Positions 1 to 64,000 of a DNA stretch of 64,000 nt are shown piece by piece (position 1 is the stretch's first letter; the number at the start of each line of letters is the position of its first letter). Source of the DNA: Aureimonas sp. AU12 (GTDB lineage Bacteria; Pseudomonadota; Alphaproteobacteria; Rhizobiales; Rhizobiaceae); the NCBI RefSeq assembly GCF_001463705.1, contig NZ_BBWH01000020.1:1-64000 (forward strand), written 5' to 3'. The notes below the pieces were generated by a model. That model was given only the letters and a program-made list of their open reading frames with translations. It had not been told where the DNA came from and searched no databases. The position numbers and the translations under genes were made by a program.

Positions 1-53
1 CTCTTGCCCGAGCGCGCCCCGCCGAGGACGAAATGCCGGCGGCCCGCCGTCAC
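1..53 (-). CDS. cobP: CobP/CobU-type adenosylcobinamide kinase/guanylyltransferase, N-terminal fragment
   Basis: Only the first 17 codons are in the window. A GTG at 51-53 (minus strand) reads MTAGRRHFVLGGARSGK and then leaves the left edge. The LGGARSGK stretch is the P-loop found at the very start of CobP/CobU, the enzyme that phosphorylates adenosylcobinamide and then transfers GMP to it. The GTG overlaps the cbtA stop codon (GTGA), so it is probably co-transcribed with cbtB-cbtA under the upstream cobalamin riboswitch. The assignment rests on this short motif, its N-terminal placement and the B12 context. The rest of the protein cannot be judged. Confidence 0.7.
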   Translation of the reverse strand, partial: MTAGRRHFVLGGARSGK

Positions 54-802
54 GCCCGCGCGAGCGCGGCGGGACGGCGCGTCCGGTCGAGCGCGAAGCC
101 GAGCGCCACGCCGATCGCCACCCAGAGAAGGGCGGAGACGGCGAGCGAGGCCACCGCGAACTCGGCCGCCAGCGTCGGCGGAATGGGGCTGGCGAGATCG
201 GCCGGATGCGGCGCGCTGGAGAGAAGCGGCAGCAGCATCAGGACGCCGCCGCCGAGCTTGGCCGCCGGGCGCGCGGCGAAGACCGCGAGGCCGAGGCCGA
301 TCGCCGTGGCGCCGACCGTCAGCACCCACCAGAGCTGGCGCGCCGCCAGATCCCCTGCGGGCATCGCCGGCAGCTCCGGCGGCAGGCCGAGCGCGGGCGC
401 CAGCGACACCACCGCGAACCCCGCCAGACCCCACACCGCGCCGTTTCGAACCGTGACCGGCCGGCCGACGGCAAGGCTCGCCGCCGCCAGCACCAGCGCG
501 AAGCCGGCGCCGAGCACGATATTGGCCATCGCGGTGCCGAGAAGTCGGCTCGCCACCAGCGTCGTGCCGGCGTCCTCCTCGTTGGCGCCATGCGTTTGTG
601 AACGGGGCGCCGCCGAATGGGCCGCCGCCGGCGAGACCAGCGCGGGCAGGCCCGCCGCATGGTCGTGTTCGGCGCTGCCGCCGTCCTCGTAGACCTCCGC
701 CGCCACGATCAGCGGCGTCGTTTTCCAATGTTGAAAAGGCGTCACCGCGAGCCCGGCGAGCATGCCGGCCACGAGGGCGGCCAAAAGCGTTCTGACGATC
801 AT
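50..802 (-). CDS. cbtA: CbtA, predicted cobalt transporter subunit
   Basis: This 250-residue integral membrane protein has about five hydrophobic segments. The first is at residues 3-22, followed by a His-containing periplasmic-type stretch (AEHDH near residue 45). It fits CbtA, the larger part of the predicted CbtAB cobalt transporter found next to B12 genes in proteobacteria. I chose ATG at 800-802 (MIVRTLL...) because the hydrophobic signal/anchor follows at once; a longer in-frame opening upstream encodes only Arg-rich sequence. It lies downstream of cbtB and overlaps the start of cobP, so cobalt uptake and corrinoid assembly are probably co-regulated by the cobalamin riboswitch. The transport role is family-level prediction. 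Confidence 0.85.
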   Translation of the reverse strand: MIVRTLLAALVAGMLAGLAVTPFQHWKTTPLIVAAEVYEDGGSAEHDHAAGLPALVSPAAAHSAAPRSQTHGANEEDAGTTLVASRLLGTAMANIVLGAGFALVLAAASLAVGRPVTVRNGAVWGLAGFAVVSLAPALGLPPELPAMPAGDLAARQLWWVLTVGATAIGLGLAVFAARPAAKLGGGVLMLLPLLSSAPHPADLASPIPPTLAAEFAVASLAVSALLWVAIGVALGFALDRTRRPAALARA

Positions 803-999
803 CGTATCCCTGTCCTGTCGAAAAGCCGGCGCATCGCCTCGACGGGTATCTCGCGCGCGAGATCGCTCCGCCGGGCGGCCCCGGTTCGGTTCATCGATGC
901 CATGTCCATGTCGACCCGCACCCGCGCGATGGCGGCGGGGTCGCACGGGCCGTCGTGCCAGCGGTGTATCAGGTCTCGAGCGCCGAGCGGCCCTCGCAT
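799..999 (-). CDS. small hypothetical ORF between cbtB and cbtA
   Basis: A 66-codon ORF begins 24 bases after the cbtB stop, and its TGA overlaps the cbtA ATG in an ATGA arrangement. That geometry is typical of a translated operon member. The middle of the frame (around CDPAAIARVRVD) uses G/C third positions like its neighbours, but the first and last codons do not, and no clear Shine-Dalgarno sequence is visible. I recognise no family; there is no signal peptide or membrane segment. It may instead be a 220-base spacer that happens to stay open. Confidence 0.35.
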   Translation of the reverse strand: MRGPLGARDLIHRWHDGPCDPAAIARVRVDMDMASMNRTGAARRSDLAREIPVEAMRRLFDRTGIR

Positions 1000-1023
1000 G
1001 ACGCTACCGCAGGGCGCGCGGCC

Positions 1024-1236
1024 TCAGTGGCAGGGCAGGCCCATCGCGTGGCGGGCATCGTGCGCGGTGTCGTGCAGCGTCTGCGCCCCGGCAAAGCCGG
1101 CGCCCCAGACGAAGAACACGCCAAGCGCCAGCGCCGACGCCGCGCCGAGAAGGCGCGTGGACAGGGTTGTCTCGGACGAGACGGATGGGGACGATCGGAC
1201 GTCCGGCGAAACGGCCGTGCGGCGCGTCGCATTCAT
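1024..1236 (-). CDS. cbtB: CbtB, small predicted cobalt transporter subunit
   Basis: This 70-residue protein has one membrane segment (about residues 30-50) and a C-terminal metal-binding tail, HDTAHDARHAMGLPCH. The His residues and the terminal Cys-His are the hallmark of CbtB, the one-helix partner of CbtA. It is the first gene after the cobalamin riboswitch, so its expression should fall when cobalamin is abundant. The gap to the next clear gene, cbtA, contains a small open frame. The family identity is clear from the size, single helix and His tail. Cobalt specificity is inferred from the family and the B12 neighbours. Confidence 0.88.
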   Translation of the reverse strand: MNATRRTAVSPDVRSSPSVSSETTLSTRLLGAASALALGVFFVWGAGFAGAQTLHDTAHDARHAMGLPCH

Positions 1237-1279
1237 GGGCTCAACCTCCGTGGCGGCGGCCGGGCTGGCCGCCTGTCAT

Positions 1280-1442
1280 GGGATGGCAGGTCTCCTGGCT
1301 CGCGGGTCGTCGGTCGTCTCCTGCCTTCCCGGGCGAACCCAGTGGCGTTTCCCGGTGGCTCGTCGCCGCCGGGTGGAGGAACCTCGCCGCTCTACAGTCG
1401 CGGGGTCGGCTGCGATCCGGGCCCTCTATTTGAGTCGGCCCT
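1280..1442 (-). ncRNA. cobalamin (AdoCbl-type) riboswitch
   Basis: On the minus strand, 40-50 bases ahead of cbtB, the leader contains the conserved cobalamin riboswitch elements in order. There is an AAUAG-like segment near 1425, GCGACUGUAGAGCGG near 1385-1400, GCCACUG (complement of 1340-1346), and the terminal GAGCCAGGAGACCUGCC box (complement of 1283-1300). Binding of adenosylcobalamin to such leaders usually blocks expression of the following genes, here cbtB-cbtA-cobP. The exact 5' boundary is approximate. No separate terminator hairpin was identified, so control of translation initiation is as likely as termination. Confidence 0.92.
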
Positions 1443-1552
1443 TCGCATTCCCTCTTAGCCCGCGCACGCAACTTGCGACGCGGGACCATCCACCGCGCAG
1501 GATAGCCACCGCCCGGGTCAAGTCAATCCGAGGGCGGCGGGTCGGGAAGACA

Positions 1553-1711
1553 GGGGCTCTGCCCCAGACCCCGCCAAGGGCCTGAGGCCCTTGGATCCCC
1601 ATCCGTTGTTTCGGTCACAGGGGAGGGCCGCTGGCCCTTCCCTGTGACCGACAAAAGAAGGCGGGGGTCCGGGGGTGTCAGCCCCCCGGGCGGGACCGGG
1701 GCGGCAGCCCC
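1553..1711. repeat. intergenic multi-hairpin (REP-like) cluster
   Basis: Five inverted repeats are strung over 160 bases between the riboswitch and the dehydrogenase gene. The arms are 1553-1557/1561-1565, 1574-1582/1586-1594 (9 bp perfect, CCAAGGGCC), 1612-1629/1633-1650 (18 bp, one mismatch), 1671-1675/1682-1686 and 1698-1702/1707-1711. None is followed by a T-run. The compact G/C-rich arms and short loops resemble the repeated extragenic palindromes common in high-GC alphaproteobacteria. No second copy was noticed in this window, so dispersal in the genome is inference. Confidence 0.6.
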
Positions 1712-1790
1712 GCCATTCCACCCACCGGCCGCCGCTCGAAATGGCGTGGTGGATTGCTATGTGGTGGCGGACGATTGGAGGAGATTTGTC

Positions 1791-2657
1791 ATGCATCATC
1801 CCGCACTTGCCCCGCTGCACACGGCCGTCGTGATGGGAGGCGCGTCGGGCATCGGTCTGGCGGCGGCCAAGCGATTCGTGCGGGCGGGACTGAAGGTCGC
1901 GATCGTGGATCGTCGGATCGAGGATCTGGAAAGTGCGCTGGCCGAGCTCGAGGCGCTGGCGAACGGGCCGGACGAGGTGCTGGCGGCGGCGTGCGACGTC
2001 AGCGACCGGGTGGGGCTGCAGAAGACGGCGGACCACATCGCGGACAAGTTCGGCAAGGTGCATGTGCTGATGAACAATGCCGGCATTCAGCCGGGTTCGT
2101 CGATCTTCGGGGATCAGGCGAACTGGGACGCGGTCCTGTCGATCAATCTCGGCGGCATCGTCAACGGGACGCGGATCTTCGGGTCCGCGATGCTGGCGCA
2201 TGGCGAGCCCGGCCTGATCATCAACACGGGATCGAAGCAGGGGATCACGACGCCGCCGGGCGACCCCGCCTACAACGTCTCCAAGGCTGGCGTGAAGGTG
2301 TTCACCGAGGCGCTGCAGCACGAGCTGCGCAACACCGAAGGGTCACAGGTGGAGGCGGCGCTGCTCATTCCCGGCTTCGTCTGGACCGGGCTGACCAAGG
2401 GGGGCCACACGGAGAAGCCGGCGGGGGCCTGGACGGCGGAGGAGACGGTGGACTTCATGATGGAGCGGCTGGAGGCAGGCGACTTCTACATTCTGTGCCC
2501 CGACAACGACACGCCGCGCCGGCTGGACGAGAAGCGCATGCGTTGGGCGGCGGGCGACATCATCGAGAACCGTCCGCCCCTGTCGCGCTGGCACAAGGAT
2601 TTCGCCGACCATTTCGCGGCCTATGCGGCGGGCGAGGACGAGGCGGATGCCGGCTGA
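1791..2657 (+). CDS. short-chain dehydrogenase/reductase (SDR family)
   Basis: This 288-residue classical SDR oxidises or reduces an unknown alcohol/carbonyl substrate with NAD(P). The N-terminal cofactor loop reads MGGASGIG (about residues 15-22), and NNAG is at 95-98. The catalytic Ser is in INTGSKQ (Ser148) and the YNVSK motif gives Tyr161 and Lys165. The C-terminal 100 residues are longer than in minimal SDRs. The start at 1791 is chosen because GGAGGAG lies at 1777-1783; a longer upstream frame runs through the hairpin repeats and looks non-coding. The gene is convergent with the cytochrome b561 gene, with only four bases between them. The substrate cannot be deduced. Confidence 0.85.
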   Translation: MHHPALAPLHTAVVMGGASGIGLAAAKRFVRAGLKVAIVDRRIEDLESALAELEALANGPDEVLAAACDVSDRVGLQKTADHIADKFGKVHVLMNNAGIQPGSSIFGDQANWDAVLSINLGGIVNGTRIFGSAMLAHGEPGLIINTGSKQGITTPPGDPAYNVSKAGVKVFTEALQHELRNTEGSQVEAALLIPGFVWTGLTKGGHTEKPAGAWTAEETVDFMMERLEAGDFYILCPDNDTPRRLDEKRMRWAAGDIIENRPPLSRWHKDFADHFAAYAAGEDEADAG

Positions 2658-2661
2658 GGCG

Positions 2662-3243
2662 TCACGCCGCCGGCAGCGGCCGGGCGTCGGAACCGCGTGT
2701 CATGCGGGTGAGCGTCCCGTCGCGGCGCACGAGGCCGTGATGGAGCGCCATCGCGACATGCCCGGCGATCAGCACGAGCAGGGTCCAGCCGAGAAAGCCG
2801 TGGGCGAGGTTGGCGGGAGCGGTGAGGGCCGGGTTCGGCTCGCCGCCCGGCGCCACGAGCTGGAGCCCGTAGACCGTGAGGCCGCGCCCGTTGCCGGCAG
2901 CGCGTAGGATGGCGAGGGTCGGCACCACGATCATCAGGGCGTAGAGCGCGAGATGGCCGGCGGCCGCGGCGCGCGCCTGCAGCGGCGGCCCCTCATGCGC
3001 CGGGCGGCGGCGAAGATTGGCGAGACCCCAGGCGCCGCGCAGCAGCACGAGCACCCAGAGCGTGAAGCCGACCGAATAATGCGTGCCCCAGAAGAAGCCC
3101 TCGATCGCCGTGTCCTCGGCGAAGACGCTGAGGATGGCGCTGGTGAACTGCCAGACGAAGAGCAGCGCCATGCCCCAGTGCAGCGCGCGGCTGACGAGAC
3201 CGTAGCCACGGGGCGTATCGGCGAGGGGGCGGGTCTGGTCCAT
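2662..3243 (-). CDS. cytochrome b561 family protein
   Basis: This 193-residue four-helix membrane protein fits the bacterial cytochrome b561 family, diheme inner-membrane electron carriers. His residues suited to haem ligation sit in the hydrophobic segments: SRALHWGM in helix 1, THYSVGF near helix 2, AGHLALYA in helix 3, and the pair NLAHGF and IAGHVAM in helix 4. The ATG at 3241-3243 is chosen because the first helix begins about 20 residues later; upstream in-frame sequence is Arg/Ser-rich and not plausible coding. No redox partner is adjacent, so its electron donor and acceptor are unknown. Confidence 0.88.
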   Translation of the reverse strand: MDQTRPLADTPRGYGLVSRALHWGMALLFVWQFTSAILSVFAEDTAIEGFFWGTHYSVGFTLWVLVLLRGAWGLANLRRRPAHEGPPLQARAAAAGHLALYALMIVVPTLAILRAAGNGRGLTVYGLQLVAPGGEPNPALTAPANLAHGFLGWTLLVLIAGHVAMALHHGLVRRDGTLTRMTRGSDARPLPAA

Positions 3244-3355
3244 GCGGCTCTCCGTGTGCTCGGCGGAAAGTCTAGCGGCCGGACGGATGGCGACCAATGA
3301 AACTTTCGTAAGCCTCGGGGTCGAGGGCGTGCAGACGCGCCGAACGATAAGGCTC

Positions 3356-4864
3356 TCAGCGGCCGCGTGCGATCCGCAGCAGCGCCCGCGTGTCGAGCGC
3401 GCGGGCGAGGTCCGCCGCGATTGCGTCGAGCGCGGCCTCCACCCCGGCGCCGTATCGACTGCCCGCGTCGGCGACGCCGAGATCGGCGAGGAACTGCGTG
3501 CGCCAGCGGTCGGCTGCAAAGAGCCCGTGGAGATAGGTGCCGGCGACGCGCCCATCGGCACTGGTGGCGCCCTCCGGGCGGCCCTCGACGAGGGCGAGCG
3601 GCCGGGTGCGGTCGGGGCCGTCGGTCGTGCCCATGTGGATCTCGTAGGCCTCGATCGGCAGGCCAGCGGGCGAGCGGGCCGCGACCGGGCGCACGGTCTT
3701 CTCGCGCGCCATCACCGTCTCGACGTCGAGAAGGCCCAGCCCCTCGGCCTCGGTTTCCTCGCCCTCGATCCCCTCGGGGTCGCGGATGCGCCGTCCCAGC
3801 ATCTGGTAGCCACCGCAAAGGCCGAGCGTGCGCCCGCCGCGGGCATGATGGGCGGCGAGGTCCGCGTCCCAGCCGTTGCGGCGGAAGGCGGCGAGATCGG
3901 CGATCGTCGATTTCGAGCCGGGAATGAGCACCAGCCCGGCGCGCTCGGGCAGACGCTCGCCGGGCGCGACGAAGGCGACGGCGACGCCGGGATGATGGAG
4001 CAGCGGGTCGAGATCGTCGAAATTGGCGATGCGCTCCAGCCGCGGCACGGCGACGAGGAGATCGCCCGCCGCCGCGCCGGCCGGCTGGCGCGCCATCCGC
4101 TCCAGAGCGACGGAATCCTCGGCCGGCAGGCGCGAGGCGCCGGCGAGCCAGGGCACCACGCCGAAGGCGGGCCAGCCGGTGAAGCGGGTGACGGCGGCCA
4201 GCCCCTCGTCGAAGAGGCTGACGTCGCCGCGGAACTTGTTGACGAGGAAGCCGGCGATGGCGGCGCGGTCCTCGGCGGGCAGGATCGCATGGGTGCCGAC
4301 GAGCGAGGCGATGACGCCGCCCCGGTCGATGTCGCCGACGAGAACCACGGGGACGTCGGCTGCAACAGCGAAGCCCATGTTGGCGATGTCGCCGGCGCGC
4401 AGGTTGATCTCGGCCGGCGAGCCCGCCCCCTCGACGATCACGAGATCGGCCTCGGCCGAGACGATGGCGAAGCTTTCGAGCACGCGGGCGAGCAGCGCCG
4501 GCTTCAGGCGTTGGTAGTCGCGCCCCCGCGCGGCCCCGGCGACCCGCCCTTGCACGACGATCTGCGAGCCCGTTTCCGACTGCGGCTTGAGAAGCACCGG
4601 GTTCATGTGGACGGTCGGCGGCGTGCGGCAGGCCAGCGCCTGCAGCCACTGCGCACGGCCGATCTCGCCCCATTCGTCTTCGGCGGGATCGGCGCCGGGA
4701 ATGGCGGCGACGGCGGCGTTGTTCGACATGTTCTGCGGCTTGAACGGGCGCACCCGCAGGCCTTCGTTGGCGAAGAGCCGGCAGAGCCCGGCGACGAGGA
4801 CGCTTTTTCCCACGTCCGATCCCGTGCCCTGCAACATGAGGGCGGGCGTGCGCCTCACGACCAC
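3356..4864 (-). CDS. cobQ: cobyric acid synthase
   Basis: This enzyme amidates adenosylcobyrinic a,c-diamide at four side chains to make adenosylcobyric acid, using glutamine and ATP. The 502-residue length is normal. The N-terminal synthetase domain has the P-loop GTGSDVGKS (13-21) and KPQNMSNN (42-49). The C-terminal class-I glutamine amidotransferase domain has the nucleophile Cys350 in GLCGGYQ, the YEIHMG motif (407-412) and His446 in TYLHG. The start at 4864 lies inside the end of the upstream TSUP gene (10-base overlap), which suggests translational coupling; an ATG at residue 10 is an alternative. It follows CobB in the pathway, whose gene is at 18.8 kb. Confidence 0.96.
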
Positions 4865-5601
4865 AGGAGCTTGACCGCGAGCGCGATGCAGACGGTGACG
4901 AGGAGCGGGCGGATCAGCCGCGCCCCGAAGCGCATGGCCGAGGCCGCGCCGAGCCGCGCGCCGAGGAACTGCGCCACCCCCATGGCGAGGCCGAGCTTCC
5001 AGTGGATCGAACCGACGGCCGCGAAGACCGCGAAGCCGCCGACATTGGAGGCGAAGTTCAGGAGCTTGGTGTGCGCGGTCGCCTTCAGGACGCCGTAGCC
5101 GGCCAGACCCACGAAGGCCAGCATGAAGAAGGAGCCGGTGCCCGGCCCGAACAGTCCGTCATAGGCGCCCACTAGCGGCACCACGAAGAGCGCGAAGCTT
5201 CGGGGCGAGATGCGGCGCTCGCGGTCGATGTCGGAGAGGCCGGGCTTCACCGCGAAATAGACGGCGATGGCGATGAGCAGGAAGGGCAGGAGCGTGCGCA
5301 GGAGGTCGAGCGGCAGATTGGCCGCCAGCAGCGCACCGGCCGCCGCGCCCGCGAAGGCGAGCGCCGCGGCCGGCAGGAGGCTCGCCAGATCGACGTGCCC
5401 GTTGCGGGCGTAGGAGATCGTCGCCGAGCCCGAGCCGAAGAGCGACTGGAGCTTGTTGGTGCCGAGCGCGGTGAGGGGATCGAAGCCGCCGATGAGGAGG
5501 GCGGGCACGGTGATCATGCCGCCGCCCCCGGCGATCGCGTCGACGAAGCCGGCGAGGAACGCGGCGGCGACGAGAAGGAGAAAGATCGTTTCGGGCGACA
5601 T
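4855..5601 (-). CDS. TSUP-family (TauE/SafE-like) membrane permease
   Basis: This 248-residue protein has about eight hydrophobic segments. It carries the family's repeated half-site signatures: [12 protein letters not shown] (about 19-30) with GTNKLQ in the first half, and [10 protein letters not shown] in the second. TSUP proteins export or import sulfite, sulfonates or other small anions; the substrate here is unknown. ATG at 5601 is chosen because it directly precedes the first helix. It overlaps cobQ by 10 bases, so the two are probably one transcript. Linkage to a B12 gene may be incidental, since the PAPS/sulfur genes are more than 30 kb away. Confidence 0.85.
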
Positions 5602-5825
5602 GAGAAATCCCGGCAGGCGGCGTGATCGCCGGGCATAGGCCGCAAGCGCCGCCGCGCGCAAGTTCGGGAGCGCGTGCGAGACCGGAGCTTGTCATGGGCA
5701 AGATGGATGGCGCGCCAAACATTCGCCGGGGAACGAAGGATGGCGAGAGCGGTTCGACAGGTATGAACGACATGCAACATGCGACGCCGGATAGGCGAGC
5801 GCTTTTTGCCCGGAAGGCGAACGCC

Positions 5826-6908
5826 ATGACCCCGCTCCGCTACACGCCCGAGATCGAGACGCCCGAGCCGGACGAGCAGGCGACGATCCGCGGCATCATT
5901 GAGGGCATGACCCAGTCGAGCCGGACGGTCGAGAAGCGCGAGCATCACGCGGTTCGCGCCAGCCATGCCAAGAGCAGCGCCTGCACTGTGGGCCGGTTGT
6001 CGGTGGAGCCGAACCTGCCGCCGGAACTGGCGCAGGGCCTGTTCGCGTCGGGCGGCGAGTTCGATGTGGCGGTGCGCTTCGCGCAAGGGCCGGGCGAGAC
6101 GCTCGGCGACCGCGTCTCCACCCATCGCGGCGTGTCGGTCAAGGTCTTCGGCGTCGCGGGCGAGAAGCTGCCGGGTCACGAGGCGCAGACGCAGGACTTC
6201 GTGCTCGCCACCGGCACCACCTTTCCCTCGGGCACCGCCAGCGGCTTCCTGCGCGACGGCAAGATGATCGGCACGGCGACGCCGCTGCCCGAAGGGTTCA
6301 AGAGCGCCGTCTCCGCCGCCATGCGCGGCGTCAACACGGTGCTGAATGCCTTCGGCACCGAGAGCGCGAAGGCCGACTTCTTCGGCCATCCCTTCTCGCA
6401 CCCGCTCGCCGAACCCTATTTCAGCCAGGCGCCGCTGCGCTACGGCGACTATGTCGCCAAGCTCGGCCTGTTTCCGGTGGCGCCGGCGCAACTGGCGCTG
6501 AAGGACTGGACGCTCGATCCCCATCGCGACGAGGACGGCTTCCGCCACGCCGCCGTCGACTTTTTCCGGGGATCGGAGGCCGTGTTCGAATTGCGCGTGC
6601 AGCTTTGGACGAACGCGGCGACGCAACCGATCGAGGATGCCTCGGTCGACTGGCCGACCGAGGACAGCCCCTATCGCACCGTCGCGACGCTCCGCCTGCC
6701 CGCGCAGGAGGCCGACAGCGCGGCGCGCCGGCGCTACTTCGACGACGTGATGACCTTCCGACCCGCTCACGCGCTGGCCCTGCACCGTCCGCTCGGCTCG
6801 GTGATGCGGGCACGCCTCCAGGTTTACGAGGCGCTGTCGAACTTCCGCCACGCCGAGAACGGCATTGCGGCCGAGAACACGGCGAGCATCGACCGCATCC
6901 CCGCCTGA
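5826..6908 (+). CDS. catalase-family (small catalase-like haem) protein
   Basis: About 360 residues, much shorter than a classical catalase (about 480) and like the small catalase-related peroxidases. The distal His is visible in SHAKSS (His47), matching the catalase VHAKG motif. The following strand VAVRFAQG and the HRGVSVKVFG segment correspond to catalase VRFSTV and RGFAVKF. A proximal haem-ligating Tyr is visible in RLQVYEALSNFR (Arg330, Tyr334). The catalase distal Asn region (NNTPIFF) is replaced by DFVLAT, so true catalase activity is uncertain. No signal peptide is visible. I chose ATG 5826 with a GGAAG-like site about 10 bases upstream; an ATG at 5763 is possible. Confidence 0.85.
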   Translation: MTPLRYTPEIETPEPDEQATIRGIIEGMTQSSRTVEKREHHAVRASHAKSSACTVGRLSVEPNLPPELAQGLFASGGEFDVAVRFAQGPGETLGDRVSTHRGVSVKVFGVAGEKLPGHEAQTQDFVLATGTTFPSGTASGFLRDGKMIGTATPLPEGFKSAVSAAMRGVNTVLNAFGTESAKADFFGHPFSHPLAEPYFSQAPLRYGDYVAKLGLFPVAPAQLALKDWTLDPHRDEDGFRHAAVDFFRGSEAVFELRVQLWTNAATQPIEDASVDWPTEDSPYRTVATLRLPAQEADSAARRRYFDDVMTFRPAHALALHRPLGSVMRARLQVYEALSNFRHAENGIAAENTASIDRIPA

Positions 6909-6922
6909 GGCGGGACGCGATC

Positions 6923-6952
6923 CCCGGAAGGCCGGCCGTTCGGCCTTCCGGG
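6923..6952. terminator. bidirectional hairpin terminator
   Basis: A perfect 12-bp stem (arms 6923-6934 and 6941-6952, loop GCCGTT) lies in the 53-base gap between the convergent catalase-like gene and mgtE. It lacks a long T-run, as is common in high-GC genomes, but its position suits a terminator shared by both genes. Confidence 0.7.
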
Positions 6953-6961
6953 AATGCCGGT

Positions 6962-8329
6962 TCAGAGCAGCGTGCCGCTCAGCACCAGCGTCGCCACCGA
7001 GAAGTAGATGACGAGGCCGGACACGTCGACGAGCGTCGCCACGAAAGGCGCCGAGGCGCTTGCCGGATCGAAGCCGAGGCGCTTCAGTGCGAAGGGCAGC
7101 ATCGAGCCCGCCAGCGAGCCGAAGGTGACGATGGCCACCAGCGCCAGCCCCACCGTCGCGGCGACCAGCGGCCAGTGCGGGCCGTAGTCGAAGATCCCCG
7201 CCTGCTGCCACACCGCGATGCGCACCACGCCGATGAGGCCGAGAAAGCCGCCGAGCGCCATGCCGGTCGGCGCCTCGCGCAGCGCCACGCGCCACCAGTC
7301 CTTCAACTGCAACTCACCGAGCGCCAGCGAGCGGATGATGAGGGAGGTGGCCTGCGACCCCGAATTGCCGCCCGAACTCATGATCAGCGGAATGAACAGC
7401 GTCAGCACGACCGCCTTTTCCAGCTCGTCCTGGAAGTGCTGCATGGCGCTCGCCGTCAGCATTTCCGAGAGGAAGAGCACCGCCAGCCAGCCGGCCCGCT
7501 TCTTCAGCATCGCCAGGAAGCCGATCTGCGGGTAGGGCTCGTCCAGCGCCTCCATGCCGCCGAACTTGTGGACGTCCTCCGTCGTCTCCTCGCTCATCGC
7601 GTCGATGATGTCGTCCACCGTGACGATGCCGAGCACGTGGTTCTTCTCGTCCACCACGGGGATGGCGAGAAGATCGTATTTCGAGATGAGGCGCGCCACC
7701 TCCTCGCGGTCGACCTGCGGCAGCACCGTGATCGGCCGCTCGAAGCGCGCCACCGAGCCGACCGGCGCCTCCGGGTCGCCCGAGATCAGCCGGCGCAGCG
7801 AGACCGAGCGCTGGAGCCGGTGGCTGACGGGATCGAGCACGTAGATGGCGTAGATCGTCTCGCGCTCGCTTTCGACCTCGCGGATATGGCGCAGCGTCTC
7901 GGCCACGGTCCAGGTGGCGGGAACGCTGACGAACTCGGTGGTCATCAGCGATCCCGCGCTGTGCGGCGGGTGGGCGAGCAGCGCGGCGACGACCGCGCGC
8001 GTCTCTGCGGTCAGCAGCGCCAGAAGGCGCTCGCGCGGCGGCTCCTCCATGTCGCGGAAGAGGTCGGCGAGACGGTCGGCGGCCATGGCGTCGAGGATTG
8101 CGGCGGCGGCGGCCGGATCGATCGCGGCGAGGATGGCGGTGGGCTCGGCCAGCGAGGCGTGGTCGAGCACCGCGGCAGCCTGCTCCAGCGGCAGGTCGGC
8201 GAGCGTCGCCACCGCCTCGGAGAGCTCGAGCGCGTTGAGATGGACGGCGATGTCGGCGACGTGAAGCGTGCCGAGATCGAAGGTCTGGACAGGGCTGGAG
8301 AGCCGATCGCGATCGATGGTGTCTTGCAT
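6962..8329 (-). CDS. mgtE: magnesium channel/transporter MgtE
   Basis: A full-length 455-residue MgtE, a homodimeric Mg2+-selective inner-membrane channel gated by cytosolic Mg2+. The N-terminal superhelical domain spans about 25-130 and ends near HPPHSAGSLMT. The paired CBS domains span about 130-260, with AIPVVDEKNHVLGIV visible. The five-helix pore domain runs from about 280 to the end and includes the signature SSGGNSGSQ. The gene faces away from its neighbours and is preceded by a leader with inverted repeats that may be regulatory. There is no nearby partner gene; MgtE normally acts alone. Confidence 0.95.
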   Translation of the reverse strand: MQDTIDRDRLSSPVQTFDLGTLHVADIAVHLNALELSEAVATLADLPLEQAAAVLDHASLAEPTAILAAIDPAAAAAILDAMAADRLADLFRDMEEPPRERLLALLTAETRAVVAALLAHPPHSAGSLMTTEFVSVPATWTVAETLRHIREVESERETIYAIYVLDPVSHRLQRSVSLRRLISGDPEAPVGSVARFERPITVLPQVDREEVARLISKYDLLAIPVVDEKNHVLGIVTVDDIIDAMSEETTEDVHKFGGMEALDEPYPQIGFLAMLKKRAGWLAVLFLSEMLTASAMQHFQDELEKAVVLTLFIPLIMSSGGNSGSQATSLIIRSLALGELQLKDWWRVALREAPTGMALGGFLGLIGVVRIAVWQQAGIFDYGPHWPLVAATVGLALVAIVTFGSLAGSMLPFALKRLGFDPASASAPFVATLVDVSGLVIYFSVATLVLSGTLL

Positions 8330-8688
8330 GGGTCGTCTCCGTTCGCGCGCCGCGTGCGGCGTCCGACGGAGACAGGCCCTCGGTGCCTCAGGCGAAGCGC
8401 GGAAGGGGGCGTCCGGCGAGACACGCGCGCGGCAACGTCAATCGACTGTGACTGTCGCTGGGCATGGGTCCGATAAGGTCCGTTGTGGGATGGCCCGCGC
8501 GGCGAAACGCCGACGGGACAAGATGGGAATTGGCACTTTCCACCGTCGTGATCAAGAGGCCCGTGAGCGCGGATTCGCGATGGCGGCGGCTGGATCCCGG
8601 CGATGCCGATCGAGGCCGGATCGGCCGGCGTGAAACCGGTGGACGAGGAGCGGCCGGCGCATGAGACGGCGTCCCGGACGGCCGACCT
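8330..8688 (-). promoter_or_regulatory. mgtE leader with stem-loops; otherwise non-coding
   Basis: Directly upstream of the mgtE start, an 8-bp perfect inverted repeat (GTCTCCGT at 8335-8342, complement at 8366-8373) encloses a smaller GCCG/CGGC hairpin. A short AGGC/GCCT stem follows at 8374-8388. The structure sits so close to the ATG that it would include the ribosome-binding region, which suggests a structured 5' leader. I could not match it to the M-box or another named Mg2+ riboswitch. The remainder, 8391-8688, contains no convincing gene. Confidence 0.4.
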
Positions 8689-9117
8689 TCATCGTCCGGA
8701 TTCACCGGCGGCGACGTAGCGCGCGAAGGTGTCGAGAACCCCCTGCCAGTCGCGTCGCTGCTCGTCCGGCGACGGTGTAGGCTCTCCATCGAACGTCTGC
8801 GTCATCACGATGCCGGTCGGCTCGGCGCGGAATTCGACGCGCACGTGACGGTTCTCGTCCCCGTCCTCGTCCATGCGCCATTCGATCAACGTCATCGGTT
8901 CGATCCGCGTATAGGTGACGCCATAGTCGAACGGTGGCTGACCATCACGAGGCTCGATGCGGAGCCGAAGTTGTCCGCCGACCCGCAGGTCGTTCGATGC
9001 CCGAACGGTGCGCCACGCCGGCGAGGCATCCCAGCGCAGGATGTCGTGCGGGTCGTTGAACGCCCGCCAGACGACCTCGATCGGAGCCGGGATCCGCACC
9101 CGCACTGTCAGCTTCAT
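8689..9117 (-). CDS. SRPBCC / AHSA1-domain protein
   Basis: This 142-residue single-domain protein belongs to the START/Bet v 1-like superfamily in its AHSA1 (activator of Hsp90 ATPase-like) form. It opens with RVRIPAPIEVVWRAFNDP, has the usual WDAS motif, and ends with the long C-terminal helix containing DWQGVLDTFARYV. The fold makes a deep hydrophobic pocket, but the ligand is unknown, and bacterial members often have no assigned role. ATG at 9115-9117 gives the normal family length; the much longer upstream extension in the same frame is Arg/Gly-rich and not plausible. No operon partner is visible. Confidence 0.85.
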   Translation of the reverse strand: MKLTVRVRIPAPIEVVWRAFNDPHDILRWDASPAWRTVRASNDLRVGGQLRLRIEPRDGQPPFDYGVTYTRIEPMTLIEWRMDEDGDENRHVRVEFRAEPTGIVMTQTFDGEPTPSPDEQRRDWQGVLDTFARYVAAGESGR

Positions 9118-9297
9118 GATCTTGAACCTCTTCGCCAGTCCATTGTGCAAACGGAAAACGGCAGCGTCCGGAACCCGGTTGCAAAGCGTCAAGCCGCTGT
9201 GACCGGCCGATCTCCTCCATCTCGGGGCGGCGTTTCCTTGCCCGTTGCGAGCCCCCACGCCTTTCGAAACGCGCCGCGAACGGCTATCGCCTCGCGC

Positions 9298-9780
9298 ATG
9301 CTGATCCGCCCTGCCGCCGACCGCGACCGCACCGCCATCCTCTCGATCATCGCGCCCGTGATCCGACGCGGCGAGACCTATCCGCTGGATCGCGACATGA
9401 GCGAGGCCGACGCGCTCGCCTACTGGTTCGGGCCGGACAAGACCGTTTTCGTTGCCGAAGAGGACGGCGTCGTGCTCGGCACCTACACCATCCGCCCCAA
9501 CCAGGCCGGCGGTGGGCGCCACGTCTGCAATTGCGGCTATATCACCGCGGGCGAGGCCGCCGGCCGGGGCATCGCCCGTGCCATGTGCCTGCATTCCCTC
9601 GATCAGGCGCGGTCGCACGGCTACCGGGCGATGCAGTTCAACTTCGTCGTCAGCACCAACGATCGCGCCGTCGCCCTCTGGCAGGCGATGGGCTTCGAGA
9701 TCGTCGGCACGCTGCCTCGGGCCTTCGAGCACCCCTCGCATGGGCCCGTCGATGCGTTCGTGATGTTCCAGACGCTCTAG
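9298..9780 (+). CDS. GNAT-family N-acetyltransferase
   Basis: This 160-residue protein is a single GNAT domain that would transfer an acetyl group from acetyl-CoA to an unknown amine. Strand 1 starts LIRPAADRDRTAI. The acetyl-CoA pyrophosphate-binding loop is in EAAGRGIARAMC (motif A, about 83-93). Motif B is in TNDRAVALWQAMGFEIVGTLP, with the usual N-x-x-A-x-x-x-W/Y-x-x-x-G-F pattern. The ATG at 9298 is the first residue of the domain, so the longer upstream frame is not used. It is divergent from the AHSA1-type gene, and no substrate hint comes from the context. Confidence 0.85.
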   Translation: MLIRPAADRDRTAILSIIAPVIRRGETYPLDRDMSEADALAYWFGPDKTVFVAEEDGVVLGTYTIRPNQAGGGRHVCNCGYITAGEAAGRGIARAMCLHSLDQARSHGYRAMQFNFVVSTNDRAVALWQAMGFEIVGTLPRAFEHPSHGPVDAFVMFQTL

Positions 9781-10130
9781 CGTCCCTCCCGCCGGATCGA
9801 ACGCTCCGATCCGCGACGCGGGTCTGCGATCCCTCGGCCCGAAATCGTCGGCGGGGTCCGAACGTCGCTCGCCTTGCCCGTCCGATGCCTCCAGCGTGTC
9901 GGACCGCCGAGGGGAGCGGCCCGAACCTTCCCTTCCCGTCTCCCGTGATTTGACCTTGCCGCGCTTTCCCGTCATGGAGGCGCCTCATCGACGGTGCCCC
10001 TTCGCGGGGCTCGAAACGGATTTCGCGATGCGCCGACCCAATCCGGGGGTGGCACGCGAGAACTGTCGGATCGTGACGCCGCGGGTCTTTCGCGCGGCGC
10101 CTCCTCCGGCGAACTTGAGGAGACGATCCG
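9781..10130. other. intergenic region ahead of the cbiX operon
   Basis: 350 bases without a convincing gene. A 7-bp inverted repeat (9793-9799/9807-9813) just after the acetyltransferase stop may act as a weak terminator. Short hairpins also lie at 9996-10010 (GCCCC/GGGGC) and 10078-10098 (GCCGCG/CGCGGC), the latter about 30 bases before the cbiX ATG. A Shine-Dalgarno-like TTGAGGAGA precedes cbiX. I looked for the conserved cobalamin-riboswitch boxes here and did not find them. Confidence 0.4.
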
Positions 10131-11489
10131 ATGAAGGCCTTGATGCTCTGCGGCCATGGCAGCCGCGACCAGGGCGCGGTGGACGAGTTCCGCGGGCTCT
10201 CGGTCAAGATTGCCGCGCGCTTGCCGGACTGGCGCGTCGAATACGGTTATCTCGAATTCGCCAAGCCGATCATCCGCGAGGGGCTCGACAAGCTGAAGGG
10301 CGAGGGCGCGCGCGAGGTGATGGCGCTGCCCGGCATGCTGTTTGCCGCCGGCCATGCCAAGAACGACATTCCCTCCGTCCTCAACACCTATTCCGCCGCC
10401 AACGGCCTGCCCATCACCTACGGGCGCGAACTCGGCATCGACCCCAAGATGATCCGCGCTGCCGGCGAGCGCATCCGCGAGTGCCTGCGGGCCGACGGCT
10501 GGCGCGACGGCGAGGCGCTGCACGACACGATGCTCGTCGTCGTCGGGCGCGGGGCGTCGGATCCCGACGCCAATTCCAACGTCGCCAAGGTGATGCGCAT
10601 GCTCTGGGAGGGCCTCGGCTTCGGCTGGGGCGAGACGGCCTATTCCGGCGTCACCTTCCCGCTCGTCGATCCCGGCCTCGAACACGCCTCGCGCCTCGGC
10701 TACCGGCGGATCGTGGTATTCCCCTATTTCCTCTTCACCGGCATCCTGGTGCGGCGGATCTACGATGCTACCGACACTGTGGCCGCTCGCCATCCCGACA
10801 TCCGCTTCCTGAAAGCCGGCTATCTCGGGGCCCACGACCTCGTGGTAGAGACCTTCGTCGAACGCCTTCGCGAGACGATCGAGGGCACGAACAACATGAA
10901 CTGCCAGATGTGCAAGTACCGCGAGCAGGTGCTGGGCTTCGAGGCGGAGGTCGGCCTGCCGCAGGAGAGCCACCACCATCATGTCGAGGGCATCGGCACC
11001 ACCGCCGACTGCCGGTTCTGCGAGGGAACGTGCATCGGCGCCTGCAAGGCGGCGGCGATGGAGGGGCACGACCACGCGGCCGATGGTGCGTCTCGTGTGG
11101 CATCGCAGGGTCCTTCGCGTGAAGCCGGCCACGGTCACGGGCATCACGAGCATCACGGTCACGCGGCCGGGCATGACCACGCGCACGATCACGACCATGC
11201 CGATCATGGTCCCGCGGCACACACGCATGATCATGCCGACCATGCGCACGAGCACGGCCATCACCACCCCCATGCTCACGATCACGATCATCCGCACGCC
11301 CCCCTGCCCACGGCGGTGCATGGGCATGGCGAGGCCGCGGGTCATGACCATGCCCCTGGCGCGGGCCATTCGCATGCGCACGAGGCAGGGAACGCTCATG
11401 GACACGCGCATGGCGACCACGGCCATACGCACCATCCCTATCCCCATGCCGACCATCCGCTCGGACCGCGTTCGATGAAGCGGCGTTGA
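10131..11489 (+). CDS. cbiX: sirohydrochlorin cobaltochelatase CbiX with long His-rich tail
   Basis: This enzyme inserts Co2+ into sirohydrochlorin at the start of the early-cobalt route. Residues 1-250 hold two CbiX repeats. The first has CGHGSRD with metal-binding His9 and GHAKNDIP with His75; the second starts LVVVGRGASDPD. A Cys region follows: MNCQMC (256-261) and CRFCEGTCIGAC (294-305). Long CbiX forms are known to carry an Fe-S centre at an MxCxxC motif. After residue 310 comes a 140-residue tail with about 45 His, alternating with Asp, Gly and Ala, likely a cobalt store or donor. It leads a tightly packed operon, with cobH starting 10 bases later. The tail is unusually long compared with the short HxH segments typical of the family. 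Confidence 0.93.
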   Translation: MKALMLCGHGSRDQGAVDEFRGLSVKIAARLPDWRVEYGYLEFAKPIIREGLDKLKGEGAREVMALPGMLFAAGHAKNDIPSVLNTYSAANGLPITYGRELGIDPKMIRAAGERIRECLRADGWRDGEALHDTMLVVVGRGASDPDANSNVAKVMRMLWEGLGFGWGETAYSGVTFPLVDPGLEHASRLGYRRIVVFPYFLFTGILVRRIYDATDTVAARHPDIRFLKAGYLGAHDLVVETFVERLRETIEGTNNMNCQMCKYREQVLGFEAEVGLPQESHHHHVEGIGTTADCRFCEGTCIGACKAAAMEGHDHAADGASRVASQGPSREAGHGHGHHEHHGHAAGHDHAHDHDHADHGPAAHTHDHADHAHEHGHHHPHAHDHDHPHAPLPTAVHGHGEAAGHDHAPGAGHSHAHEAGNAHGHAHGDHGHTHHPYPHADHPLGPRSMKRR

Positions 11490-11499
11490 GGGGCGCGCC

Positions 11500-12147
11500 G
11501 TGTCGCCCGCCTACCTGCGCGACCCGCAGGCCATCTACGATGCCAGCTTCGAGGCGATCCGCCATGAGGGCGCCGGCCCGCTGGCGCGTCTGAGCGAACC
11601 CGAGCAGGCGCTCGCCATCCGCCTCGTCCACGCCTGCGGCATGGTCGACATTCTCGACGATCTCGTGATCTCGCCCGGTGCCGTCGCGGCCGGCACCGCC
11701 GCGATCGCGGCGGGTGCGCCGATCCTCGTCGATGCCGAGATGGTGCGCCACGGCATCATCGCCCGGCACCTGCCAGCGGACAACGCCGTGATCTGCCGCC
11801 TGAACGATGCCGGCGTCGCCGAGCGCGCCCATGCTGAGGGCACCACGCGATCGGCCGCCCAGGTCGATCTCTGGACCAGCGATCTCGACGGGGCGGTGGT
11901 GGCGATCGGCAACGCGCCGACCGCCCTGTTCCGCCTTCTGGAGCGGCTGGGCGAGGGCGCCCCGCGCCCGGCCCTGATCCTCGGCCTGCCCGTCGGGTTC
12001 GTCGGGGCCGCCGAATCCAAGGCGGCGCTGGAACTCGATCCACGCGGCGTGCCCTTCGTCACGCTCCACGGCCGGCGCGGTGGCAGCGCCATGGCCTCGG
12101 CCGCCGTCAACGCCCTCGCCGCCGGCCTTCGCGGCGGTGTGGCATGA
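11500..12147 (+). CDS. cobH: precorrin-8X methylmutase
   Basis: CobH/CbiC moves the C-11 methyl group of precorrin-8X to C-12, giving hydrogenobyrinic acid (or the cobalt form). At 215 residues it has the normal length. RLVHACGMVD contains His44, corresponding to the catalytic His of the Pseudomonas denitrificans enzyme. IGNAPTALFRL and GLPVGFVGAAESK are further family signatures. Translation starts at GTG 11500, ten bases after cbiX. The stop overlaps the cobL ATG (ATGA at 12144-12147), showing translational coupling within the cob operon. Confidence 0.95.
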   Translation: MSPAYLRDPQAIYDASFEAIRHEGAGPLARLSEPEQALAIRLVHACGMVDILDDLVISPGAVAAGTAAIAAGAPILVDAEMVRHGIIARHLPADNAVICRLNDAGVAERAHAEGTTRSAAQVDLWTSDLDGAVVAIGNAPTALFRLLERLGEGAPRPALILGLPVGFVGAAESKAALELDPRGVPFVTLHGRRGGSAMASAAVNALAAGLRGGVA

Positions 12148-13361
12148 GCGCGCCGTGGCTGCACGTGATCGGCATCGGCGACAACGGGCTGGGGTCGCTG
12201 ACGCCGGAGCAGGCGGCGGTGCTGGCCCGCGCCGCGATCGTCTTCGGCGGCGCCCGCCATCTCGCCATGCTTTCCGCCGATCATCCGGCCATCCGCACCC
12301 CATGGCGTTCGCCCTTCGCCGAGTCCGCCGCCGACATCCTCGCCGCGCGCGGGCAAGCTGCCGTGGTGCTCGCCACCGGCGATCCCTGCTGGTTCGGCCC
12401 GGCGCGCTGGTTGCGTGAGGTGCTGGACCCCGGCGAAATGGCGATCCTGCCCGCGCCGTCCGCCTTCGCGCTCGCTGCCGCCCGGCTCGGATGGTCGCTC
12501 GAGGACGTGCGCTGCCTCACCGTCCACGGCCGACCCGTCGCCGCGCTCAACCCGGACATCGCGGAGGGCGCGCGCTGGCTCGTCCTTTCGGAAGGCGGCG
12601 CGTCGCCGGCGGCGATCGCGAAGCTTCTGGCGGATCGCGGCTACGGACAAAGCCGGCTGACCATTCTGGAGCATCTCGGCGGCCCGGCCGAGCGGGTCCG
12701 CAGCACGGACGCCGCGTCCTTCGATCTCGGCGAGATCGCCGAGCTGAACGTCGTCGCCGCCGAATGCCGGGCCGACCCGGAAACGCGTGAGTTCGCCCGC
12801 ACCGCCGGGCTGCCGGACGATGCCTTCCGCCACGACGGCAAGATGACGAAGCGGGTGCTGCGGGCGCTGGCCATCGCGGCACTGGAGCCCGCGCCCGGTC
12901 ATCTCCTCTGGGACGTCGGCGCCGGCTCGGGTTCGATCTCCGTCGAATGGCTGCGCGCCGCGCCCGGCACGCGTGCCATTGCGATCGAGCCGGTGGCCGA
13001 GCGCCGCGCGGCCATCGCCGAGAACGCCTTCCGGCTCGGCACCCATGGCATCGACCTTCGCGAGGGCCGCGCGCCTGCCGCGTTCGCCGGTCTGGAGGCG
13101 CCCGACGCGGTGTTCCTCGGCGGCGGCCTTACCGATGGCATCTTCGTCGCCGCCTTCAATGCATTGAAGCCCGGCGGGCGGCTCGTCGCCCACGCGGTGA
13201 CGCTGGAATCGGAAGCCATCCTTCTCGCCCTGCACGAGGTGCATGGCGGCGAACTCCTGCGGGTTGGCGTCGACCGCGCCGAGCCGGTCGGCCCCTATCG
13301 CGGCTGGCGTCCGGCCATGCCCGTCACGCACTGGCACCTGACAAAGGCGCGCCTGCCGTGA
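12144..13361 (+). CDS. cobL: precorrin-6Y C5,15-methyltransferase (decarboxylating), CbiE-CbiT fusion
   Basis: CobL methylates C-5 and C-15 and decarboxylates the C-12 acetate of precorrin-6B to give precorrin-8X. The 405 residues contain the CbiE-type methyltransferase half (about 1-200, VIGIGDNGLGSL at the start and ATGDPCWFG in the SAM loop region). The CbiT half follows (about 210-405), with the Rossmann SAM motif WDVGAGSGSISVEW. The two-domain architecture is the standard alphaproteobacterial form. Start and stop overlap cobH and cobI by four bases each. Confidence 0.95.
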   Translation: MSAPWLHVIGIGDNGLGSLTPEQAAVLARAAIVFGGARHLAMLSADHPAIRTPWRSPFAESAADILAARGQAAVVLATGDPCWFGPARWLREVLDPGEMAILPAPSAFALAAARLGWSLEDVRCLTVHGRPVAALNPDIAEGARWLVLSEGGASPAAIAKLLADRGYGQSRLTILEHLGGPAERVRSTDAASFDLGEIAELNVVAAECRADPETREFARTAGLPDDAFRHDGKMTKRVLRALAIAALEPAPGHLLWDVGAGSGSISVEWLRAAPGTRAIAIEPVAERRAAIAENAFRLGTHGIDLREGRAPAAFAGLEAPDAVFLGGGLTDGIFVAAFNALKPGGRLVAHAVTLESEAILLALHEVHGGELLRVGVDRAEPVGPYRGWRPAMPVTHWHLTKARLP

Positions 13362-14110
13362 GCGGGCGTCTCTTCGGGCTGGGTCTCGGCCCCGGCGACC
13401 CCGAACTTCTCACCCTGAAGGCGCTCCGGCTGCTGCGCGCGGCCGACGTGATCGTCTATCCGTTGGCGAAGGGCGGGCCGCTGGCACGGGGGGCTGTGAG
13501 CTTCGCGCGCGCCATCGCCGCGCCGCATCTGCCGGGCGGCCAGCGCGAGATCGCCATCGCCATCGAGATGTCCACCGACCGCGCGCCGGGACAGGGCGCC
13601 TACGACGAGGCAGCCATCGAGATCGCGGCCGAACTCGATGCCGGCCGCGACGTCGCGGTGCTCTGCGAGGGCGATCCGTTCTTCTACGGCTCCTTCCTCT
13701 ATCTCTTCGCGCGTCTCGCCGACCGCTACGAGACGGCGATCGTGCCCGGCATCTCCTCGGTCATGGCGGGCGCCGCCGCGATCCGCCGCCCCTTGAGCGC
13801 GCGGCACGACACGGTCGCGATCCTGCCGGCGACCCTGCCGGACGAGGCCCTTCGCGCCCGCATCGAAGCCCATGAGAGCGTCGCGATCCTCAAGCTCGGA
13901 CGCCATTTCGGCCGGGTGAAGGCGCTGATCGCCGCGATGGGCCTGACGACCCAAGCCGTCTATGCCGAGCGCGTCTCGCTGCCGGGCGAGCGCATTCTGC
14001 CGCTGGCCGAGACCGGCGACGCCGCGCCCTATTTCGCCCTCGTCCTTCTCTATCGCGGCACGGAGCCGGCCATTCTCGGGGCCCTCCCAGCCGCGGAGCC
14101 CGGCCCATGA
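13358..14110 (+). CDS. cobI: precorrin-2 C20-methyltransferase
   Basis: This 250-residue tetrapyrrole methylase adds a methyl from SAM at C-20 of precorrin-2 (or its cobalt form). It shows the class III fold signatures: GLGLGPGDPELLTLKA at the N-terminus, VLCEGDPFFYGSF (the GDPxxY motif), and VPGISSVMAGAAA. The start is GTG at 13358, overlapping the cobL stop (GTGA); no ATG is better placed and the N-terminal motif begins six residues later. The end overlaps the cbiG-cobJ start. Confidence 0.95.
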   Translation: MSGRLFGLGLGPGDPELLTLKALRLLRAADVIVYPLAKGGPLARGAVSFARAIAAPHLPGGQREIAIAIEMSTDRAPGQGAYDEAAIEIAAELDAGRDVAVLCEGDPFFYGSFLYLFARLADRYETAIVPGISSVMAGAAAIRRPLSARHDTVAILPATLPDEALRARIEAHESVAILKLGRHFGRVKALIAAMGLTTQAVYAERVSLPGERILPLAETGDAAPYFALVLLYRGTEPAILGALPAAEPGP

Positions 14111-15942
14111 CCCGCCCCGCCCTCATCCTCCTCGCGCCCGCCGCGCTGCCGCTCGCCCGCCGCGTTGCAGGAGCTCTCGACGCCGAGATCCATGGGGCGC
14201 GGGCCCGCGTGCCCGAGGCCAAGATCCTGTTCGACGGCGCCGCCGAGCACATCCGCGCGCTCTTTCTGGCGGGGCGTCCGATCGTCGGGATCATGGCGGC
14301 GGGCGCGCTCATCCGCATCCTCGCGCCGGTCCTCGCCGACAAGCAGGCCGAGCCGCCCGTGGTGGCGCTGGCCGAGGACGGCTCCGTCGCCGTGCCGCTG
14401 CTCGGCGGCCATCACGGCGCCAACGATCTCGCCCGCCGCTGCGCCGCGCTCACCGGGGGCGTCGCGGCCGTCACCACGGCGGGGGACCTGCGCTTCGGCG
14501 TCGCCCTCGACGAGCCGCCCACGGGCTGGCATCTGGAGAACCCCGGCGACGCCAAGGGCGTGATGGCCGAACTGGTGGCCGGCGAGTTCGCCTGGATCGA
14601 GGGCGAGGCGGACTGGCTGGCGGGCGCGCGCATTCCCGTCTCCGACGACGGCCGCGTCAGCCTGACGGTGTCGACGCAGGCGCGAGACGCCCGGCCGCTC
14701 GAACTCCTCTACCGCCCGAAGACGCTGGTGCTGGGTCTCGGCACCGAACGCGGCACCGATCCGGCGGAGGCGATCGCGCTGGGCGAGGCCGTGCTGCGCG
14801 AGGCCGGCGTCAGCTCTTCCAGCCTCGCGGCGGTCGCCTCGATCGATCTCAAGGCCGACGAGGCGGCGGTCCATGCCGTCGCGGCGCATTTCGGCGTGCC
14901 CGCCCGCTTCTTCGACGCTCCGACGCTGGAGCGCGAGGCGCCGCGCCTTGCCACCCCTTCGGAGGTCGTCTTCCGCGAAACGGGATGCCACGGCGTTTCG
15001 GAGGGCGCGGCGCTCGCCGCCGTCGGCGCGCAGGGCGACCTCCTGATCCCCAAGCGCAAGTCGGCGCGCGCCACCGCGGCGCTGGCCGAGGCGCGCCGCC
15101 CGCTCGACGCGGCTGAAATCGGTCGGGCTCGCGGGACTCTCTTCGTCGTCGGCATCGGGCCGGGGAGCGCGGCGTGGCGCTCGCCGGAGGTCTCGGCGAT
15201 GGTGGCGGAGGCCACCGACCTCGTCGGCTACTCGCTCTATCTCGATCTTCTTGGGCCCCTCGCCAACGGCAAGGCGCGGCATGATTTCGACCTCGGCGCC
15301 GAGGAGCGGCGGGTGCGCCATGCGATGGAACTGGCGGGGCAGGGGCGCACCGTCGCGCTGGTCTGCTCCGGCGATGCCGGCATCTACGCCATGGCGACGC
15401 TCGTCTTCGAACTTCTCGATCGCGGCGATCTGCCGGACGTCGCGCGGCGCATCGAGATCCGCGTCTCGCCCGGCATCTCCGCCCTACAGGGCGCCGCGGC
15501 GCGCGCCGGCGCGCCGCTCGGGCACGACTTCTGCACGATCTCGCTGTCCGATCTCCTCACCCCGTGGGAGGACATCGTGCGCCGCGTCGAGGCGGCCGCA
15601 GTGGGCGATTTCGTCATCGCCTTCTACAATCCGGTGTCGATGAAGCGGCGCACGCAGCTGGCGTTTGCCCGCGACGTGCTGCTGCGCCACCGCCCGGCGG
15701 AGACGCCCGTCATCCTCGCCACCAATCTCGGCCGCGACGGCGAGCGGGTGCGGATCGTCGAGCTCGCCGCGCTGGACGTCGACGAGGTCGACATGCTCAC
15801 CACCGTCGTCGTCGGCTCCACCAACACGCGGGTCGTCGTCACCGGCGAGGGCCGCCGCTTCGCCTATACGCCGCGCGGCTACTCGGCCAAGCCGGGCACG
15901 CGCCTCGTCGGCGACGCCGCCCTTTCGGAAGACGCATCATGA
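14107..15942 (+). CDS. cobJ: CbiG-CobJ fusion: cobalt-precorrin-5A hydrolase plus precorrin-3B C17-methyltransferase
   Basis: A 611-residue fusion. Residues 1 to about 330 read as a complete CbiG. The N-terminal part contains MAAGALIRILAP (63-74), PLLGGHHGANDLARR (97-111) and VTTAGD (122-127). The C-terminal CobE-like part starts TLVLGLGTERGTDP (206-219). CbiG opens the delta-lactone in the anaerobic route, whereas aerobic organisms keep only the CobE-like part. Residues 343-611 are CobJ, with VVGIGPGS, VCSGDAGIYAM and FYNPVSMKRRTQ; CobJ methylates C-17 and contracts the ring. Fusing successive activities could channel an unstable intermediate. The gene overlaps cobI and cobM by four bases each. 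Confidence 0.93.
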   Translation: MTRPALILLAPAALPLARRVAGALDAEIHGARARVPEAKILFDGAAEHIRALFLAGRPIVGIMAAGALIRILAPVLADKQAEPPVVALAEDGSVAVPLLGGHHGANDLARRCAALTGGVAAVTTAGDLRFGVALDEPPTGWHLENPGDAKGVMAELVAGEFAWIEGEADWLAGARIPVSDDGRVSLTVSTQARDARPLELLYRPKTLVLGLGTERGTDPAEAIALGEAVLREAGVSSSSLAAVASIDLKADEAAVHAVAAHFGVPARFFDAPTLEREAPRLATPSEVVFRETGCHGVSEGAALAAVGAQGDLLIPKRKSARATAALAEARRPLDAAEIGRARGTLFVVGIGPGSAAWRSPEVSAMVAEATDLVGYSLYLDLLGPLANGKARHDFDLGAEERRVRHAMELAGQGRTVALVCSGDAGIYAMATLVFELLDRGDLPDVARRIEIRVSPGISALQGAAARAGAPLGHDFCTISLSDLLTPWEDIVRRVEAAAVGDFVIAFYNPVSMKRRTQLAFARDVLLRHRPAETPVILATNLGRDGERVRIVELAALDVDEVDMLTTVVVGSTNTRVVVTGEGRRFAYTPRGYSAKPGTRLVGDAALSEDAS

Positions 15943-16736
15943 CCGTCCATTTCATCGGCGCCGGCCCCGGCGCGGCCGACCTCATTACGCTGCGCGGCCT
16001 GCGCCTGATCGAGCGCTGCCCGGTCTGCCTCTATGCCGGCTCTCTCGTGCCCGAGGAGATCGTCAGGGCCGCGCCGGAGGGCGCCCGCGTCCTCGACACC
16101 GCGCCGATGCATCTCGACGAGATCATCGCGGAAATGGCGGCCGCGCACGCGGCGGGTCTCGATGTCGCGCGCGTTCATTCCGGCGACCCCTCGATCTACG
16201 GCGCCACCGCCGAGCAGATGCGCCGGCTCGATGCGCTCGCCATTCCCTACGACGTGACGCCTGGTGTGCCGGCCTTCGCCGCCGCCGCCGCCGCGCTGAA
16301 GCTGGAACTGACGGTACCCGAGGTCTGCCAGACCGTCGTGGTCACCCGCACCTCGATGAAATCCTCCGGCATGCCGGAGGGCGAGGATCTCGCGACGCTG
16401 GGGAAAAGCGGGGCGACGCTGGCGATCCACCTCTCGATCCGCAACCTTGCCCATATCGAGCGGGAGCTCAGCCCGATCCCCGCCTACGGGCCGGACTGCC
16501 CGGTGGTGGTCGCCTACCGCGTCGGCTGGCCGGACGAGAGCTTCATCCGCGGCACGCTCTCGACGATCGCCCGCCTGGTGCGCGAAGCCAAGTTGACGCG
16601 CACCGCGCTCGTCCTCGTCGGCCGCGGCCTCGCGGCGGAAGGCTTCGTCGATTCCAAGCTCTACGATGCCAGCCATCCGCACATCCTGCGCCCGAACGCC
16701 CGCAAGGCGGCTAAGGGTGCGGCGGTGACGGACTGA
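15939..16736 (+). CDS. cobM: precorrin-4 C11-methyltransferase
   Basis: This 265-residue SAM-dependent tetrapyrrole methylase acts at C-11 of precorrin-4 (CobM/CbiF). Visible signatures are FIGAGPGAADLITLRG at the N-terminus, CPVCLYAGSLVP, HSGDPSIYGA (GDPxxY), the VTPGVPAFAAAAAALK loop, and the CobM-type TRTSMKSSGMPEGE segment. The ATG at 15939 overlaps the stop of the preceding fusion gene (ATGA), which rules out longer starts. It is the last gene of the plus-strand cbiX operon. Confidence 0.95.
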   Translation: MTVHFIGAGPGAADLITLRGLRLIERCPVCLYAGSLVPEEIVRAAPEGARVLDTAPMHLDEIIAEMAAAHAAGLDVARVHSGDPSIYGATAEQMRRLDALAIPYDVTPGVPAFAAAAAALKLELTVPEVCQTVVVTRTSMKSSGMPEGEDLATLGKSGATLAIHLSIRNLAHIERELSPIPAYGPDCPVVVAYRVGWPDESFIRGTLSTIARLVREAKLTRTALVLVGRGLAAEGFVDSKLYDASHPHILRPNARKAAKGAAVTD

Positions 16737-16769
16737 GGCGGCGGTGGGGTCGAGAGCGAGCCTGCGGCT

Positions 16770-16830
16770 AGGGTGAGGCCACAGTTGGGTTGAGGCGACG
16801 ACCGCAGCAGGGCTGATCCAGCCTCACCCT
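16770..16830. terminator. possible terminator between convergent cobM and cobK
   Basis: A perfect 10-bp inverted repeat (AGGGTGAGGC at 16770-16779, complement at 16821-16830) spans the 159-base gap between the convergent cobM and cobK genes. The 41-base spacer is long and no T-run follows, so function as a terminator is uncertain. Confidence 0.35.
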
Positions 16831-16895
16831 CGATGTGCCGGACCGCTCCGCTCGCCATCCGCCCTGGCCACCCCATCGCCCCCATCCAAGCCGCA

Positions 16896-17633
16896 TCAGC
16901 CGCCAAGCCATGCCATCACCTCGTCGATGCCCCGCGCCAGCGGCCCGTCCGGCTCCGGTGGGCGGGCGATCATCACGACGGGGAGCCCGAGCCTCCGGGC
17001 GGCCGCGATCTTGGCGTGGGAGCGCGTGCCCCCCGAGTTGCGCGAGACGAGATGGGTGACGGCGTGATCGCGCAGAAGCGCCGCCTCCGCCTCGACGCTC
17101 GCGCCGGGTTTGCCGAGAATGAGCGTCGCCGTGAAGGGCAGGGGCTCGGCCGGTGGGTCCACCATGCGCAGCACCGGCGCCAAGTCCGGCCGGTGGCGGA
17201 AGGGCGCGATATGCTGGCGCCCCAGCGCCAGGAACGGACGGGCGCCGAGCGGCAGGGCATCGCGTGCCGCTCCAAGGCAGGCAACCTCGATCCAGTGCTC
17301 GCCGGCCGCGCGCATCCAGGGCGGGCGCAGGAGCGCGATGCGGGGAATGCCGGCCTCGGTGGCCGCCGCAGCCGCGTTGCGCGAGATGCCGGCGGCGAAA
17401 GGGTGCGTGGCATCGACGAGCCGGGTGATGCGCTCTTCCCGCAGGAACGCCGCCAATCCTGCCGCGCCGCCGAAGCCGCCCGTCCGCGTCTCGCCCTCGC
17501 CGCGATCGGGCGCAAGCGTGCGGCCGGCGAGCGAGGTCACGAGCCGGTCGCCCGGCCGCTCCCCGGCGATCCGCCGGGCGAGGATCACGGCTTCAGTGGT
17601 GCCGCCGAGAAGCAGGATGGCCTCACCCCGCAC
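16896..17633 (-). CDS. cobK: precorrin-6A (or cobalt-precorrin-6A) reductase
   Basis: CobK/CbiJ reduces the C18-C19 double bond of (cobalt-)precorrin-6A with a nicotinamide cofactor. At 245 residues it has the expected length. The N-terminal ILLLGGTTEAVILAR segment is the family's nucleotide-binding start. DATHPFAAGISRNAA and the C-terminal VSRNSGGTRSHAKI (VSKxSGG in most members) are diagnostic. It is downstream of, and overlaps by 11 bases, cbiD on the same strand, so the two form a two-gene unit convergent with the cbiX operon. Confidence 0.94.
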   Translation of the reverse strand: MRGEAILLLGGTTEAVILARRIAGERPGDRLVTSLAGRTLAPDRGEGETRTGGFGGAAGLAAFLREERITRLVDATHPFAAGISRNAAAAATEAGIPRIALLRPPWMRAAGEHWIEVACLGAARDALPLGARPFLALGRQHIAPFRHRPDLAPVLRMVDPPAEPLPFTATLILGKPGASVEAEAALLRDHAVTHLVSRNSGGTRSHAKIAAARRLGLPVVMIARPPEPDGPLARGIDEVMAWLGG

Positions 17634-18753
17634 GGGCGATCACCGTGCCGGCGCGGTCGGTGACGACGATCTCGGCGGCGACCTTCGCACCGCGCAGCGT
17701 CTCTTGCACCACACCGAGCGCGCGCGCGGCGACGCGCCCCGGCAGATCCAGCCCTTCATCGGTGCAGAGGTCGAGCACCGCCTTCGCCGTGTTGGCACGC
17801 AGGATCGCCGGCCCCAGCCGCCGCGCCGCATCCGCGTCGATCTCGGCGACGAGGGCGAGGAGGAAGGCGAGATCCACCTGGCTGCGGCCGGAATGGAGAT
17901 CGAGCGAGCCCGCCGCGAGCTTCGTCAACTTGGCGAATCCCCCGGCGATGGTGAGCGCAGGCACCGGGTGGCGGCGCAGGTACTTCAACAGCCCGCCGGC
18001 AAAGTCGCCCATGTCGAGATAGGCGACGGTGGGAAGATCCGGGTAGAGCCGGCGCGCGGCATCCTCGCTGGTCGAGCCGGTGGCGCCGACGACGCGGGGC
18101 AGTCCGGCCGCCCGCGCCACGTCGATGCCGCGGTGAATCGAATGGATCCAGGCCGCACACGAGAACGGATGGACGATCCCCGTCGTGCCGAGGATCGACA
18201 GGCCGCCGACGATGCCGAGCCGGCCGTTCCAGGTCTTTTCCGCCAGCGCCGCGCCCCCGGCGACACTGACCGTGATCTCGATATTGGCGGGCACGCCGTG
18301 AAGCCGGCAAAGCTCCGCGACCACCGCCCGCATCATCGCGCGCGGCACCGGGTTGATCGCCGGTTCGCCCGGCGGGATCGGCAGGCCCTCCAGCGTCACG
18401 GTGCCGACGCCCTCGCCGGCGCGAAACGCGATGCCGCTTCCCGGTTCGCCCCGGCGCAGCGTCACGCCGATCTCGGCGAGATGGGTCACGTCCGGGTCGT
18501 CGCCGGCATCCTTGACGATCGCGGCGAAGGCCTGCGTCGGCGTCAGCATCGTCCGGGCGAGGGCGAAGGCGGGGCGCTCGCCCTTCGGCAGCGTGATCTC
18601 GACGGGATCGGGGAATTCGCCGGTGAGGAGCGCCGCGAGCGCCGCCTTCGTCGCGGCGGTGGCGCAGGCGCCCGTGGTCCAGCCGCGGCGAAGGGTCTGC
18701 CCCTCGCGCCGCGTCTCGCCGCCCTGCCGCCGCTTGCCGAGATTGAAGCCCAT
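17623..18753 (-). CDS. cbiD: cobalt-precorrin-5B C1-methyltransferase
   Basis: CbiD methylates C-1, the step catalysed by unrelated CobF in the P. denitrificans pathway. The 376-residue protein shows the family start RGWTTGACATAATKAAL (residues 24-40). It also has a Gly/Thr-rich segment, SILGTTGIVHPFS, and a DMGDFAGGLLKYLR stretch. Start at 18753 lies 45 bases from the divergent cobB start, implying a shared compact promoter region. Its presence together with full CbiG and CbiX gives the pathway an anaerobic-type signature. Confidence 0.94.
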   Translation of the reverse strand: MGFNLGKRRQGGETRREGQTLRRGWTTGACATAATKAALAALLTGEFPDPVEITLPKGERPAFALARTMLTPTQAFAAIVKDAGDDPDVTHLAEIGVTLRRGEPGSGIAFRAGEGVGTVTLEGLPIPPGEPAINPVPRAMMRAVVAELCRLHGVPANIEITVSVAGGAALAEKTWNGRLGIVGGLSILGTTGIVHPFSCAAWIHSIHRGIDVARAAGLPRVVGATGSTSEDAARRLYPDLPTVAYLDMGDFAGGLLKYLRRHPVPALTIAGGFAKLTKLAAGSLDLHSGRSQVDLAFLLALVAEIDADAARRLGPAILRANTAKAVLDLCTDEGLDLPGRVAARALGVVQETLRGAKVAAEIVVTDRAGTVIARAG

Positions 18754-18798
18754 GGGGGCTTATAGGCCGGGACGCTTCGTGCGAAAAGCACCGCGACC

Positions 18799-20136
18799 AT
18801 GCCAGACCCCGCCGCCGCCCAGCCCCCGCATCGCCGTCCCGGCCTCCTCCTCGCCGCGCCCCATTCGGGCAGCGGCAAGACGCTGGCGACCCTCGCGCTT
18901 CTGGCGCTACTGCGCCGGCGCGGGGTGGCGGTGGCCCCCGCCAAGGCCGGGCCGGACTATATCGATCCCGCCTTCCACACAGCCGCCAGCGGGCGGGCGA
19001 GCGTCAATCTCGACGCCTTCGCGATGCGGCCCGCCTTGATCGAGGCGCTCGCCGGCGCGACCGGCCTGCCGCTGGTGGTGGAGGGGGCGATGGGCCTCTT
19101 CGACGGCGCCGCCGACGGCACGGGATCGGCCGCCGATCTCGCCGCGCTTCTCGGCCTGCCGGTGGTGCTCGTGATCGATTGCGCCCGCCAGTCGCAGTCG
19201 GTGGCGGCGCTCGTGCGCGGCTTTCGCGACCACCGGGTGGACGTCGAGCTCGCCGGCCTTATCCTCAACCGCATCGCCAGCGCACGGCACGAGGGGATGC
19301 TGCGTGCGGCGCTGGCCCCGTTCGGCGTGCCGGTGGTCGCCGCGCTGGAAGCCCGCGCCGATCTCGCGCTGCCCGAGCGCCATCTCGGTCTCGTCCAGGC
19401 CGGCGAGATGCTCGATCTCGACGCCTTTCTGGCGCGCGCGGCCGACTGGATGGCCGCAGGGCTCGACGAGCCGGCGCTGGCCGCGTTGCTGGCACCGGAC
19501 CATGGCACGCCCATGCGCTCGAAGGCTACCGACGCCGCCCCGCTCCCGCCGCTCGGCCAGCACATCGCGATAGCGCGCGACGTCGCCTTCGCCTTCGCCT
19601 ATCCCCATCTCCTCGACGGCTGGCAAAGGGCCGGCGCGACGCTCTCCGTCTTCTCGCCGCTCGCCGATGAAGCCCCGGCACCGGGCGCCGATGCGGTGTT
19701 TCTGCCCGGCGGCTATCCCGAGCTGCATGCGGGGCTGCTCGCCGCCGCCGGGGCGTTCCGGGCGGGGATGCAGGCGGCAGAGGCGCGGGGCGCGCGAATC
19801 TACGGCGAGTGCGGGGGCTTCATGGCGCTCGGCGAGACGCTGGAGGATGCGAGCGGCACGCAGCACGCGATGCTCGGCTTCCTGCCGCTCGCCACCTCGT
19901 TCCGCCATCGCCGCCGCCATCTCGGCTATCGCCGGCTCCAGCCGCTGGCCGGCTCGCCCTGGCCGTTCGCGCTGACCGGCCACGAGTTCCACTATGCGAC
20001 GATCGCCCATGAGGGACCGGCCGACCGGCTGTTTGCGGCGAGCGACGCCCTCGGTGCCGATCTCGGGGCGGTGGGTCTGGCGCGCGGCCGGGTCGCCGGC
20101 TCGTTCCTGCATGTGATCGACGGGGGCGCGGCATGA
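18799..20136 (+). CDS. cobB: (hydrogeno)cobyrinic acid a,c-diamide synthase
   Basis: CobB/CbiA amidates the a and c side chains of (hydrogeno)cobyrinic acid using glutamine and ATP. The 445-residue protein has the P-loop APHSGSGKT (20-28), the substrate loop PAKAGPDYIDP (47-57) and GAMGLFDG (96-103). Its C-terminal amidotransferase domain has GGYPELHAG and Cys338 in YGECGGFMALG. The stop overlaps the cobC ATG (ATGA). CobB is divergent from cbiD. Confidence 0.96.
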   Translation: MPDPAAAQPPHRRPGLLLAAPHSGSGKTLATLALLALLRRRGVAVAPAKAGPDYIDPAFHTAASGRASVNLDAFAMRPALIEALAGATGLPLVVEGAMGLFDGAADGTGSAADLAALLGLPVVLVIDCARQSQSVAALVRGFRDHRVDVELAGLILNRIASARHEGMLRAALAPFGVPVVAALEARADLALPERHLGLVQAGEMLDLDAFLARAADWMAAGLDEPALAALLAPDHGTPMRSKATDAAPLPPLGQHIAIARDVAFAFAYPHLLDGWQRAGATLSVFSPLADEAPAPGADAVFLPGGYPELHAGLLAAAGAFRAGMQAAEARGARIYGECGGFMALGETLEDASGTQHAMLGFLPLATSFRHRRRHLGYRRLQPLAGSPWPFALTGHEFHYATIAHEGPADRLFAASDALGADLGAVGLARGRVAGSFLHVIDGGAA

Positions 20137-21155
20137 GGGAGGCGTTCCGGCATGGCGGTGCGCTCGGGGCGGCGATGCGCCGCTTCGGCGGCGCGCGGGC
20201 GGACTGGCTGGATCTCTCCACCGGCATCCACCCATCCCCCCCGCCGCTGCCTCCTATTCCGCCCGTGCTCTGGCATCGCCTGCCCGAGGCCGAGGAGGAA
20301 GAGGCGTTGATCGACGCGGCCCGGCGCTTCTACGGCGTGCCGGCCGGCGGGGCGATCGTCGCCGCGCCCGGCAGCCAGTCGCTCATCTCGCTCCTGCCGC
20401 ACCTCGCTCCGTCCGGCCCGGCCGCGGTTCTGTCGCCGACCTATGGCGAGCATGCGCGCGCGCTCCAGGCCGCCGGGCACGCGATCGTGGAAGCGGCGGA
20501 CCTCGCCGACATCCCCGCCGAAACACGGCTCGTGGTCCTCGCCCATCCGAACAATCCCGATGGGCGGCGTCATGACCGCGCCGATCTGCTCTCGCTTGCC
20601 GCCCGTCTCGCCGCCCTCGGCGGCCTCCTCGTGGTGGACGAGGCCTTCATGGACGCCGATCCCCGCCAGTCGCTGGCGGGCGATGCCGGCATGCCGGGTC
20701 TCGTGGTGCTGCGCTCCTTCGGCAAGTTCTTCGGCCTCGCGGGCCTTCGCCTCGGCTTTGCCCTGTGCGAACCGACCTTCGCGGTCCGCATCCGCGAGCG
20801 GCTCGGCCCCTGGGCGGTGTCCGGCCCGGCGCTTCATCTCGGCGCGGCGCTGATGAGGGACGCGGCCGGCGTCGGGCAGCTGCGCGCCGCCATCGCCCGA
20901 AACGCCGGCTGGACGCGTGATGCCATCCGCGCGGCCGGGTTGGAGCCGAAGGGAGACGCCGCGCTGTTTGCGCTGGTCGAGACGCCGCAGGCCCCCGGCC
21001 TGTTCGAGGGTCTGGCGCGCCGCCACATTCTCGTGCGGCCCTTCGCCTACCGGGCGGACTGGCTGCGCATCGGCTCGGCGGCGAGCGAGGCGGAGGCCCA
21101 CCGCCTCGCTCTCGCGTTGCGGGCCGCGCTCGACGACAAGGGGATCGACCCATGA
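20133..21155 (+). CDS. cobC: threonine-phosphate decarboxylase-like aminotransferase CobC
   Basis: This 340-residue fold-type I PLP enzyme is related to histidinol-phosphate aminotransferase. In B12 synthesis CobC/CobD-type enzymes supply the (R)-1-amino-2-propanol phosphate linker from threonine phosphate. HPNNPDG (138-144) is the cofactor/substrate loop, Asp169 lies in VVDEAF, and the PLP Lys198 is in RSFGKFFGLAGLRLG. The N-terminal RHGGALGAAMRRFG is typical of CobC. It sits between cobB and cobD with four-base overlaps on both sides, supporting its pathway role over general amino-acid metabolism. Confidence 0.93.
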   Translation: MREAFRHGGALGAAMRRFGGARADWLDLSTGIHPSPPPLPPIPPVLWHRLPEAEEEEALIDAARRFYGVPAGGAIVAAPGSQSLISLLPHLAPSGPAAVLSPTYGEHARALQAAGHAIVEAADLADIPAETRLVVLAHPNNPDGRRHDRADLLSLAARLAALGGLLVVDEAFMDADPRQSLAGDAGMPGLVVLRSFGKFFGLAGLRLGFALCEPTFAVRIRERLGPWAVSGPALHLGAALMRDAAGVGQLRAAIARNAGWTRDAIRAAGLEPKGDAALFALVETPQAPGLFEGLARRHILVRPFAYRADWLRIGSAASEAEAHRLALALRAALDDKGIDP

Positions 21156-22123
21156 ACGCCGTGGTTCTCGCCATCGCCGTGCTGATCGACCGGTTCGTCG
21201 GCGATCCGCCCTGGATCTGGCGCCGTGTGCCCCATCCCGTGGTCGGGTTCGGCCACGCGATCTCGCGCGCCGAGTGGTGGCTGAACCGCCCGGCCTGGCC
21301 GGAGCGGCAGCGGCGAATGGCGGGCATCGCCGCGATCCTCGTCCTGATGGCGCTCGCGGCCGCGGTCGGTTGGGCGATCACCACGGCGCTCGCCGGCTTC
21401 GGCTTTCTCGGCCTCCTCCTCACCGCGCTCGTCGCCTCGGTGTTCCTGGCACAGAAGAGCCTTGCCGATCATGTCGAGCGCGTCGGAACGGCGCTCGATC
21501 AGGACGGGCTGGAGGCCGGGCGGCTGGAGGTCTCGATGATCGTCGGGCGCGACCCCGCCGATCTCGACGAACCCGCGGTCCGGCGCGCCGCGATCGAGAG
21601 CCTTGCCGAGAACGCTTCGGACGGCGTCGTCGCGCCCTGGCTGGCCCTCGCACTCTTCGGCCTGCCCGGTCTACTTGCCTACAAGATGCTGAACACCGCC
21701 GACTCGATGATCGGCCACATGGACGAGCGCCATCGCGCCTTCGGCTACGGCGCGGCACGGCTCGACGATCTCGCCAACTGGCCGGCGGCGCGGCTGACGG
21801 CGCTGCTCTTCGCGGTGGCCGCGCTCCTGCGCCGGGGCCGGGCTTCGGCGCAGCGAGCGCTCTCCGTCGCCTCGCGAGATGCGCGAACCCACCGCTCGCC
21901 CAATGCCGGCTGGCCGGAAAGCGCGATGGCGGGCGCGCTCGATCTCGCCCTCGGCGGGCCGCGCCGCTACGGCACGGTGGCGGTGGATGCGCCGATGCTG
22001 AATGCCGGCGGCCGGCGCGAGGCCGACGGGCAGCATCTGCGCCGTGCCCTGCAGATCTTCGCCACGCTCTGCGACCTCGTGCTCGGCGTGAGCTTCCTCC
22101 TGGCGATCGCGGCCGTGCTCTAG
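21152..22123 (+). CDS. cobD: adenosylcobinamide-phosphate synthase (CbiB/CobD)
   Basis: This 323-residue inner-membrane enzyme attaches the aminopropanol (phosphate) arm to adenosylcobyric acid. Visible family features are DRFVGDPPWIWR near the N-terminus and HPVVGFGHAI. The cytoplasmic loop contains RAAIESLAENASDGVVAPWL, followed by KMLNTADSMIGH and later SPNAGWPESAMAGAL. Hydrophobic segments lie near residues 60-95, 155-175 and at the C-terminus. It is the last gene of cobB-cobC-cobD. Confidence 0.95.
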   Translation: MNAVVLAIAVLIDRFVGDPPWIWRRVPHPVVGFGHAISRAEWWLNRPAWPERQRRMAGIAAILVLMALAAAVGWAITTALAGFGFLGLLLTALVASVFLAQKSLADHVERVGTALDQDGLEAGRLEVSMIVGRDPADLDEPAVRRAAIESLAENASDGVVAPWLALALFGLPGLLAYKMLNTADSMIGHMDERHRAFGYGAARLDDLANWPAARLTALLFAVAALLRRGRASAQRALSVASRDARTHRSPNAGWPESAMAGALDLALGGPRRYGTVAVDAPMLNAGGRREADGQHLRRALQIFATLCDLVLGVSFLLAIAAVL

Positions 22124-22146
22124 ATCCCCGTCGTGTCCGCTCGCGT

Positions 22147-22464
22147 CTAGCCGGCGGCGCGGCGCCCAGCGAAGAGCGTGCGCACGTCCGGTCCGGCGGC
22201 CTGCACGCTCGCGCCGAGACCCTCCTCCAGCCGCGCGTGCAGGCGCTGCAGCGGAAGCGAAGCGAGTGCTGCGGCACCGAGGCGTGCGGCCACGAGCTGA
22301 TCGAGATAGGCCGCGCCGGCCTCCGGCGTCAGCTTGACCCGCGTCTCCCCGTCATGGCTGCGGCGCCGGTCCCAGCCCTCGGTGGTCACATGGGCCCGCG
22401 CCGTCTCGCGGCTCGAGCCGAGGAGCGCGCCGACTTCCTCATAGGTCATCCAGATCTGCGGCAT
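22147..22464 (-). CDS. hypothetical protein with HTH-like N-terminus
   Basis: This 105-residue protein begins IWMTYEEVGALLGSSRETARAHV, which has the length and pattern of a helix-turn-helix (SSRETAR in the recognition-helix position). A helical, Ala/Leu-rich remainder follows, with LQRLHARLEEGLGASVQ. It could be a small DNA-binding protein, but the C-terminus has no recognised domain. It is convergent with cobD, and the 194 bases upstream separate it from the SGNH gene on the same strand. No function is proposed beyond the likely HTH. Confidence 0.6.
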   Translation of the reverse strand: MPQIWMTYEEVGALLGSSRETARAHVTTEGWDRRRSHDGETRVKLTPEAGAAYLDQLVAARLGAAALASLPLQRLHARLEEGLGASVQAAGPDVRTLFAGRRAAG

Positions 22465-22597
22465 CGGTTTTCACGCTCCCGGCTGGTTCTGTGAGCGAGA
22501 ATGGCACGAAGATCGCGACCAAGAATGGATCCTATCGCGACAATTCGAACGATCCTGCCGGAAGGGCGCGCGCGGCTCGGCGCTTCTGCGGCCGGCG

Positions 22598-22638
22598 GCG
22601 CGATGGGCGACGCGGGGCGGGGGGGGGCCCCATCGCGC
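22598..22638. other. GC-rich hairpin with nine-G run
   Basis: An inverted repeat (GCGCGATGGG at 22598-22607, complement at 22629-22638) encloses an uninterrupted run of nine G at 22619-22627. It lies 20 bases beyond the 3' end of the minus-strand SGNH gene, so it may terminate that transcript. The homopolymer is a potential slippage site, but it is outside any convincing coding frame. Confidence 0.4.
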
Positions 22639-22657
22639 ATCGCCCATTGCGCGCATC

Positions 22658-24241
22658 TCACGTGATCGCGACGGGGCTCGACGTCAGCGACAGCGTGCCC
22701 ATCGCGTTGTCGAAGCGCAGCACGCAGTCGTAGCTCCCGATCGCGCCGCCGCTCTCGAAGAAGCGGTTCGTCGCGCCGGAGATCGGCTGGCCGTCGCGGC
22801 GCCATTGATAGGCGATCGCGATCGCGCCGCCCGAGACGTTGCCGGGCGAGACGTTCAGCATCGTGCCGCTACGGGAGGCGGCCGGCGTGGAGTAGATCAG
22901 CGCGCTCGCACCGCCCGAGGGCTGGACGTAGGTTTGGCCCTGGTGGAACGGGGCGGCATAGGCCTGCGTCTCGCATTGCCGGAAGACGACGGGCCCGAGG
23001 ATCTCCAGCGCGGCGTCCTGCTCGACGCCGACCGCCCCGCGCATGGCGAATTCGCCGTTCACGGTGCTCACCGCACTCTGGCCGGACGAGACGGCGATGG
23101 GCGGGGAGGCGATGCGCACGGTGCCGCGATGGCGCGGCAGCACGCCCGCCGCCGGCTGCACTGCCTCGCCGAACTGGGTGCCCGTCGCGGCCTTGCCCCC
23201 GATGCCCGAAAGGCCGGCGGGGTCACCGGTTCCCGCAGCGTTGGCGAGGTCGTAGTCGAGGATCATCTCCCACGAGGTGCCCGCCGGGGCGCCGCCCGGC
23301 GCGGTGAAGGTGCGATAGATCCGGTCGTTGCCGGTTCCCGTCGCCGCGCCCGTGAAGGCGAAGCGCAGCGCCGGCCGTCCGGCCCGCGAGGTCAGCGTGG
23401 TGCTCATCGTCGCGCCGCTGGCGCCCTGCACGATGTAGCCGTCGGGGATGCCGTTGGCCGGCGCGACGTCGGCGAGGGTGGCATTGTCGTTGATGTTGGG
23501 GCCGAAGCCCGGAGATGCCGGCGTCACCCCGTTGGCGGGCACGGCGGGATCCCCGACGATCCAGTCCGCCAGCACCCCGCCGACGATCTGCGCGGCGGCG
23601 AATGCGCCGCGGGCCGTATAGTGCGTGCCGTCGCGCGAGAGGGCGGCATTGGCGAGGTCGAGAACGGTGAGGTCGGCAAGCGCCATGCGCCCGGTGAACG
23701 CCGCCTCGCGCGCCATCGCCGCGAGCCCTGCGTTCACCGCCTGCCGGTCGAGATCGGACGCGCTGCCGGCCGTCATGCCGGCGAGGCGCGCCGTCAGCTC
23801 GACGAGGAGCCGCCGCCCCCCGGCCTGGAACCAGCGCTCGGCGATGGTGCGATAGTCGGCGAGGATCAGCGCCGGACTGCGGGCGGTCTGCGTGCCCGAC
23901 GGCCATTTCTTGCCGATGTCGTTGGTGGCGTCGCCGACCCACAGCACGCCGCCGGGCGCCGCCGCGATGCAGGCGGGCAGACGCTGGACGTAGTCCATCA
24001 CCCAGTCGCCGCCTTTGGCCTGCCGGGCCCAAGGGCCGGTATAGTAGCGCCCGCCGGTGACGCCGACGACGTAGCCCATCATCGAATAGGCGAAGAGATC
24101 GGCATTCTTCGAATTGCCGAGCAGAACGAGCGGCGTGTCGAGCGGCAGGCGCGCGGCGGTGCTGGCCACCGGCGGCAGAACGGAGGAGAGCGCCGTGCGG
24201 GACGTGAGCCCCAGCCCGGCGGAAAGACGCAGCGCGGCCAT
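22658..24241 (-). CDS. SGNH/GDSL-hydrolase-like protein with C-terminal Ig-like domain
   Basis: A 527-residue protein. The first 230 residues show SGNH-hydrolase blocks: VLLGNSKN (Ser44, with Asn replacing the usual Asp of GDS), VGDATNDIG (Asn107, block III GxND) and RDGTHYTARGA (Asp204 and His207, block V DxxH). The middle (about 270-440) looks beta-rich and may be a carbohydrate-binding or jelly-roll domain. The end (about 455-527) resembles an Ig/PKD-like repeat, with AYQWRRDGQPISGAT. There is no clear signal peptide. ATG 24241 follows the stop of the 110-residue gene by one base, so they form a pair. The substrate is unknown; deacetylation or esterolysis of a surface glycan is only a guess. 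Confidence 0.7.
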   Translation of the reverse strand: MAALRLSAGLGLTSRTALSSVLPPVASTAARLPLDTPLVLLGNSKNADLFAYSMMGYVVGVTGGRYYTGPWARQAKGGDWVMDYVQRLPACIAAAPGGVLWVGDATNDIGKKWPSGTQTARSPALILADYRTIAERWFQAGGRRLLVELTARLAGMTAGSASDLDRQAVNAGLAAMAREAAFTGRMALADLTVLDLANAALSRDGTHYTARGAFAAAQIVGGVLADWIVGDPAVPANGVTPASPGFGPNINDNATLADVAPANGIPDGYIVQGASGATMSTTLTSRAGRPALRFAFTGAATGTGNDRIYRTFTAPGGAPAGTSWEMILDYDLANAAGTGDPAGLSGIGGKAATGTQFGEAVQPAAGVLPRHRGTVRIASPPIAVSSGQSAVSTVNGEFAMRGAVGVEQDAALEILGPVVFRQCETQAYAAPFHQGQTYVQPSGGASALIYSTPAASRSGTMLNVSPGNVSGGAIAIAYQWRRDGQPISGATNRFFESGGAIGSYDCVLRFDNAMGTLSLTSSPVAIT

Positions 24242-24242
24242 C

Positions 24243-24575
24243 TCAGGCCGCGTCCACGATCGCGATGCGCTCGCCGGCGGCGAGCGCCAGATCGACGGGC
24301 ACGCCCGCCTTGACGCGAAGGCCCGGCCGCGTCTCGCCGGCGGCGGGGACGACGGCCACCGGCGCCGCGCCGCTCGCCACCCAGACGTCGCCGACCGCAA
24401 GAATCCGGGCAAAGCCGGTACCGTCGCTCTCCGATCCCGCCAGGGTGGCGAGGCTCGAGGCGGCCGAACTCGCCAAGACCTCGGTGACCATGCCGGGCAG
24501 GCGCGGCACCGGCATCGAGCCGCCCTCGCGCGACCGGTTGCCGGTGGTGAAATAGGTGATCTCGACGCGCGCCAT
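24243..24575 (-). CDS. hypothetical protein paired with the SGNH-like gene
   Basis: A 110-residue protein rich in Ala, Val and Gly that appears to be all-beta: short alternating hydrophobic strands such as VTEVLAS, RILAVGDVWVAS and VAVVPAAGET. There is no signal peptide or membrane helix. It ends one base before the SGNH-like gene, so the two are translationally linked and probably work together. The compact strand-rich layout is reminiscent of small phage structural or adaptor proteins, but no phage gene is nearby and I do not recognise the family. Confidence 0.6.
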   Translation of the reverse strand: MARVEITYFTTGNRSREGGSMPVPRLPGMVTEVLASSAASSLATLAGSESDGTGFARILAVGDVWVASGAAPVAVVPAAGETRPGLRVKAGVPVDLALAAGERIAIVDAA

Positions 24576-24683
24576 GGGACTGGTCTCCGGAAGTTGATGT
24601 CCGGCGAAGTCTAGGAGCGTGCGGCGCGGCCGCGGAGAGATCGGGGATAGATCGGCTCGATGGGCCGGGCGGGATCAACTGCC

Positions 24684-25481
24684 TCAGCGGGCCTGCAGCA
24701 CCGCATAGGGCCCGCCGCGCAGGATGCGCAGCGCCGTCAGCGGCCCGCCGCGGGCGGCATTGGTGTCGATGTCGATGCGACCTTCGACCATTTCCACCGA
24801 CTGCACCGGCGTATGGCCGTGGACGACGGTCCGGTCGGCCGGGTTCGGAACCTTGAGGAAGTCCTCGCGGATCCACATCAGGTCGTGGTCGACCTGGTCG
24901 GCCGCGCTGACGCCCGGCCGCACGCCCGCATGGACGAAGAGGTGGAGCGGCGTCTCGATGAGGACCGGCAGATCGCGCAGCCATTCGATGTGCGCGGCCG
25001 GCATGCAGGCCTGCAGGATCTCGGCGAGATCGGCGGGCGCCGCGTCCCGGTCCGGCTGCGAGCGCCGGTCCATGCCGTAGGATTGCAGCGTCTCGCGAAG
25101 CCCGAAGGACGACCAGTTGCGGATCGGGCTGCGGCCCTGGCTCAACTGCAGCAGCACGTCGTCGTGGTTGCCGGCCAGGCAGATGCGATGGAGCGGGCCG
25201 GGCGTCGGCCCGATCAGGTGATCGAGGACGCCGCGGCTGTCGGGGCCGCGATCGACGTAGTCGCCGAGATAGACGGCGACCGCGGGCAGGCGCAGCGCCG
25301 CGGCATCGCGCAGGATCTGCGCTTCCAGCGCGCGCAGCGGCTCGAGGCAGCCGTGGATGTCGCCGATCGCATAGAGAAGCGCGGGCTCCTCGTTCATCCG
25401 CAGCCGGCGTCGCGGCTGGGACGACGCGGGCCGGGTCCAGGCAGGACGCTGCAGCATGCGCTGGAAACGGGACGGGAGCAT
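24684..25481 (-). CDS. serine/threonine-protein-phosphatase-like metallophosphoesterase
   Basis: This calcineurin-like phosphoesterase has about 266 residues. All metal-ligand blocks are present in order: YAIGDIHGC, GDYVDRGPDS, LAGNHDD, LFVHAGVRPG and VVHGHTPV. This matches the PrpA/ApaH-like bacterial phosphatase branch. The true start is uncertain. ATG 25481 has a GAGG about 7 bases upstream; ATG 25397 (MNEEPALLY) would begin directly at the catalytic domain. The gene is divergent from the polysaccharide export gene, so it could oppose tyrosine/serine phosphorylation in that system, but this is inference from position only. Confidence 0.88.
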   Translation of the reverse strand: MLPSRFQRMLQRPAWTRPASSQPRRRLRMNEEPALLYAIGDIHGCLEPLRALEAQILRDAAALRLPAVAVYLGDYVDRGPDSRGVLDHLIGPTPGPLHRICLAGNHDDVLLQLSQGRSPIRNWSSFGLRETLQSYGMDRRSQPDRDAAPADLAEILQACMPAAHIEWLRDLPVLIETPLHLFVHAGVRPGVSAADQVDHDLMWIREDFLKVPNPADRTVVHGHTPVQSVEMVEGRIDIDTNAARGGPLTALRILRGGPYAVLQAR

Positions 25482-25799
25482 CGAGCCTCGGGGTCGGAGC
25501 GGGGGAGAACGGTCGGGACGGCCCGTCTCGCTCGCAGACAGCATGGCGCGAAAGTGTGACGGCCCGGTTAGCCTCCGATCACGCTTGCGCGCTCGAAGTC
25601 GGGATCGGAGCGCCGCCGGGATGCGACTCGCGGTCTCGGGCCTCGCCCGGCCACCAGCGGGCCGACGCAGGCCGAGCGTTGCAGAAAGGCATCATCAGCT
25701 TCGGGTAAGGCAAGCATGCCGATGCGAGCGCTGGCTTTGATGTTTTATAAAAGGCATCGAAGTAAGGTTCGATGACCTGAAACGCGAGTTCCCCGCGCA
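25482..25799. promoter_or_regulatory. divergent intergenic region before the polysaccharide export gene
   Basis: 318 bases with no convincing gene. The last 110 bases before the export gene are distinctly AT-richer (TTTTATAAAAGG near 25743-25754) and probably hold its promoter. The sequence AAAGGCATC occurs twice in direct orientation (25685-25693 and 25750-25758), each time followed shortly by TAAGG, and a TCGAA/TTCGA dyad lies near 25757-25772. These could be regulator-binding sites; no specific regulator is recognised. Confidence 0.4.
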
Positions 25800-26996
25800 A
25801 TGCTGAAATCCGCCCGTACGGTCCTGCTGCTGACGGCTGTCGCACCGGTGTTCTCCGCCTGCCAGACCCTGCCGCGCAGTGGTCCCGACGACCAGGCCAT
25901 CGTCCAGAAGGCTGCCGTGCGCGTGCAGGCCGATCCCGGCAAGCCGCTGCTCGACTATGCCGTGGTGGATCTCACCCCGCAGATCCTGTCGTACTTCCCG
26001 CTCGCCAAGGAAGACAGCCTCAGCGGCTTCGGCGTCTCGCGCGGCGCCGCGCCCACGCTGCCGATCGGCGTCGGCGACGTCGTCACGGTGACGCTCTTCG
26101 AATCGGCCTCGGGCGGTCTGTTCATCCCCGCCGAAGCCGGGAGCCGGCCGGGCAACTACATCACGTTGCCGCCGCAGACGGTCGATCGCAACGGCAATAT
26201 CAGCATTCCCTACGGCGGCAGCATCAAGGCCTCGGGGCGCAGCACCACCGAACTGCAGCGCCGCATCGAGGGCTCGCTCGCCAACCGCGCGATCGAGCCG
26301 CAGGCCGTGGTGCAGCTCGTCTCCAGCCGGTCGAACCAGGTGTCGATCCTCGGCGACGTGAATTTGCCCGCGCAGCTCGAGATCAACCCGGCGGGCGAGC
26401 GCATCCTCGACGTCGTGGCGCGTGCCAACGGCCTGTCGACGCCCGGCGTCGAGACGCTCGTGACGCTGCAGCGCGGCGGGCGCACGATCACCGTGCCCTT
26501 CGACAAGGTGGTGCGCGAGCCCAGCGAGAACATCTTCGTGTATCCCGGCGACACGATCTATGTCAGCCGCGAGCGCCGGACCTATCTGGCTTTCGGCGCC
26601 ACCGGGCTGAACGGGCGGATCGACTTCCAGGAATCGAACCTGTCGCTCGCCGAGGCGGTGGCGCAGGCCGGCGGCCTTCTCGATTCGCGCGCCGATCCCG
26701 GTCAGGTCTTCGTCTATCGGCTGGTCGATGCCGCGACGCTCGCCCGCATGGGTCTGCCTGCCGACGTGAAGGACGGCCGTGCCTTCCCGGTGATCTTCCG
26801 CGCCAACCTGCGCGATCCCTCGTCCTTCTTCCTCGCGCAGACCTTCCCGATGCGCGACCGCGACATCCTCTACATCTCGAACGCCGACTCGGTGGAGCTT
26901 CTCAAGGTCCTCAACATCGTCAACTCGGCGACGGCCTCGGTGGGCGACGCGGCGGCCGACTACTCGGTGGCCCGCGCGGTCTCGCGCGGCGACTGA
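25800..26996 (+). CDS. polysaccharide export outer-membrane lipoprotein (Wza/BexD-like)
   Basis: A 398-residue OPX-family protein forming the outer-membrane export channel for exo- or capsular polysaccharide. The N-terminus is a lipoprotein signal with Cys21 in PVFSAC. The Poly_export domain follows (about 85-165: IGVGDVVTVTLFE and VDRNGNISIPYGGSI), then SLBB-type repeats (about 170-345: VSILGDVNLPAQ, ILDVVARANGL, AEAVAQAGGLLDSRADP). The C-terminal RDRDILYISNADSVEL is typical. It faces the Wzc-type gene tail to tail, and the two together make the trans-envelope export complex. Confidence 0.93.
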   Translation: MLKSARTVLLLTAVAPVFSACQTLPRSGPDDQAIVQKAAVRVQADPGKPLLDYAVVDLTPQILSYFPLAKEDSLSGFGVSRGAAPTLPIGVGDVVTVTLFESASGGLFIPAEAGSRPGNYITLPPQTVDRNGNISIPYGGSIKASGRSTTELQRRIEGSLANRAIEPQAVVQLVSSRSNQVSILGDVNLPAQLEINPAGERILDVVARANGLSTPGVETLVTLQRGGRTITVPFDKVVREPSENIFVYPGDTIYVSRERRTYLAFGATGLNGRIDFQESNLSLAEAVAQAGGLLDSRADPGQVFVYRLVDAATLARMGLPADVKDGRAFPVIFRANLRDPSSFFLAQTFPMRDRDILYISNADSVELLKVLNIVNSATASVGDAAADYSVARAVSRGD

Positions 26997-27077
26997 GGCG
27001 ACAGGCGCCGCGCGGGTCTCGCGCGGCGAGCGACGCGAAGCCTTCCGCATTCCGCAATGAGCGGTCTCGACAATAAG

Positions 27078-27103
27078 CCCCGGACGCAACGTCCGGGGTT
27101 TCG
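27078..27103 (+). terminator. intrinsic terminator of the polysaccharide export gene
   Basis: An 8-bp perfect G/C stem (CCCCGGAC at 27078-27085, complement at 27091-27098, loop GCAAC) is followed by TTTCGTCGTT. It lies 80 bases after the export gene stop. The rest of the 301-base convergent gap contains only this and the next hairpin. Confidence 0.75.
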
Positions 27104-27204
27104 TCGTTCCGGCGGTCCGCCAGAGGGGGCAAGGCATCTGCGAGGCGCCGTGCCGTCCAGCGGCCAGCCCGCGTCGGCACCAGTCCGAACACTGCTTGAA
27201 ACGA

Positions 27205-27241
27205 CGAAGGCCGGCAGCGAGGCGATCGCTGCCGGCCTTCG
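27205..27241 (-). terminator. intrinsic terminator of the Wzc-type gene
   Basis: A 16-bp perfect inverted repeat (27205-27220 and 27226-27241, loop GGCGA) lies 57 bases beyond the minus-strand wzc-type stop. On the minus strand it is followed by TCGTTTCAA, giving a T-containing tail. It is much the longest hairpin in the gap. Confidence 0.8.
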
Positions 27242-27297
27242 TCAGGCTCGAAGAGAAAGACGGCGAGCCCGGCCGGCGAACCGCGTCCGGGGAGGCG

Positions 27298-29595
27298 TCA
27301 GGCACGACGGGGCTTCACCACCTCGTCGTGGTAGTAATAGGAGTCGTCGTAGGCCTCGAAGGTCTTGTAGGCCGAGAGTTCCACCTTTGTCAGCACCGCG
27401 CCCACCAGCTTGTCCTGGATGTAGTCGGCAGCGGCCACCCGCTCGGCCGATTCGCGCGGGGTCGAGCCCCAGGCCGAGACCAGCACGAAGCTGTCGACGA
27501 GATGCGAGAAGGCGCGCACGTCCACCACCGGCAGGACCGGCGAGCAGTCGATGATGATGTAGTCGAAGGCTTTTGCGCCGATGAGTTCGCCGAGAAGCTT
27601 GCCCATCGCGGGCGAGGCCAGCAGTTCGGCGCTGCTCTTCAGCGGACGGTTGATCACCGCCGGCATGAAGTAGGCGCCGGTGGTCGCCTCGCGCCAGATC
27701 GCCTCGTCGATCGAGGAATGGCCATTGAGGAGATCGATGAGGCCGAGCTTGGCCTGCGGCAGGATCGAGCGCGTGAGCTGCGTCTTGCGCAGATCGCCGT
27801 CGATCACGAGCACCCGTCCGCCGTCGCGGGCGATGCCGGTGCCGAGATTGATCGCGGCGGTGGTCTTCCCCTCGCCGGCCGAGGCCGAGACGACGCCAAG
27901 CGTGTGGATCGGCGAGGCCGAGCGCGCCACGTCGATCGAGACCTTGATGTTGCGCAGCGCCTCGGAGGTCGGCGAAAACGGATGGCGGATCGCCGTCCAC
28001 AGCTCCAGCCTGTCGGCCGGCAGGGTGAACACCCGGTTGACGTCCGAGGGTTTCAGTGGCGCGTTCGCGATGAGCTGCTTCAGCGAGGTCGCCGACCCCC
28101 GGCGGATGTCGTCGATCGGCAGGATGCCGAGGAACTCGGCTCCGGTCGCACGTTCGAGATCGGCGCCCGAGCGGATCGAGTGATCGAAGAACTCGCGGGC
28201 CAGCGCGAAGGCCGCGCCGATGCCGGCGCCGAGCATCAGGCCGCCGGCGAGGACGAGCGCGGTCTTGGGCGAGCTCGCCTGACGTGGTGCGGAAGCCTGC
28301 GTGATGACGCTGGTCTTGCCGACCGGCGCCGACTGCTTCTCGATCGACATCAGGTAGCTCTGGCGGAAGCTGTCCTGCAGGGTGCGCAGGGCCGCGGCGC
28401 GGCTGTCGAGCTCCTGCAGGCGGACCTGCGCCTGCTGGCTGTTGCCAAGACTCGCCAGGATCGCGTCGACGCGCTGCTGCGCGCCCTGCTGGCGGGCGAC
28501 CGCGGCGTTGTAGTCGGCCTGGTAGCTCGACTGCAGGCGGCGCAGCTCGCTGTTCAGATTGTCCTGCAGGGCCTGCAGGTTCTGCGCCGAGCGGCGGGTC
28601 GCCTGATGGTTGGCGCCGACCGTTCGCACCAGTTCGTCCTGACGGCTGCGCTCGTCGAGATAGCGTTGGCGCAGTTCCACGATGATCTGGCTGTTGAGCG
28701 CGTCCGAGAGCGTGGCATCCTGCGCGCCCGACTGGATCGCGGCTTCCGCCTGCTGAAGGCGGGCGCCAGCGGCCTCCGATTCCTGCTTGGCGGAGGCGAG
28801 CTGCGTGTTGATCTGCGTCAGCTGCTGCTCGAGCACCAGCCGGCCGTCGGAATCCGTCAGCTGGTTCTCGGTGCGGTAGTTGCGGGCGGCGAGGCCCGCA
28901 TCGCTCGCCTGCGTGTCGAGCTCGCTCATGCGCGTGCGCATCCAGTCGATCGAGCGCTGCAGGGCGTTGAAGCTGGAGGAGACCTCGTCGTCGATATAGG
29001 CGTCGGCCACCGCGTTGGCGAGAAGCGCAGCCTTCTCGGGCGAGAGCGAGGTGACGCTGACGTCGATCGCGTAGGACAGGCCGGAGCGGCGCACGTCGAG
29101 AGCGCCGTCGAGGGCCTGGATCGCGCTGAGCCGAAGGTCCGCGGGGGTGGCGGCGGCGTCGTCACCCGAGCTGAAGATCGAGCGGATGCCGGCAATGGCG
29201 CGGGCCAGTGCCGACGGCGGATCGCCGACGAATTCGGGATCCTGCGTCAGGTTGAGCTTATCGACCACGGCGCCCACGACCCGCTCCGACTTGATGGTCT
29301 CGAGCTGGCTTTCGATCGCGGCCGGGTCGGCGGCCGGCACGGCGATGTCGACGTCCGGGCGCAGCATCTGGGTCTGCGCGGGATTGGTGATGAGGGTCGC
29401 CGAGGCGGAATAGCGCTTGGGCGTCGTCGCGATATAGGCGACCGCGAGCGCCAGGCACACGAGCGTCGATCCAAGGATCATCCACTTGCGGCGCAGGATC
29501 ACGCGAACCATGTCGGCGATGGTGAAACGATAGGGTTCGGCCTGGTCGCCGGCCTCTCGGGCATGGGCGTGGGACGCGCGGTCGACGTTCAGCAT
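27298..29595 (-). CDS. Wzc-type polysaccharide co-polymerase / BY-kinase
   Basis: A 765-residue inner-membrane protein controlling chain length and export of polysaccharide. The N-terminal Wzz domain (about 20-180) follows a first membrane helix at 39-57. Long periplasmic coiled coils (about 215-440) are rich in Gln/Ala/Leu, and a second helix is PKTALVLAGGLMLGAGIG. The cytoplasmic bacterial-tyrosine-kinase domain has Walker A SASAGEGKTTAA, Walker A' VLVIDGDLRKT and DYIIIDCSP. The C-terminus carries a Tyr cluster (Tyr743, 749, 753-755), the usual autophosphorylation site. ATG 29595 is chosen because the Wzz domain starts soon after; a long upstream extension is non-coding in composition. It is convergent with its export partner. 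Confidence 0.93.
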   Translation of the reverse strand: MLNVDRASHAHAREAGDQAEPYRFTIADMVRVILRRKWMILGSTLVCLALAVAYIATTPKRYSASATLITNPAQTQMLRPDVDIAVPAADPAAIESQLETIKSERVVGAVVDKLNLTQDPEFVGDPPSALARAIAGIRSIFSSGDDAAATPADLRLSAIQALDGALDVRRSGLSYAIDVSVTSLSPEKAALLANAVADAYIDDEVSSSFNALQRSIDWMRTRMSELDTQASDAGLAARNYRTENQLTDSDGRLVLEQQLTQINTQLASAKQESEAAGARLQQAEAAIQSGAQDATLSDALNSQIIVELRQRYLDERSRQDELVRTVGANHQATRRSAQNLQALQDNLNSELRRLQSSYQADYNAAVARQQGAQQRVDAILASLGNSQQAQVRLQELDSRAAALRTLQDSFRQSYLMSIEKQSAPVGKTSVITQASAPRQASSPKTALVLAGGLMLGAGIGAAFALAREFFDHSIRSGADLERATGAEFLGILPIDDIRRGSATSLKQLIANAPLKPSDVNRVFTLPADRLELWTAIRHPFSPTSEALRNIKVSIDVARSASPIHTLGVVSASAGEGKTTAAINLGTGIARDGGRVLVIDGDLRKTQLTRSILPQAKLGLIDLLNGHSSIDEAIWREATTGAYFMPAVINRPLKSSAELLASPAMGKLLGELIGAKAFDYIIIDCSPVLPVVDVRAFSHLVDSFVLVSAWGSTPRESAERVAAADYIQDKLVGAVLTKVELSAYKTFEAYDDSYYYHDEVVKPRRA

Positions 29596-30153
29596 CTCGT
29601 GACAAATTGCTCCAAAGCGAAACCAGACTGGGCATTGGCGGGTCGGAATCGCCGGGAAACACCCGTCCTGCGACCCGGCACCAAGGCCCGAACGGCATGT
29701 CCACCCCGTAGGGCAAGCGACCCGTCGATCAACCCCACCCTCAATCGGTAGGGCATAACGTCCATAGGGTCCAGACATCCTATGATAGAGGAGTAAGGCG
29801 GATACGCGGCGTGGACTTGCCGCTTCGGGCCGGCGCCCCGATTTGCCGGACCACGCGCAGGGGCTGCGTCGATTGTCCGGGCGACCGGGTGGCCGGGAAG
29901 GCAGGGCGTTGGCATGCCGGGTCTCCTGCACGGCGTCTATCGCGCTGCACACTTCTCCATAGTGCATCGCACAAATTTGATCGAATTGCGACTGCCGCGG
30001 GGAACGAAGCGCGCAGACGCTTCGACGGTTGGTCGTCGCCTGCCGCTCATGGCCTGTCCGGGAGGTGCTGGCCTTTGGGCTCTGACCCATCGGACGCGAT
30101 CGGAATCAGGCTGCCGGCAGCGATCGGATCACCCCTGAATGGGGCGATCGGGA
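29596..30153. promoter_or_regulatory. intergenic region upstream of the Wzc-type gene
   Basis: 558 bases with no convincing gene. The segment 29940-30000 is AT-richer. It contains a near-palindrome centred on GATC (AATTTGATCGAATT, 29974-29987) and the short dyad GTGC-GAT-GCAC just beside it on the minus strand, both plausible regulator sites for the minus-strand gene. The stretch nearest that gene (29740-29790) is also AT-richer. The part from 30097 is the tandem hairpin repeat described separately. Confidence 0.4.
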
Positions 30154-30176
30154 TCACTCCGTGCCGGAGCGATCGG
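30097..30176. repeat. tandem 24-bp repeats with variable hairpin cores at the cobT 3' end
   Basis: CGATCGG begins at 30097, 30121, 30145 and 30170, spaced 24, 24 and 25 bases. Each is followed by an ATCA-type half. Between successive copies sits a different short palindrome: GGCTGCCGGCAG, CCCCTGAATGGGG and CTCCGTGCCGGAG. The frame is thus conserved while the hairpin stems differ in sequence but keep pairing. The last unit overlaps the final codons and stop of cobT (30154-30156), so the array may act as its terminator. Confidence 0.65.
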
Positions 30177-31179
30177 GTACGCCAGCCTGCGCAAACGTCG
30201 CCATGCCCGTGTGGCAGGCCACCGCCGCCTTGACGATGGCGGCGGCGAGCGCCGCGCCCGTTCCCTCGCCGAGCCGCATTCCGAGCGCGAGCACCGGCAC
30301 CTTTCCCATCGCCTGGAGCGCCCGCTGGTGGCCGGTCTCGGCCGAGACATGGCTGAAGAGGCAGTGGTCGAGCGTGCTCCGGTCGAGCGCGAAGAGCACG
30401 GCGGCCGCGGCGGTGGCGACGAACCCGTCGACGATCACCGGAACGCGCTGCATGCGCGCGGCGAGGATGGCGCCCGCCATCGCCGCGATCTCGCGCCCGC
30501 CGAGCCGGCGCAGCACTTCGAGCGGATCGGACAGATGTGCGGCATGGAGATCGAGCGCCTCCTGCACGATGACGGCCTTGCGCGCGATGCCGGCGGCGTC
30601 GTGCCCGGTGCCCGCGCCCGTCCAGTCGGTCGCGGTCCCGCCGAAGAGGGCGGCGAAGATGGCCGAGGCCACGGCCGTGTTGCCGATGCCCATCTCGCCG
30701 ATACACAGGAGATCGGGCTCGCCGGCCAGGCACTCCATGCCGAAGGCCATCGTCGCCGCGCAGTCCTTTTCCGACAGCGCCGCCTCGCGGCTGATGTCGC
30801 CGGTGGGATAGTCGAGCGCGAGGTCGAAGACCTTTAGGCCGAGGTCGAAGGTTGCGCAGATCTGGTTGATCGCCGCGCCGCCGGCGGCGAAGTTCTCGAC
30901 CATCGCCTGCGTCACCGAGGTCGGATAGGCCGAGACGCCGCGTGCCGCGACGCCGTGATTGCCGGCGAAGACCGCCACCACCGGCCGGTTGACGGTGGGC
31001 GCGCGGCCCTGCCACGCCGCCATCCACTCGGCGATCTCCTCCAGCCGCCCCAGGCTCCCCGACGGCTTCGTCAGCTCTTCCTGCCGATGGCGCGCATCGT
31101 GGCGGGCCGCCGCATCGGGGCCGGGCATCGAGGCGATGAGCGCGCGGATATCGTCGAAGGGCAGGCCGGTGGCGGACAT
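30154..31179 (-). CDS. cobT: nicotinate-nucleotide-dimethylbenzimidazole phosphoribosyltransferase
   Basis: This 341-residue enzyme (CobT; CobU in P. denitrificans nomenclature) makes alpha-ribazole phosphate for the lower ligand of cobalamin. It shows TKPSGSLGRLEEIA (37-50), the FAGNHGVAARGVSAYP segment, GEMGIGNTAVASA and the C-terminal MRLGEGTGAALA with the catalytic-type Glu. Length and motifs are normal. It is divergent from cobS with a 263-base gap. Its last codons run into a tandem hairpin array, so the extreme C-terminus (DRSGTE) may differ between relatives. Confidence 0.95.
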   Translation of the reverse strand: MSATGLPFDDIRALIASMPGPDAAARHDARHRQEELTKPSGSLGRLEEIAEWMAAWQGRAPTVNRPVVAVFAGNHGVAARGVSAYPTSVTQAMVENFAAGGAAINQICATFDLGLKVFDLALDYPTGDISREAALSEKDCAATMAFGMECLAGEPDLLCIGEMGIGNTAVASAIFAALFGGTATDWTGAGTGHDAAGIARKAVIVQEALDLHAAHLSDPLEVLRRLGGREIAAMAGAILAARMQRVPVIVDGFVATAAAAVLFALDRSTLDHCLFSHVSAETGHQRALQAMGKVPVLALGMRLGEGTGAALAAAIVKAAVACHTGMATFAQAGVPDRSGTE

Positions 31180-31442
31180 GGGACGGTCTCTCGAAGGCAG
31201 CGATCGCGGGCGGCAAGCGCGGGATGACGTGCGTCATAGGAAGAAAGCCGCGCCATCGCAAACCCCGCACGAGGACGCATGGTCCGGCTCCGGCGCCGCG
31301 TCCCAAGCCGGGAATCGTCGATGGTCGTCCTCGCCTCGCTTCGCGATGTCAGAGTGGCGGTAAAGGCCGGCGAGCGAACGCCCGCAATGAAGCCCCGGCC
31401 ACCCTCACGACGAATCGCCGGACTTCGGGCAAGGTCGCCGAC

Positions 31443-32231
31443 ATGACCGCCACCCTCTTCGCCTTCTTGCGCGCCTGCGCCTTTCTCACCCGGCTGCCAC
31501 CGGTCTCGCGCGCCTTCGCCAGCGGGCCGCATCCGCTCGGGCGCGATGCCGCCGTCTTCCCGCTCGTCGGGCTCGCCGCCGCCGCAGGCCCGGCCGCCCT
31601 GCTCGCGATCCTGCCGATGCTGGGGCTCGGCGTGCTGCCGGCCGCCGCGATCGCGGTGCTGGCGCTCGTTGCCTTGACCGGGGCCCTGCACGAGGACGGG
31701 CTCGGCGACGCCGCCGACGGGCTTTTCGGCCATCGCGACGCGCCAAGCGCGCTGGCGATCATGAAGGACAGCCGCATCGGCACCTATGGCGCACTGGCGC
31801 TGACCGGCAGCGTGCTCCTGCGCACGGCGTTCCTCGCCGATCTCGGGGCGGGTTCGCCCCATGCGGCGGCGCTCGCGCTTCTGGCGGCGGCCGCGCTCAG
31901 CCGCGGCGCTATGGCCTGGCTCTGGTCGGCGCTGCCCACGGCCGATCGCGGCGGCCTGGCGGACCGCGTCGGCCGCCCCGCCGCCGCGACGGGCCTCAAG
32001 GCCGCAGGTGGCGGCGCGTTCCTATCCATCGCGCTGGGGCTCGTTGCCGGCGGTGCCTCCCTGTCCGGGTTCGCCGCGGCCCTCCTGCCGCTCGCCTTCG
32101 CGGCGGGCTCGCTCGCGTGGCTGCGCGCGGTGCTCAAGCGCCGTCTCGGCGGCCAGACCGGCGACACGCTCGGCGCCGCCCAGCAGATCACCGAGATCGC
32201 CGCGCTGCTGGGCTTTGCCCTCGCCTTGTGA
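31443..32231 (+). CDS. cobS: adenosylcobinamide-GDP ribazoletransferase (cobalamin synthase)
   Basis: This 262-residue polytopic membrane enzyme (CobS; CobV in aerobic nomenclature) joins adenosylcobinamide-GDP to alpha-ribazole, the last step of the nucleotide-loop branch. FLTRLPP (about 14-20) and the conserved acidic motif HEDGLGDAADG (83-93) are diagnostic, as is MKDSRIGTYG (about 108-117) before the later helices. ATG 31443 starts just before the first helix. The end TGDTLGAAQQITEI is typical. It is divergent from cobT and ends in a strong terminator. Confidence 0.95.
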   Translation: MTATLFAFLRACAFLTRLPPVSRAFASGPHPLGRDAAVFPLVGLAAAAGPAALLAILPMLGLGVLPAAAIAVLALVALTGALHEDGLGDAADGLFGHRDAPSALAIMKDSRIGTYGALALTGSVLLRTAFLADLGAGSPHAAALALLAAAALSRGAMAWLWSALPTADRGGLADRVGRPAAATGLKAAGGGAFLSIALGLVAGGASLSGFAAALLPLAFAAGSLAWLRAVLKRRLGGQTGDTLGAAQQITEIAALLGFALAL

Positions 32232-32242
32232 TCCCAACGGAA

Positions 32243-32273
32243 AACGGCACCGCGCGAGATGCGCGGTGCCGTT
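32243..32273. terminator. terminator between convergent cobS and ugd
   Basis: A perfect 13-bp inverted repeat (AACGGCACCGCGC at 32243-32255, complement at 32261-32273) encloses a 5-base loop, 12 bases after the cobS stop and 62 bases from the convergent ugd stop. A short A-run precedes it and serves as a T-run on the other strand, so it may work in both directions. Confidence 0.8.
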
Positions 32274-32334
32274 GATATCGTGTGAGGTCAGCCCTCGCGA
32301 ACCCGGCCGGGCCGGGTCGCGAGGCGATGCGGCG

Positions 32335-33684
32335 TCAGTTGGCGGGCGTCTCGGCGGCCGGGGTGCCGAGATCGTCCTCGAGCGGGCGACCGATGCTGAG
32401 GTACCGGAAGCCGTACTGGCGCACCTCGTCGCGGCGGTAGACGTTGCGAAGATCGACCAGCAGCGGCGTCTTCATCGTGGCGGCGAGGCGCTTGAAGTCG
32501 AGCGCGCGGAAGGCGTTCCACTCCGTCACGATGACGAGCGCATCGGCATTCTCGGAGATGTCGTAGGGGCTGGTGCCGTAGGACACGCCCTCGAGCATCG
32601 TCTTGGCGTTCTCGATGCCTTCGGGATCGTAGGCGGTCACGTTGGCACCGGCGTCGCGCAGCGCCTGGATGATCGAAATCGAGGGGGCATCGCGCATGTC
32701 GTCGGTGTTCGGCTTGAAGGTCAGGCCGAGGATCGCCACCGTCTTGCCGCGCACGTCGCCGCCGCAGGCGGTGATCACCTTGCGGGCCATGGCGCGCTTG
32801 CGCGTGTCGTTGATCGCGACCGTGGTCTCGATCAGGCGCATCGGCGAGCCGTGGTCCTGTGCGGTCTTGACCAGCGCCAGCGTGTCCTTCGGGAAGCACG
32901 AGCCGCCGTAGCCGGGGCCGGCATGCAGGAACTTCGCACCGATGCGGTTGTCGAGGCCAATGCCGCGCGCGACCTCCTGAACGTCGGCGCCGACGTTCTC
33001 GCAGAGGTCGGCGATTTCGTTGATGAAGGTGATCTTCATCGCCAGGAACGCGTTGCCGGCATACTTGATCAGTTCGGACGTGCGACGGGTCGTGAACTGC
33101 AGCGGCGACTTGTTGAGGTAGAGCGGGCGGTAGACCTCGGTCATCACTTCGCGGGCGCGCTCGTCAGAGAGGCCCACCACGATGCGGTCGGGATGGCGGA
33201 AGTCCTCGATCGCCGCGCCTTCGCGCAGGAATTCCGGGTTCGACACCACTGCGATATCGGCCGAAGGATTGGCCTCGCGCATGATGCGCTCGATCTCGTC
33301 GCCGGTGCCGACCGGCACGGTCGACTTCGTCACCACGACGGTGAAGCCCTTGACGCCCATCGCGATCTCGCGGGCGGCGGCATAGACGTAGGAGAGATCG
33401 GCGTGGCCGTCGCCGCGGCGCGACGGCGTGCCGACGGCGATGAAGACGACGTCGGCGTCGGCCAGGCTCTCGTTCAGCTCGGTCGTGAAGGTGAGGCGGC
33501 CGGTCTTGCGGTTCTCGGCGACGATCGCGTCGAGGCCGGGTTCGAAGATCGGGATCTCGCCGCGCTCGAGCGCGTCGATCTTCCGCTGGTCCTTGTCGAC
33601 GCAGACGACCTGATGGCCGAAATCGGCAAAGCAGGTTCCCGAGACGAGGCCGACATAGCCACTGCCAATCATCGTTATGCGCAT
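32335..33684 (-). CDS. ugd: UDP-glucose 6-dehydrogenase
   Basis: This 449-residue enzyme oxidises UDP-glucose twice with NAD+ to UDP-glucuronate, a precursor of acidic polysaccharides. The N-terminal Rossmann motif is GSGYVGLVSG (7-16). TKSTVPVGTG and NPEFLREG are in the dehydrogenase domain, and the catalytic Cys lies in GYGGSCFPKDT. The C-terminal UDP-binding domain has LGLTFKPNTDDMRDAPS. ATG 33684 has a good AGGTGA site upstream. It fits with the export, Wzc-type and ExoY-type genes of this region as precursor supply. Confidence 0.95.
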   Translation of the reverse strand: MRITMIGSGYVGLVSGTCFADFGHQVVCVDKDQRKIDALERGEIPIFEPGLDAIVAENRKTGRLTFTTELNESLADADVVFIAVGTPSRRGDGHADLSYVYAAAREIAMGVKGFTVVVTKSTVPVGTGDEIERIMREANPSADIAVVSNPEFLREGAAIEDFRHPDRIVVGLSDERAREVMTEVYRPLYLNKSPLQFTTRRTSELIKYAGNAFLAMKITFINEIADLCENVGADVQEVARGIGLDNRIGAKFLHAGPGYGGSCFPKDTLALVKTAQDHGSPMRLIETTVAINDTRKRAMARKVITACGGDVRGKTVAILGLTFKPNTDDMRDAPSISIIQALRDAGANVTAYDPEGIENAKTMLEGVSYGTSPYDISENADALVIVTEWNAFRALDFKRLAATMKTPLLVDLRNVYRRDEVRQYGFRYLSIGRPLEDDLGTPAAETPAN

Positions 33685-34203
33685 AGGGTCACCTCGAAAC
33701 TCGTTCGTCGTCGTGCGGGAGAGTTTGCTCGAAGCGCGAAGACGATCGTCTTCGCGCGCTGGCCGGACACGCTCGCCTGTCTCTGCCGGCGCCCTCGGCC
33801 CTTCGAAGGGGCGTCGGACCCGCGACGGTTCGTCGGACCGGTCGATCCGACGTCGATCAATAAGCCGCCCCGTCGGGGCAGCGCAACAGGATATATTCGG
33901 TCCGTTGCAGGTCAGCGGACGCAAGATACTTGGGCGCGGCGCGGCAGCGAGGGATCGCGCCGGGACCCTCGGGTCCGGCGACAAATGTTGCAGTGCGGTA
34001 TCAACGGCTTAGCCGAGCCGTGGCCAGCGGTCTTTCGGGGTGCGGCCTTGGCGCAACAGACGGTTCATCACAATTCGCGATCCCCCGCGATTCATCATTC
34101 GGCCCAGTTCGTCACGGCTTCGTGGCGCCGGTTATCTTGCATCGCAGCACGAGAGACGCCTATTTCAGCCTCCTCCTGTGGCCTATCGTCGAGAGTTCCC
34201 CGC
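33685..34203. promoter_or_regulatory. divergent region between ugd and the endonuclease-like gene
   Basis: 519 bases with no convincing gene. Around 33855-33900 the sequence is AT-richer (ATCAATAAGCC, then GGATATATTCGG) with a short GCCCC/GGGGC hairpin between. That suits a promoter for ugd, about 170-210 bases upstream of its start. No recognisable operator was found. Confidence 0.35.
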
Positions 34204-35190
34204 TTGCGCCTTCGCCTCCAGCTCCTCGGCGGTCTCACCGCCGCCGCCCTCGGGCTGATCGGCCTCGTGGCGATCTACTTCACGCTCGCCGACCGCCTGA
34301 TCTTCCCTGCCTTCGCGCAGCTGGCACCCCTGTTCGCCGCGCTTCTCGTGATCCTGGCTCTGATCTTTGCGGCAACGCGCCATGTCGTGCGCGCCGGGCT
34401 CTGCCTCGTGGTGGCGGGGGCGGCCTTCGTTTCGGTGATTGCTCGCACCGAACGCCTGATGAGCGACGAGACGGTCCCGGCCGGGGCCACCGAGATGACC
34501 CTCGTCAGCTACAACGTCATGTTCCGCAACGCCGAGATCGGCGCCGCCGTGCCGGAGATCACGGGATCGGGCGCCGACGTGGTGCTGCTGCTCGAGGCGC
34601 GGGCGCTGTTCTCCGCCATGCCCGAACTGGCGAAGGCCTTTCCGTATCGGCTCGGCTGCGACAGCGAGGCGGCCTGCGACAGCGCCCTCCTGTCGAAATG
34701 GCCGCTCGAGGCGACGCGGATCGGACCGCTCGGAGCGTTCGCATCCGAGCGCTTCCTGCAGGCGCGCATCGCGATCGGCGGGACGCCGGTCACGGTGATC
34801 GGCGCGCATCTCTCGAAGCCCTATTTCGACGCGTTCGCGATGAGCGAGCTGAACACGCTGCGTCATCGCATCGAGGGGATCGGCGGGCCGATGGTGGTGG
34901 CCGGCGACTTCAACGCCCCGCCCTGGTACTGGCCGCTGGTGCGGTTTGCCGAGCGCACGGGCTTTCGCACGGCGCGCGCCTTCGTGCCGACCTGGCCGAC
35001 CTGGAGCGGACCGCTGGGTCTACCGATCGATCACGTCTTCGCCCGTTCGGCGCGCGTGATCGATCTGAAGCCGCTGTCCAGCCCCTATGGCTCCAACCAC
35101 AAGGGCCTGATCGCCCGGATCGCGCTCCTGCCGGGGCCGGGCCCCGCCGCAGCGCCCGCGCCCGCAGAACCGGCGCCGGCGGGCGGATAG
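34204..35190 (+). CDS. membrane-anchored endonuclease/exonuclease/phosphatase-family protein
   Basis: 328 residues. Three N-terminal hydrophobic segments (about 5-25, 35-52 and 55-75) precede an EEP-fold catalytic domain (about 95-310). The domain has VSYNVMFRN with the metal-site Asn, a degenerate LLEAR segment, AHLSKPY, VVAGDFNAPPW, and IDHVFAR followed by SNHKGLI with the catalytic His. EEP enzymes cleave phosphodiesters of nucleic acids, lipids or sugars; the substrate is unknown. No ATG is suitably placed, so I infer TTG at 34204 (MRLRLQLL) preceded by CGAGAG. The Pro/Ala tail is low complexity. It is convergent with the epimerase gene. Confidence 0.8.
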   Translation: MRLRLQLLGGLTAAALGLIGLVAIYFTLADRLIFPAFAQLAPLFAALLVILALIFAATRHVVRAGLCLVVAGAAFVSVIARTERLMSDETVPAGATEMTLVSYNVMFRNAEIGAAVPEITGSGADVVLLLEARALFSAMPELAKAFPYRLGCDSEAACDSALLSKWPLEATRIGPLGAFASERFLQARIAIGGTPVTVIGAHLSKPYFDAFAMSELNTLRHRIEGIGGPMVVAGDFNAPPWYWPLVRFAERTGFRTARAFVPTWPTWSGPLGLPIDHVFARSARVIDLKPLSSPYGSNHKGLIARIALLPGPGPAAAPAPAEPAPAGG

Positions 35191-35206
35191 GCGGCGCGCG
35201 GCCGCG

Positions 35207-36196
35207 TCAGACCAGCGCGTCGCCCACGTTGTCGGCCTTCCAGCGCCGGATCGCCTCGTCGAGATCGGTGCCGAAGCGGTAGCCGGACGCGTTGAGATAG
35301 CCCGGCTCGACGCGCGTCGAGAGCACCAGCTTGGCGATGCGCTCGCGGTTGATCGAATTGCGCAGGCCCACCTTGTCGAGCACCTCGAAGGGCAGGGCGG
35401 CACCGTTCATCAACCCCTGGGGGATGAGGCCGCGGGGCTTGGGCAACTGCGCCACGCGCTCGAAGGACTGACAGATCTCCTCGATCGTGTAGGCATGCGG
35501 ATAGCAGAAATTGTAGAGGATCGAGGGCTCGTCTCGCCCCATCGTGAAGGCCATCGTGTCGACGAGCTCGCCGACATAGCCGCAGCTCTTGATCGTGTCC
35601 TTGCGGCCGGGATAGACGAAGACGCCCTTGCGCAGGGCCCCGGCCAGGCGCGTGAAGTTGCCGTTCTCGCCTTTGCCGAAGATCACCGCCGGGCGCGCCA
35701 CCACGAGCCGCCGTGCGGCATCGCTCGCCTGCCATTCGCGGTGGACCCTCTCGGCGAGAAGCTTGGAGCGCCCGTAGTCGGAGGTCGGCGTCGGCGGGGT
35801 GGTCTCGCTCTTCAGGTCCTCGCCGGGTCCGTAGACCGCGATCGAGGAGGTGAAGAGGATGGCGGGAATGCCGGTGCGCCGGGCAAAATCGCAGACCTCG
35901 ATCGCCCCGCCGACATTCGTCTCGTAATATTCGTGCGGCTCGTGGCCGGGCGTGCGGTGCACCGCCGCCAGATTGTAGGCTTCCGCGAAATCGCCACCGG
36001 TGCTGTCCGGGCCACCAATGCTGTCCGGGATCGGCTTGCGGATGTCGTGCGAGCGGTAGTCGACGCCCTCGACCGGATCGGCCGGCGGCGCCATGTCGAC
36101 GCTGACGAGGCGGCCATAGGCGCCGGATGCCGCGAGGCTGCGCAGGAGATGCGTGCCGATGAAGCCGGCCCCTCCGAAGACGATGGCGTTTTTCAT
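35207..36196 (-). CDS. NAD-dependent epimerase/dehydratase (extended SDR)
   Basis: This 329-residue extended short-chain dehydrogenase likely acts on a nucleotide-sugar. The N-terminal NAD motif is FGGAGFIGTHLL (8-19). The active site includes Ser in LFTSSIAVYG and the YGRSK motif with Tyr and Lys. The C-terminal substrate domain includes VARPAVIFGKGENGN. The family covers UDP-glucose 4-epimerases and dehydratases; the exact reaction cannot be read. Placement beside ugd and PAPS-related genes suggests surface sugar synthesis. Confidence 0.87.
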   Translation of the reverse strand: MKNAIVFGGAGFIGTHLLRSLAASGAYGRLVSVDMAPPADPVEGVDYRSHDIRKPIPDSIGGPDSTGGDFAEAYNLAAVHRTPGHEPHEYYETNVGGAIEVCDFARRTGIPAILFTSSIAVYGPGEDLKSETTPPTPTSDYGRSKLLAERVHREWQASDAARRLVVARPAVIFGKGENGNFTRLAGALRKGVFVYPGRKDTIKSCGYVGELVDTMAFTMGRDEPSILYNFCYPHAYTIEEICQSFERVAQLPKPRGLIPQGLMNGAALPFEVLDKVGLRNSINRERIAKLVLSTRVEPGYLNASGYRFGTDLDEAIRRWKADNVGDALV

Positions 36197-36721
36197 GAGA
36201 GCTGCGCGTCCTTCATCTCGGTGCCGGAGCGCCGCGCGCCCCTGCGAGAGGAACGGAGAGCGGCACAGCCGCCGGCGCGTGGGGATCGCCCGGCTTCGAG
36301 CGGGCGTTGCGTCCGGATGTTGCAGCGCAACGAATAGGCAAGATGCCCGGCGCTGGCAAGCGATGCCATCGGCGAAGCCGCGGCGCCTGCGGCCGGCCCG
36401 AACACGCAGTCTTCACGCCGGGGTCGCCGCCGGCCGGTACGCGGCTGGGTTCGGCCCTCGCCGCCATCCCTTACCGCTTTCTCACCGCCTCTGGTGAAGC
36501 TTCATATAAATTGAAGCAAACGGAACAGTCGATCGTTCACCATCGGGGCAAGTAACGGGTCGCGGGGCGCAATGGATCGCAGATCGACGGCCATTTGAAC
36601 TGTTTGGAAACCGGGGCATCCTACAGATATGTTCACGAGCCGCAGTCGATGACTGTCACACGTCGTTAGGCATCGCGAGTTTCACCGCCCCGTTGCCCCG
36701 AAGAGATGGACAAAAGATCCC
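36197..36721. promoter_or_regulatory. intergenic region upstream of two divergent genes
   Basis: 525 bases without a convincing gene. From about 36480 the sequence becomes AT-rich and contains the dyad GCTTCA-N7-TGAAGC (36499-36517, with TATAAAT in the loop), a candidate promoter/operator. Further AT-rich sequence (ACAGATATGTTCACG near 36625) precedes the small membrane-protein gene. The half next to the epimerase gene shows no recognisable element. Confidence 0.35.
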
Positions 36722-36889
36722 ATGAGCCGCAACGCCTCGCCCGCCATCCTCGCCGTGATCGCCCCCAGCGCCACGTTCCGCCAGACGCCCCGCCGCGACG
36801 AGCGCACCGCGCCCGCCCGTGGCATCCTCCTCGGCCTCGGCATCTGCTCGGTCTTCTGGGCGGCTCTCGCCAGCGTCGTCCTGTTCTAG
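36722..36889 (+). CDS. small single-span membrane protein (55 residues)
   Basis: An ATG at 36722 opens a 55-codon frame ending at TAG 36887-36889. It has a basic N-terminal half (TFRQTPRRDERTAPARG) and a C-terminal hydrophobic helix (ILLGLGICSVFWAALASVVLF), an N-in, tail-anchored layout. A GAAGAGATGG-like ribosome-binding stretch lies 15-20 bases upstream. Codons have high G/C third positions. I recognise no family. It stands alone between divergent regions. Confidence 0.55.
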   Translation: MSRNASPAILAVIAPSATFRQTPRRDERTAPARGILLGLGICSVFWAALASVVLF

Positions 36890-37014
36890 AACCTGCCCGG
36901 CGTTCATCGGCGGCCAGGCCGCCAACGATCTTCGTCGCGTCTGTATCGTCCGAAGGCAACGTCCGCCCGTCAGCCGGCCAAGCTCCCGCTCTCTCGCCTC
37001 GTCCCGCGCCTCGT

Positions 37015-38229
37015 TCAGCGGGCGTCGAGAAAGGCCAGTACGGCGTCGGCCAGCGCTTCGGGCGTGGAGCCGCCGGCCTCCAGCCGCAGATCCGGCGCGT
37101 CCGGTGCCTCGTAGGGGCTGTCGATGCCGGTGAAGTTGCGGATCTGCCCGGCGCGCGCCCGCCGGTACAAGCCCTTGGGATCGCGTGCCTCGGCAATCTC
37201 GAGCGGCGTGTCCACGAAGATCTCCACGAACTCACCCTCGCCCATCAGGCCGCGCGCCATCGCGCGGTCGGCCCGGAAGGGCGAGATGAACGAGGCCAGC
37301 ACGATCAGCCCGGCGTCGAGCATCAGCCGCGCCGTCTCGGCCACGCGCCGGATGTTCTCCACCCGGTCCGCCTCGGTGAAGCCGAGATTGCGGTTGAGCC
37401 CGTGGCGCAGGTTGTCGCCGTCGAGGAGATAGGTGTGGCGCCCCAGCGCGAAGAGCCGGCGCTCCACCGCATTGGCGATGGCCGACTTGCCCGCCCCCGA
37501 GAGCCCCGTGAACCACAGGAGCACCGGCGTCTGGCCCTTGGCCGTCGCGCGCGCCGCCTTATCGATGTCGACGGGCTGCCAATGGACGTTGGTGGCCCGT
37601 CGCAGCCCGAAGGCGATGCGCCCGGTGCCGAGCAGGCCGTCGTCGGTGCGGCCGTGGATCGTCAGGCTGCCGGTCGCCGCGTTGGTCTCGAAGGCGTCGA
37701 AGGCGATGGGCCGCTCGAAGGAGAGGTTCACGAGCGCGCTTTCACCTTGGCCCACCGTGCGCGCCGCGAGCGCCGCGCCGGTCTCGGGGTCGATCCGGTG
37801 CTTGATCGCGCCGATACTGCCCTCGACGCTCTGGCCGCCCACCCGGAAGCGCAGCGTTCGGCCGGGAATCAGCGGCTCGGGCCCCGTCCAAGACAGTTCG
37901 GCCGCCACCTGATCGGCGACCTCGGGTCGCGCATGCGCGGGACAGAGGAGATCGCCGACACCCGCGCCGAGATCCTGCGCGACGACCAGCGTCGCGCGGT
38001 CGCCCGCTTGGGCGCGCTCGGTCGTCGCGCCGTCCGCATGCCGGATCGAGCGGACGAGACCCGTGCGTCCCGATGGTGCCGCGGCGACGGTTTCGCCCGT
38101 CGCTACGCTGCCTGAGACGACGTGTCCGGAGATTTCATAAGCGTCCGCGGCGAGGTTCGCGGTCGCCTCGACGACCATCCGGAAGGCCAGTGCGTGCGCG
38201 CCCGCCGGCAGGCTGTCCGACGCCGTCAT
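37015..38229 (-). CDS. cysC: adenylyl-sulfate kinase with CysN-like beta-barrel N-terminus (no GTPase domain)
   Basis: A 404-residue protein. Residues 235-404 form a complete APS kinase making PAPS: Walker A GLSGAGKS (242-249), [10 protein letters not shown] (270-279), ENIRRVAE (291-298) and FISPFRADR (314-322). Residues 1 to about 218 match domains II and III of CysN, the sulfate adenylyltransferase large subunit: [46 protein letters not shown] and the closing [10 protein letters not shown]. The CysN GTPase domain that should precede them is absent, and the 160 bases up to cysQ do not encode it. ATG 38229 is chosen at the start of recognisable sequence. CysQ lies just upstream on the same strand. 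Confidence 0.85.
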
Positions 38230-38389
38230 GCCGGGATCGCCGGATGGCGGCCGGGTGCGCAGGACGGCGCTGCCGCGGTCGTCGCGGCTGAGGTTTCGAC
38301 GCGGGACGCTGCCCTTGCGGCTGGGTCTGGACGGATCAAGATGGGACGGGCCGGTCTGCTCGTGTCGCCGCGGCGACGGGAGCGTCAGT

Positions 38390-39244
38390 CTATCCGGCGA
38401 TCCCCTCGGCGGGCAACCGCCCGGCGGGTTCGCCCGCGCTCGCGCGCCCGGCCCGCTCGGCCAGGGCGGGGTCGCCATAGGCGATGAAATGCGGATTGGC
38501 GAAATCCTCGTCGTGCCCCTGGTCGCGCTTGTCGTAGGAGAGCGGCGCGCCGTCGAGCGTCGTCACCAGCCCGCCGGCGGCGCGCAGAACCGCGTCGCCC
38601 GCCGCCGTGTCCCATTCCATCGTGCGGCCGAGGCGGGGATAGATGTCGGCCTCGCCCGCCGCCAGAAGACAGAACTTCAGCGACGAGCCGCGACAGACGC
38701 TGTCGCCGACCTCGAAATGCGCCAGCCAGTCCCAGGTCGCCTGCGTCCCGTGCGAACGCGAACAGACGGCCGTGACGGCTTCGGGCGAGCGGCGAACCCG
38801 CAAAGGGGTCAGCGTGCCGATCTCGCCCGCCCGCACCCTCGTCTCGAAGGCATTCGTTCCCTCGCCCGCAAAGAGCCGCCCCTCGCTCGGCGCAAACACG
38901 ACGCCGGCCACCGGCACGCCGTCCTCGATGAGGGCGATGTTGACGGTGAAGTCGCCGTTGCGGCTGACGAACTCTCGGGTGCCATCGAGCGGATCGACGA
39001 GAAAGAAGCGCGGGGCGCCCTGCGGCACGATGCCGGCGGCGGCCTGCTCTTCGGCCACCACGGGAATATCGGGCGCGAACCGGGCGAGCGCTGCGAGGAT
39101 CACGCCCTCGGCCTGCGTGTCGGCCGCAGTGACGGGCGAGCCGTCGCCCTTGTGCGACACGTCCGTTCCCGCCTCGTAATGGCGCATGACGACGGCGCCG
39201 GCATCGATGGCGGCGCGCAGCATCGCGTCGAGAAGAGGGGACAT
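38390..39244 (-). CDS. cysQ: 3'(2'),5'-bisphosphate nucleotidase CysQ
   Basis: This 284-residue inositol-monophosphatase-fold enzyme hydrolyses PAP, the by-product of PAPS use, to AMP. The metal-site motifs are present: [30 protein letters not shown] and the C-terminal [19 protein letters not shown] 39244 gives the normal CysQ length; the longer upstream frame is unlikely. It lies 160 bases upstream of the APS-kinase-like gene on the same strand. Together they make and recycle PAPS/PAP, consistent with sulfate assimilation or sulfation of a surface glycan. Confidence 0.93.
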
Positions 39245-39534
39245 GAACGGTTCCGGGCGCGGGAGGAAAGGTCGCCGCGATCTTAAAGGGGCGGGCCGGG
39301 CAAGGCCAGATGCTCGATCGAGGTCGCCTCCGGGCACCGTGGCTACGTCTTTCGTGCAGGCGAGCCGCAGGCCTCGAGGGGGACACAAGCCCATGACGCA
39401 GTCGTGAGCCTCCCATTGTCCCAATGGCGGCAACGGATCCTTCATGCTGATTGTTGAACCCGCTCGGATGCGACGACGATCCGGGCTAGCGTTGCCCTCG
39501 TCCGTCACGCCAACCTTCGAGGGGAGACCACCCG

Positions 39535-39786
39535 ATGTTCGCCATCTGCGTCGCCGCGATTGGTTGGGTCTGCGGACAGGGATCCGGGAGTGCCGGCTCG
39601 ATCCTGGCGGCCTCGCTGCTCGTCGTCGGGGTGGAGAGCGTGGCGCTGGCGCAGGCCGGCGCGGGTCTCGGCGCGACGCTGGCGATCCTCGCCCTGTCGC
39701 TCATTGCGCTTCAGGGCGCGTTTCTCGCAGCCCTTCTCCTACGCAAAACGCCGCAGGGCGGAGCCGTGCGGCGTTCGGAAGGCTAG
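39535..39786 (+). CDS. small hydrophobic membrane protein (83 residues)
   Basis: An 83-residue protein with two predicted membrane helices (about 5-37 with a Gly-rich break, and 42-68), ending in the short basic tail RKTPQGGAVRRSEG. A strong AGGGGAGA ribosome-binding site lies 7-14 bases before the ATG, supporting real translation. No family is recognised. Its last codons overlap the hairpin that terminates the convergent sugar transferase gene. A role in envelope or polysaccharide biology is possible by location only. Confidence 0.6.
   Translation: MFAICVAAIGWVCGQGSGSAGSILAASLLVVGVESVALAQAGAGLGATLAILALSLIALQGAFLAALLLRKTPQGGAVRRSEG
39743..39775 (-). terminator. intrinsic terminator of the sugar transferase gene, inside a coding region
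   Basis: AACGCCGCA (39747-39755) pairs perfectly with 39767-39775. Read on the minus strand it is followed by TTTTGCG, a proper T-tract, about 30 bases after the sugar transferase stop. It lies within the last codons of the convergent 83-residue gene, so the same bases encode protein on one strand and a terminator on the other. Confidence 0.7.
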
Positions 39787-39806
39787 AAGCGGGATCGCTT
39801 CGGGTC

Positions 39807-40478
39807 TCAGTGGCTGCCTTCGCGCTTCAGAACCACGGACACCGTCTTGAACAGGATGCCGATATCCAGCGGCACCGACCAGTTGCGCACGTAGAACGTG
39901 TCGAACTTGACCCGCGAGGCATAGCTCGTGTCCGAACGCCCGTTGACCTGCCACATGCCGGTCACGCCGGGGCGAACGCGCTTGTAGGCTTCGAACCGGT
40001 GCGAGTAGCGGTAGATTTCTTCGTCGACGATCGGACGCGGACCCACCAGGCTCATGTCACCCTTGAGAACGTTGATGAGCTGGGGCAGCTCGTCGAGGCT
40101 CGTCTCGCGCAGGATGCGGCCGAGCTTGGTGACGCGAGGATCGTTGCGCAGCTTCTGGCTCGTCTCCCACTCGGCGCGCGCCACCGGGTCGGACTGCAGC
40201 AGACGCTGCAGCAACTCGGCGGAGTTGGTCGCCATCGAGCGGAACTTGTAGCAATGGAAGTGCTTGCCCTCGAAGCCGACGCGCTTGTGGCCGAAGACGA
40301 TCGGGCCGGGATCGGTGAGCTTCATGACCAGCATGATCATCAGCATCAGCGGGCTGAGAACGATGAGCGCGCTGGCCGCGATCACGATGTCGAGGGCGCG
40401 CTTGGCAGCGCCGCCGACGGGTACGTCGGTCGCGGCAACCGCTTCGTCGGCGCGGGGAAGCGTCGAGATTTTCGCCAT
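39807..40478 (-). CDS. ExoY-type undecaprenyl-phosphate sugar-1-phosphate transferase
   Basis: This 223-residue bacterial sugar transferase starts polysaccharide repeat synthesis by moving a hexose-1-phosphate to undecaprenyl phosphate. It is the short ExoY-like form with one N-terminal membrane segment: KRALDIVIAASALIVLSPL (about 26-44). Signatures are GPIVFGHKRVG, FRSMATNS, RETSLDELPQLINVLKGDMS, LVGPRP and the C-terminal PGVTGMWQVNGRS. I chose ATG 40478 (MAKIST); a GTG at 40487 adds three residues, and neither has a clear Shine-Dalgarno. It would act upstream of the Wzc/Wza-like export system at 26-30 kb. Confidence 0.92.
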   Translation of the reverse strand: MAKISTLPRADEAVAATDVPVGGAAKRALDIVIAASALIVLSPLMLMIMLVMKLTDPGPIVFGHKRVGFEGKHFHCYKFRSMATNSAELLQRLLQSDPVARAEWETSQKLRNDPRVTKLGRILRETSLDELPQLINVLKGDMSLVGPRPIVDEEIYRYSHRFEAYKRVRPGVTGMWQVNGRSDTSYASRVKFDTFYVRNWSVPLDIGILFKTVSVVLKREGSH

Positions 40479-41297
40479 GAGGAACACACCGGGGATAAGG
40501 AACGGGACGACGTTTCCCTGGCCTAGACGATGCCCCGGCGAGGAGCAATCGGGCGCCGACGGCGCGAGCGTCCTCGCGTTACACCTCGTCCGCGACCCCG
40601 TGTGCAGGGCGTCACAGACGTTTCCATGATCGCGTCAAGCAAGGGAGACTGCGCGATGACCGCGGCCGTCGCCGGTCCCGCCGTTCGGCAAGACGGCCTT
40701 AAGTCCTTTGGTTGATGAATGATGAATTATATTCGTCGGAGTGGATCGAAAGACCGGGCGTCGCTTGCGTCCGATCATCTCCATCGCTGGGCCGATGCCC
40801 AACCCGAAGGGCTGGTGTGGTGCCCGCGGTCGGTCGCTGCGCCTGCGCGGTCAAACACTTGACGGACATCGGTTGCAACGCCCGCCGCATTGGAAGGGTA
40901 CTTGAGGTTATGTCGCTGCTAAAAGCGATCCGATAGAAAATCCAGCGCATCCAGCGTGCATACAGAGGAATACTGCGAACTATATTGAATTGGAAGGTCA
41001 TCAAGCGGATTGACGCAGCGCGAGAAAATTCCGGGGCGATGATGCTGCAGCGCAAAAAAAGTGATCATTGAAATCTAAAGTGATCGAAAATTGGGTCTCT
41101 TCGATCATGGAACGGGTTCAAACGGCCGATTATCCGTCAAATTTTACCGGTCTCGGTTCAGAGCGTTCTACGACTGTTTCTTCGCAACCGCGAGATGCGC
41201 CGCGCACCAACAACTGTCGAACGTTCCGATGTCGGACTGGTGCAAAGCCTGACGCTGCGGCAGATCGTGCCGTCGCGCCGATCAAGCTGCCGACAGG
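40479..41297. other. AT-richer intergenic block between polysaccharide and chemotaxis genes
   Basis: About 820 bases with no convincing gene. From about 40700 to 41170 the sequence is clearly AT-richer than the rest of the window, with stretches such as AAAATCCAGC, ATATTGAATTGG and CAAAAAAAGTGATCATTGAAATC. Short open frames on both strands here lack ribosome-binding sites and the G/C third-position bias. AGTGATCA near 41061 and AAAGTGATCGAAA near 41077 repeat the word AAAGTGATC. It could be a degenerate insert or a large regulatory region; the sequence does not decide. Confidence 0.4.
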
Positions 41298-41648
41298 TCA
41301 GAACATGTCGAGTTCGCCCGCATCGGATGCCCCGGCGTCGTCGCCCCCGAACAGGCGCTCGCGCAGGGCCGACAGCTGGATCCCCGACGCCAGCATCCCG
41401 CCGGGAAGGCCTGCGTTGGGGAGGCCAGCGTCGGGAAGGATGGACGAAAGACGGGCGAGGAGCGCCGCGATCTCGTCGAGATGCTGGGGCGTCGTGTCGA
41501 TCGTCTGCGCCAGCCGGACCGTGGCGGGACTGCCGTCGCCGCCCTTCACCAGCGCATGGAGGCCGCGCACCGCCTCGGCCTCGCGGGCGAGCTCCCGGGC
41601 GATGCGATCGATCAGGACGGCCAGCGTCGGCGCGGGGTTGGGGCTCAT
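41298..41648 (-). CDS. cheT: CheT-like chemotaxis protein with DxxxQ motif
   Basis: A 116-residue, mostly helical protein at the end of the che operon, directly after cheD. That is where cheT lies in Sinorhizobium meliloti, whose product has been described as a CheZ-like phosphatase with a DxxxQ motif. Here DTTPQ gives Asp51 and Gln55 inside the helix AQTIDTTPQHLDEIAALL. The last residues, GELDMF, look like the acidic/aromatic C-terminal CheY-binding peptide of E. coli CheZ. The Pro/Gly-rich linker at about 70-88 separates helix and tail. Likely role: removing phosphate from one of the two CheY proteins of this operon. Identification rests on gene order plus motif, since overall similarity was not testable. 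Confidence 0.72.
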   Translation of the reverse strand: MSPNPAPTLAVLIDRIARELAREAEAVRGLHALVKGGDGSPATVRLAQTIDTTPQHLDEIAALLARLSSILPDAGLPNAGLPGGMLASGIQLSALRERLFGGDDAGASDAGELDMF

Positions 41649-41692
41649 CGGCGGGATCCCGGAAGGCTCGAGAGGAAGGACGGAGCGGCCCG

Positions 41693-42217
41693 TCAGAAGA
41701 ATTCGACGTCGCCGAGATCGGCGAGCACGGGCGCCGGCGGCAGCGGCGGCTCCAGGCGGTCCATCAGGTAGATCTGCCGGGCGCGGCCTGAATGAGGCCA
41801 GAACTCGATGCGGCGCGCCGCATCACCGCCGAGGCTGCCGCCGATGAGCGGGATGTTCTCCATCGCGAGGAAGCGTTTGGCGAATTCGGCATTGCCGGCG
41901 CCGATCTCGGCCCGGCCCGCGCCGATCCGCGCGCCGCCGAAGAGCTTGGCCCGCAGCGCCTCGCGCCGCGCGCCGCGCGCCAGCACGCCGTTGACGAGCA
42001 CCTCCATCAGGTAGGCGCCGTAGCGCTCCGCCGCGCCGGCCCGGTGGCCGCCTTCGCCAGCGAGCAGGAAGTGGTTCATGCCGCCGGTGCCGGAGTTGGG
42101 GTCGAAGATGCAGGCGGCGACGCAGGATCCCAGGATCGTGGTCAGGACGACCCGCGCATCGGCTTCGATGTGCGTCTCGCCTTCCGCGACGTGGATCCTT
42201 GCGCCCGCCTGCTCCAT
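41693..42217 (-). CDS. cheD: chemoreceptor glutamine deamidase CheD
   Basis: CheD (174 residues) deamidates glutamines on chemoreceptors and in some bacteria interacts with CheY phosphatases. The catalytic Cys32 is in TILGSCVAAC, His49 in GGMNHFLLAG, and the family NAEFAKRFL segment follows. The ATG overlaps the cheY stop (ATGA). The protein ends with LADLGDVEFF, an acidic/aromatic tail beyond the core domain that resembles the tails of the CheT-like and 599-residue proteins. It is the penultimate gene of the minus-strand operon. Confidence 0.93.
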   Translation of the reverse strand: MEQAGARIHVAEGETHIEADARVVLTTILGSCVAACIFDPNSGTGGMNHFLLAGEGGHRAGAAERYGAYLMEVLVNGVLARGARREALRAKLFGGARIGAGRAEIGAGNAEFAKRFLAMENIPLIGGSLGGDAARRIEFWPHSGRARQIYLMDRLEPPLPPAPVLADLGDVEFF

Positions 42218-42609
42218 CACTGGATGTTGCCGGTGACCGCCTGGATCGCCTTCTGGAGCGCGGCGGGCTGGACGGGCTTGGGCAGGTAGTTGTTGACGCC
42301 GAGCTTCACCGCCTGCTGCAGCACCGAGCGGTCGCCCGAGCCGGTCAGGAGGATGAAGGGCGTGATGCGGGTCGCGGGGAAAGTGCGGATCGCCTGCAGG
42401 AGCTGCAGCCCGTTGAGCTTGGGCATGTTGTAGTCGGAGATGACGATATGGGCCGGGCTCGACATCATCATCTTCAGAGCCTCCTCGCCGTCCTTGGCGA
42501 AGGGAATGTTGGCAAAGCCGATCTGCTGGAGGGCATCCCGCATGAGCAGCCGGCTCGTGGTCTGGTCGTCGACGATCAGGATCTTGATCGTTTGCTTGGT
42601 GAGAGCCAT
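42217..42609 (-). CDS. cheY2: CheY-type response regulator (second of operon 1)
   Basis: A 130-residue single receiver domain. Phospho-acceptor Asp59 is in IVISDYNMPKLNG, the acidic pair is in ILIVDDQ (about 14-15), Thr in FILLTGSG and the conserved Lys in YLPKPVQ. It sits between cheB and cheD, like cheY2 of S. meliloti, which acts as the main motor-binding regulator there. The stop overlaps cheD. Confidence 0.93.
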   Translation of the reverse strand: MALTKQTIKILIVDDQTTSRLLMRDALQQIGFANIPFAKDGEEALKMMMSSPAHIVISDYNMPKLNGLQLLQAIRTFPATRITPFILLTGSGDRSVLQQAVKLGVNNYLPKPVQPAALQKAIQAVTGNIQ

Positions 42610-42626
42610 GGCGAGTGCTTTCCGGT

Positions 42627-43682
42627 TCAGGCGCCGAAGACGGCGTGTGAGATGCTTTCCAAAGCAAGTTGTTCTTCGATCGCGCCCAAGTGGAAGGCGA
42701 CCTTCGGCATGCCGTATACGAGGGAGGAGGTCTCGTTCTGCCCTATTGTCCTTCCACCACCCTTACGAATCTCCAAAGCTCCCTGCGCTCCGTCGCTGCC
42801 CATCCCCGTTAAAATGATACCGAGGGAGGCTTTTCCGAAACGTCTCGCTAGGGAATGCAGGAGGACGTCGACCGACGGGCGATGTCCGCTGACGGGCGCG
42901 GCCTCGACGAGCGAGCACATCGGCGAGGCGCCGACGACGAGGAGGTGGCGCACCCCGCCGGGCGCGAGATAGACCGTGCCGTTTTCGATCGGCATGCCGT
43001 CCTCGGCCTCGACGACGCGCACCGGCGAGGATTTGGCGAGGCGCTGGGCGAAGCCGCGCGTGAAGCCGGCCGGCAGGTGCTGGACGACGAGCGTCGGCGG
43101 ACAGCCCTCCGGCCAGTCGGCGAGGAGCGCCGTCAGCGCCTCGATGCCGCCGGTCGAAGCCCCGATGCCGATCGCCGCCGGCCGGGTGCGCGGTGCGCGG
43201 GCGGCCCGGGCCGCCGTGGGCAACCCGTCCTGCGTTGCGCGGGGGAGGGCGGCGGCGCCGTTGCGACGGGCCGATACGGCGGCGAGACCCTTGCGCGAGG
43301 CCGCAGCGAGCTTGACCGTCTCGGCCAGCGTCCCGAACGCGTCGTCGGCAGCGCGCCGGGGCTTGGCGAGGCAATCGAAGGCGCCGATCGCCAGCGCCTC
43401 AATGGCGGCCGAGGTGCCCGGCCCGGTCTGGCTGGAGACCATCACCACCGGCATCGGCCGCAGGCGCATGATCTTCTCGAGGAAGTCGAGCCCCTTCATG
43501 CCGGGCATCTCGACGTCGAGCGTCACGACGTCGGGGTCGAGCGCCTTGATCTGCTCGCGTGCCTCGAAGGCATCGCCGGCCTCGCCGACGATCTCGATGC
43601 TGCCGTCCTCGCGCAGCGCCTTGCCGATGAGAAGACGCATCGTCGGGGAATCGTCGATGATGAGGACGCGGGTCGGCGTCAT
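42627..43682 (-). CDS. cheB: CheB chemoreceptor methylesterase/glutamine deamidase (operon 1)
   Basis: 351 residues. An N-terminal receiver domain (LIIDDSPTMR, Asp56 in TLDVEMPGMKG) is joined by an Ala/Arg-rich linker (about 125-165) to the esterase domain. The esterase domain has IGASTGGIEAL with the catalytic Ser, VVQHLPAGFT with the His, and LTGMGSDGAQG with the Asp. It removes methyl groups from receptor glutamates when phosphorylated by CheA. The ATG overlaps the cheR stop by four bases. Confidence 0.95.
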   Translation of the reverse strand: MTPTRVLIIDDSPTMRLLIGKALREDGSIEIVGEAGDAFEAREQIKALDPDVVTLDVEMPGMKGLDFLEKIMRLRPMPVVMVSSQTGPGTSAAIEALAIGAFDCLAKPRRAADDAFGTLAETVKLAAASRKGLAAVSARRNGAAALPRATQDGLPTAARAARAPRTRPAAIGIGASTGGIEALTALLADWPEGCPPTLVVQHLPAGFTRGFAQRLAKSSPVRVVEAEDGMPIENGTVYLAPGGVRHLLVVGASPMCSLVEAAPVSGHRPSVDVLLHSLARRFGKASLGIILTGMGSDGAQGALEIRKGGGRTIGQNETSSLVYGMPKVAFHLGAIEEQLALESISHAVFGA

Positions 43683-44569
43683 GCCTCGTTCCTGCGGTAG
43701 GTCGTGGTGGCTTCGTGCGAGAAGAGGGCGGCCGGCCGCCCGGTGATGCGCTCGGAATGGCCGGCATAAAGCCAGGCGCCCGGCTGCATGCGCCCCGCCA
43801 TGCGGGTCCAGACGCTTTCGCGCACGTCCTGGTCGAAGTAGATCGCGACGTTGCGGAAGAAGACGATGTCGAACGTGCCGCGCATCGGCCAGTCCGCCAG
43901 GAGGTTGAGCTCGTGGAAGGCGACGAGCTCGCGCAGTTCGGGGCGTGCCTCGAAGGTCTCGCCGCCGTCGATCGTGTGGAAGCCCCGCGCCAGATCGTCC
44001 GGCGTCACGTCCTTCAGCGTCGCGGCGTCGAAGCGCGCGGCCCGCGCCGTCGCCAGCACGTTGCGGTCGATGTCGGTGGCGAGGATGCGGATGTCGTGGC
44101 GCCGCGCATCCGGCATCAGGTCGAGAAGGCGCAGCGCGATCGAATAGGTCTCGTGGCCCATTGAGCAGCCTGCGCTCCAGATCCGCACCCGGCCGCCGGC
44201 CCGCGCCCGCTCGATCAGCGGCGGCAGGCTGGCGGCGGCCAGATGCTCGAAATGGTGGGGCTCGCGAAAGAAGAACGTGTAGTTGGTGGTCAGCGCCTCC
44301 ACCATCAGCGGCCGCTCAGCCACGCCCGCCGCCGACTGCACGAGGTCGCAGTAGCTGTCGAAGGTGCGAAGCTTCAGCGCCTGCAGGCGTTTCACCAGCC
44401 GCGAATAGACGAGCGAGGCCTTGGCATCGGCGAGATGGATGCCCGCCTCCGCCCGGATGATCGCCGCGATGCGGGTGAACTCGCCCGGCGTCAGCACGGG
44501 ATCGTCGTGGCTGCCCGCCCGCGCGGATCCGGCGCCGGGCAGCTCGAGGACCGGCGCAGCGGCGCCCAT
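43679..44569 (-). CDS. cheR: CheR chemoreceptor methyltransferase (operon 1)
   Basis: A 296-residue SAM-dependent enzyme that methylates receptor glutamates. The N-terminal helical domain contains VYSRLVKRLQAL and the TTNYTFFFREPHHFEHL motif (NxTxFFR). The SAM domain has IWSAGCSMGHETYS, ILATDIDRNVL, FDIVFFRNVAIYF and the final YAGHSERI. The start, ATG at 44567-44569, overlaps the cheW stop; longer in-frame sequence lies inside cheW/cheA and is rejected. Confidence 0.95.
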   Translation of the reverse strand: MGAAAPVLELPGAGSARAGSHDDPVLTPGEFTRIAAIIRAEAGIHLADAKASLVYSRLVKRLQALKLRTFDSYCDLVQSAAGVAERPLMVEALTTNYTFFFREPHHFEHLAAASLPPLIERARAGGRVRIWSAGCSMGHETYSIALRLLDLMPDARRHDIRILATDIDRNVLATARAARFDAATLKDVTPDDLARGFHTIDGGETFEARPELRELVAFHELNLLADWPMRGTFDIVFFRNVAIYFDQDVRESVWTRMAGRMQPGAWLYAGHSERITGRPAALFSHEATTTYRRNEA

Positions 44570-45033
44570 CAGACCAGCCGCAGGCGTTCGGGCAGCATGC
44601 GCTCGGGCATGATGCGGGCGATCATCCGGTCCTCGATCGCGACCACGGCCGAGACGAAGGCCTTGGCCGAGTCCTGCGCCAGGTCCGGCGCGCCCTGCAT
44701 CAGCTCGGGGCTGACCGAGAGGATGTCGGACACGGCGTCGACGAGGAGGCCGAAGACCTGGTCCTCGGCCGCCACCACGACGATGACATGGCGCGGCGTC
44801 GGCGGATCGACGGGCAGGCCGAGCCGGGCGGCGAGATTGACCACCGGCAGCACGGTGCCGCGCAGGTTGATGACGCCGAGAATGTAGTGGGGCGCATGGG
44901 GGAGGGTGGTGGCCGGGGTCCAGCCGCGGATCTCCCGCACCGCCTTGATGTCGACGCAGAACTCCTGCGGGCCGACGCGGAAGGCGACCATTTCCATGCC
45001 CTGGCCTGTGGACTTGCGAACCGTCTGGGACAT
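44569..45033 (-). CDS. cheW: CheW adaptor (operon 1)
   Basis: A 154-residue single CheW domain linking receptors to CheA. It shows MVAFRVGPQEFCVDI, VREIRGWTPATTLPHAP and GVINLRGTVLPVVNLAARLGL, the last being the most conserved part of CheW. It begins six bases after the cheA stop and overlaps cheR at its end. Confidence 0.95.
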   Translation of the reverse strand: MSQTVRKSTGQGMEMVAFRVGPQEFCVDIKAVREIRGWTPATTLPHAPHYILGVINLRGTVLPVVNLAARLGLPVDPPTPRHVIVVVAAEDQVFGLLVDAVSDILSVSPELMQGAPDLAQDSAKAFVSAVVAIEDRMIARIMPERMLPERLRLV

Positions 45034-45039
45034 GGGTCT

Positions 45040-47277
45040 CTACTCCGCCGCCGCTTGTTCGATACCGAAGATGAAGCCGTCGAGGGTCTTGTCGCCGGCC
45101 ATCGCGTCGACGTCGACGATGAGCGCCACGCGCCCCTCGCCCGAGATCGTCGCGGCCGAGATGCCCGGGACCGGCCGGTAGTTCTTTTCCAGGCTCTTGA
45201 TGACGACCTGGCGCTGGCCGCGGATCTCGTCGACGAGAAGCGCGATGCGCCGGTTGTTGTCGCAATCGACGAGGATCGCGACGCTCGTCAGCGGATCGGC
45301 GGGCTCGGGCCGGAAGCCGAGTTCGACCCCGACATCGACGAGCGGCACGATGGCGTCGCGCACGTTCACCGTGCGTCCGTGGCCGAGCGACTGCAACTCC
45401 TCGGCCTGCGGGCGGAAGGTGAAGACGATGGCCGAGAGCGGCACCACGAGCGTCTCCTCGCCGACCTTGACGATCATCCCGTCGAGGACGGCGAGCGTCA
45501 GCGGCAGGCTCATCGTGAAGGAGGAGCCGAGCCCCGGCCGCGAGGCGATGGCGAGCCGGCCGCCGAGCGCCTCGATCGACTGCTTGACGACGTCCATGCC
45601 GACGCCCCGGCCCGAGATCGCCGAGACCGTGGTGGCGGTGGAGAAGCCCGGCAGCATGACAAGCTGGTCGGTCTCCTCGTCGGAGAGAATGGCGTCGGCG
45701 GCGATCAGGCCCTTGTCGATGGCGATCTGCTTGACCTTCGGCCGGTTGATGCCGGCCCCGTCGTCGGAGATCTCGATGATGATGCGGCCCGAGCGGTGGG
45801 CGGCCGAGAGCGTCACGGTGCCCTCCGCCGGCTTGCCCTTGGCGACCCGGTCCTCGGGCTTTTCCAGTCCGTGGTCGATGGCGTTGCGAATCATATGCGT
45901 GAGCGGGTCGGAGAGGCGCTCCACCACGGTCTTGTCGACCTCGGTGTTCTCGCCCTTCGAGACGAAGGCGACCTTCTTGCCGGTGGCGGCGGCGACCTCG
46001 CGAACGAGGCGCGGCATGCGCTGGAACACCGACTTCACCGGCTGGGCGCGCACCGCCATGACGCTGTCCTGCAGCGTACGGGTCAGGCGGTCGAGCTCTT
46101 CGATCGAGGAGACGACCTCGGAGCCCGTCGGCAGGCCGGCCTCCTCGACCTTCTGGGCGAGCATGGTCTGCGTCGTCACGAGTTCGCCGACGAGGTCGAT
46201 CAGCTTGTCGACGCGGTGCAGCTCGACGCGGATCACGGCGGCGGGCGCCTCGGCCTTCGCCGCGCTCTCGCCCTCGGCCCTCTCAGCGGGCTTGGCTTCC
46301 GGCTCCGCCTTCTCGGCCGGAACCGGTGCCGCAGCGGCCGGGGGCAGTTCGGGTGCCTCGCCGTCGGTGACGATCTCGGTCTGCAGGCGGGCGAGAAGGT
46401 CGGCGACCGAGAAGCCGCCGGCATCACCGAGCGCATCGAGGTCGATCGCCGGCATCGCGCCGGCGCTGGCGGTGAGCGTGAGGTCGCAGTCCCACTCGGC
46501 GAATTCAAAGATCTCGCGGACCTTGGCTTCGCTCACCTCGTCGCCGTCGAGATCCACGGCGAAGCTGAGATAGGCGCCCTCCGGATCGATCGCGTCGAGA
46601 AGCGGCACCTCGGACGTGTCGCAGGTGATGGTGGCTTCGCCCAAGCCCGAAACCTCGCGCAGGAGCACGGTCGCCTCGTTGGCCTTGGCGTAGAGATCCC
46701 TGTGCGGCTTGAAGGCGATGCGCACGGCCGGGGCGTCGGCGTCGAAGGTCGGCGCATCCATTCCGGCCTCCAGGCCGGTATCGAGGCCCATGGCCGACCA
46801 GTCGACGGCGACGGGCGTGAATTCGAAATCGGCGAGCGCCATGCCGCCGTCCTCGTCCGCGCCCTCCTCGTCGCCGTGGCCGCCGCCCTTCGGGCCGCCG
46901 ATCAGCGCTTCCAGCTCGTCGATCAGCTCCTTCGAGCGCGCAAGGTCGCCCTCGGCGCCGTCGCGGCCCGCCGCCACCATGTCGCGCAGGTGATCGGCTG
47001 AGCGCAGCATCACCGGCATGACGGTGTCGCCGGCTTCGAGGCGGTGCGAGCGCACCTCGTCGAGCACGGTCTCGAAGACGTGGGCGAACTTGACGAGCTT
47101 CGTCAGGTCGAAGGCGCCCGCGCCCCCTTTGATCGAATGCACCGCGCGAAAGACGCGGTTCACGGTGTCGTCGTCGGTCTGCCCGTCGCTCATCGCGGTC
47201 AGGCCGTCCTCCAGCTCCTGCAGCTGCTCGTCGCATTCCTGGAAGAAGACGACACGGATTTCGTCCAAAGCGCTCAT
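45040..47277 (-). CDS. cheA: CheA histidine kinase (operon 1)
   Basis: A 745-residue chemotaxis kinase. The P1 Hpt domain has the phosphorylated His47 in RAVHSIKGGAGAF. An acidic Gly-rich linker and an extended region (about 130-300) could be P2. A Pro/Ala/Glu linker (about 310-335) follows. Then come P3 dimerisation (VDKLIDLVGELV), P4 ATPase (HMIRNAIDHGLE, ISDDGAGI, SGRGVGMDVV, GLGSSFTMSLPLTLA) and the P5 CheW-like domain (about 600-745). It phosphorylates the CheY proteins and CheB of this operon. The start at 47277 directly precedes P1. Confidence 0.96.
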   Translation of the reverse strand: MSALDEIRVVFFQECDEQLQELEDGLTAMSDGQTDDDTVNRVFRAVHSIKGGAGAFDLTKLVKFAHVFETVLDEVRSHRLEAGDTVMPVMLRSADHLRDMVAAGRDGAEGDLARSKELIDELEALIGGPKGGGHGDEEGADEDGGMALADFEFTPVAVDWSAMGLDTGLEAGMDAPTFDADAPAVRIAFKPHRDLYAKANEATVLLREVSGLGEATITCDTSEVPLLDAIDPEGAYLSFAVDLDGDEVSEAKVREIFEFAEWDCDLTLTASAGAMPAIDLDALGDAGGFSVADLLARLQTEIVTDGEAPELPPAAAAPVPAEKAEPEAKPAERAEGESAAKAEAPAAVIRVELHRVDKLIDLVGELVTTQTMLAQKVEEAGLPTGSEVVSSIEELDRLTRTLQDSVMAVRAQPVKSVFQRMPRLVREVAAATGKKVAFVSKGENTEVDKTVVERLSDPLTHMIRNAIDHGLEKPEDRVAKGKPAEGTVTLSAAHRSGRIIIEISDDGAGINRPKVKQIAIDKGLIAADAILSDEETDQLVMLPGFSTATTVSAISGRGVGMDVVKQSIEALGGRLAIASRPGLGSSFTMSLPLTLAVLDGMIVKVGEETLVVPLSAIVFTFRPQAEELQSLGHGRTVNVRDAIVPLVDVGVELGFRPEPADPLTSVAILVDCDNNRRIALLVDEIRGQRQVVIKSLEKNYRPVPGISAATISGEGRVALIVDVDAMAGDKTLDGFIFGIEQAAAE

Positions 47278-47291
47278 GATCGGCAGATCCT

Positions 47292-47657
47292 TCAGGCGAC
47301 GACGCGGTTGATGGCGGAGACGAGCTTGGCGGGATCGAAGGGCTTGACGATCCATCCGGTGGCGCCGGCCTTGCGGGCGCGGTCCTTCTTGGCCGCGTCG
47401 CTCTCGGTGGTTAGCACGATGATCGGGATCGCCCGGCGGGCCTGGTCGACGCGCACCGCCTCGATGAACTCGAGACCGTTCATGCGCGGCATGTTGATGT
47501 CGGTGATGATGACGTCGGGGTCGCAGGCGCTCAGCACTTCGAGCCCGTGCAGCCCGTCCTCGGCCTGGATCACCGTGAAGCCGGCGGCGTCGAGCGCGGC
47601 GCGCAGCAGTTCGCGCATCGTGCGCGAATCGTCGATCGTCAGGATGGTCTTCGACAT
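47292..47657 (-). CDS. cheY1: CheY-type response regulator (first of operon 1)
   Basis: A 121-residue receiver domain. It has Asp53 in IITDINMPRMNG, the acidic pair in LTIDDSRTMR, Thr in IVLTTESD and Lys in IVKPFDP. Its position before cheA matches cheY1 of S. meliloti, which acts there as a phosphate sink. The ATG overlaps the stop of the upstream STAS gene. It closely resembles the cheY of the divergent operon (both contain TTESD...GATGWIVKPFD), suggesting shared ancestry. Confidence 0.94.
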   Translation of the reverse strand: MSKTILTIDDSRTMRELLRAALDAAGFTVIQAEDGLHGLEVLSACDPDVIITDINMPRMNGLEFIEAVRVDQARRAIPIIVLTTESDAAKKDRARKAGATGWIVKPFDPAKLVSAINRVVA

Positions 47658-48232
47658 CACGCGGCCTCGTTCTGGAAGAGGTCTGAAGGCTTCATTCCGA
47701 GAAGCGCCAGATCGCGCTCGAAGGCGTCGGACGTCGCCCCGAGCCCGATCGGCACCCCGTCGGCGTCCCAGGTCTTGGCGGCGGAAACGAGAAGCTGGAG
47801 GCACTGGCCGCCGAGGCGGCGGACCGACCCCGCGTCGAGGCTGAGCGCGGAGCCGCGCCGGGCGAGAAGCGCGGCATGGAGGGCGCTGGCGGCGGTGAGG
47901 TCGAGGACGGCGGTCAGCACCATCGTCTCGGCCACCTCGTCGCCGGTCTCGGCGCCCGCGGCGGCGGGACCGGCGAGAGGCGAGATCGCGGCCTCGTCGA
48001 CGAGAGCCTCGGTCGCCCCGTCCTCGTCCGGCAGGTCGGGCAGCGTCAGGGGCGCAGCGAAGACGACCTCCTCGCCGGCCTCGGCGATGTCGGGCTCGGC
48101 GGCCATGGCGGACGCGGTCTCGTCGTCAGCTTCGGCGTCGGGGGCGGCCTCATAGGCGGCCATCATCGCCAGGATTTCGGGGGGCAGGGGAACCACGAGG
48201 TCGGTGTCGCTGGCTTCGTTCGGACCGGACAT
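47657..48232 (-). CDS. STAS-domain protein of the che operon (rhizobial orf2-like)
   Basis: 191 residues. The first 100 are acidic and Ala-rich and probably unstructured. The C-terminal 90 form a STAS-type domain, with VLDLTAASALHAALLARRG, LSLDAGSVRRLGGQCLQLLVSAAKTW and the final SDAFERDLALLGM. The gene occupies the position of orf2 in the S. meliloti che operon, between the receptor and cheY1, with four-base overlaps on both sides. STAS proteins act in partner switching; the partner here is unknown. The divergent operon also starts with a STAS gene. Confidence 0.8.
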   Translation of the reverse strand: MSGPNEASDTDLVVPLPPEILAMMAAYEAAPDAEADDETASAMAAEPDIAEAGEEVVFAAPLTLPDLPDEDGATEALVDEAAISPLAGPAAAGAETGDEVAETMVLTAVLDLTAASALHAALLARRGSALSLDAGSVRRLGGQCLQLLVSAAKTWDADGVPIGLGATSDAFERDLALLGMKPSDLFQNEAA

Positions 48233-50190
48233 CAGAATTCCTCCCAGCCGAGATCCTCGGCGACGGCGGTTGCGGGGGCCGCAGCGGCCGCAGCGCGCGG
48301 GGCGGCGACGGGCGTTGCGATGCGGGCCGGGCTGGCTGCTGGCGCGGTGGCGGCGATGCGGGCCGGGGTCTTCATCACGGCGGCGACGTTGCGCAGCTGC
48401 GAGACCGCGATGTCGGTGCCGTCGACCCGGAAGGTCGCGATAAGGCGGCCGAGTTCCTCGGTCTCGGTGCGCAGCGAGAGCGTCGCGGCGGTGGTCTCCT
48501 CCACCATCGCGGCGTTCTGTTGGGTGACGCGATCCATCTTGTTGACGGCGTCGTTGACGTCGGCGATGCCGATCGACTGCTCGCGCGCCGAGCCGGCGAT
48601 CTCCTGCACGAGGGCGTCGATCTGGGTGACCTGCGCGGCGATGCGGGTCAGCACCTCACCGGAGCGGTTGACGAGATCGACGCCGTTGCCGACCTGCGTC
48701 GAGGAGGCGCTGATCAGCGTCTTGATCTCCTTGGCCGCTTCCGACGAACGCTGGGCGAGCGCGCGCACTTCGAGCGCCACCACCGCGAAGCCGCGGCCCG
48801 CATCGCCCGCCCGCGCCGCCTCGACGCCGGCATTCAGGGCGAGGAGGTTGGTCTGGAAGGCGATCTCGTCGATCACGCCGATGATGCGGGCGATCTGCTG
48901 CGAGGACTTCTGGATCGCGGTCATCGCCTCGACGGCCTCGCGCATCACCTCGCCCGATCGTTCCGTGTCCTGGCGGGCGACGGCGACGGAGGAGGCGACG
49001 GAGGCGGCGTTCTCGGCCGAGTGCTTGACGGTCGCGGTGATCTCGTCGAGCGCCGAGGCGGTCTTGTCGAGGCTGGCGGCCTGCTGCTCGGTGCGGCGCG
49101 ACAGGTCGTCGGAGGCGTGGCCGATCTCGCTCGTGCCGTTGCCGATCGAGGAGACGGAGGAGGCGACGCGGCCCACCATGTCGTGGAGGTGGAGCGCGGC
49201 CTTGTTGAACTCCTCGCCGAGGCGGGCGTAGCGGCCGGGGAACGCGGTCTCGATGCGGCAGGTGAGATCGCCCGCCGAGAGGCGCGTCAGGGCGACTTCG
49301 AGCGTCTCCACCACGTGATCCTGCTGGGCGAGGGCGTCGCGGCGCTCGTCGTCGGTGCGCTGCGTCTCCTCGCGGCTCGCCTCTCGGGCGGCCGCCGCTT
49401 CGGTCTCGAGGCTGCGGGTGCGCAGAAGATTCTGGCGGAAAACTTCGAGCGCGCCGGCCATCCGGCCGATCTCGTCGCGGCGGGCCGAGAGCGCAGGGGC
49501 CGCGTCCGCATCACCCGCCGCGAGCTTCGTCAGCGTGGTCGCCAGCTGGCGTGTGGGGGCGGCGATGGTGCGCATCAGGAGAAGGCAGAGCAGCCCGGCC
49601 AGCGCCAGCGAGGCGGCGATGCAGGCGACGATCGTCATGCGCAGCGTGGCGAGCGCGCCGTCGATGGCCGCCGTGGCGCTGACGCGTTCCTCGCGGGCGG
49701 CGTCCGCCAGCGTTCCGATGAGCGAGCGCATCGGCGCCTGGCCCTCGAAGGCGGCGAAGGTCTTCTCGGCTTCGACCTTCGTCTGCGGCACGCCCGCCCG
49801 CGCCGCAAGATCGGCGATCTGGCCGCGATAGTCGGCGTCGAGATTGGCGATGCGGGCGATGCGGGTGGTTTCAAGGGGATCGGCGACCGCGCTCCGCAGC
49901 GCCGCGATGTCGGCGGCGATGGGCGTGCCGGCCGTCTCGAAGCGGGCGAGAGCGTCCGCGTCGGTGCCGCGCACCGCGGCGGTTGCGATCGCGTCGCGCT
50001 CATAGAGACGGAGCGAGAGCTGGTCGAGCGTCTCGCTGCGGGTCAGCGCCGCCTGTCCGCTGTCGCGCAATGCATCCACCGCGCCGAGCTGGTGGGCGAC
50101 GAGGCCACCCATCCCGGCCGTGGCGCCGACCATGACGGTGAAGGCGAGGGCGAGCTTTCGCGAGATGGCGAGGTTCTGGATCGCGAACAT
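48232..50190 (-). CDS. methyl-accepting chemotaxis protein
   Basis: A 652-residue transmembrane receptor. The first helix (about 10-35) and second helix (about 190-212, IVACIAASLALAGLLCLLLM) flank a helical periplasmic domain. HAMP-like segments follow, then the signalling domain with the hairpin tip AFQTNLLALNAGVEAARAGDAGRGF. Methylation-helix regions (DLSRRTEQQAASLDKTASALDEI) are visible. The C-terminus GWEEF resembles the NWETF pentapeptide that tethers CheR/CheB. ATG 50190 has a CGGAGA site upstream. It is the first gene of operon 1, like icpA/mcp in rhizobial operons; the ligand is unknown. Confidence 0.94.
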   Translation of the reverse strand: MFAIQNLAISRKLALAFTVMVGATAGMGGLVAHQLGAVDALRDSGQAALTRSETLDQLSLRLYERDAIATAAVRGTDADALARFETAGTPIAADIAALRSAVADPLETTRIARIANLDADYRGQIADLAARAGVPQTKVEAEKTFAAFEGQAPMRSLIGTLADAAREERVSATAAIDGALATLRMTIVACIAASLALAGLLCLLLMRTIAAPTRQLATTLTKLAAGDADAAPALSARRDEIGRMAGALEVFRQNLLRTRSLETEAAAAREASREETQRTDDERRDALAQQDHVVETLEVALTRLSAGDLTCRIETAFPGRYARLGEEFNKAALHLHDMVGRVASSVSSIGNGTSEIGHASDDLSRRTEQQAASLDKTASALDEITATVKHSAENAASVASSVAVARQDTERSGEVMREAVEAMTAIQKSSQQIARIIGVIDEIAFQTNLLALNAGVEAARAGDAGRGFAVVALEVRALAQRSSEAAKEIKTLISASSTQVGNGVDLVNRSGEVLTRIAAQVTQIDALVQEIAGSAREQSIGIADVNDAVNKMDRVTQQNAAMVEETTAATLSLRTETEELGRLIATFRVDGTDIAVSQLRNVAAVMKTPARIAATAPAASPARIATPVAAPRAAAAAAPATAVAEDLGWEEF

Positions 50191-50694
50191 GACGTCTCCG
50201 AAAGAGGGCGGCGCGGGCCGCGGGGCGTGGCGCCAGGACAAGCGCGACTTTGAGAAGGGGAGGGGGCACGTCAGGGCTTGCCGGGGACACCGACGGGCCT
50301 TGGGCGCCGACCTCGCTCTTCTAATCCTCCAACGTATAAAATTTAGTTAGACTGTCCGAACAGAAACCGGCTGCAGGCCCCGTCTCTACTGTGGGTGGCA
50401 CCCGCGTTTCTTTACGCGGCGTTCACGATGATCGAGTGCTCAAGTTGTCGGGCAACTGTCGCAATTGGGTCACAAATTGCGCCGTTGCCGGTCATCGTGC
50501 GTCAACCACCTGACTTCCGGCGCTTCCCCGCAGATGGCCAAAGGCCGGCACCACAAGGGGCGAGGCGTCATGGGCGGGGACGAAGACTTCGCGAGGCGGC
50601 CGACATCCTTAAGAGACGTCATTCTGACCTTTAACCGCAACGCAATCTGTTTGCGTCAACTTCCGCAATGATCGAAAGCGAGAGACCGAGCTTG
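50191..50694. promoter_or_regulatory. divergent promoter region of the two chemotaxis operons
   Basis: 504 bases without a convincing gene, AT-richer than the flanks. Toward operon 1 there is TATAAAATTTAGTTAG (50334-50349) next to the inverted repeat CTGTCCGAACAG (50352-50363). Toward operon 2 are two dyads: AGTTG-TCGGG-CAACT (50443-50457) and GCAATT-N8-AATTGC (50461-50480). These are plausible operators for flagellar or global regulators; none is matched to a named site. A Shine-Dalgarno-like GAGAG precedes the STAS gene. Confidence 0.45.
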
Positions 50695-50979
50695 ATGTCC
50701 TTCCCCAGCGCCCCCACCCTCGTCCTCGCCGGATCCTACGATCTGGCCGCCTGCACCGCGTTGCGGATGGAGCTGATGCAGGCGGGCGAGGCGGCCGTCG
50801 GCGGCCCCGTCCATCTCGACATGTCCGGCGTGGACAGCGGCGACATCGGCTTCGTGCAGCTTCTCCTCTCCTTCGAGGTCTCGCTCAAGGCCGCCGGCCG
50901 CGAGCTGACCGCCACCGCATCGCAGGCCGTCCGCACGCTCTTCGAGCGCTCCGGCGCCTCGCTCCCCGGTCTCGCCTGA
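50695..50979 (+). CDS. STAS-domain protein (first gene of che operon 2)
   Basis: A 94-residue single STAS domain: LVLAGSYDLAACTALRMEL, VHLDMSGVDSGDIGFVQLLLSFEVSLKAAGRELT and TLFERSGASL. The usual phosphorylatable Ser/Thr position falls in DSGDIGF. I chose ATG 50695 with GAGAG upstream; ATG 50668 is possible. It precedes cheY by 63 bases on the same strand. A STAS protein ahead of cheY/cheA is the same arrangement as in operon 1, which suggests a shared input or scaffold function. Confidence 0.82.
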   Translation: MSFPSAPTLVLAGSYDLAACTALRMELMQAGEAAVGGPVHLDMSGVDSGDIGFVQLLLSFEVSLKAAGRELTATASQAVRTLFERSGASLPGLA

Positions 50980-51042
50980 CGGCGTCGCTCCGACCCCTCC
51001 CCATCCTCCCCGAATTTTCGACTTTCCTGAAAGGTGAAGACC

Positions 51043-51411
51043 GTGAGCAAGTCCGTTCTTTGCGTCGATGACTCCGCCAGCGTGAGACAGATGGTCTCCT
51101 TCACCCTGGAGAGCGCCGGCTACACGCCTGACACCGCCGTCGACGGCGCCGATGCCATCACCAAGCTCGATCAGAACAAGTACCAGCTGATCATCACCGA
51201 CCTGAACATGCCCAATCTCGACGGCATCGGCATGATCCGCAAGGTTCGCGAGATGCCCCAGCACGCCGGCATCCCGATCGTCATGCTGACCACCGAGTCG
51301 GACGAGACGAAGAAGATGGAAGGCAAGGCCGCCGGCGCCACCGGCTGGATCGTCAAGCCCTTCGATCAGGCCAAGCTCGTGGCCGTCGTCAACAAGCTGA
51401 TCGGAGCCTGA
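51043..51411 (+). CDS. cheY: CheY-type response regulator (operon 2)
   Basis: A 122-residue receiver domain. It has Asp53 in IITDLNMPNLDG, the acidic pair in [11 protein letters not shown], Thr in VMLTTESDE and Lys in IVKPFDQ. I chose GTG 51043 (MSKSVLCVDD) because AAAGGTGA lies just upstream; an earlier GTG at 51034 adds three residues. It ends two bases before cheA. It is likely the direct phospho-target of the adjacent CheA and the probable substrate of the terminal 599-residue protein. Confidence 0.94.
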   Translation: MSKSVLCVDDSASVRQMVSFTLESAGYTPDTAVDGADAITKLDQNKYQLIITDLNMPNLDGIGMIRKVREMPQHAGIPIVMLTTESDETKKMEGKAAGATGWIVKPFDQAKLVAVVNKLIGA

Positions 51412-51413
51412 TC

Positions 51414-53462
51414 ATGATGGGCGGGGACATCATTGAGACCTTCCTCAACGAGGCGCGCGACCTTCTGGAGCAACTCGAGGCGGCCCTCCTTGACCTGGAG
51501 AAGCGCCCGACCGATCGCGAGCTCGTCAACACCACCTTCCGCGCGCTTCACACGCTGAAGGGTTCGGGCGGCATGTTCGGCCCGCCGGCGATGGCGGCCT
51601 TCGCGCACGAGCTGGAAAACGCCTTCGAGAAGGTCCGCCAGGACCACGCCCCTGTGACCCCCGCCCTCGTCTCGCTTCTCCTCCAGTCCGCCGACCAGAT
51701 CCGCAAGCTTCTCTTCGAGGCCGACGGCGATCATTCTGCCGAAAGCGAGCGGCTGGCCAAGGCGCTCGTGGCGGAAGTCGACGGCGCCCCCGTCGCCGCT
51801 GCCGCCTCGGCTCCCGTGGCCGCCGCCCCGGCCGTGCCGGTCTCGCCGCTGTCGCGCCGCTGGCGCATCGCGCTGCGCCTGGAGCGCTCGGCGCTCGCCT
51901 TCGGCACCAATCCGCTCGCCCTCATCGACGAGCTGCGCGATCTCGGCACGGTCACGCTGACCGCCGACACCTCGCTCCTGCCCCCCATTGAGGACCTCGT
52001 CCCGACCGAGCTGCACCTGGGCTGGACCATCCTTCTCGACACCGCCGCGCCGCGCTCGGCGATCGACGACGTCTTCATCTTCGTGGATGGCCCCGAGGCC
52101 GTCCGCATCGAGGAACTGGAAGACGAGGTCCCGGCCGCTGCACCCGTCGCCGCCGTTGCGCCGGCCCCGGTCGCCGCGCCCGTTGCCGCTCCTGTCGCAG
52201 CCGCCCCGGTCGCCGTGGCCAAGCCCGTTGCCGCCCCCGCCAAGCCCGCCACCGCGCCCGCCAAGGCCGAGGTGCCCGAGGCCAAGGAAGCGCGCGCCGA
52301 AGCCCATGTGCGGGTCTCCGCCTCGCGCCTCGACATGCTGCTCGACCAGGTCGGCGAACTGGTGATCGCGCAGGCCCGCCTCTCGGCGCTCGCCCGCAAC
52401 CGCCACGATCCCGTGCTCACCACGGTGGCCGAGGAGATCGAGCGCCTGTCGGCCGACCTTCGCGACTCCGCCATGGGCATGCGCATGGTGCCGATCGAGC
52501 AGCTCTTCGGCCGCTATCGCCGCGTCGTGCGCGATCTCTCCTCCGACCTCGGCAAGGAGATCGATCTCTCCTTCACCGGCGAGGAGACCGAGCTCGACAA
52601 GACCGTTCTCGACCGCCTCGGCGATCCGCTCGTCCACATCATCCGCAACTCGATCGACCACGGCATCGAGTCGGCCGAGCGCCGCGAGGCCGCCGGCAAG
52701 TCCAAGCGCGGTTCGCTGCGCCTCGGCGCCCGCCAGGCCGGAACCGAGGTGGTGATCACCATCGACGACGACGGCGCCGGCTTGAACCGCGCCCGCATCC
52801 TCGAAAAGGCGATCGCCTCCGGCATCGTCGCCGAGGGCACGGTGCCGGCCGATCGCGAGATCGACGAGCTGATCTTCCATCCCGGCCTCTCGACCGCCGC
52901 GGCGGTGTCGAACCTTTCGGGGCGCGGCGTCGGCATGGACGTCGTCAAGCGCACGATCAACGAGCTGCACGGCTCGATCGACATCGACAGCCGGCCCGGC
53001 GAGGGCACCCGCTTCACGCTGCGCCTGCCGCTGACGCTGGCGATCATCGACGGGCTGCAGGTCGCCGTCGGCGACACCCAGTGCATCCTGCCGCTGACGA
53101 GCGTCGAGGAATGCGTCGAGCTCGCCGCCGTCGAGACGCGGGCCTCGGCCGGGCGCAACTTCGTCGACATCCGCGGCACGCTGGTGCCGCTCCTGTGGAT
53201 GGACAGCGTCTTCGGCACGCCGAACCGCGGCACGATCGTGGTGGTCACCGAAAGCGAGACGGGCAAGCTCGGCGTCGTGGTCGACCAGGTGGTCGGCCAG
53301 CACCAGACGGTGATCAAGCCGCTCTCGCCGCTGCACGCGCGCACCCCCGGTCTCGTCGGCTCCACCATCCTCGGTGACGGCTCGGTCGCCCTCATCCTCG
53401 ACGTCAATCCGCTCGCACGGCACGCGGCCCAGCCGCGCCACGACACGCGCGTCGCAGCCTAA
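51414..53462 (+). CDS. cheA: CheA histidine kinase (operon 2)
   Basis: 682 residues, shorter than CheA of operon 1. P1 has His46 in RALHTLKGSGGMFG. A region at about 150-245 may be a CheY/CheB-docking P2. A Pro/Ala/Val low-complexity linker (about 245-300) follows. Then come P3 (LDMLLDQVGELVIAQARL), P4 (HIIRNSIDHGIE, IDDDGAGLNR, SGRGVGMDVV, GEGTRFTLRLPLTLAI) and P5. All catalytic motifs are intact. Its P4 resembles that of operon 1 but the linkers differ, so the two kinases probably have distinct response regulators and receptors. Confidence 0.95.
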   Translation: MMGGDIIETFLNEARDLLEQLEAALLDLEKRPTDRELVNTTFRALHTLKGSGGMFGPPAMAAFAHELENAFEKVRQDHAPVTPALVSLLLQSADQIRKLLFEADGDHSAESERLAKALVAEVDGAPVAAAASAPVAAAPAVPVSPLSRRWRIALRLERSALAFGTNPLALIDELRDLGTVTLTADTSLLPPIEDLVPTELHLGWTILLDTAAPRSAIDDVFIFVDGPEAVRIEELEDEVPAAAPVAAVAPAPVAAPVAAPVAAAPVAVAKPVAAPAKPATAPAKAEVPEAKEARAEAHVRVSASRLDMLLDQVGELVIAQARLSALARNRHDPVLTTVAEEIERLSADLRDSAMGMRMVPIEQLFGRYRRVVRDLSSDLGKEIDLSFTGEETELDKTVLDRLGDPLVHIIRNSIDHGIESAERREAAGKSKRGSLRLGARQAGTEVVITIDDDGAGLNRARILEKAIASGIVAEGTVPADREIDELIFHPGLSTAAAVSNLSGRGVGMDVVKRTINELHGSIDIDSRPGEGTRFTLRLPLTLAIIDGLQVAVGDTQCILPLTSVEECVELAAVETRASAGRNFVDIRGTLVPLLWMDSVFGTPNRGTIVVVTESETGKLGVVVDQVVGQHQTVIKPLSPLHARTPGLVGSTILGDGSVALILDVNPLARHAAQPRHDTRVAA

Positions 53463-53475
53463 AGGTCCGAACCCC

Positions 53476-53943
53476 ATGTCGCTTGCCATCGAAGTCGCCG
53501 ACACCTCGCTCCAGGACTACCTCACCGTCGCGCTCGGCGACGACCTCTTCGGTCTGAAGGTGGCGCTCGTCCACGAGGTGCTCGATCCCCCGGCGATGAC
53601 GCGCATTCCCAACGCGCCGTCCTTCGCGCCGGGTCTCATCAACGTGCGCGGCAACGTCCTGCCGCTCGTCGATCTGCGGGCCCGCTTCGGCATGGAGGGC
53701 GCCGCCGACACGCAGTCGACGCGGGTGATCGTCTCGGAGGTCTCGACCGCCGCCGGCGAGACGTTCCAGATCGCGATCAAGACCGACGCCGTCTACGAGG
53801 TCATCCACGTGCGGGCCAGCGACGTCTCGGCGGTGCCCGAATACGGCTCGCGCTGGCCGAGCCGCTACCTCGACGGCGTGGTGCGTCAGGACGACCGCTT
53901 CGTCGTCCTCCTCGACGTCGAGCGCCTGCTCGACGACGCCTGA
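53476..53943 (+). CDS. cheW: CheW adaptor (operon 2, first copy)
   Basis: A 155-residue CheW domain: DYLTVALGDDLFGLKVALVHEVLDP, TRIPNAPSFAPGLINVRGNVLPLVDLRARFG and a closing LLDVERLL. Start ATG 53476 is 13 bases after cheA; in-frame sequence upstream lies within cheA and is rejected. It is followed by a second cheW, so the kinase may couple to two classes of receptor. Confidence 0.93.
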   Translation: MSLAIEVADTSLQDYLTVALGDDLFGLKVALVHEVLDPPAMTRIPNAPSFAPGLINVRGNVLPLVDLRARFGMEGAADTQSTRVIVSEVSTAAGETFQIAIKTDAVYEVIHVRASDVSAVPEYGSRWPSRYLDGVVRQDDRFVVLLDVERLLDDA

Positions 53944-54025
53944 ACCTGACGATCGCTTCCAGCCGGCCGCCGCGCCGCCCGCGATCCCTCGACACGCCGC
54001 TGCCCGCATCCCCAGAGGACGAGAC

Positions 54026-54541
54026 ATGAGCAATCACTTCCAACCCTCCGCCGCCGTCGATGCGGACGAGGGCAACGAGATGCTGACCTTCCAGCTGGGA
54101 TCGGGCGCCTTCGCGGTGAACGTCCAGCAGGTGCGCGAGGTCCTCGACTACAAGCCGATCCAGCCGATGGCCAACGCCCCGGCCAGCCTCATCGGCATGA
54201 TCGACGTGCGCGGCGTCGGCGTCCCCGTGGTCGATCTCAAGCGCAAGCTCGCCATGCCGGCGGGCGAGGGGCGCGAGATCGGGCCGGACACCCGCATCGT
54301 GGTGCTCGAGTTCGAGGCCGCCGGCCGGCTGCACACGGTGGCGGTGATCGCCGACGCTGTGCACGAGGTGGCCGATCTCTCCGACCAGACCCTCGAGGCC
54401 GCGCCGCATGTGGGCGAGGCCTGGAACAGCGACTTCATGCAGGGGCTCGGCCGTCGCAAGGAGGCCTTCCTGACGCTCCTGCGCATCGACAGCCTCTTCC
54501 ACGGCACTGAGAGCGTCCTCTCCGGCGCACGGGCGGCCTGA
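54026..54541 (+). CDS. cheW: CheW adaptor (operon 2, second copy)
   Basis: A 171-residue CheW domain: LTFQLGSGAFAVNVQQVREVLDYKPI, NAPASLIGMIDVRGVGVPVVDLKRKLAM and a closing FLTLLRIDSLF. It differs from the first copy throughout, so it is not a recent duplicate. A GAGGACGAGAC site precedes the ATG. It starts 82 bases after the first cheW and ends 4 bases before cheR. Confidence 0.93.
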   Translation: MSNHFQPSAAVDADEGNEMLTFQLGSGAFAVNVQQVREVLDYKPIQPMANAPASLIGMIDVRGVGVPVVDLKRKLAMPAGEGREIGPDTRIVVLEFEAAGRLHTVAVIADAVHEVADLSDQTLEAAPHVGEAWNSDFMQGLGRRKEAFLTLLRIDSLFHGTESVLSGARAA

Positions 54542-54545
54542 CCCC

Positions 54546-55445
54546 ATGTCCTCGGCATCCGCATCCCTCAAGGTTCCCCTCGATCCTGCCGCGGACGCCA
54601 TTCCCCAGTGGACCCGTGTCGAGCTGTCCGACAAGACCTTCGAGGTCCTCGTCAAGCTCGTCTACGACAATTGCGGCGTGTCGCTCTCGCGCGTGAAGAA
54701 GACCATGCTGGAGACGCGCCTGCGCCGCCGGCTCCAGGCCACCGGCCTCGGCGACTTCGAGAGCTACGTGCGCCTCCTGCAGACGCCGGCGGGCAAGACG
54801 AGCGAGTTGCAGTCCTTCGTCGACACCGTGGTGACGAACGAGACCTCGTTCTTTCGCGAACGCGCCCATTTCGACTATCTGACCCCCGCCGAGGTGCAGC
54901 GCCTCGTCGAGAACGGCGACGGGCGCTCGCTGCGCGCCTGGAGCGCGGCCTGCTCGTCGGGCCAGGAAGTCTACACGCTCGCCATGGTGCTGGAGGCCGC
55001 CATCTCGCAGCCCCGGCTGTGGGACTGGCAGATCCTCGCCACCGACATTTCCGTCAAGATCCTGACCGCCGCGCGCGAGGCGATCTACCGCGCCGAGGAC
55101 GTCGTGCCCGTGCCGCAGGCGCTTCAGGAGCGCTTCATACTGCGCTCGCGCGACCGGGCCAGCGAAGCCGTGCGCATCGCGCCGGAACTGCGCCAGCGCG
55201 TCACGTTCGGCCAGATCAACCTGATGCATTCCGAGTACCGCGTGAAGTCGAAGATGGACATCATCTTCCTGCGCAACGTGCTCATCTACTTCGAGCCGCA
55301 GGTGCAGCACGACGTGGTGGCCAAGCTCTGCCGCCACCTCAGGCCCGGCGGTCTCCTCATCCTCGGACATTCCGACACGACCCGCTCGGGGCGGCTGCCG
55401 CTGCGCCTCATCCGCGGGAACATCTACGAACGGCTGGAGGATTGA
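54546..55445 (+). CDS. cheR: CheR methyltransferase (operon 2)
   Basis: 299 residues. The N-terminal domain contains [16 protein letters not shown] and [19 protein letters not shown] (NxTxFFR). The SAM domain has [40 protein letters not shown] and LILGHSDT. All catalytic features of chemoreceptor methyltransferases are present, which is notable because the operon encodes no ordinary receptor. It could methylate a receptor encoded elsewhere or the receptor-like segment of the 599-residue protein. Confidence 0.94.
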
Positions 55446-55450
55446 CCGCC

Positions 55451-56572
55451 ATGAAGCCCATTCGCGTGCTGATCGTGGACGATAGCGCCAGCGTCCGTCA
55501 GGTCCTGTCGGAGATCGTCAATGCCGAGGCGGACATGGAGGTCTTCGCCACCGCCTCCAACCCCTATTTCGCCGCCGAGCGCCTGCGCGAGGAGATCCCC
55601 GACGTCATCATCTGCGACATCGAGATGCCCCGCATGGACGGCATCACCTTCGTCCAGAAGCTGATGAGCCAGCGGCCGATCCCGGTGGTGATCTGCTCCT
55701 CGCTCGCCGAGGCCGGCTCGAAGATGGCGCTGCAGGCGCTGGAAGCGGGCGCCGTCGAGATCATCGCCAAGCCCAAGGTCGGAACGCCCCAGTTCCTCAT
55801 GGAGGCGCGCACCCGCATCTGCGACGCCGTGCGCGCGGCCTCGCAGGCCAGCGTTCGCGTTCGCCGGCCCCGCGCCGGGGGCGAGGGCGCCAACTCGCCG
55901 CAGGAGAAGCTCACCGCAGACGCGGTTCTCCCGCCCTCGAACGGGCGCCCGATCGACCGCACCACCGACAAGGTCGTGGTGATCGGCGCCTCCACCGGCG
56001 GCACCGAGGCGCTGCGCCGCATCCTCGAACCGCTGCCCGTCGATTGCCCGGGCATCGCCATCGTCCAGCACATGCCCGCCGGCTTCACCACCGCCTTCGC
56101 CAAGCGTCTCGACGGCCTCTGCCGCATCGAGGTGCGCGAGGCCGTGACCGGCGACCGCCTGATGCCGGGCCTCGCCCTCATCGCGCCGGGCAACCATCAC
56201 CTCCTGCTGCAGCGCTCGGGCGCGCAGTATCACGTCGAGGTGCGCGACGGGCCGCTCGTCACCCGCCATCGCCCGTCGGTCGACGTCCTGTTCCGCTCCG
56301 CCGCCCGATCGGCCGGCGCCAACGCGCTCGGCATCATCATGACCGGGATGGGCGACGACGGCGCCAAGGGCATGCTGGAACTGCGCCAGACCGGTGCTCA
56401 CACGATCGGCCAGGACGAGGCGACCTGCATCGTCTACGGCATGCCGAAGGAAGCGATGAAGGCCGGCGCCGTGGAATACGAGATGGCGCTCGACCGCATC
56501 CCCGCCGAGATCGTCCGCTTCGCCCACGATCAGTTCCCCAAGACGGCGCCGCGCGCCGCGCAAGCCCGGTAA
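55451..56572 (+). CDS. cheB: CheB methylesterase (operon 2)
   Basis: 373 residues. The receiver domain has [11 protein letters not shown] and Asp56 in [11 protein letters not shown]. The linker is about 125-175. The esterase domain has [25 protein letters not shown] and [12 protein letters not shown], completing the Ser-His-Asp triad. It starts five bases after cheR. With CheR it provides a complete adaptation pair for this operon. Confidence 0.95.
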
Positions 56573-56578
56573 TCTCCG

Positions 56579-58378
56579 ATGATGCTCGCTCCCAACAAGC
56601 CGCACGCCCCATCCGGCAACCAGGCCACCGCTTTCGACGCGCTGCGCGCGACGCTCGAACGCATCCACCAGTGGAACGTCTCGTCCGAGGCGGTGTACCT
56701 GGGCGCCGGCGAGGATCTGCAGCTCCTGCACCGGCGCATCGGCACCGTGCGCGACTGCATCCGCCAGTCCACCGAGGCGGTGAGTTCGCCCGAGGCCGAC
56801 CGCGTCGAGACGCTGCTCGGCACCGCCGCGACCTCGGCCGCCGCGCTGGAGACGCTGGCGATCGAGCGCTCGAACGTCCTGCGCACGCTCGCTGACGGCG
56901 TCGCGACCGCGGCCACCGGCTCCACCGCCGTGGCGCTCGTCTTCCGCCTTCTCGACTATGTCGTGCTCGTCGCGCGCACCCATGTCGAGGGCATGACGCA
57001 GGCGCGCGACGTGCTCGTGCCCTTCACCCAGCATGTCCATGAACTCGTCGGTTCCGGCCAGGGCGTGGCGCGCGCTCTCGACGAGCGGGTGCGGCTTCTG
57101 GCCGGCCATATCGGCGAGAGCCGGGCGATCGACGCGCGCGTCGGCGCCAAGGCGATGCTCGGCGAGCCGAGCCTGGCCTTCCAGTTCCGCACGCTGATCC
57201 GGCGGCTGGCGCAGGAGCGCGACGGCGTCGCGATGACCCGCGCCGAGGCGCATCGCTCCTTCTCCACCATCCGCGAGGCCGTCGGCGGCCTCGTCATGGG
57301 CCTGCAGTTCCACGACATCGCCCGCCAGCGCCTCGAACACACGCTCGGCAACCTGGAGCGCCTGTTCCTTCTCGCCGAGACCGGCCGGCTCGCCCATGAC
57401 GGCGCGCCGCTGGAGGGCACCGCGCGCAATCTGGCGCTGCGCCGCATCGTGGAACTGGAGATCGCGCAGATCGAGAGCCTGACCGAGCTCTACGAGACGA
57501 AGATGGGCGATCTCCACGGCAATCTCGAGATCCTCGCCGGCGAGATCGCGGCGAGCGATCGGATCCTCGGCACGCTCTTCTCCGAGGACGGCGACGGCGC
57601 CGGCAAGAGCGCCATCGCGGTGCTCGAATCAGAAGCGGTGCGGGTGCGCGCCCGCTTTGCCCGCGGCGAGGCCGACCGCCGCCATCTCGACGCCTCGCTG
57701 CACGAATGCGTCGAGGCCGCCGGCCCGCTCATCGCCATGACCGACGAGCTCGCCGCGCTCGAGCACACGCTGCGCCTCGCCGGCTTCAACGCCGCCGTGC
57801 GCGCCGCCCATGTCGACTCGGGCGACGAGACGATCGGCTACATCGCCCGCGAAATCCGCGAGCAGGCCTCCGTCGCCAAGGCGCAGGCCGATCTCGTTCG
57901 CGAGGGCATCGAGGTCTCGGTCGCCGCGACGCGCGATCTCGAAACCGCCATCCTGCCGCAGATCGCCTCGGCCGAGGGCGAGATCTCCGCCCAGTTCGCC
58001 GAAGCCACCGCGATCCTCGGGCGCATCGACGCCGAATGCCTCGACAAGCTGCGCGAGGCCTCGACCAACGCAAGGGGCCTCGGCGCCAAGATCGAGATGA
58101 TCTCGGGCCTGATGACCCCGCATGTCGAGGGCTGCGCGCTGATGCGCCAGACCGTCCACATCCTGCGCCATCTCCTCGCCGACCTGCCGGACGAGGTGGT
58201 CTCGGCCGAGGAGGGGCTGAAGCTCTACAGCCTGCTCGCCGCGCAATACACGATGGCCGAGGAGCGGGCGATCTTCGAGGCCTCGTTCCGCGCCATGGGT
58301 CTCGTCGCCCTGCCGTCCGCCGTCGCCAACGTCGCGGCCCCGCCGCCGGTCGACGACGTCGACGACTTCCTGTTCTGA
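56579..58378 (+). CDS. 599-residue soluble chemotaxis protein with CheZ-like DxxxQ motif and receptor-tip-like segment
   Basis: This helical protein has no signal peptide or convincing membrane span and starts six bases after cheB. GLQFHDIARQRLEH (241-254) has Asp246 and Gln250 in the DxxxQ spacing of the CheZ active site (DFQDLTGQ in E. coli). LRLAGFNAAVRAAHVDSG...YIAREIREQA (398-430) resembles the chemoreceptor signalling tip, but with changed glycines and charges. The C-terminus, after a Pro-rich linker, is VDDVDDFLF (591-599), like the CheY-binding peptide that ends CheZ. I infer a CheY-P phosphatase or signal terminator that may dock with the receptor/kinase array. No established name is known to me. 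Its place as the last gene of an otherwise receptor-less che operon supports the idea. Confidence 0.75.
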   Translation: MMLAPNKPHAPSGNQATAFDALRATLERIHQWNVSSEAVYLGAGEDLQLLHRRIGTVRDCIRQSTEAVSSPEADRVETLLGTAATSAAALETLAIERSNVLRTLADGVATAATGSTAVALVFRLLDYVVLVARTHVEGMTQARDVLVPFTQHVHELVGSGQGVARALDERVRLLAGHIGESRAIDARVGAKAMLGEPSLAFQFRTLIRRLAQERDGVAMTRAEAHRSFSTIREAVGGLVMGLQFHDIARQRLEHTLGNLERLFLLAETGRLAHDGAPLEGTARNLALRRIVELEIAQIESLTELYETKMGDLHGNLEILAGEIAASDRILGTLFSEDGDGAGKSAIAVLESEAVRVRARFARGEADRRHLDASLHECVEAAGPLIAMTDELAALEHTLRLAGFNAAVRAAHVDSGDETIGYIAREIREQASVAKAQADLVREGIEVSVAATRDLETAILPQIASAEGEISAQFAEATAILGRIDAECLDKLREASTNARGLGAKIEMISGLMTPHVEGCALMRQTVHILRHLLADLPDEVVSAEEGLKLYSLLAAQYTMAEERAIFEASFRAMGLVALPSAVANVAAPPPVDDVDDFLF

Positions 58379-58410
58379 CAGAGTTCTGCACCCGAGCGGG
58401 TGTCCGGCGG

Positions 58411-58437
58411 ACGGGGCGGCTTCGGCCGCCCCGTTTT
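58411..58437 (+). terminator. intrinsic terminator of che operon 2
   Basis: ACGGGGCGGC (58411-58420) pairs perfectly with 58425-58434 around a TTCG tetraloop and is followed by TTT. It lies 33 bases after the stop of the 599-residue protein and marks the end of the operon. Confidence 0.88.
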
Positions 58438-58472
58438 CGCGTCCGGCGTCAGAGCATGTCCGGACGAAGCGG

Positions 58473-59354
58473 TCAGCCGAAGAGGCCGCGCTCGGCCTCC
58501 ACGGTCTCGGCGATGAAGTCGGCCGCCGCGCGGATCGGGGCGAGCCCGCGCGCGCTCTCGTGGATCACCAGCCAGTATTCGCGCCGGATCTCGTGGGCCG
58601 GCAACACCCGTACCAGCTCGCCCCGCCGGTCGGCGATGAACGCGTGGAGGATGCCGATGCCCGCGCCCGCCGCCACCGCCTCGGTCTGCCCGAGCGCCGA
58701 GGAGATCTCGAACCGGCTCTGCCAGTCGTCTGCGATCTCGGCGGTGTAGTGCAGCGAGGGGCTGTAGAGGAGATCCTCGACCGCGCCCACCAGCCGATGG
58801 CGGGCGAGATCGCCGACGCCTGAGGGCGTTCCGTGCTCGGCGAGGTAGCCGCGCGCGGCATACAGGCCGAGCGCGTAGGTCACGAGCTTGCGCGCCACCA
58901 GCCGCCCCTCGGCCGGTCGCTCCACCGTGATCGCGATGTCGGCCTCGCGCCGCGAGATCGAAAAGGCGCGGGGCACCGGCACGAGTTGCACGCGGATGCC
59001 GGGATGGCGGTCGGTGAGCCCGGCGAGGCGCGGCGCGAGAAAGGCCGTGCCGAACCCGTCGGGTGCCCCGATGCGCACCGTCCCCGCGATCGCCGCGTCG
59101 GCCCCGGCCGCCAGCCCTGCGGCCGCCGCCATCTCCGCCTCGATCCGCTCGGCCGGCGCCAGGAAGGCCGCGCCCTCGCGCGTCAGCTCGCAGCCGCTCG
59201 GGCGCCGCGCGAAGAGCGGCGTGCCCAGCGCGCCCTCCAGCGCATCCAGCCGCCGCCCGACCGTCGCGTGGTTCAGACCCAGTCGGCGCGAGGCCGCAAG
59301 GATCTGCCCGGCCCGCGCCACCGCGAGGAAGATACGCACGTCGTCCCAGTTCAT
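58473..59354 (-). CDS. LysR-family transcriptional regulator
   Basis: 293 residues. The N-terminal winged helix-turn-helix is clear: MNWDDVRIFLAVARAGQILAAS, RRLGLNHATVGRRLDALE and LGTPLFARRPSG. The effector-binding domain fills about 90-293, with VRIGAPDGFGTAFLAPRL at its start. It is divergent from the methylmalonate-semialdehyde dehydrogenase gene across 108 bases, the normal arrangement for a LysR regulator and its target. The inducer is unknown, perhaps a branched-chain or propionate-related metabolite. Confidence 0.92.
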   Translation of the reverse strand: MNWDDVRIFLAVARAGQILAASRRLGLNHATVGRRLDALEGALGTPLFARRPSGCELTREGAAFLAPAERIEAEMAAAAGLAAGADAAIAGTVRIGAPDGFGTAFLAPRLAGLTDRHPGIRVQLVPVPRAFSISRREADIAITVERPAEGRLVARKLVTYALGLYAARGYLAEHGTPSGVGDLARHRLVGAVEDLLYSPSLHYTAEIADDWQSRFEISSALGQTEAVAAGAGIGILHAFIADRRGELVRVLPAHEIRREYWLVIHESARGLAPIRAAADFIAETVEAERGLFG

Positions 59355-59462
59355 CGCTGCCGCCTCATGCATCAAACCACGCACAATGGATGCGCGCGGA
59401 TGCCGCTTGATTTCAAGTCTGCTCCCGGCGCATCTCGTGTTCATTCAACGGGAGAGACGGCC

Positions 59463-60959
<1,497 letters not shown>

Positions 60960-61010
60960 GGCGAGGGCAACGCTCGGTTCGGTCGGGAACCGGCACTCCT
61001 GCGATGGTAA

Positions 61011-61046
61011 CGACAGCGGCCGCCTCGAAAGGGGCGGCCGCTGTCG
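61011..61046 (+). terminator. intrinsic terminator of mmsA
   Basis: A perfect 14-bp inverted repeat (61011-61024 and 61033-61046, loop TCGAAAGG) lies 51 bases after the mmsA stop. The stem is very strong; the T-run is minimal (TTCGG). Confidence 0.82.
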
Positions 61047-61189
61047 TTCGGCGAGGGCGTGGGGGTGATCGCGAACGTCGGCCGGCGATCCCCGCGTCAT
61101 GATCACCGACGCCGAGATCGGCAGCGTGCCGGTGCGGCTGCCTTTCGAACGAGAAGAAAGGCGGCGATCTCGGTCGCAGACTGCAAGGA

Positions 61190-61714
61190 TCAGACGTTGG
61201 CGCCAGCCCCTGACCGTTCGAACATCAGGGGTCTCGCCCCGCGATAGTCGGCTTCGCCGAACCGGACGTATCCGAGTTTGGCCGCCACATGCCGGGACGC
61301 GGCGTTCTCCGGGTGGATGATGCACACCGAACGCTTCATGGCATGGTGTCTCGCCATCCAGTCGTGAGCGCGGCCGACGGCCTCGGTGGCATATCCCCGA
61401 CCATGCCCTTCGGGTGCCAGAACCCATGCCGCCTCCGGAAACGGATCGAACTGCGAACCTAAGTCCCGGGCGAAGTGAGCCAATCCGACCTCGCCGACAA
61501 AGCGCGCTCCATCTCGCGTTCGGACGGTAAAGAGACCGTAGCCGAAGGCGCTCCAATGGCCGATCTTCTGAAGCAGCTTCTTCCACGCATCCTCGCGTGT
61601 GGTGGGCGTTCCGCCGATATATCGCGCGACCCCTTCGTCTTGCCCCATGACGAAACTCTCTTCGAAATCATCGAGGTTGGGCATTGAGAGGACAAGTCGG
61701 GTCGTTGTGATCAT
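61190..61714 (-). CDS. RimJ/RimL-type GNAT acetyltransferase
   Basis: A 174-residue GNAT protein of the ribosomal-protein-acetyltransferase-like branch. It begins TTTRLVLSMPNLDDFEES and has FVGEVGLAHF. The acetyl-CoA loop is in LAPEGHGRGYATEAVG, and it ends with HPENAASRHVAAKLGYVRFGE. Members acetylate protein N-termini, antibiotics or small amines; the substrate cannot be read. It is divergent from the lipoprotein gene, with a 102-base gap. Confidence 0.88.
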   Translation of the reverse strand: MITTTRLVLSMPNLDDFEESFVMGQDEGVARYIGGTPTTREDAWKKLLQKIGHWSAFGYGLFTVRTRDGARFVGEVGLAHFARDLGSQFDPFPEAAWVLAPEGHGRGYATEAVGRAHDWMARHHAMKRSVCIIHPENAASRHVAAKLGYVRFGEADYRGARPLMFERSGAGANV

Positions 61715-61816
61715 GGAGCCAGTATGCCGTTGTAAGCCGCTGCGGGGAATGACGACTATCGGGACCGTGGCCGGACGGGTAGAACGCGACCGGCTTTCGC
61801 TTCACCAGGATCTTCC

Positions 61817-62323
61817 GTGCCTCTGCGCCATCCGCTCATTGCTGCTCTTCTCGCTTCGTCGACACTCTTGGCCGGCTGCGTGAAGAATCTCGACCACTCG
61901 ACGATCGCCGTTGCCGCACTCGGAGCCGGTTCACCTCCGACCATCTCCGGCGCGACGCTTCAGGAGTGCGTCTCGGATGCCCGTCTCCAGGCGAAGGCAT
62001 CCGATGTCGCAACCTTCGATCCGGCGTTCAGCGGACACTTCGCCAAATCGGTTTTCTATCAGGGAGGCGGCCTTGATGTTTCGTCGCTGCGGACCTACGC
62101 GCTCCCGTATGACGTCACGAACCTGTTCGGCGTGAAGGGTCGCGCGTCTCTCGCCTGTCTTTATGACTTCCGCGGCGGCGATCTCGTATACCTGACGTAC
62201 CTGCGAGTGGATAAGGACGGGAACGTTGACCTGGATGATATCCAACGGGAGGGGAAGGCGTCGTTCCACAAGCTCCGGAAAGCCGGGCGTGTCGTGCCGG
62301 TCCGAAATCCACGCGAGCCCTGA
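61817..62323 (+). CDS. small predicted lipoprotein
   Basis: 168 residues starting at GTG 61817, with AGGATC upstream. The N-terminus is a lipoprotein signal: a basic start, then LIAALLASSTLLAGC with lipobox LAGC and Cys21. The mature part has no recognised domain; it contains a Cys pair (in LQECVSD and LACLYDF) and a hydrophilic end. Codon use is less extreme in GC than in neighbouring genes, which hints at a different history. A strong terminator follows directly. Confidence 0.7.
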   Translation: MPLRHPLIAALLASSTLLAGCVKNLDHSTIAVAALGAGSPPTISGATLQECVSDARLQAKASDVATFDPAFSGHFAKSVFYQGGGLDVSSLRTYALPYDVTNLFGVKGRASLACLYDFRGGDLVYLTYLRVDKDGNVDLDDIQREGKASFHKLRKAGRVVPVRNPREP

Positions 62324-62328
62324 TGCTG

Positions 62329-62370
62329 TCCGGCATACCTGCTGCTAGGCCCGACAGCAGGTATGCCGGA
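62329..62370 (+). terminator. intrinsic terminator after the lipoprotein gene
   Basis: A perfect 16-bp inverted repeat (62329-62344 and 62355-62370, 10-base loop) starts five bases after the lipoprotein stop and is followed by TGTTATAAAT. It is the clearest rho-independent structure in this end of the window. The 209 bases beyond it, up to the kinase gene, contain no convincing gene. Confidence 0.85.
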
Positions 62371-62579
62371 TGTTATAAATCGCCAATGTCGTAACGGCCT
62401 GACGAGGGACGTGGTCGCGGAAGCGATGGAGTGCCAACTCGATAGCGCTGCGTCCGACGTAGGCTCTGCCGTGTGTGGTCGGGAACGCCGTTCAAGGCGC
62501 CAGACGGGCCGCTCACGCAAGTCCAGACGAAGCCTGTCCGCCTCGGCTGGAAAGGTTTAAGCGCGACGCCCCGTAGCCT

Positions 62580-63224
62580 TCATCCCTCGCGGTCGCTGCG
62601 CACCGTCACGTCGGCGGGGCGGCTGCTCGTCAGCACCAGCCGCATGTTGGGCAGGTCGTTGCCTTCCATCTGACGGATCATCGCCTCGGGGTCGAGCTGG
62701 AAGCCGAGCCAGCGCTGGGTCAGGCGGTCGATCAGCACCTCCTCGCGCGCCTCGATCATCACCGTGAGGTCGAAGAGCGGGGCGAGGTCGCGCCAGCCGG
62801 GCTGGTCGAGGAGGAGGTAGTTGCCCTCCGCCAGGATGATGCGCGTACCGGCCTCGACGATGCGCCCGCCGGCCCGCGCGATCTCGATCGAGCGGTCGAA
62901 GACGGGCACCGCCACGTCGCAGCCTGTGTCGGCGCGCAGCCGCTCCAGCATGACGCGAAAGCCGTCGATGTCGAACGTGTGCGGCGCGCCCTTGCGGGAC
63001 CGGTCTCCGCGCGCGTTCAGGACGGCGTCGTCGAAATGATAGCCGTCCATCGGCAGGATGTCGGCGACGCCGGGGCGGCGCGCGTTCAGCCGCTCCTTGA
63101 GGGATTCGGCTGCGGTCGACTTGCCCGAGCCCGGCGATCCCGCGATCGCGACGATGCGGCGCGCACTGCCATCTTCGGTCAGGAGCGCGTCGGCCAGTGC
63201 CGCCAGGGTCAGGGTCTCGGTCAT
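62580..63224 (-). CDS. P-loop sugar/nucleoside kinase (uridine kinase-like; FrcK-like)
   Basis: A 214-residue kinase of the phosphoribulokinase/uridine kinase-like group. Walker A is AGSPGSGKSTAAE (28-40). LPMDGYHFDD holds the catalytic Asp, and FDIDGFRVML, VPVFDRSIEIAR and ILAEGNYLLLD follow the family order. Similar proteins are encoded by frcK beside fructose transport genes in rhizobia, but no transporter is in this window, so the substrate stays open. It is upstream of, and on the same strand as, the partial cobA-like gene, with a 41-base gap. Confidence 0.82.
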   Translation of the reverse strand: MTETLTLAALADALLTEDGSARRIVAIAGSPGSGKSTAAESLKERLNARRPGVADILPMDGYHFDDAVLNARGDRSRKGAPHTFDIDGFRVMLERLRADTGCDVAVPVFDRSIEIARAGGRIVEAGTRIILAEGNYLLLDQPGWRDLAPLFDLTVMIEAREEVLIDRLTQRWLGFQLDPEAMIRQMEGNDLPNMRLVLTSSRPADVTVRSDREG

Positions 63225-63265
63225 AGGCGTCTCCTCCCGCGCGCCGGCGGTCGGGCCGCCGGTTC

Positions 63266-64000
63266 TCAGGACGCCTTTGCCCGAAGCCGCGAGGTTTCGC
63301 CAGTGGGGGCGCTCAAACCGGGCTCGAAACCTTCGAGCGCCTGCGCCTCGCAGTCGGCGAAGACCCGGCCGACGCCGATAAGGATCGGGCGATCGACGCC
63401 GATCCGCGCGACGATGGCGCCGAGATCGGCGAGCCGGCCGATGGCGCGGGTCTCGTCGTCGCGCGAGATGTTGGCGGCCACCGCCACCGGCGTCTCCGCG
63501 GGCAGCCCGTGCTCGATCAGCATGGCCGAGATGCGCGGCGCCATGCGCCCGCCCATGTAGAAGATCGTGGTGGCATGGTCGTCGGCGAGCGCGCGCCAGT
63601 CCATCCCGTCGGGCAGGTCGCCCTTCTGCGAGTGGCCGGTGACGAAGCGCACTTGCTGGGCGCGGTCGCGGTGGGTCAGTGACACGCCGAAGCCGGCGGC
63701 CAGCGCCGAGGCCGCGGTGATGCCGGGCACGATCCGTACGGGAATGCCCTCGCGCCGCAATTCGGCGATCTCCTCGCCCGAGCGTCCGAACACCGAGACG
63801 TCGCCCGATTTCAGCCGCACCACGTGTTTGCCGGCCTTGGCGAACTGCACCATCGTCCGATTGATGTCCTCCTGCCGGCAGCTATCGCGCGAGGCGCGCT
63901 TGCCCACCAGCATGCGCTTGGCCTCGCGGCGGGCGAGCTCCAGAATGTCGTCGGAAACGAGGTCGTCGAAGAGGATGACGTCGGCGGCCTGCAGCGCGCG
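63266..64000 (-). CDS. cobA: uroporphyrinogen-III C-methyltransferase, 5' end outside the window
   Basis: The last 244 codons of a SAM-dependent methylase that makes precorrin-2 from uroporphyrinogen III, the shared entry to cobalamin and siroheme. Visible are AADVILFDDLVSDDILELA at the window edge, VGKRASRDSCRQEDINRTMV, VVRLKSGDVSVFGRSGEE (GDPxxFGR-type loop with DVS) and VPGITAASALAAGFGVSLTHRD. Near the end comes TTIFYMGGRMAPRISAML. It could be stand-alone CobA or the methylase half of a CysG-type siroheme synthase; the missing N-terminus decides. The gene is downstream of whatever lies beyond the right edge. Confidence 0.92.
   Translation of the reverse strand, partial: RALQAADVILFDDLVSDDILELARREAKRMLVGKRASRDSCRQEDINRTMVQFAKAGKHVVRLKSGDVSVFGRSGEEIAELRREGIPVRIVPGITAASALAAGFGVSLTHRDRAQQVRFVTGHSQKGDLPDGMDWRALADDHATTIFYMGGRMAPRISAMLIEHGLPAETPVAVAANISRDDETRAIGRLADLGAIVARIGVDRPILIGVGRVFADCEAQALEGFEPGLSAPTGETSRLRAKAS

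Follow-up and report, generated by a model that had tools for sequence, protein, structure and literature searches.

A tandem-duplicated receptor-hairpin protein with a CheZ-type DxxxQ motif, a candidate CheY-P phosphatase of an Aureimonas chemosensory operon

A chemosensory operon and its last gene

The window analysed here, a 64,000-nucleotide stretch of the Aureimonas sp. AU12 genome, holds two clusters of chemotaxis genes. One of them runs on the forward strand in the order STAS, CheY, CheA, CheW, CheW, CheR and CheB, and its last gene, which starts with ATG six bases after the end of CheB, encodes a protein of 599 residues (Table 1). The other is a divergent cluster at 41.3–50.2 kb comprising an MCP, CheY, CheA, CheW, CheR, CheB, a second CheY, CheD and a 116-aa open reading frame (ORF); its genes were assigned by reading, and the MCP and CheD were confirmed by search. 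The forward operon has no MCP gene between its cheW genes (53943–54026), so that no conventional receptor is seen in it. A search of the genome returned no match to CheZ and none to CheX.

Table 1. Coordinates of the operon genes and of the features of the 599-residue protein, in window positions
Feature	Position	Strand	Evidence
STAS-domain protein, first gene of the second chemosensory operon	50668..50979	+	PF13466 43.5 bits, cut-off 29.2
CheY of the operon, proposed substrate	51034..51411	+	PF00072 95.2 bits; TDLNMP and LTTE
CheA kinase of the operon	51414..53462	+	Hpt, H-kinase_dim, HATPase_c and CheW domains over cut-offs
CheW, first copy, start taken at MSLAIEVAD	53476..53943	+	NCBIfam CheW model NF007903, 77.6 bits, below cut-off
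CheW, second copy	54026..54541	+	NF007903 66.9 bits, below cut-off
CheR methyltransferase	54546..55445	+	By reading; CheR probe matches here in relatives
CheB methylesterase, directly upstream of the ORF	55451..56572	+	By reading; CheB probe, 12/12 relatives
Tandem-duplicated receptor hairpin and DxxxQ module protein, proposed array-resident CheY-P phosphatase	56579..58378	+	Conservation, models, profile comparison
Hairpin 1, residues 71–188, chemoreceptor-like fold, degenerate tip	56789..57142	+	Two models, Foldseek
Helix 199–268 with DxxxQ motif	57173..57382	+	Two models
Conserved block LQxxDxxRQRxEH, residues 242–254, proposed active site	57302..57340	+	Invariant columns
D246 codon	57314..57316	+	Proposed active-site residue
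Q250 codon	57326..57328	+	Proposed active-site residue
Hairpin 2, residues 345–498, tip-like segment about 392–430	57611..58072	+	Model, profile alignment
YTMAEER motif, residues 557–563; also in single-hairpin relatives, e.g. L036	58247..58267	+	Invariant columns
Acidic/hydrophobic C-terminal tail VDDVDDFLF, proposed CheY-docking peptide	58349..58375	+	Tail comparison; pLDDT <50 at 581–599

A whole-protein search found the 599-residue protein once in its own genome; homologues are present in 13 of 21 genomes of the genus, counting this one, and in a single genome among 20 others. Thirteen Aureimonas loci and one from Aurantimonas make up the named relatives. Across the taxonomic class, a profile search matched 9 of 289 genomes, again counting its own, and the DxxxQ motif is present in seven of nine matches from outside that genome; L035 and L038, ordinary MCPs that lack the motif and matched over hairpin 2 alone, were left out. 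Whole-protein similarity to the protein of locus L088 yielded 11 plasmid homologues, with the motif in all seven that were fetched and with hosts in Methylosinus, Sphingomonas, Azospirillum, Novosphingobium, Shinella, Agrobacterium and Rhizobium; a match on a Pseudomonas plasmid is a single-module relative (see below) that has kept the motif. Double-hairpin examples are annotated as hypothetical protein or chemotaxis protein, and a scan of Viral_contigs contained no relative. The breadth of the single-module class and the plasmid homologues rule out a one-off fusion that arose in the AU12 genome.

The gene directly follows cheB in all 12 relatives whose neighbourhood was counted (12 of the 14 named-relative loci; L025 and L029 were left out). 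Among 20 wider loci, 16 place the DxxxQ gene within a che cluster, frequently in the order cheY-cheA-cheW-mcp-cheW-cheR-cheB-DxxxQ or DxxxQ-cheY-(STAS)-cheA, and four (L109, L110, L115 and L118) place it outside such clusters within the stretch read; at L113, L120, L121 and L122 it adjoins cheY. Of 13 loci, seven have an MCP gene between the cheW pair and six (the window, L016–L019 and L021) do not. Among the Aureimonas genomes, all 13 with the gene also encode the operon's type of CheA (identity of 50% or more), against none of the eight without it. Two further genomes carry this CheA type: G029 has a homologue, and in G023 the 19.5 kb read holds no DxxxQ gene and a parA-like gene follows cheB. 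At 31 such loci, every CheY retains the DxN of E. coli CheY (residue 59) and all 29 that were readable there retain its TxE (residue 89); this retention is compatible with CheZ-type chemistry, for which it is not specific.

Conserved residues and predicted fold

No Pfam family (CheZ, PF04344, and MCPsignal included) and no NCBIfam family matches the 599-residue protein at E up to 10, and a sequence search of the PDB gave no match. On reading, the sequence bears the features that a preliminary description had picked out: QFHDIARQ, with Asp and Gln at residues 246 and 250 in DxxxQ spacing; a degenerate stretch resembling the chemoreceptor tip, placed there at residues 398–430 and read here at 392–430 (AALEHTLRLAGFNAAVRAAHVDSGDETIGYIAREIREQA); the C-terminal end VDDVDDFLF; and no clear membrane span, the best 19-residue Kyte–Doolittle mean being 1.75 (residues 114–132). 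Both structural models described below put this hydrophobic peak inside a hairpin 1 helix.

A DxxxQ match was dropped as evidence by itself, as 63% of shuffles have at least one (mean 0.94 per shuffle) and the protein holds two, at D59 and D246. We judge the motif to be beyond chance because D246 and Q250 are conserved, not because DxxxQ is present: D59/Q63 is not conserved among relatives, and D246/Q250 is invariant in 13 of 13 sequences and then in 18 of 18. The larger set comprises 15 close sequences, the window's included, together with L014, L031 and L032; searches with the whole protein or a whole profile supplied 15 of the 18, and L020, L022 and L023 were found only by a scan with two seed patterns, one of which has D246 but not Q250. 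Eight of the 28 invariant columns among these 18 sequences fall within residues 242–254 (L242, Q243, D246, R249, Q250, R251, E253 and H254) and five within YTMxxER at 557–563 (Y557, T558, M559, E562 and R563); N404, in the tip-like segment, is also invariant.

An AlphaFold2 model of the whole protein, built from 14 sequences (mean pLDDT 83.1, pTM 0.62), has helices at 71–137/143–188, 199–268 and 345–410/417–498, that is, two hairpins with the DxxxQ helix between them. Residues 1–275 modelled alone reached a pLDDT of 85.8 and a pTM of 0.50, and D246 and Q250 lie on the long helix 199–268 in both models. The first 11 PDB matches of this shorter model in Foldseek are chemoreceptor cytoplasmic domains (2ch7, 3zx6, 3g6b, 9a69, 3g67 and 1qu7 among them; TM to 0.70 by target length), with an Smc coiled coil at rank 12, and the long hairpin predicted for residues 1–275 is of the kind that makes up such domains. 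The full-length model retrieves mostly generic long-helix proteins, receptors among them, and no CheZ structure is present among the 50 matches listed for either model. The preliminary description had a single tip-like segment, which stands, and had missed the presence of two receptor-like hairpins, one on either side of the DxxxQ helix. With the MCP signalling domain (PF00015) the protein shares the predicted hairpin fold, and its homologue L032 is narrowly over the MCPsignal cut-off (35.4 versus 34.6 bits), but the 599-residue protein has no Pfam match.

A single-module class, its duplication and CheZ

Run against 398 genomes of the phylum with an E limit of 1e-4, a search profile made from the DxxxQ-to-C-terminus region of five alphaproteobacterial MCP-like proteins finds matches in 67 and leads to a single-module class with one receptor hairpin. 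Thirty of the matching loci were examined (L074–L103); a pattern finds the DxxxQ motif in 29 and the thirtieth, L091, reads MQFDDITAQ, a frequency that is not independent evidence because the profile was itself built from motif-bearing proteins. Open frames measure 331–443 aa in 16 of the 18 single-module members taken from these loci; the profile sets exclude L079 and L082 (which resemble L078), L091 and the 73-aa fragment L095. The block reads, for example, LQFQDRxxQRLxx, the tails end in forms such as DDDNIELF or NDITFF, and annotated examples are named methyl-accepting chemotaxis protein. MCPsignal matches 29 of 36 class members scanned with Pfam; CheZ appears at E up to 1 in six of the 36 (best 8.2e-4, below the family cut-off), in a scan in which coiled-coil noise brings up DUF948 in nine. 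Among seven proteins compared with NCBIfam, receptor models stay below their cut-offs and CheZ models match L089 weakly (E 0.03 and 0.057).

Other architectures occur at some of these loci. L087, L097, L098 and L100 have open frames of 163–260 aa with the same DxxxQ block and an IELF/VDLF-type tail, no receptor tip pattern and no Pfam family over its cut-off; at 71.5% against CheZ in profile comparison, these small proteins are possibly stand-alone CheZ relatives. L091, L099 and L101 encode DxxxQ proteins of 582–593 aa with IELF tails; for L099 and L101, MCPsignal gave nothing at E up to 0.1 and the stretch read holds no che cluster.

The profile of the 599-residue protein and its close relatives (hereafter this clade) taken together with the distant double-hairpin proteins aligns twice to the single module, over residues 22–268 (98.7%, E 2e-16) and 286–572 (98.7%, E 1.6e-16). 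This clade alone aligns over 294–598 (97.5%) and 150–270 (96.1%), the latter match covering the part of copy 1 after the tip. Copy 1 retains DxxxQ, and copy 2, which has a gap at that block, retains the tip-like stretch, the YTM motif and the tail. In a profile self-comparison the repeat is weak, at about 22–23% copy-to-copy and 53% at best in another register. The alignments support reading the 599-residue protein as a tandem duplicate of a single receptor-hairpin/DxxxQ/tail module, and the modelled structure supports a chemoreceptor-like fold for copy 1. The combination of motif and receptor-like segment that the preliminary description had reported is real, and the interpretation given there was partly right and too narrow: instead of a hybrid that stands alone, the protein is the doubled kin of a class of probable receptor–phosphatases.

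The active site of CheZ consists of Asp143 and Gln147, and its C-terminal peptide binds CheY. We compared profiles of 85-residue windows centred on the motif, a centring that masked and sliding controls offset in part. In these windows, this clade matches the single-module class at 97.4% (E 1.4e-11), and the single-module class matches CheZ at 93.7% (E 2e-7) with the D and Q in register. The distant double-hairpin proteins reach 62.5% against CheZ and, pooled with this clade, 62.2%; this clade's own window is not significant (1.4%, E 0.037). Full-length double-hairpin profiles against full CheZ give 10.1%, or 8.7% with this clade, and their best alignment lies at the motif. When the D and Q were masked, the single-module class retained 68.8% against CheZ, the small proteins 15.8%, the distant doubles 13.7% and this clade 0.1%. 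In windows slid along the same single-module proteins, all 14 motif-free windows scored at most 11.5% against CheZ and all six that hold the motif scored 66–94%.

By these comparisons, a relation to CheZ is well supported for the single-module class, and that of the 599-residue protein would be transitive, through this class; the CheZ-like site of the preliminary description finds profile support in the class (93.7%) and not in the protein's own window. We do not claim membership of the CheZ family, to which the protein has no Pfam match. Like CheZ, it carries conserved Asp and Gln residues at DxxxQ spacing on a long helix and ends in an acidic–hydrophobic tail; DDxDDxLF-type tails resemble by eye the DDIDALF tails of CheZ, and five of the nine CheZ proteins used end in QDDIDALF plus one residue. 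It differs in its length (599 aa, versus frames of 214–331 aa in eight of those nine and 686 in one), in its receptor hairpins, in the lack of a Gly before the catalytic Gln and in a Gln at −3.

CheT of Sinorhizobium and relatives is another Rhizobiales DxxxQ protein, and a review describes it as acting on CheY-P (PMC12654446). Profiles lend no support to a relation with CheT: 14 ORFs at the cheT position reach at most 2.6% pairwise against this family and 5.9% with all sets pooled, and their profile connects neither to CheZ (0.3%) nor to the 599-residue protein (2.6%), which moreover is not small and belongs to an operon other than that with the cheD–cheT position. The ORF of the window at that position (116 aa, after CheD, 41298–41648 on the reverse strand) contains AQTIDTTPQ, itself a DxxxQ, and ends in GELDMF; its counterparts in other Aureimonas genomes read AQSHDLLSQ.

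Proposed function and alternatives

The single-module class resembles in its gene positions, after cheB or before cheY-STAS-cheA, the McpA-like proteins of F7 systems (McpA/CttP PA0180, VCA1088 and SO_2117) and VC1394 (PMC7184735, PMC7534058), the last encoded with the F9 cluster of V. cholerae (PMC7534058), and shares with the McpA-like proteins a receptor hairpin and a conserved, non-pentapeptide C terminus (PMC7184735). By gene order and tail type rather than by sequence comparison, the class would include the named McpA proteins. Ortega et al. describe the McpA-like C terminus as strikingly conserved, with a role that is important yet unclear, and genomes with stage 1 or 2 F7 systems have cheZ only in the F6 cluster (PMC7184735). 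The 599-residue protein has the che-cluster position of these proteins but differs in its second hairpin, its degenerate tip and the lack of any evident transmembrane segment, and it is probably derived from the McpA-like class rather than an ordinary member.

The view that McpA-like proteins can sit in arrays is supported: S. oneidensis McpA-GFP forms polar clusters with CheA3, with which McpA is also found in complexes (PMC9855816). A role confined to their own cluster is disfavoured: S. oneidensis McpA does not cluster with CheA1 of its own cluster, its overproduction raises swimming, as does that of three other MCPs, and its deletion has no effect on swimming (PMC9855816), and F7 arrays form without McpA-like proteins, which are dispensable for them and reportedly associate with the F6 array (PMC7184735).

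We propose, with a probability of roughly 0.62, that the 599-residue protein is a soluble, array-resident CheY-P phosphatase, a single-chain pseudo-dimer derived from McpA-like receptors. The proposal builds on the duplication, the receptor-like fold, the conservation of the motif, the remote CheZ relation of the module and the operon linkage, each supported by computation. The ancestor would have been a single module of McpA-like receptors, with a receptor hairpin, a helix bearing a CheZ-type DxxxQ and a C-terminal CheY-docking peptide. Tandem duplication would have joined two copies of it, whose hairpins we infer to pair as a pseudo-dimer in one chain, and the labour would have been split between them, the catalytic helix falling to copy 1 and the receptor-tip-like segment and the tail to copy 2. 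Placed by its hairpins in the array that the operon's own CheA and CheW form, the protein would catch CheY-P with its flexible tail, which in relatives reads DDIDDLLF and can be set beside the QDDIDALFS of CheZ from Alphaproteobacteria. D246 and Q250 would accelerate the hydrolysis of CheY-P in the manner of the CheZ Asp and Gln and so terminate signalling, in a system for which the search gave no cheZ.

We see an even chance that this extends further, to a general reading in which McpA-like and VC1394-like "chemoreceptors" in cheZ-less clusters of the F7/F9 kind are receptor–phosphatase hybrids that end their own CheY signal within the array, doubled in Alphaproteobacteria such as Aureimonas into a single-chain dimer with a catalytic half and an array/docking half. 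A CheZ-type site in the McpA-like C terminus would give a testable answer to both the unclear role of that terminus and the missing cheZ, and suggests that a widespread group of receptor-like proteins of hitherto unclear function carries its own off switch. If true, a component of the array with the shape of a receptor would itself end the signal, many proteins now labelled methyl-accepting chemotaxis proteins would be read differently, and Aureimonas would offer a natural receptor dimer in one chain. The openly accessible literature searched, PMC7184735 and PMC7534058 included, proposes no CheZ-like site in McpA-like receptors, and such a site in a receptor-shaped protein is likely, although not certainly, new. 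DosM, from cluster I of V. cholerae, also has two receptor signalling modules in one chain and belongs to cytoplasmic arrays (PMC7534058; double-domain from a title cited in PMC11940527), but it spans two baseplates, and the accessible parts of these sources mention no DxxxQ site in it (PMC7534058, PMC11940527).

An alternative account makes the protein a degenerate chemoreceptor or array scaffold without phosphatase activity, whose 242–254 block and tail would have a structural role or act as adaptors for CheB, CheR or CheD. The receptor-like fold of copy 1 would suit such a role, a receptor substitute could be needed at the six of 13 loci with no MCP between the cheW genes, and McpA-like proteins are reported to act as receptors with the flagellar array (PMC9855816, PMC7184735). 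We nevertheless regard it as unlikely: conservation is densest in the Q..D...QR.EH block and not in the tip, the single-module block aligns to CheZ with its D and Q in register, and DDFLF does not have the aromatic residue that the CheR tether has at its second position, which also rules the tail out as a CheR-tether pentapeptide (PMC7184735).

A DxxxQ phosphatase could instead serve another phospho-protein, either CheB-P, next to whose gene it is encoded in all 12 relatives counted, or a CheY from outside the operon, such as one of the two further CheY-like ORFs in the divergent cluster of the window. We doubt this strongly, as the presence of the gene tracks the operon's own CheA type (13/13 against 0/8) and the DxxxQ gene adjoins cheY at the four loci named above. 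That the CheZ resemblance of DxxxQ is a coincidental likeness of two coiled-coil helices is very improbable: coiled coils do produce spurious Pfam matches, and the comparisons of this clade and of full-length double-hairpin proteins with CheZ are not significant, but only motif-holding windows of the same proteins score and the class keeps its match with the D and Q masked.

Several further observations concern neighbouring genes and tails. ParA-like genes follow cheB in two such clusters (L125, by eye, and L131, the latter in Agrobacterium leguminum with its gene placed between cheB and the DxxxQ gene); they may perhaps serve the partitioning of cytoplasmic arrays. FliM carries an N-terminal CheY peptide with an LSQxEIDALL-type motif; a FliM-like ORF elsewhere in the AU12 genome (L124, contig C36) has by eye no such peptide and ends in EEFIDDILAD. 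The CheD frames of the window (41693–42667, reverse strand) and of L055–L071 have tails such as GDLELF or GDVEFF, which resemble those of the DxxxQ proteins and of the cheT-position ORFs, and this common tail is possibly a docking peptide for one partner.
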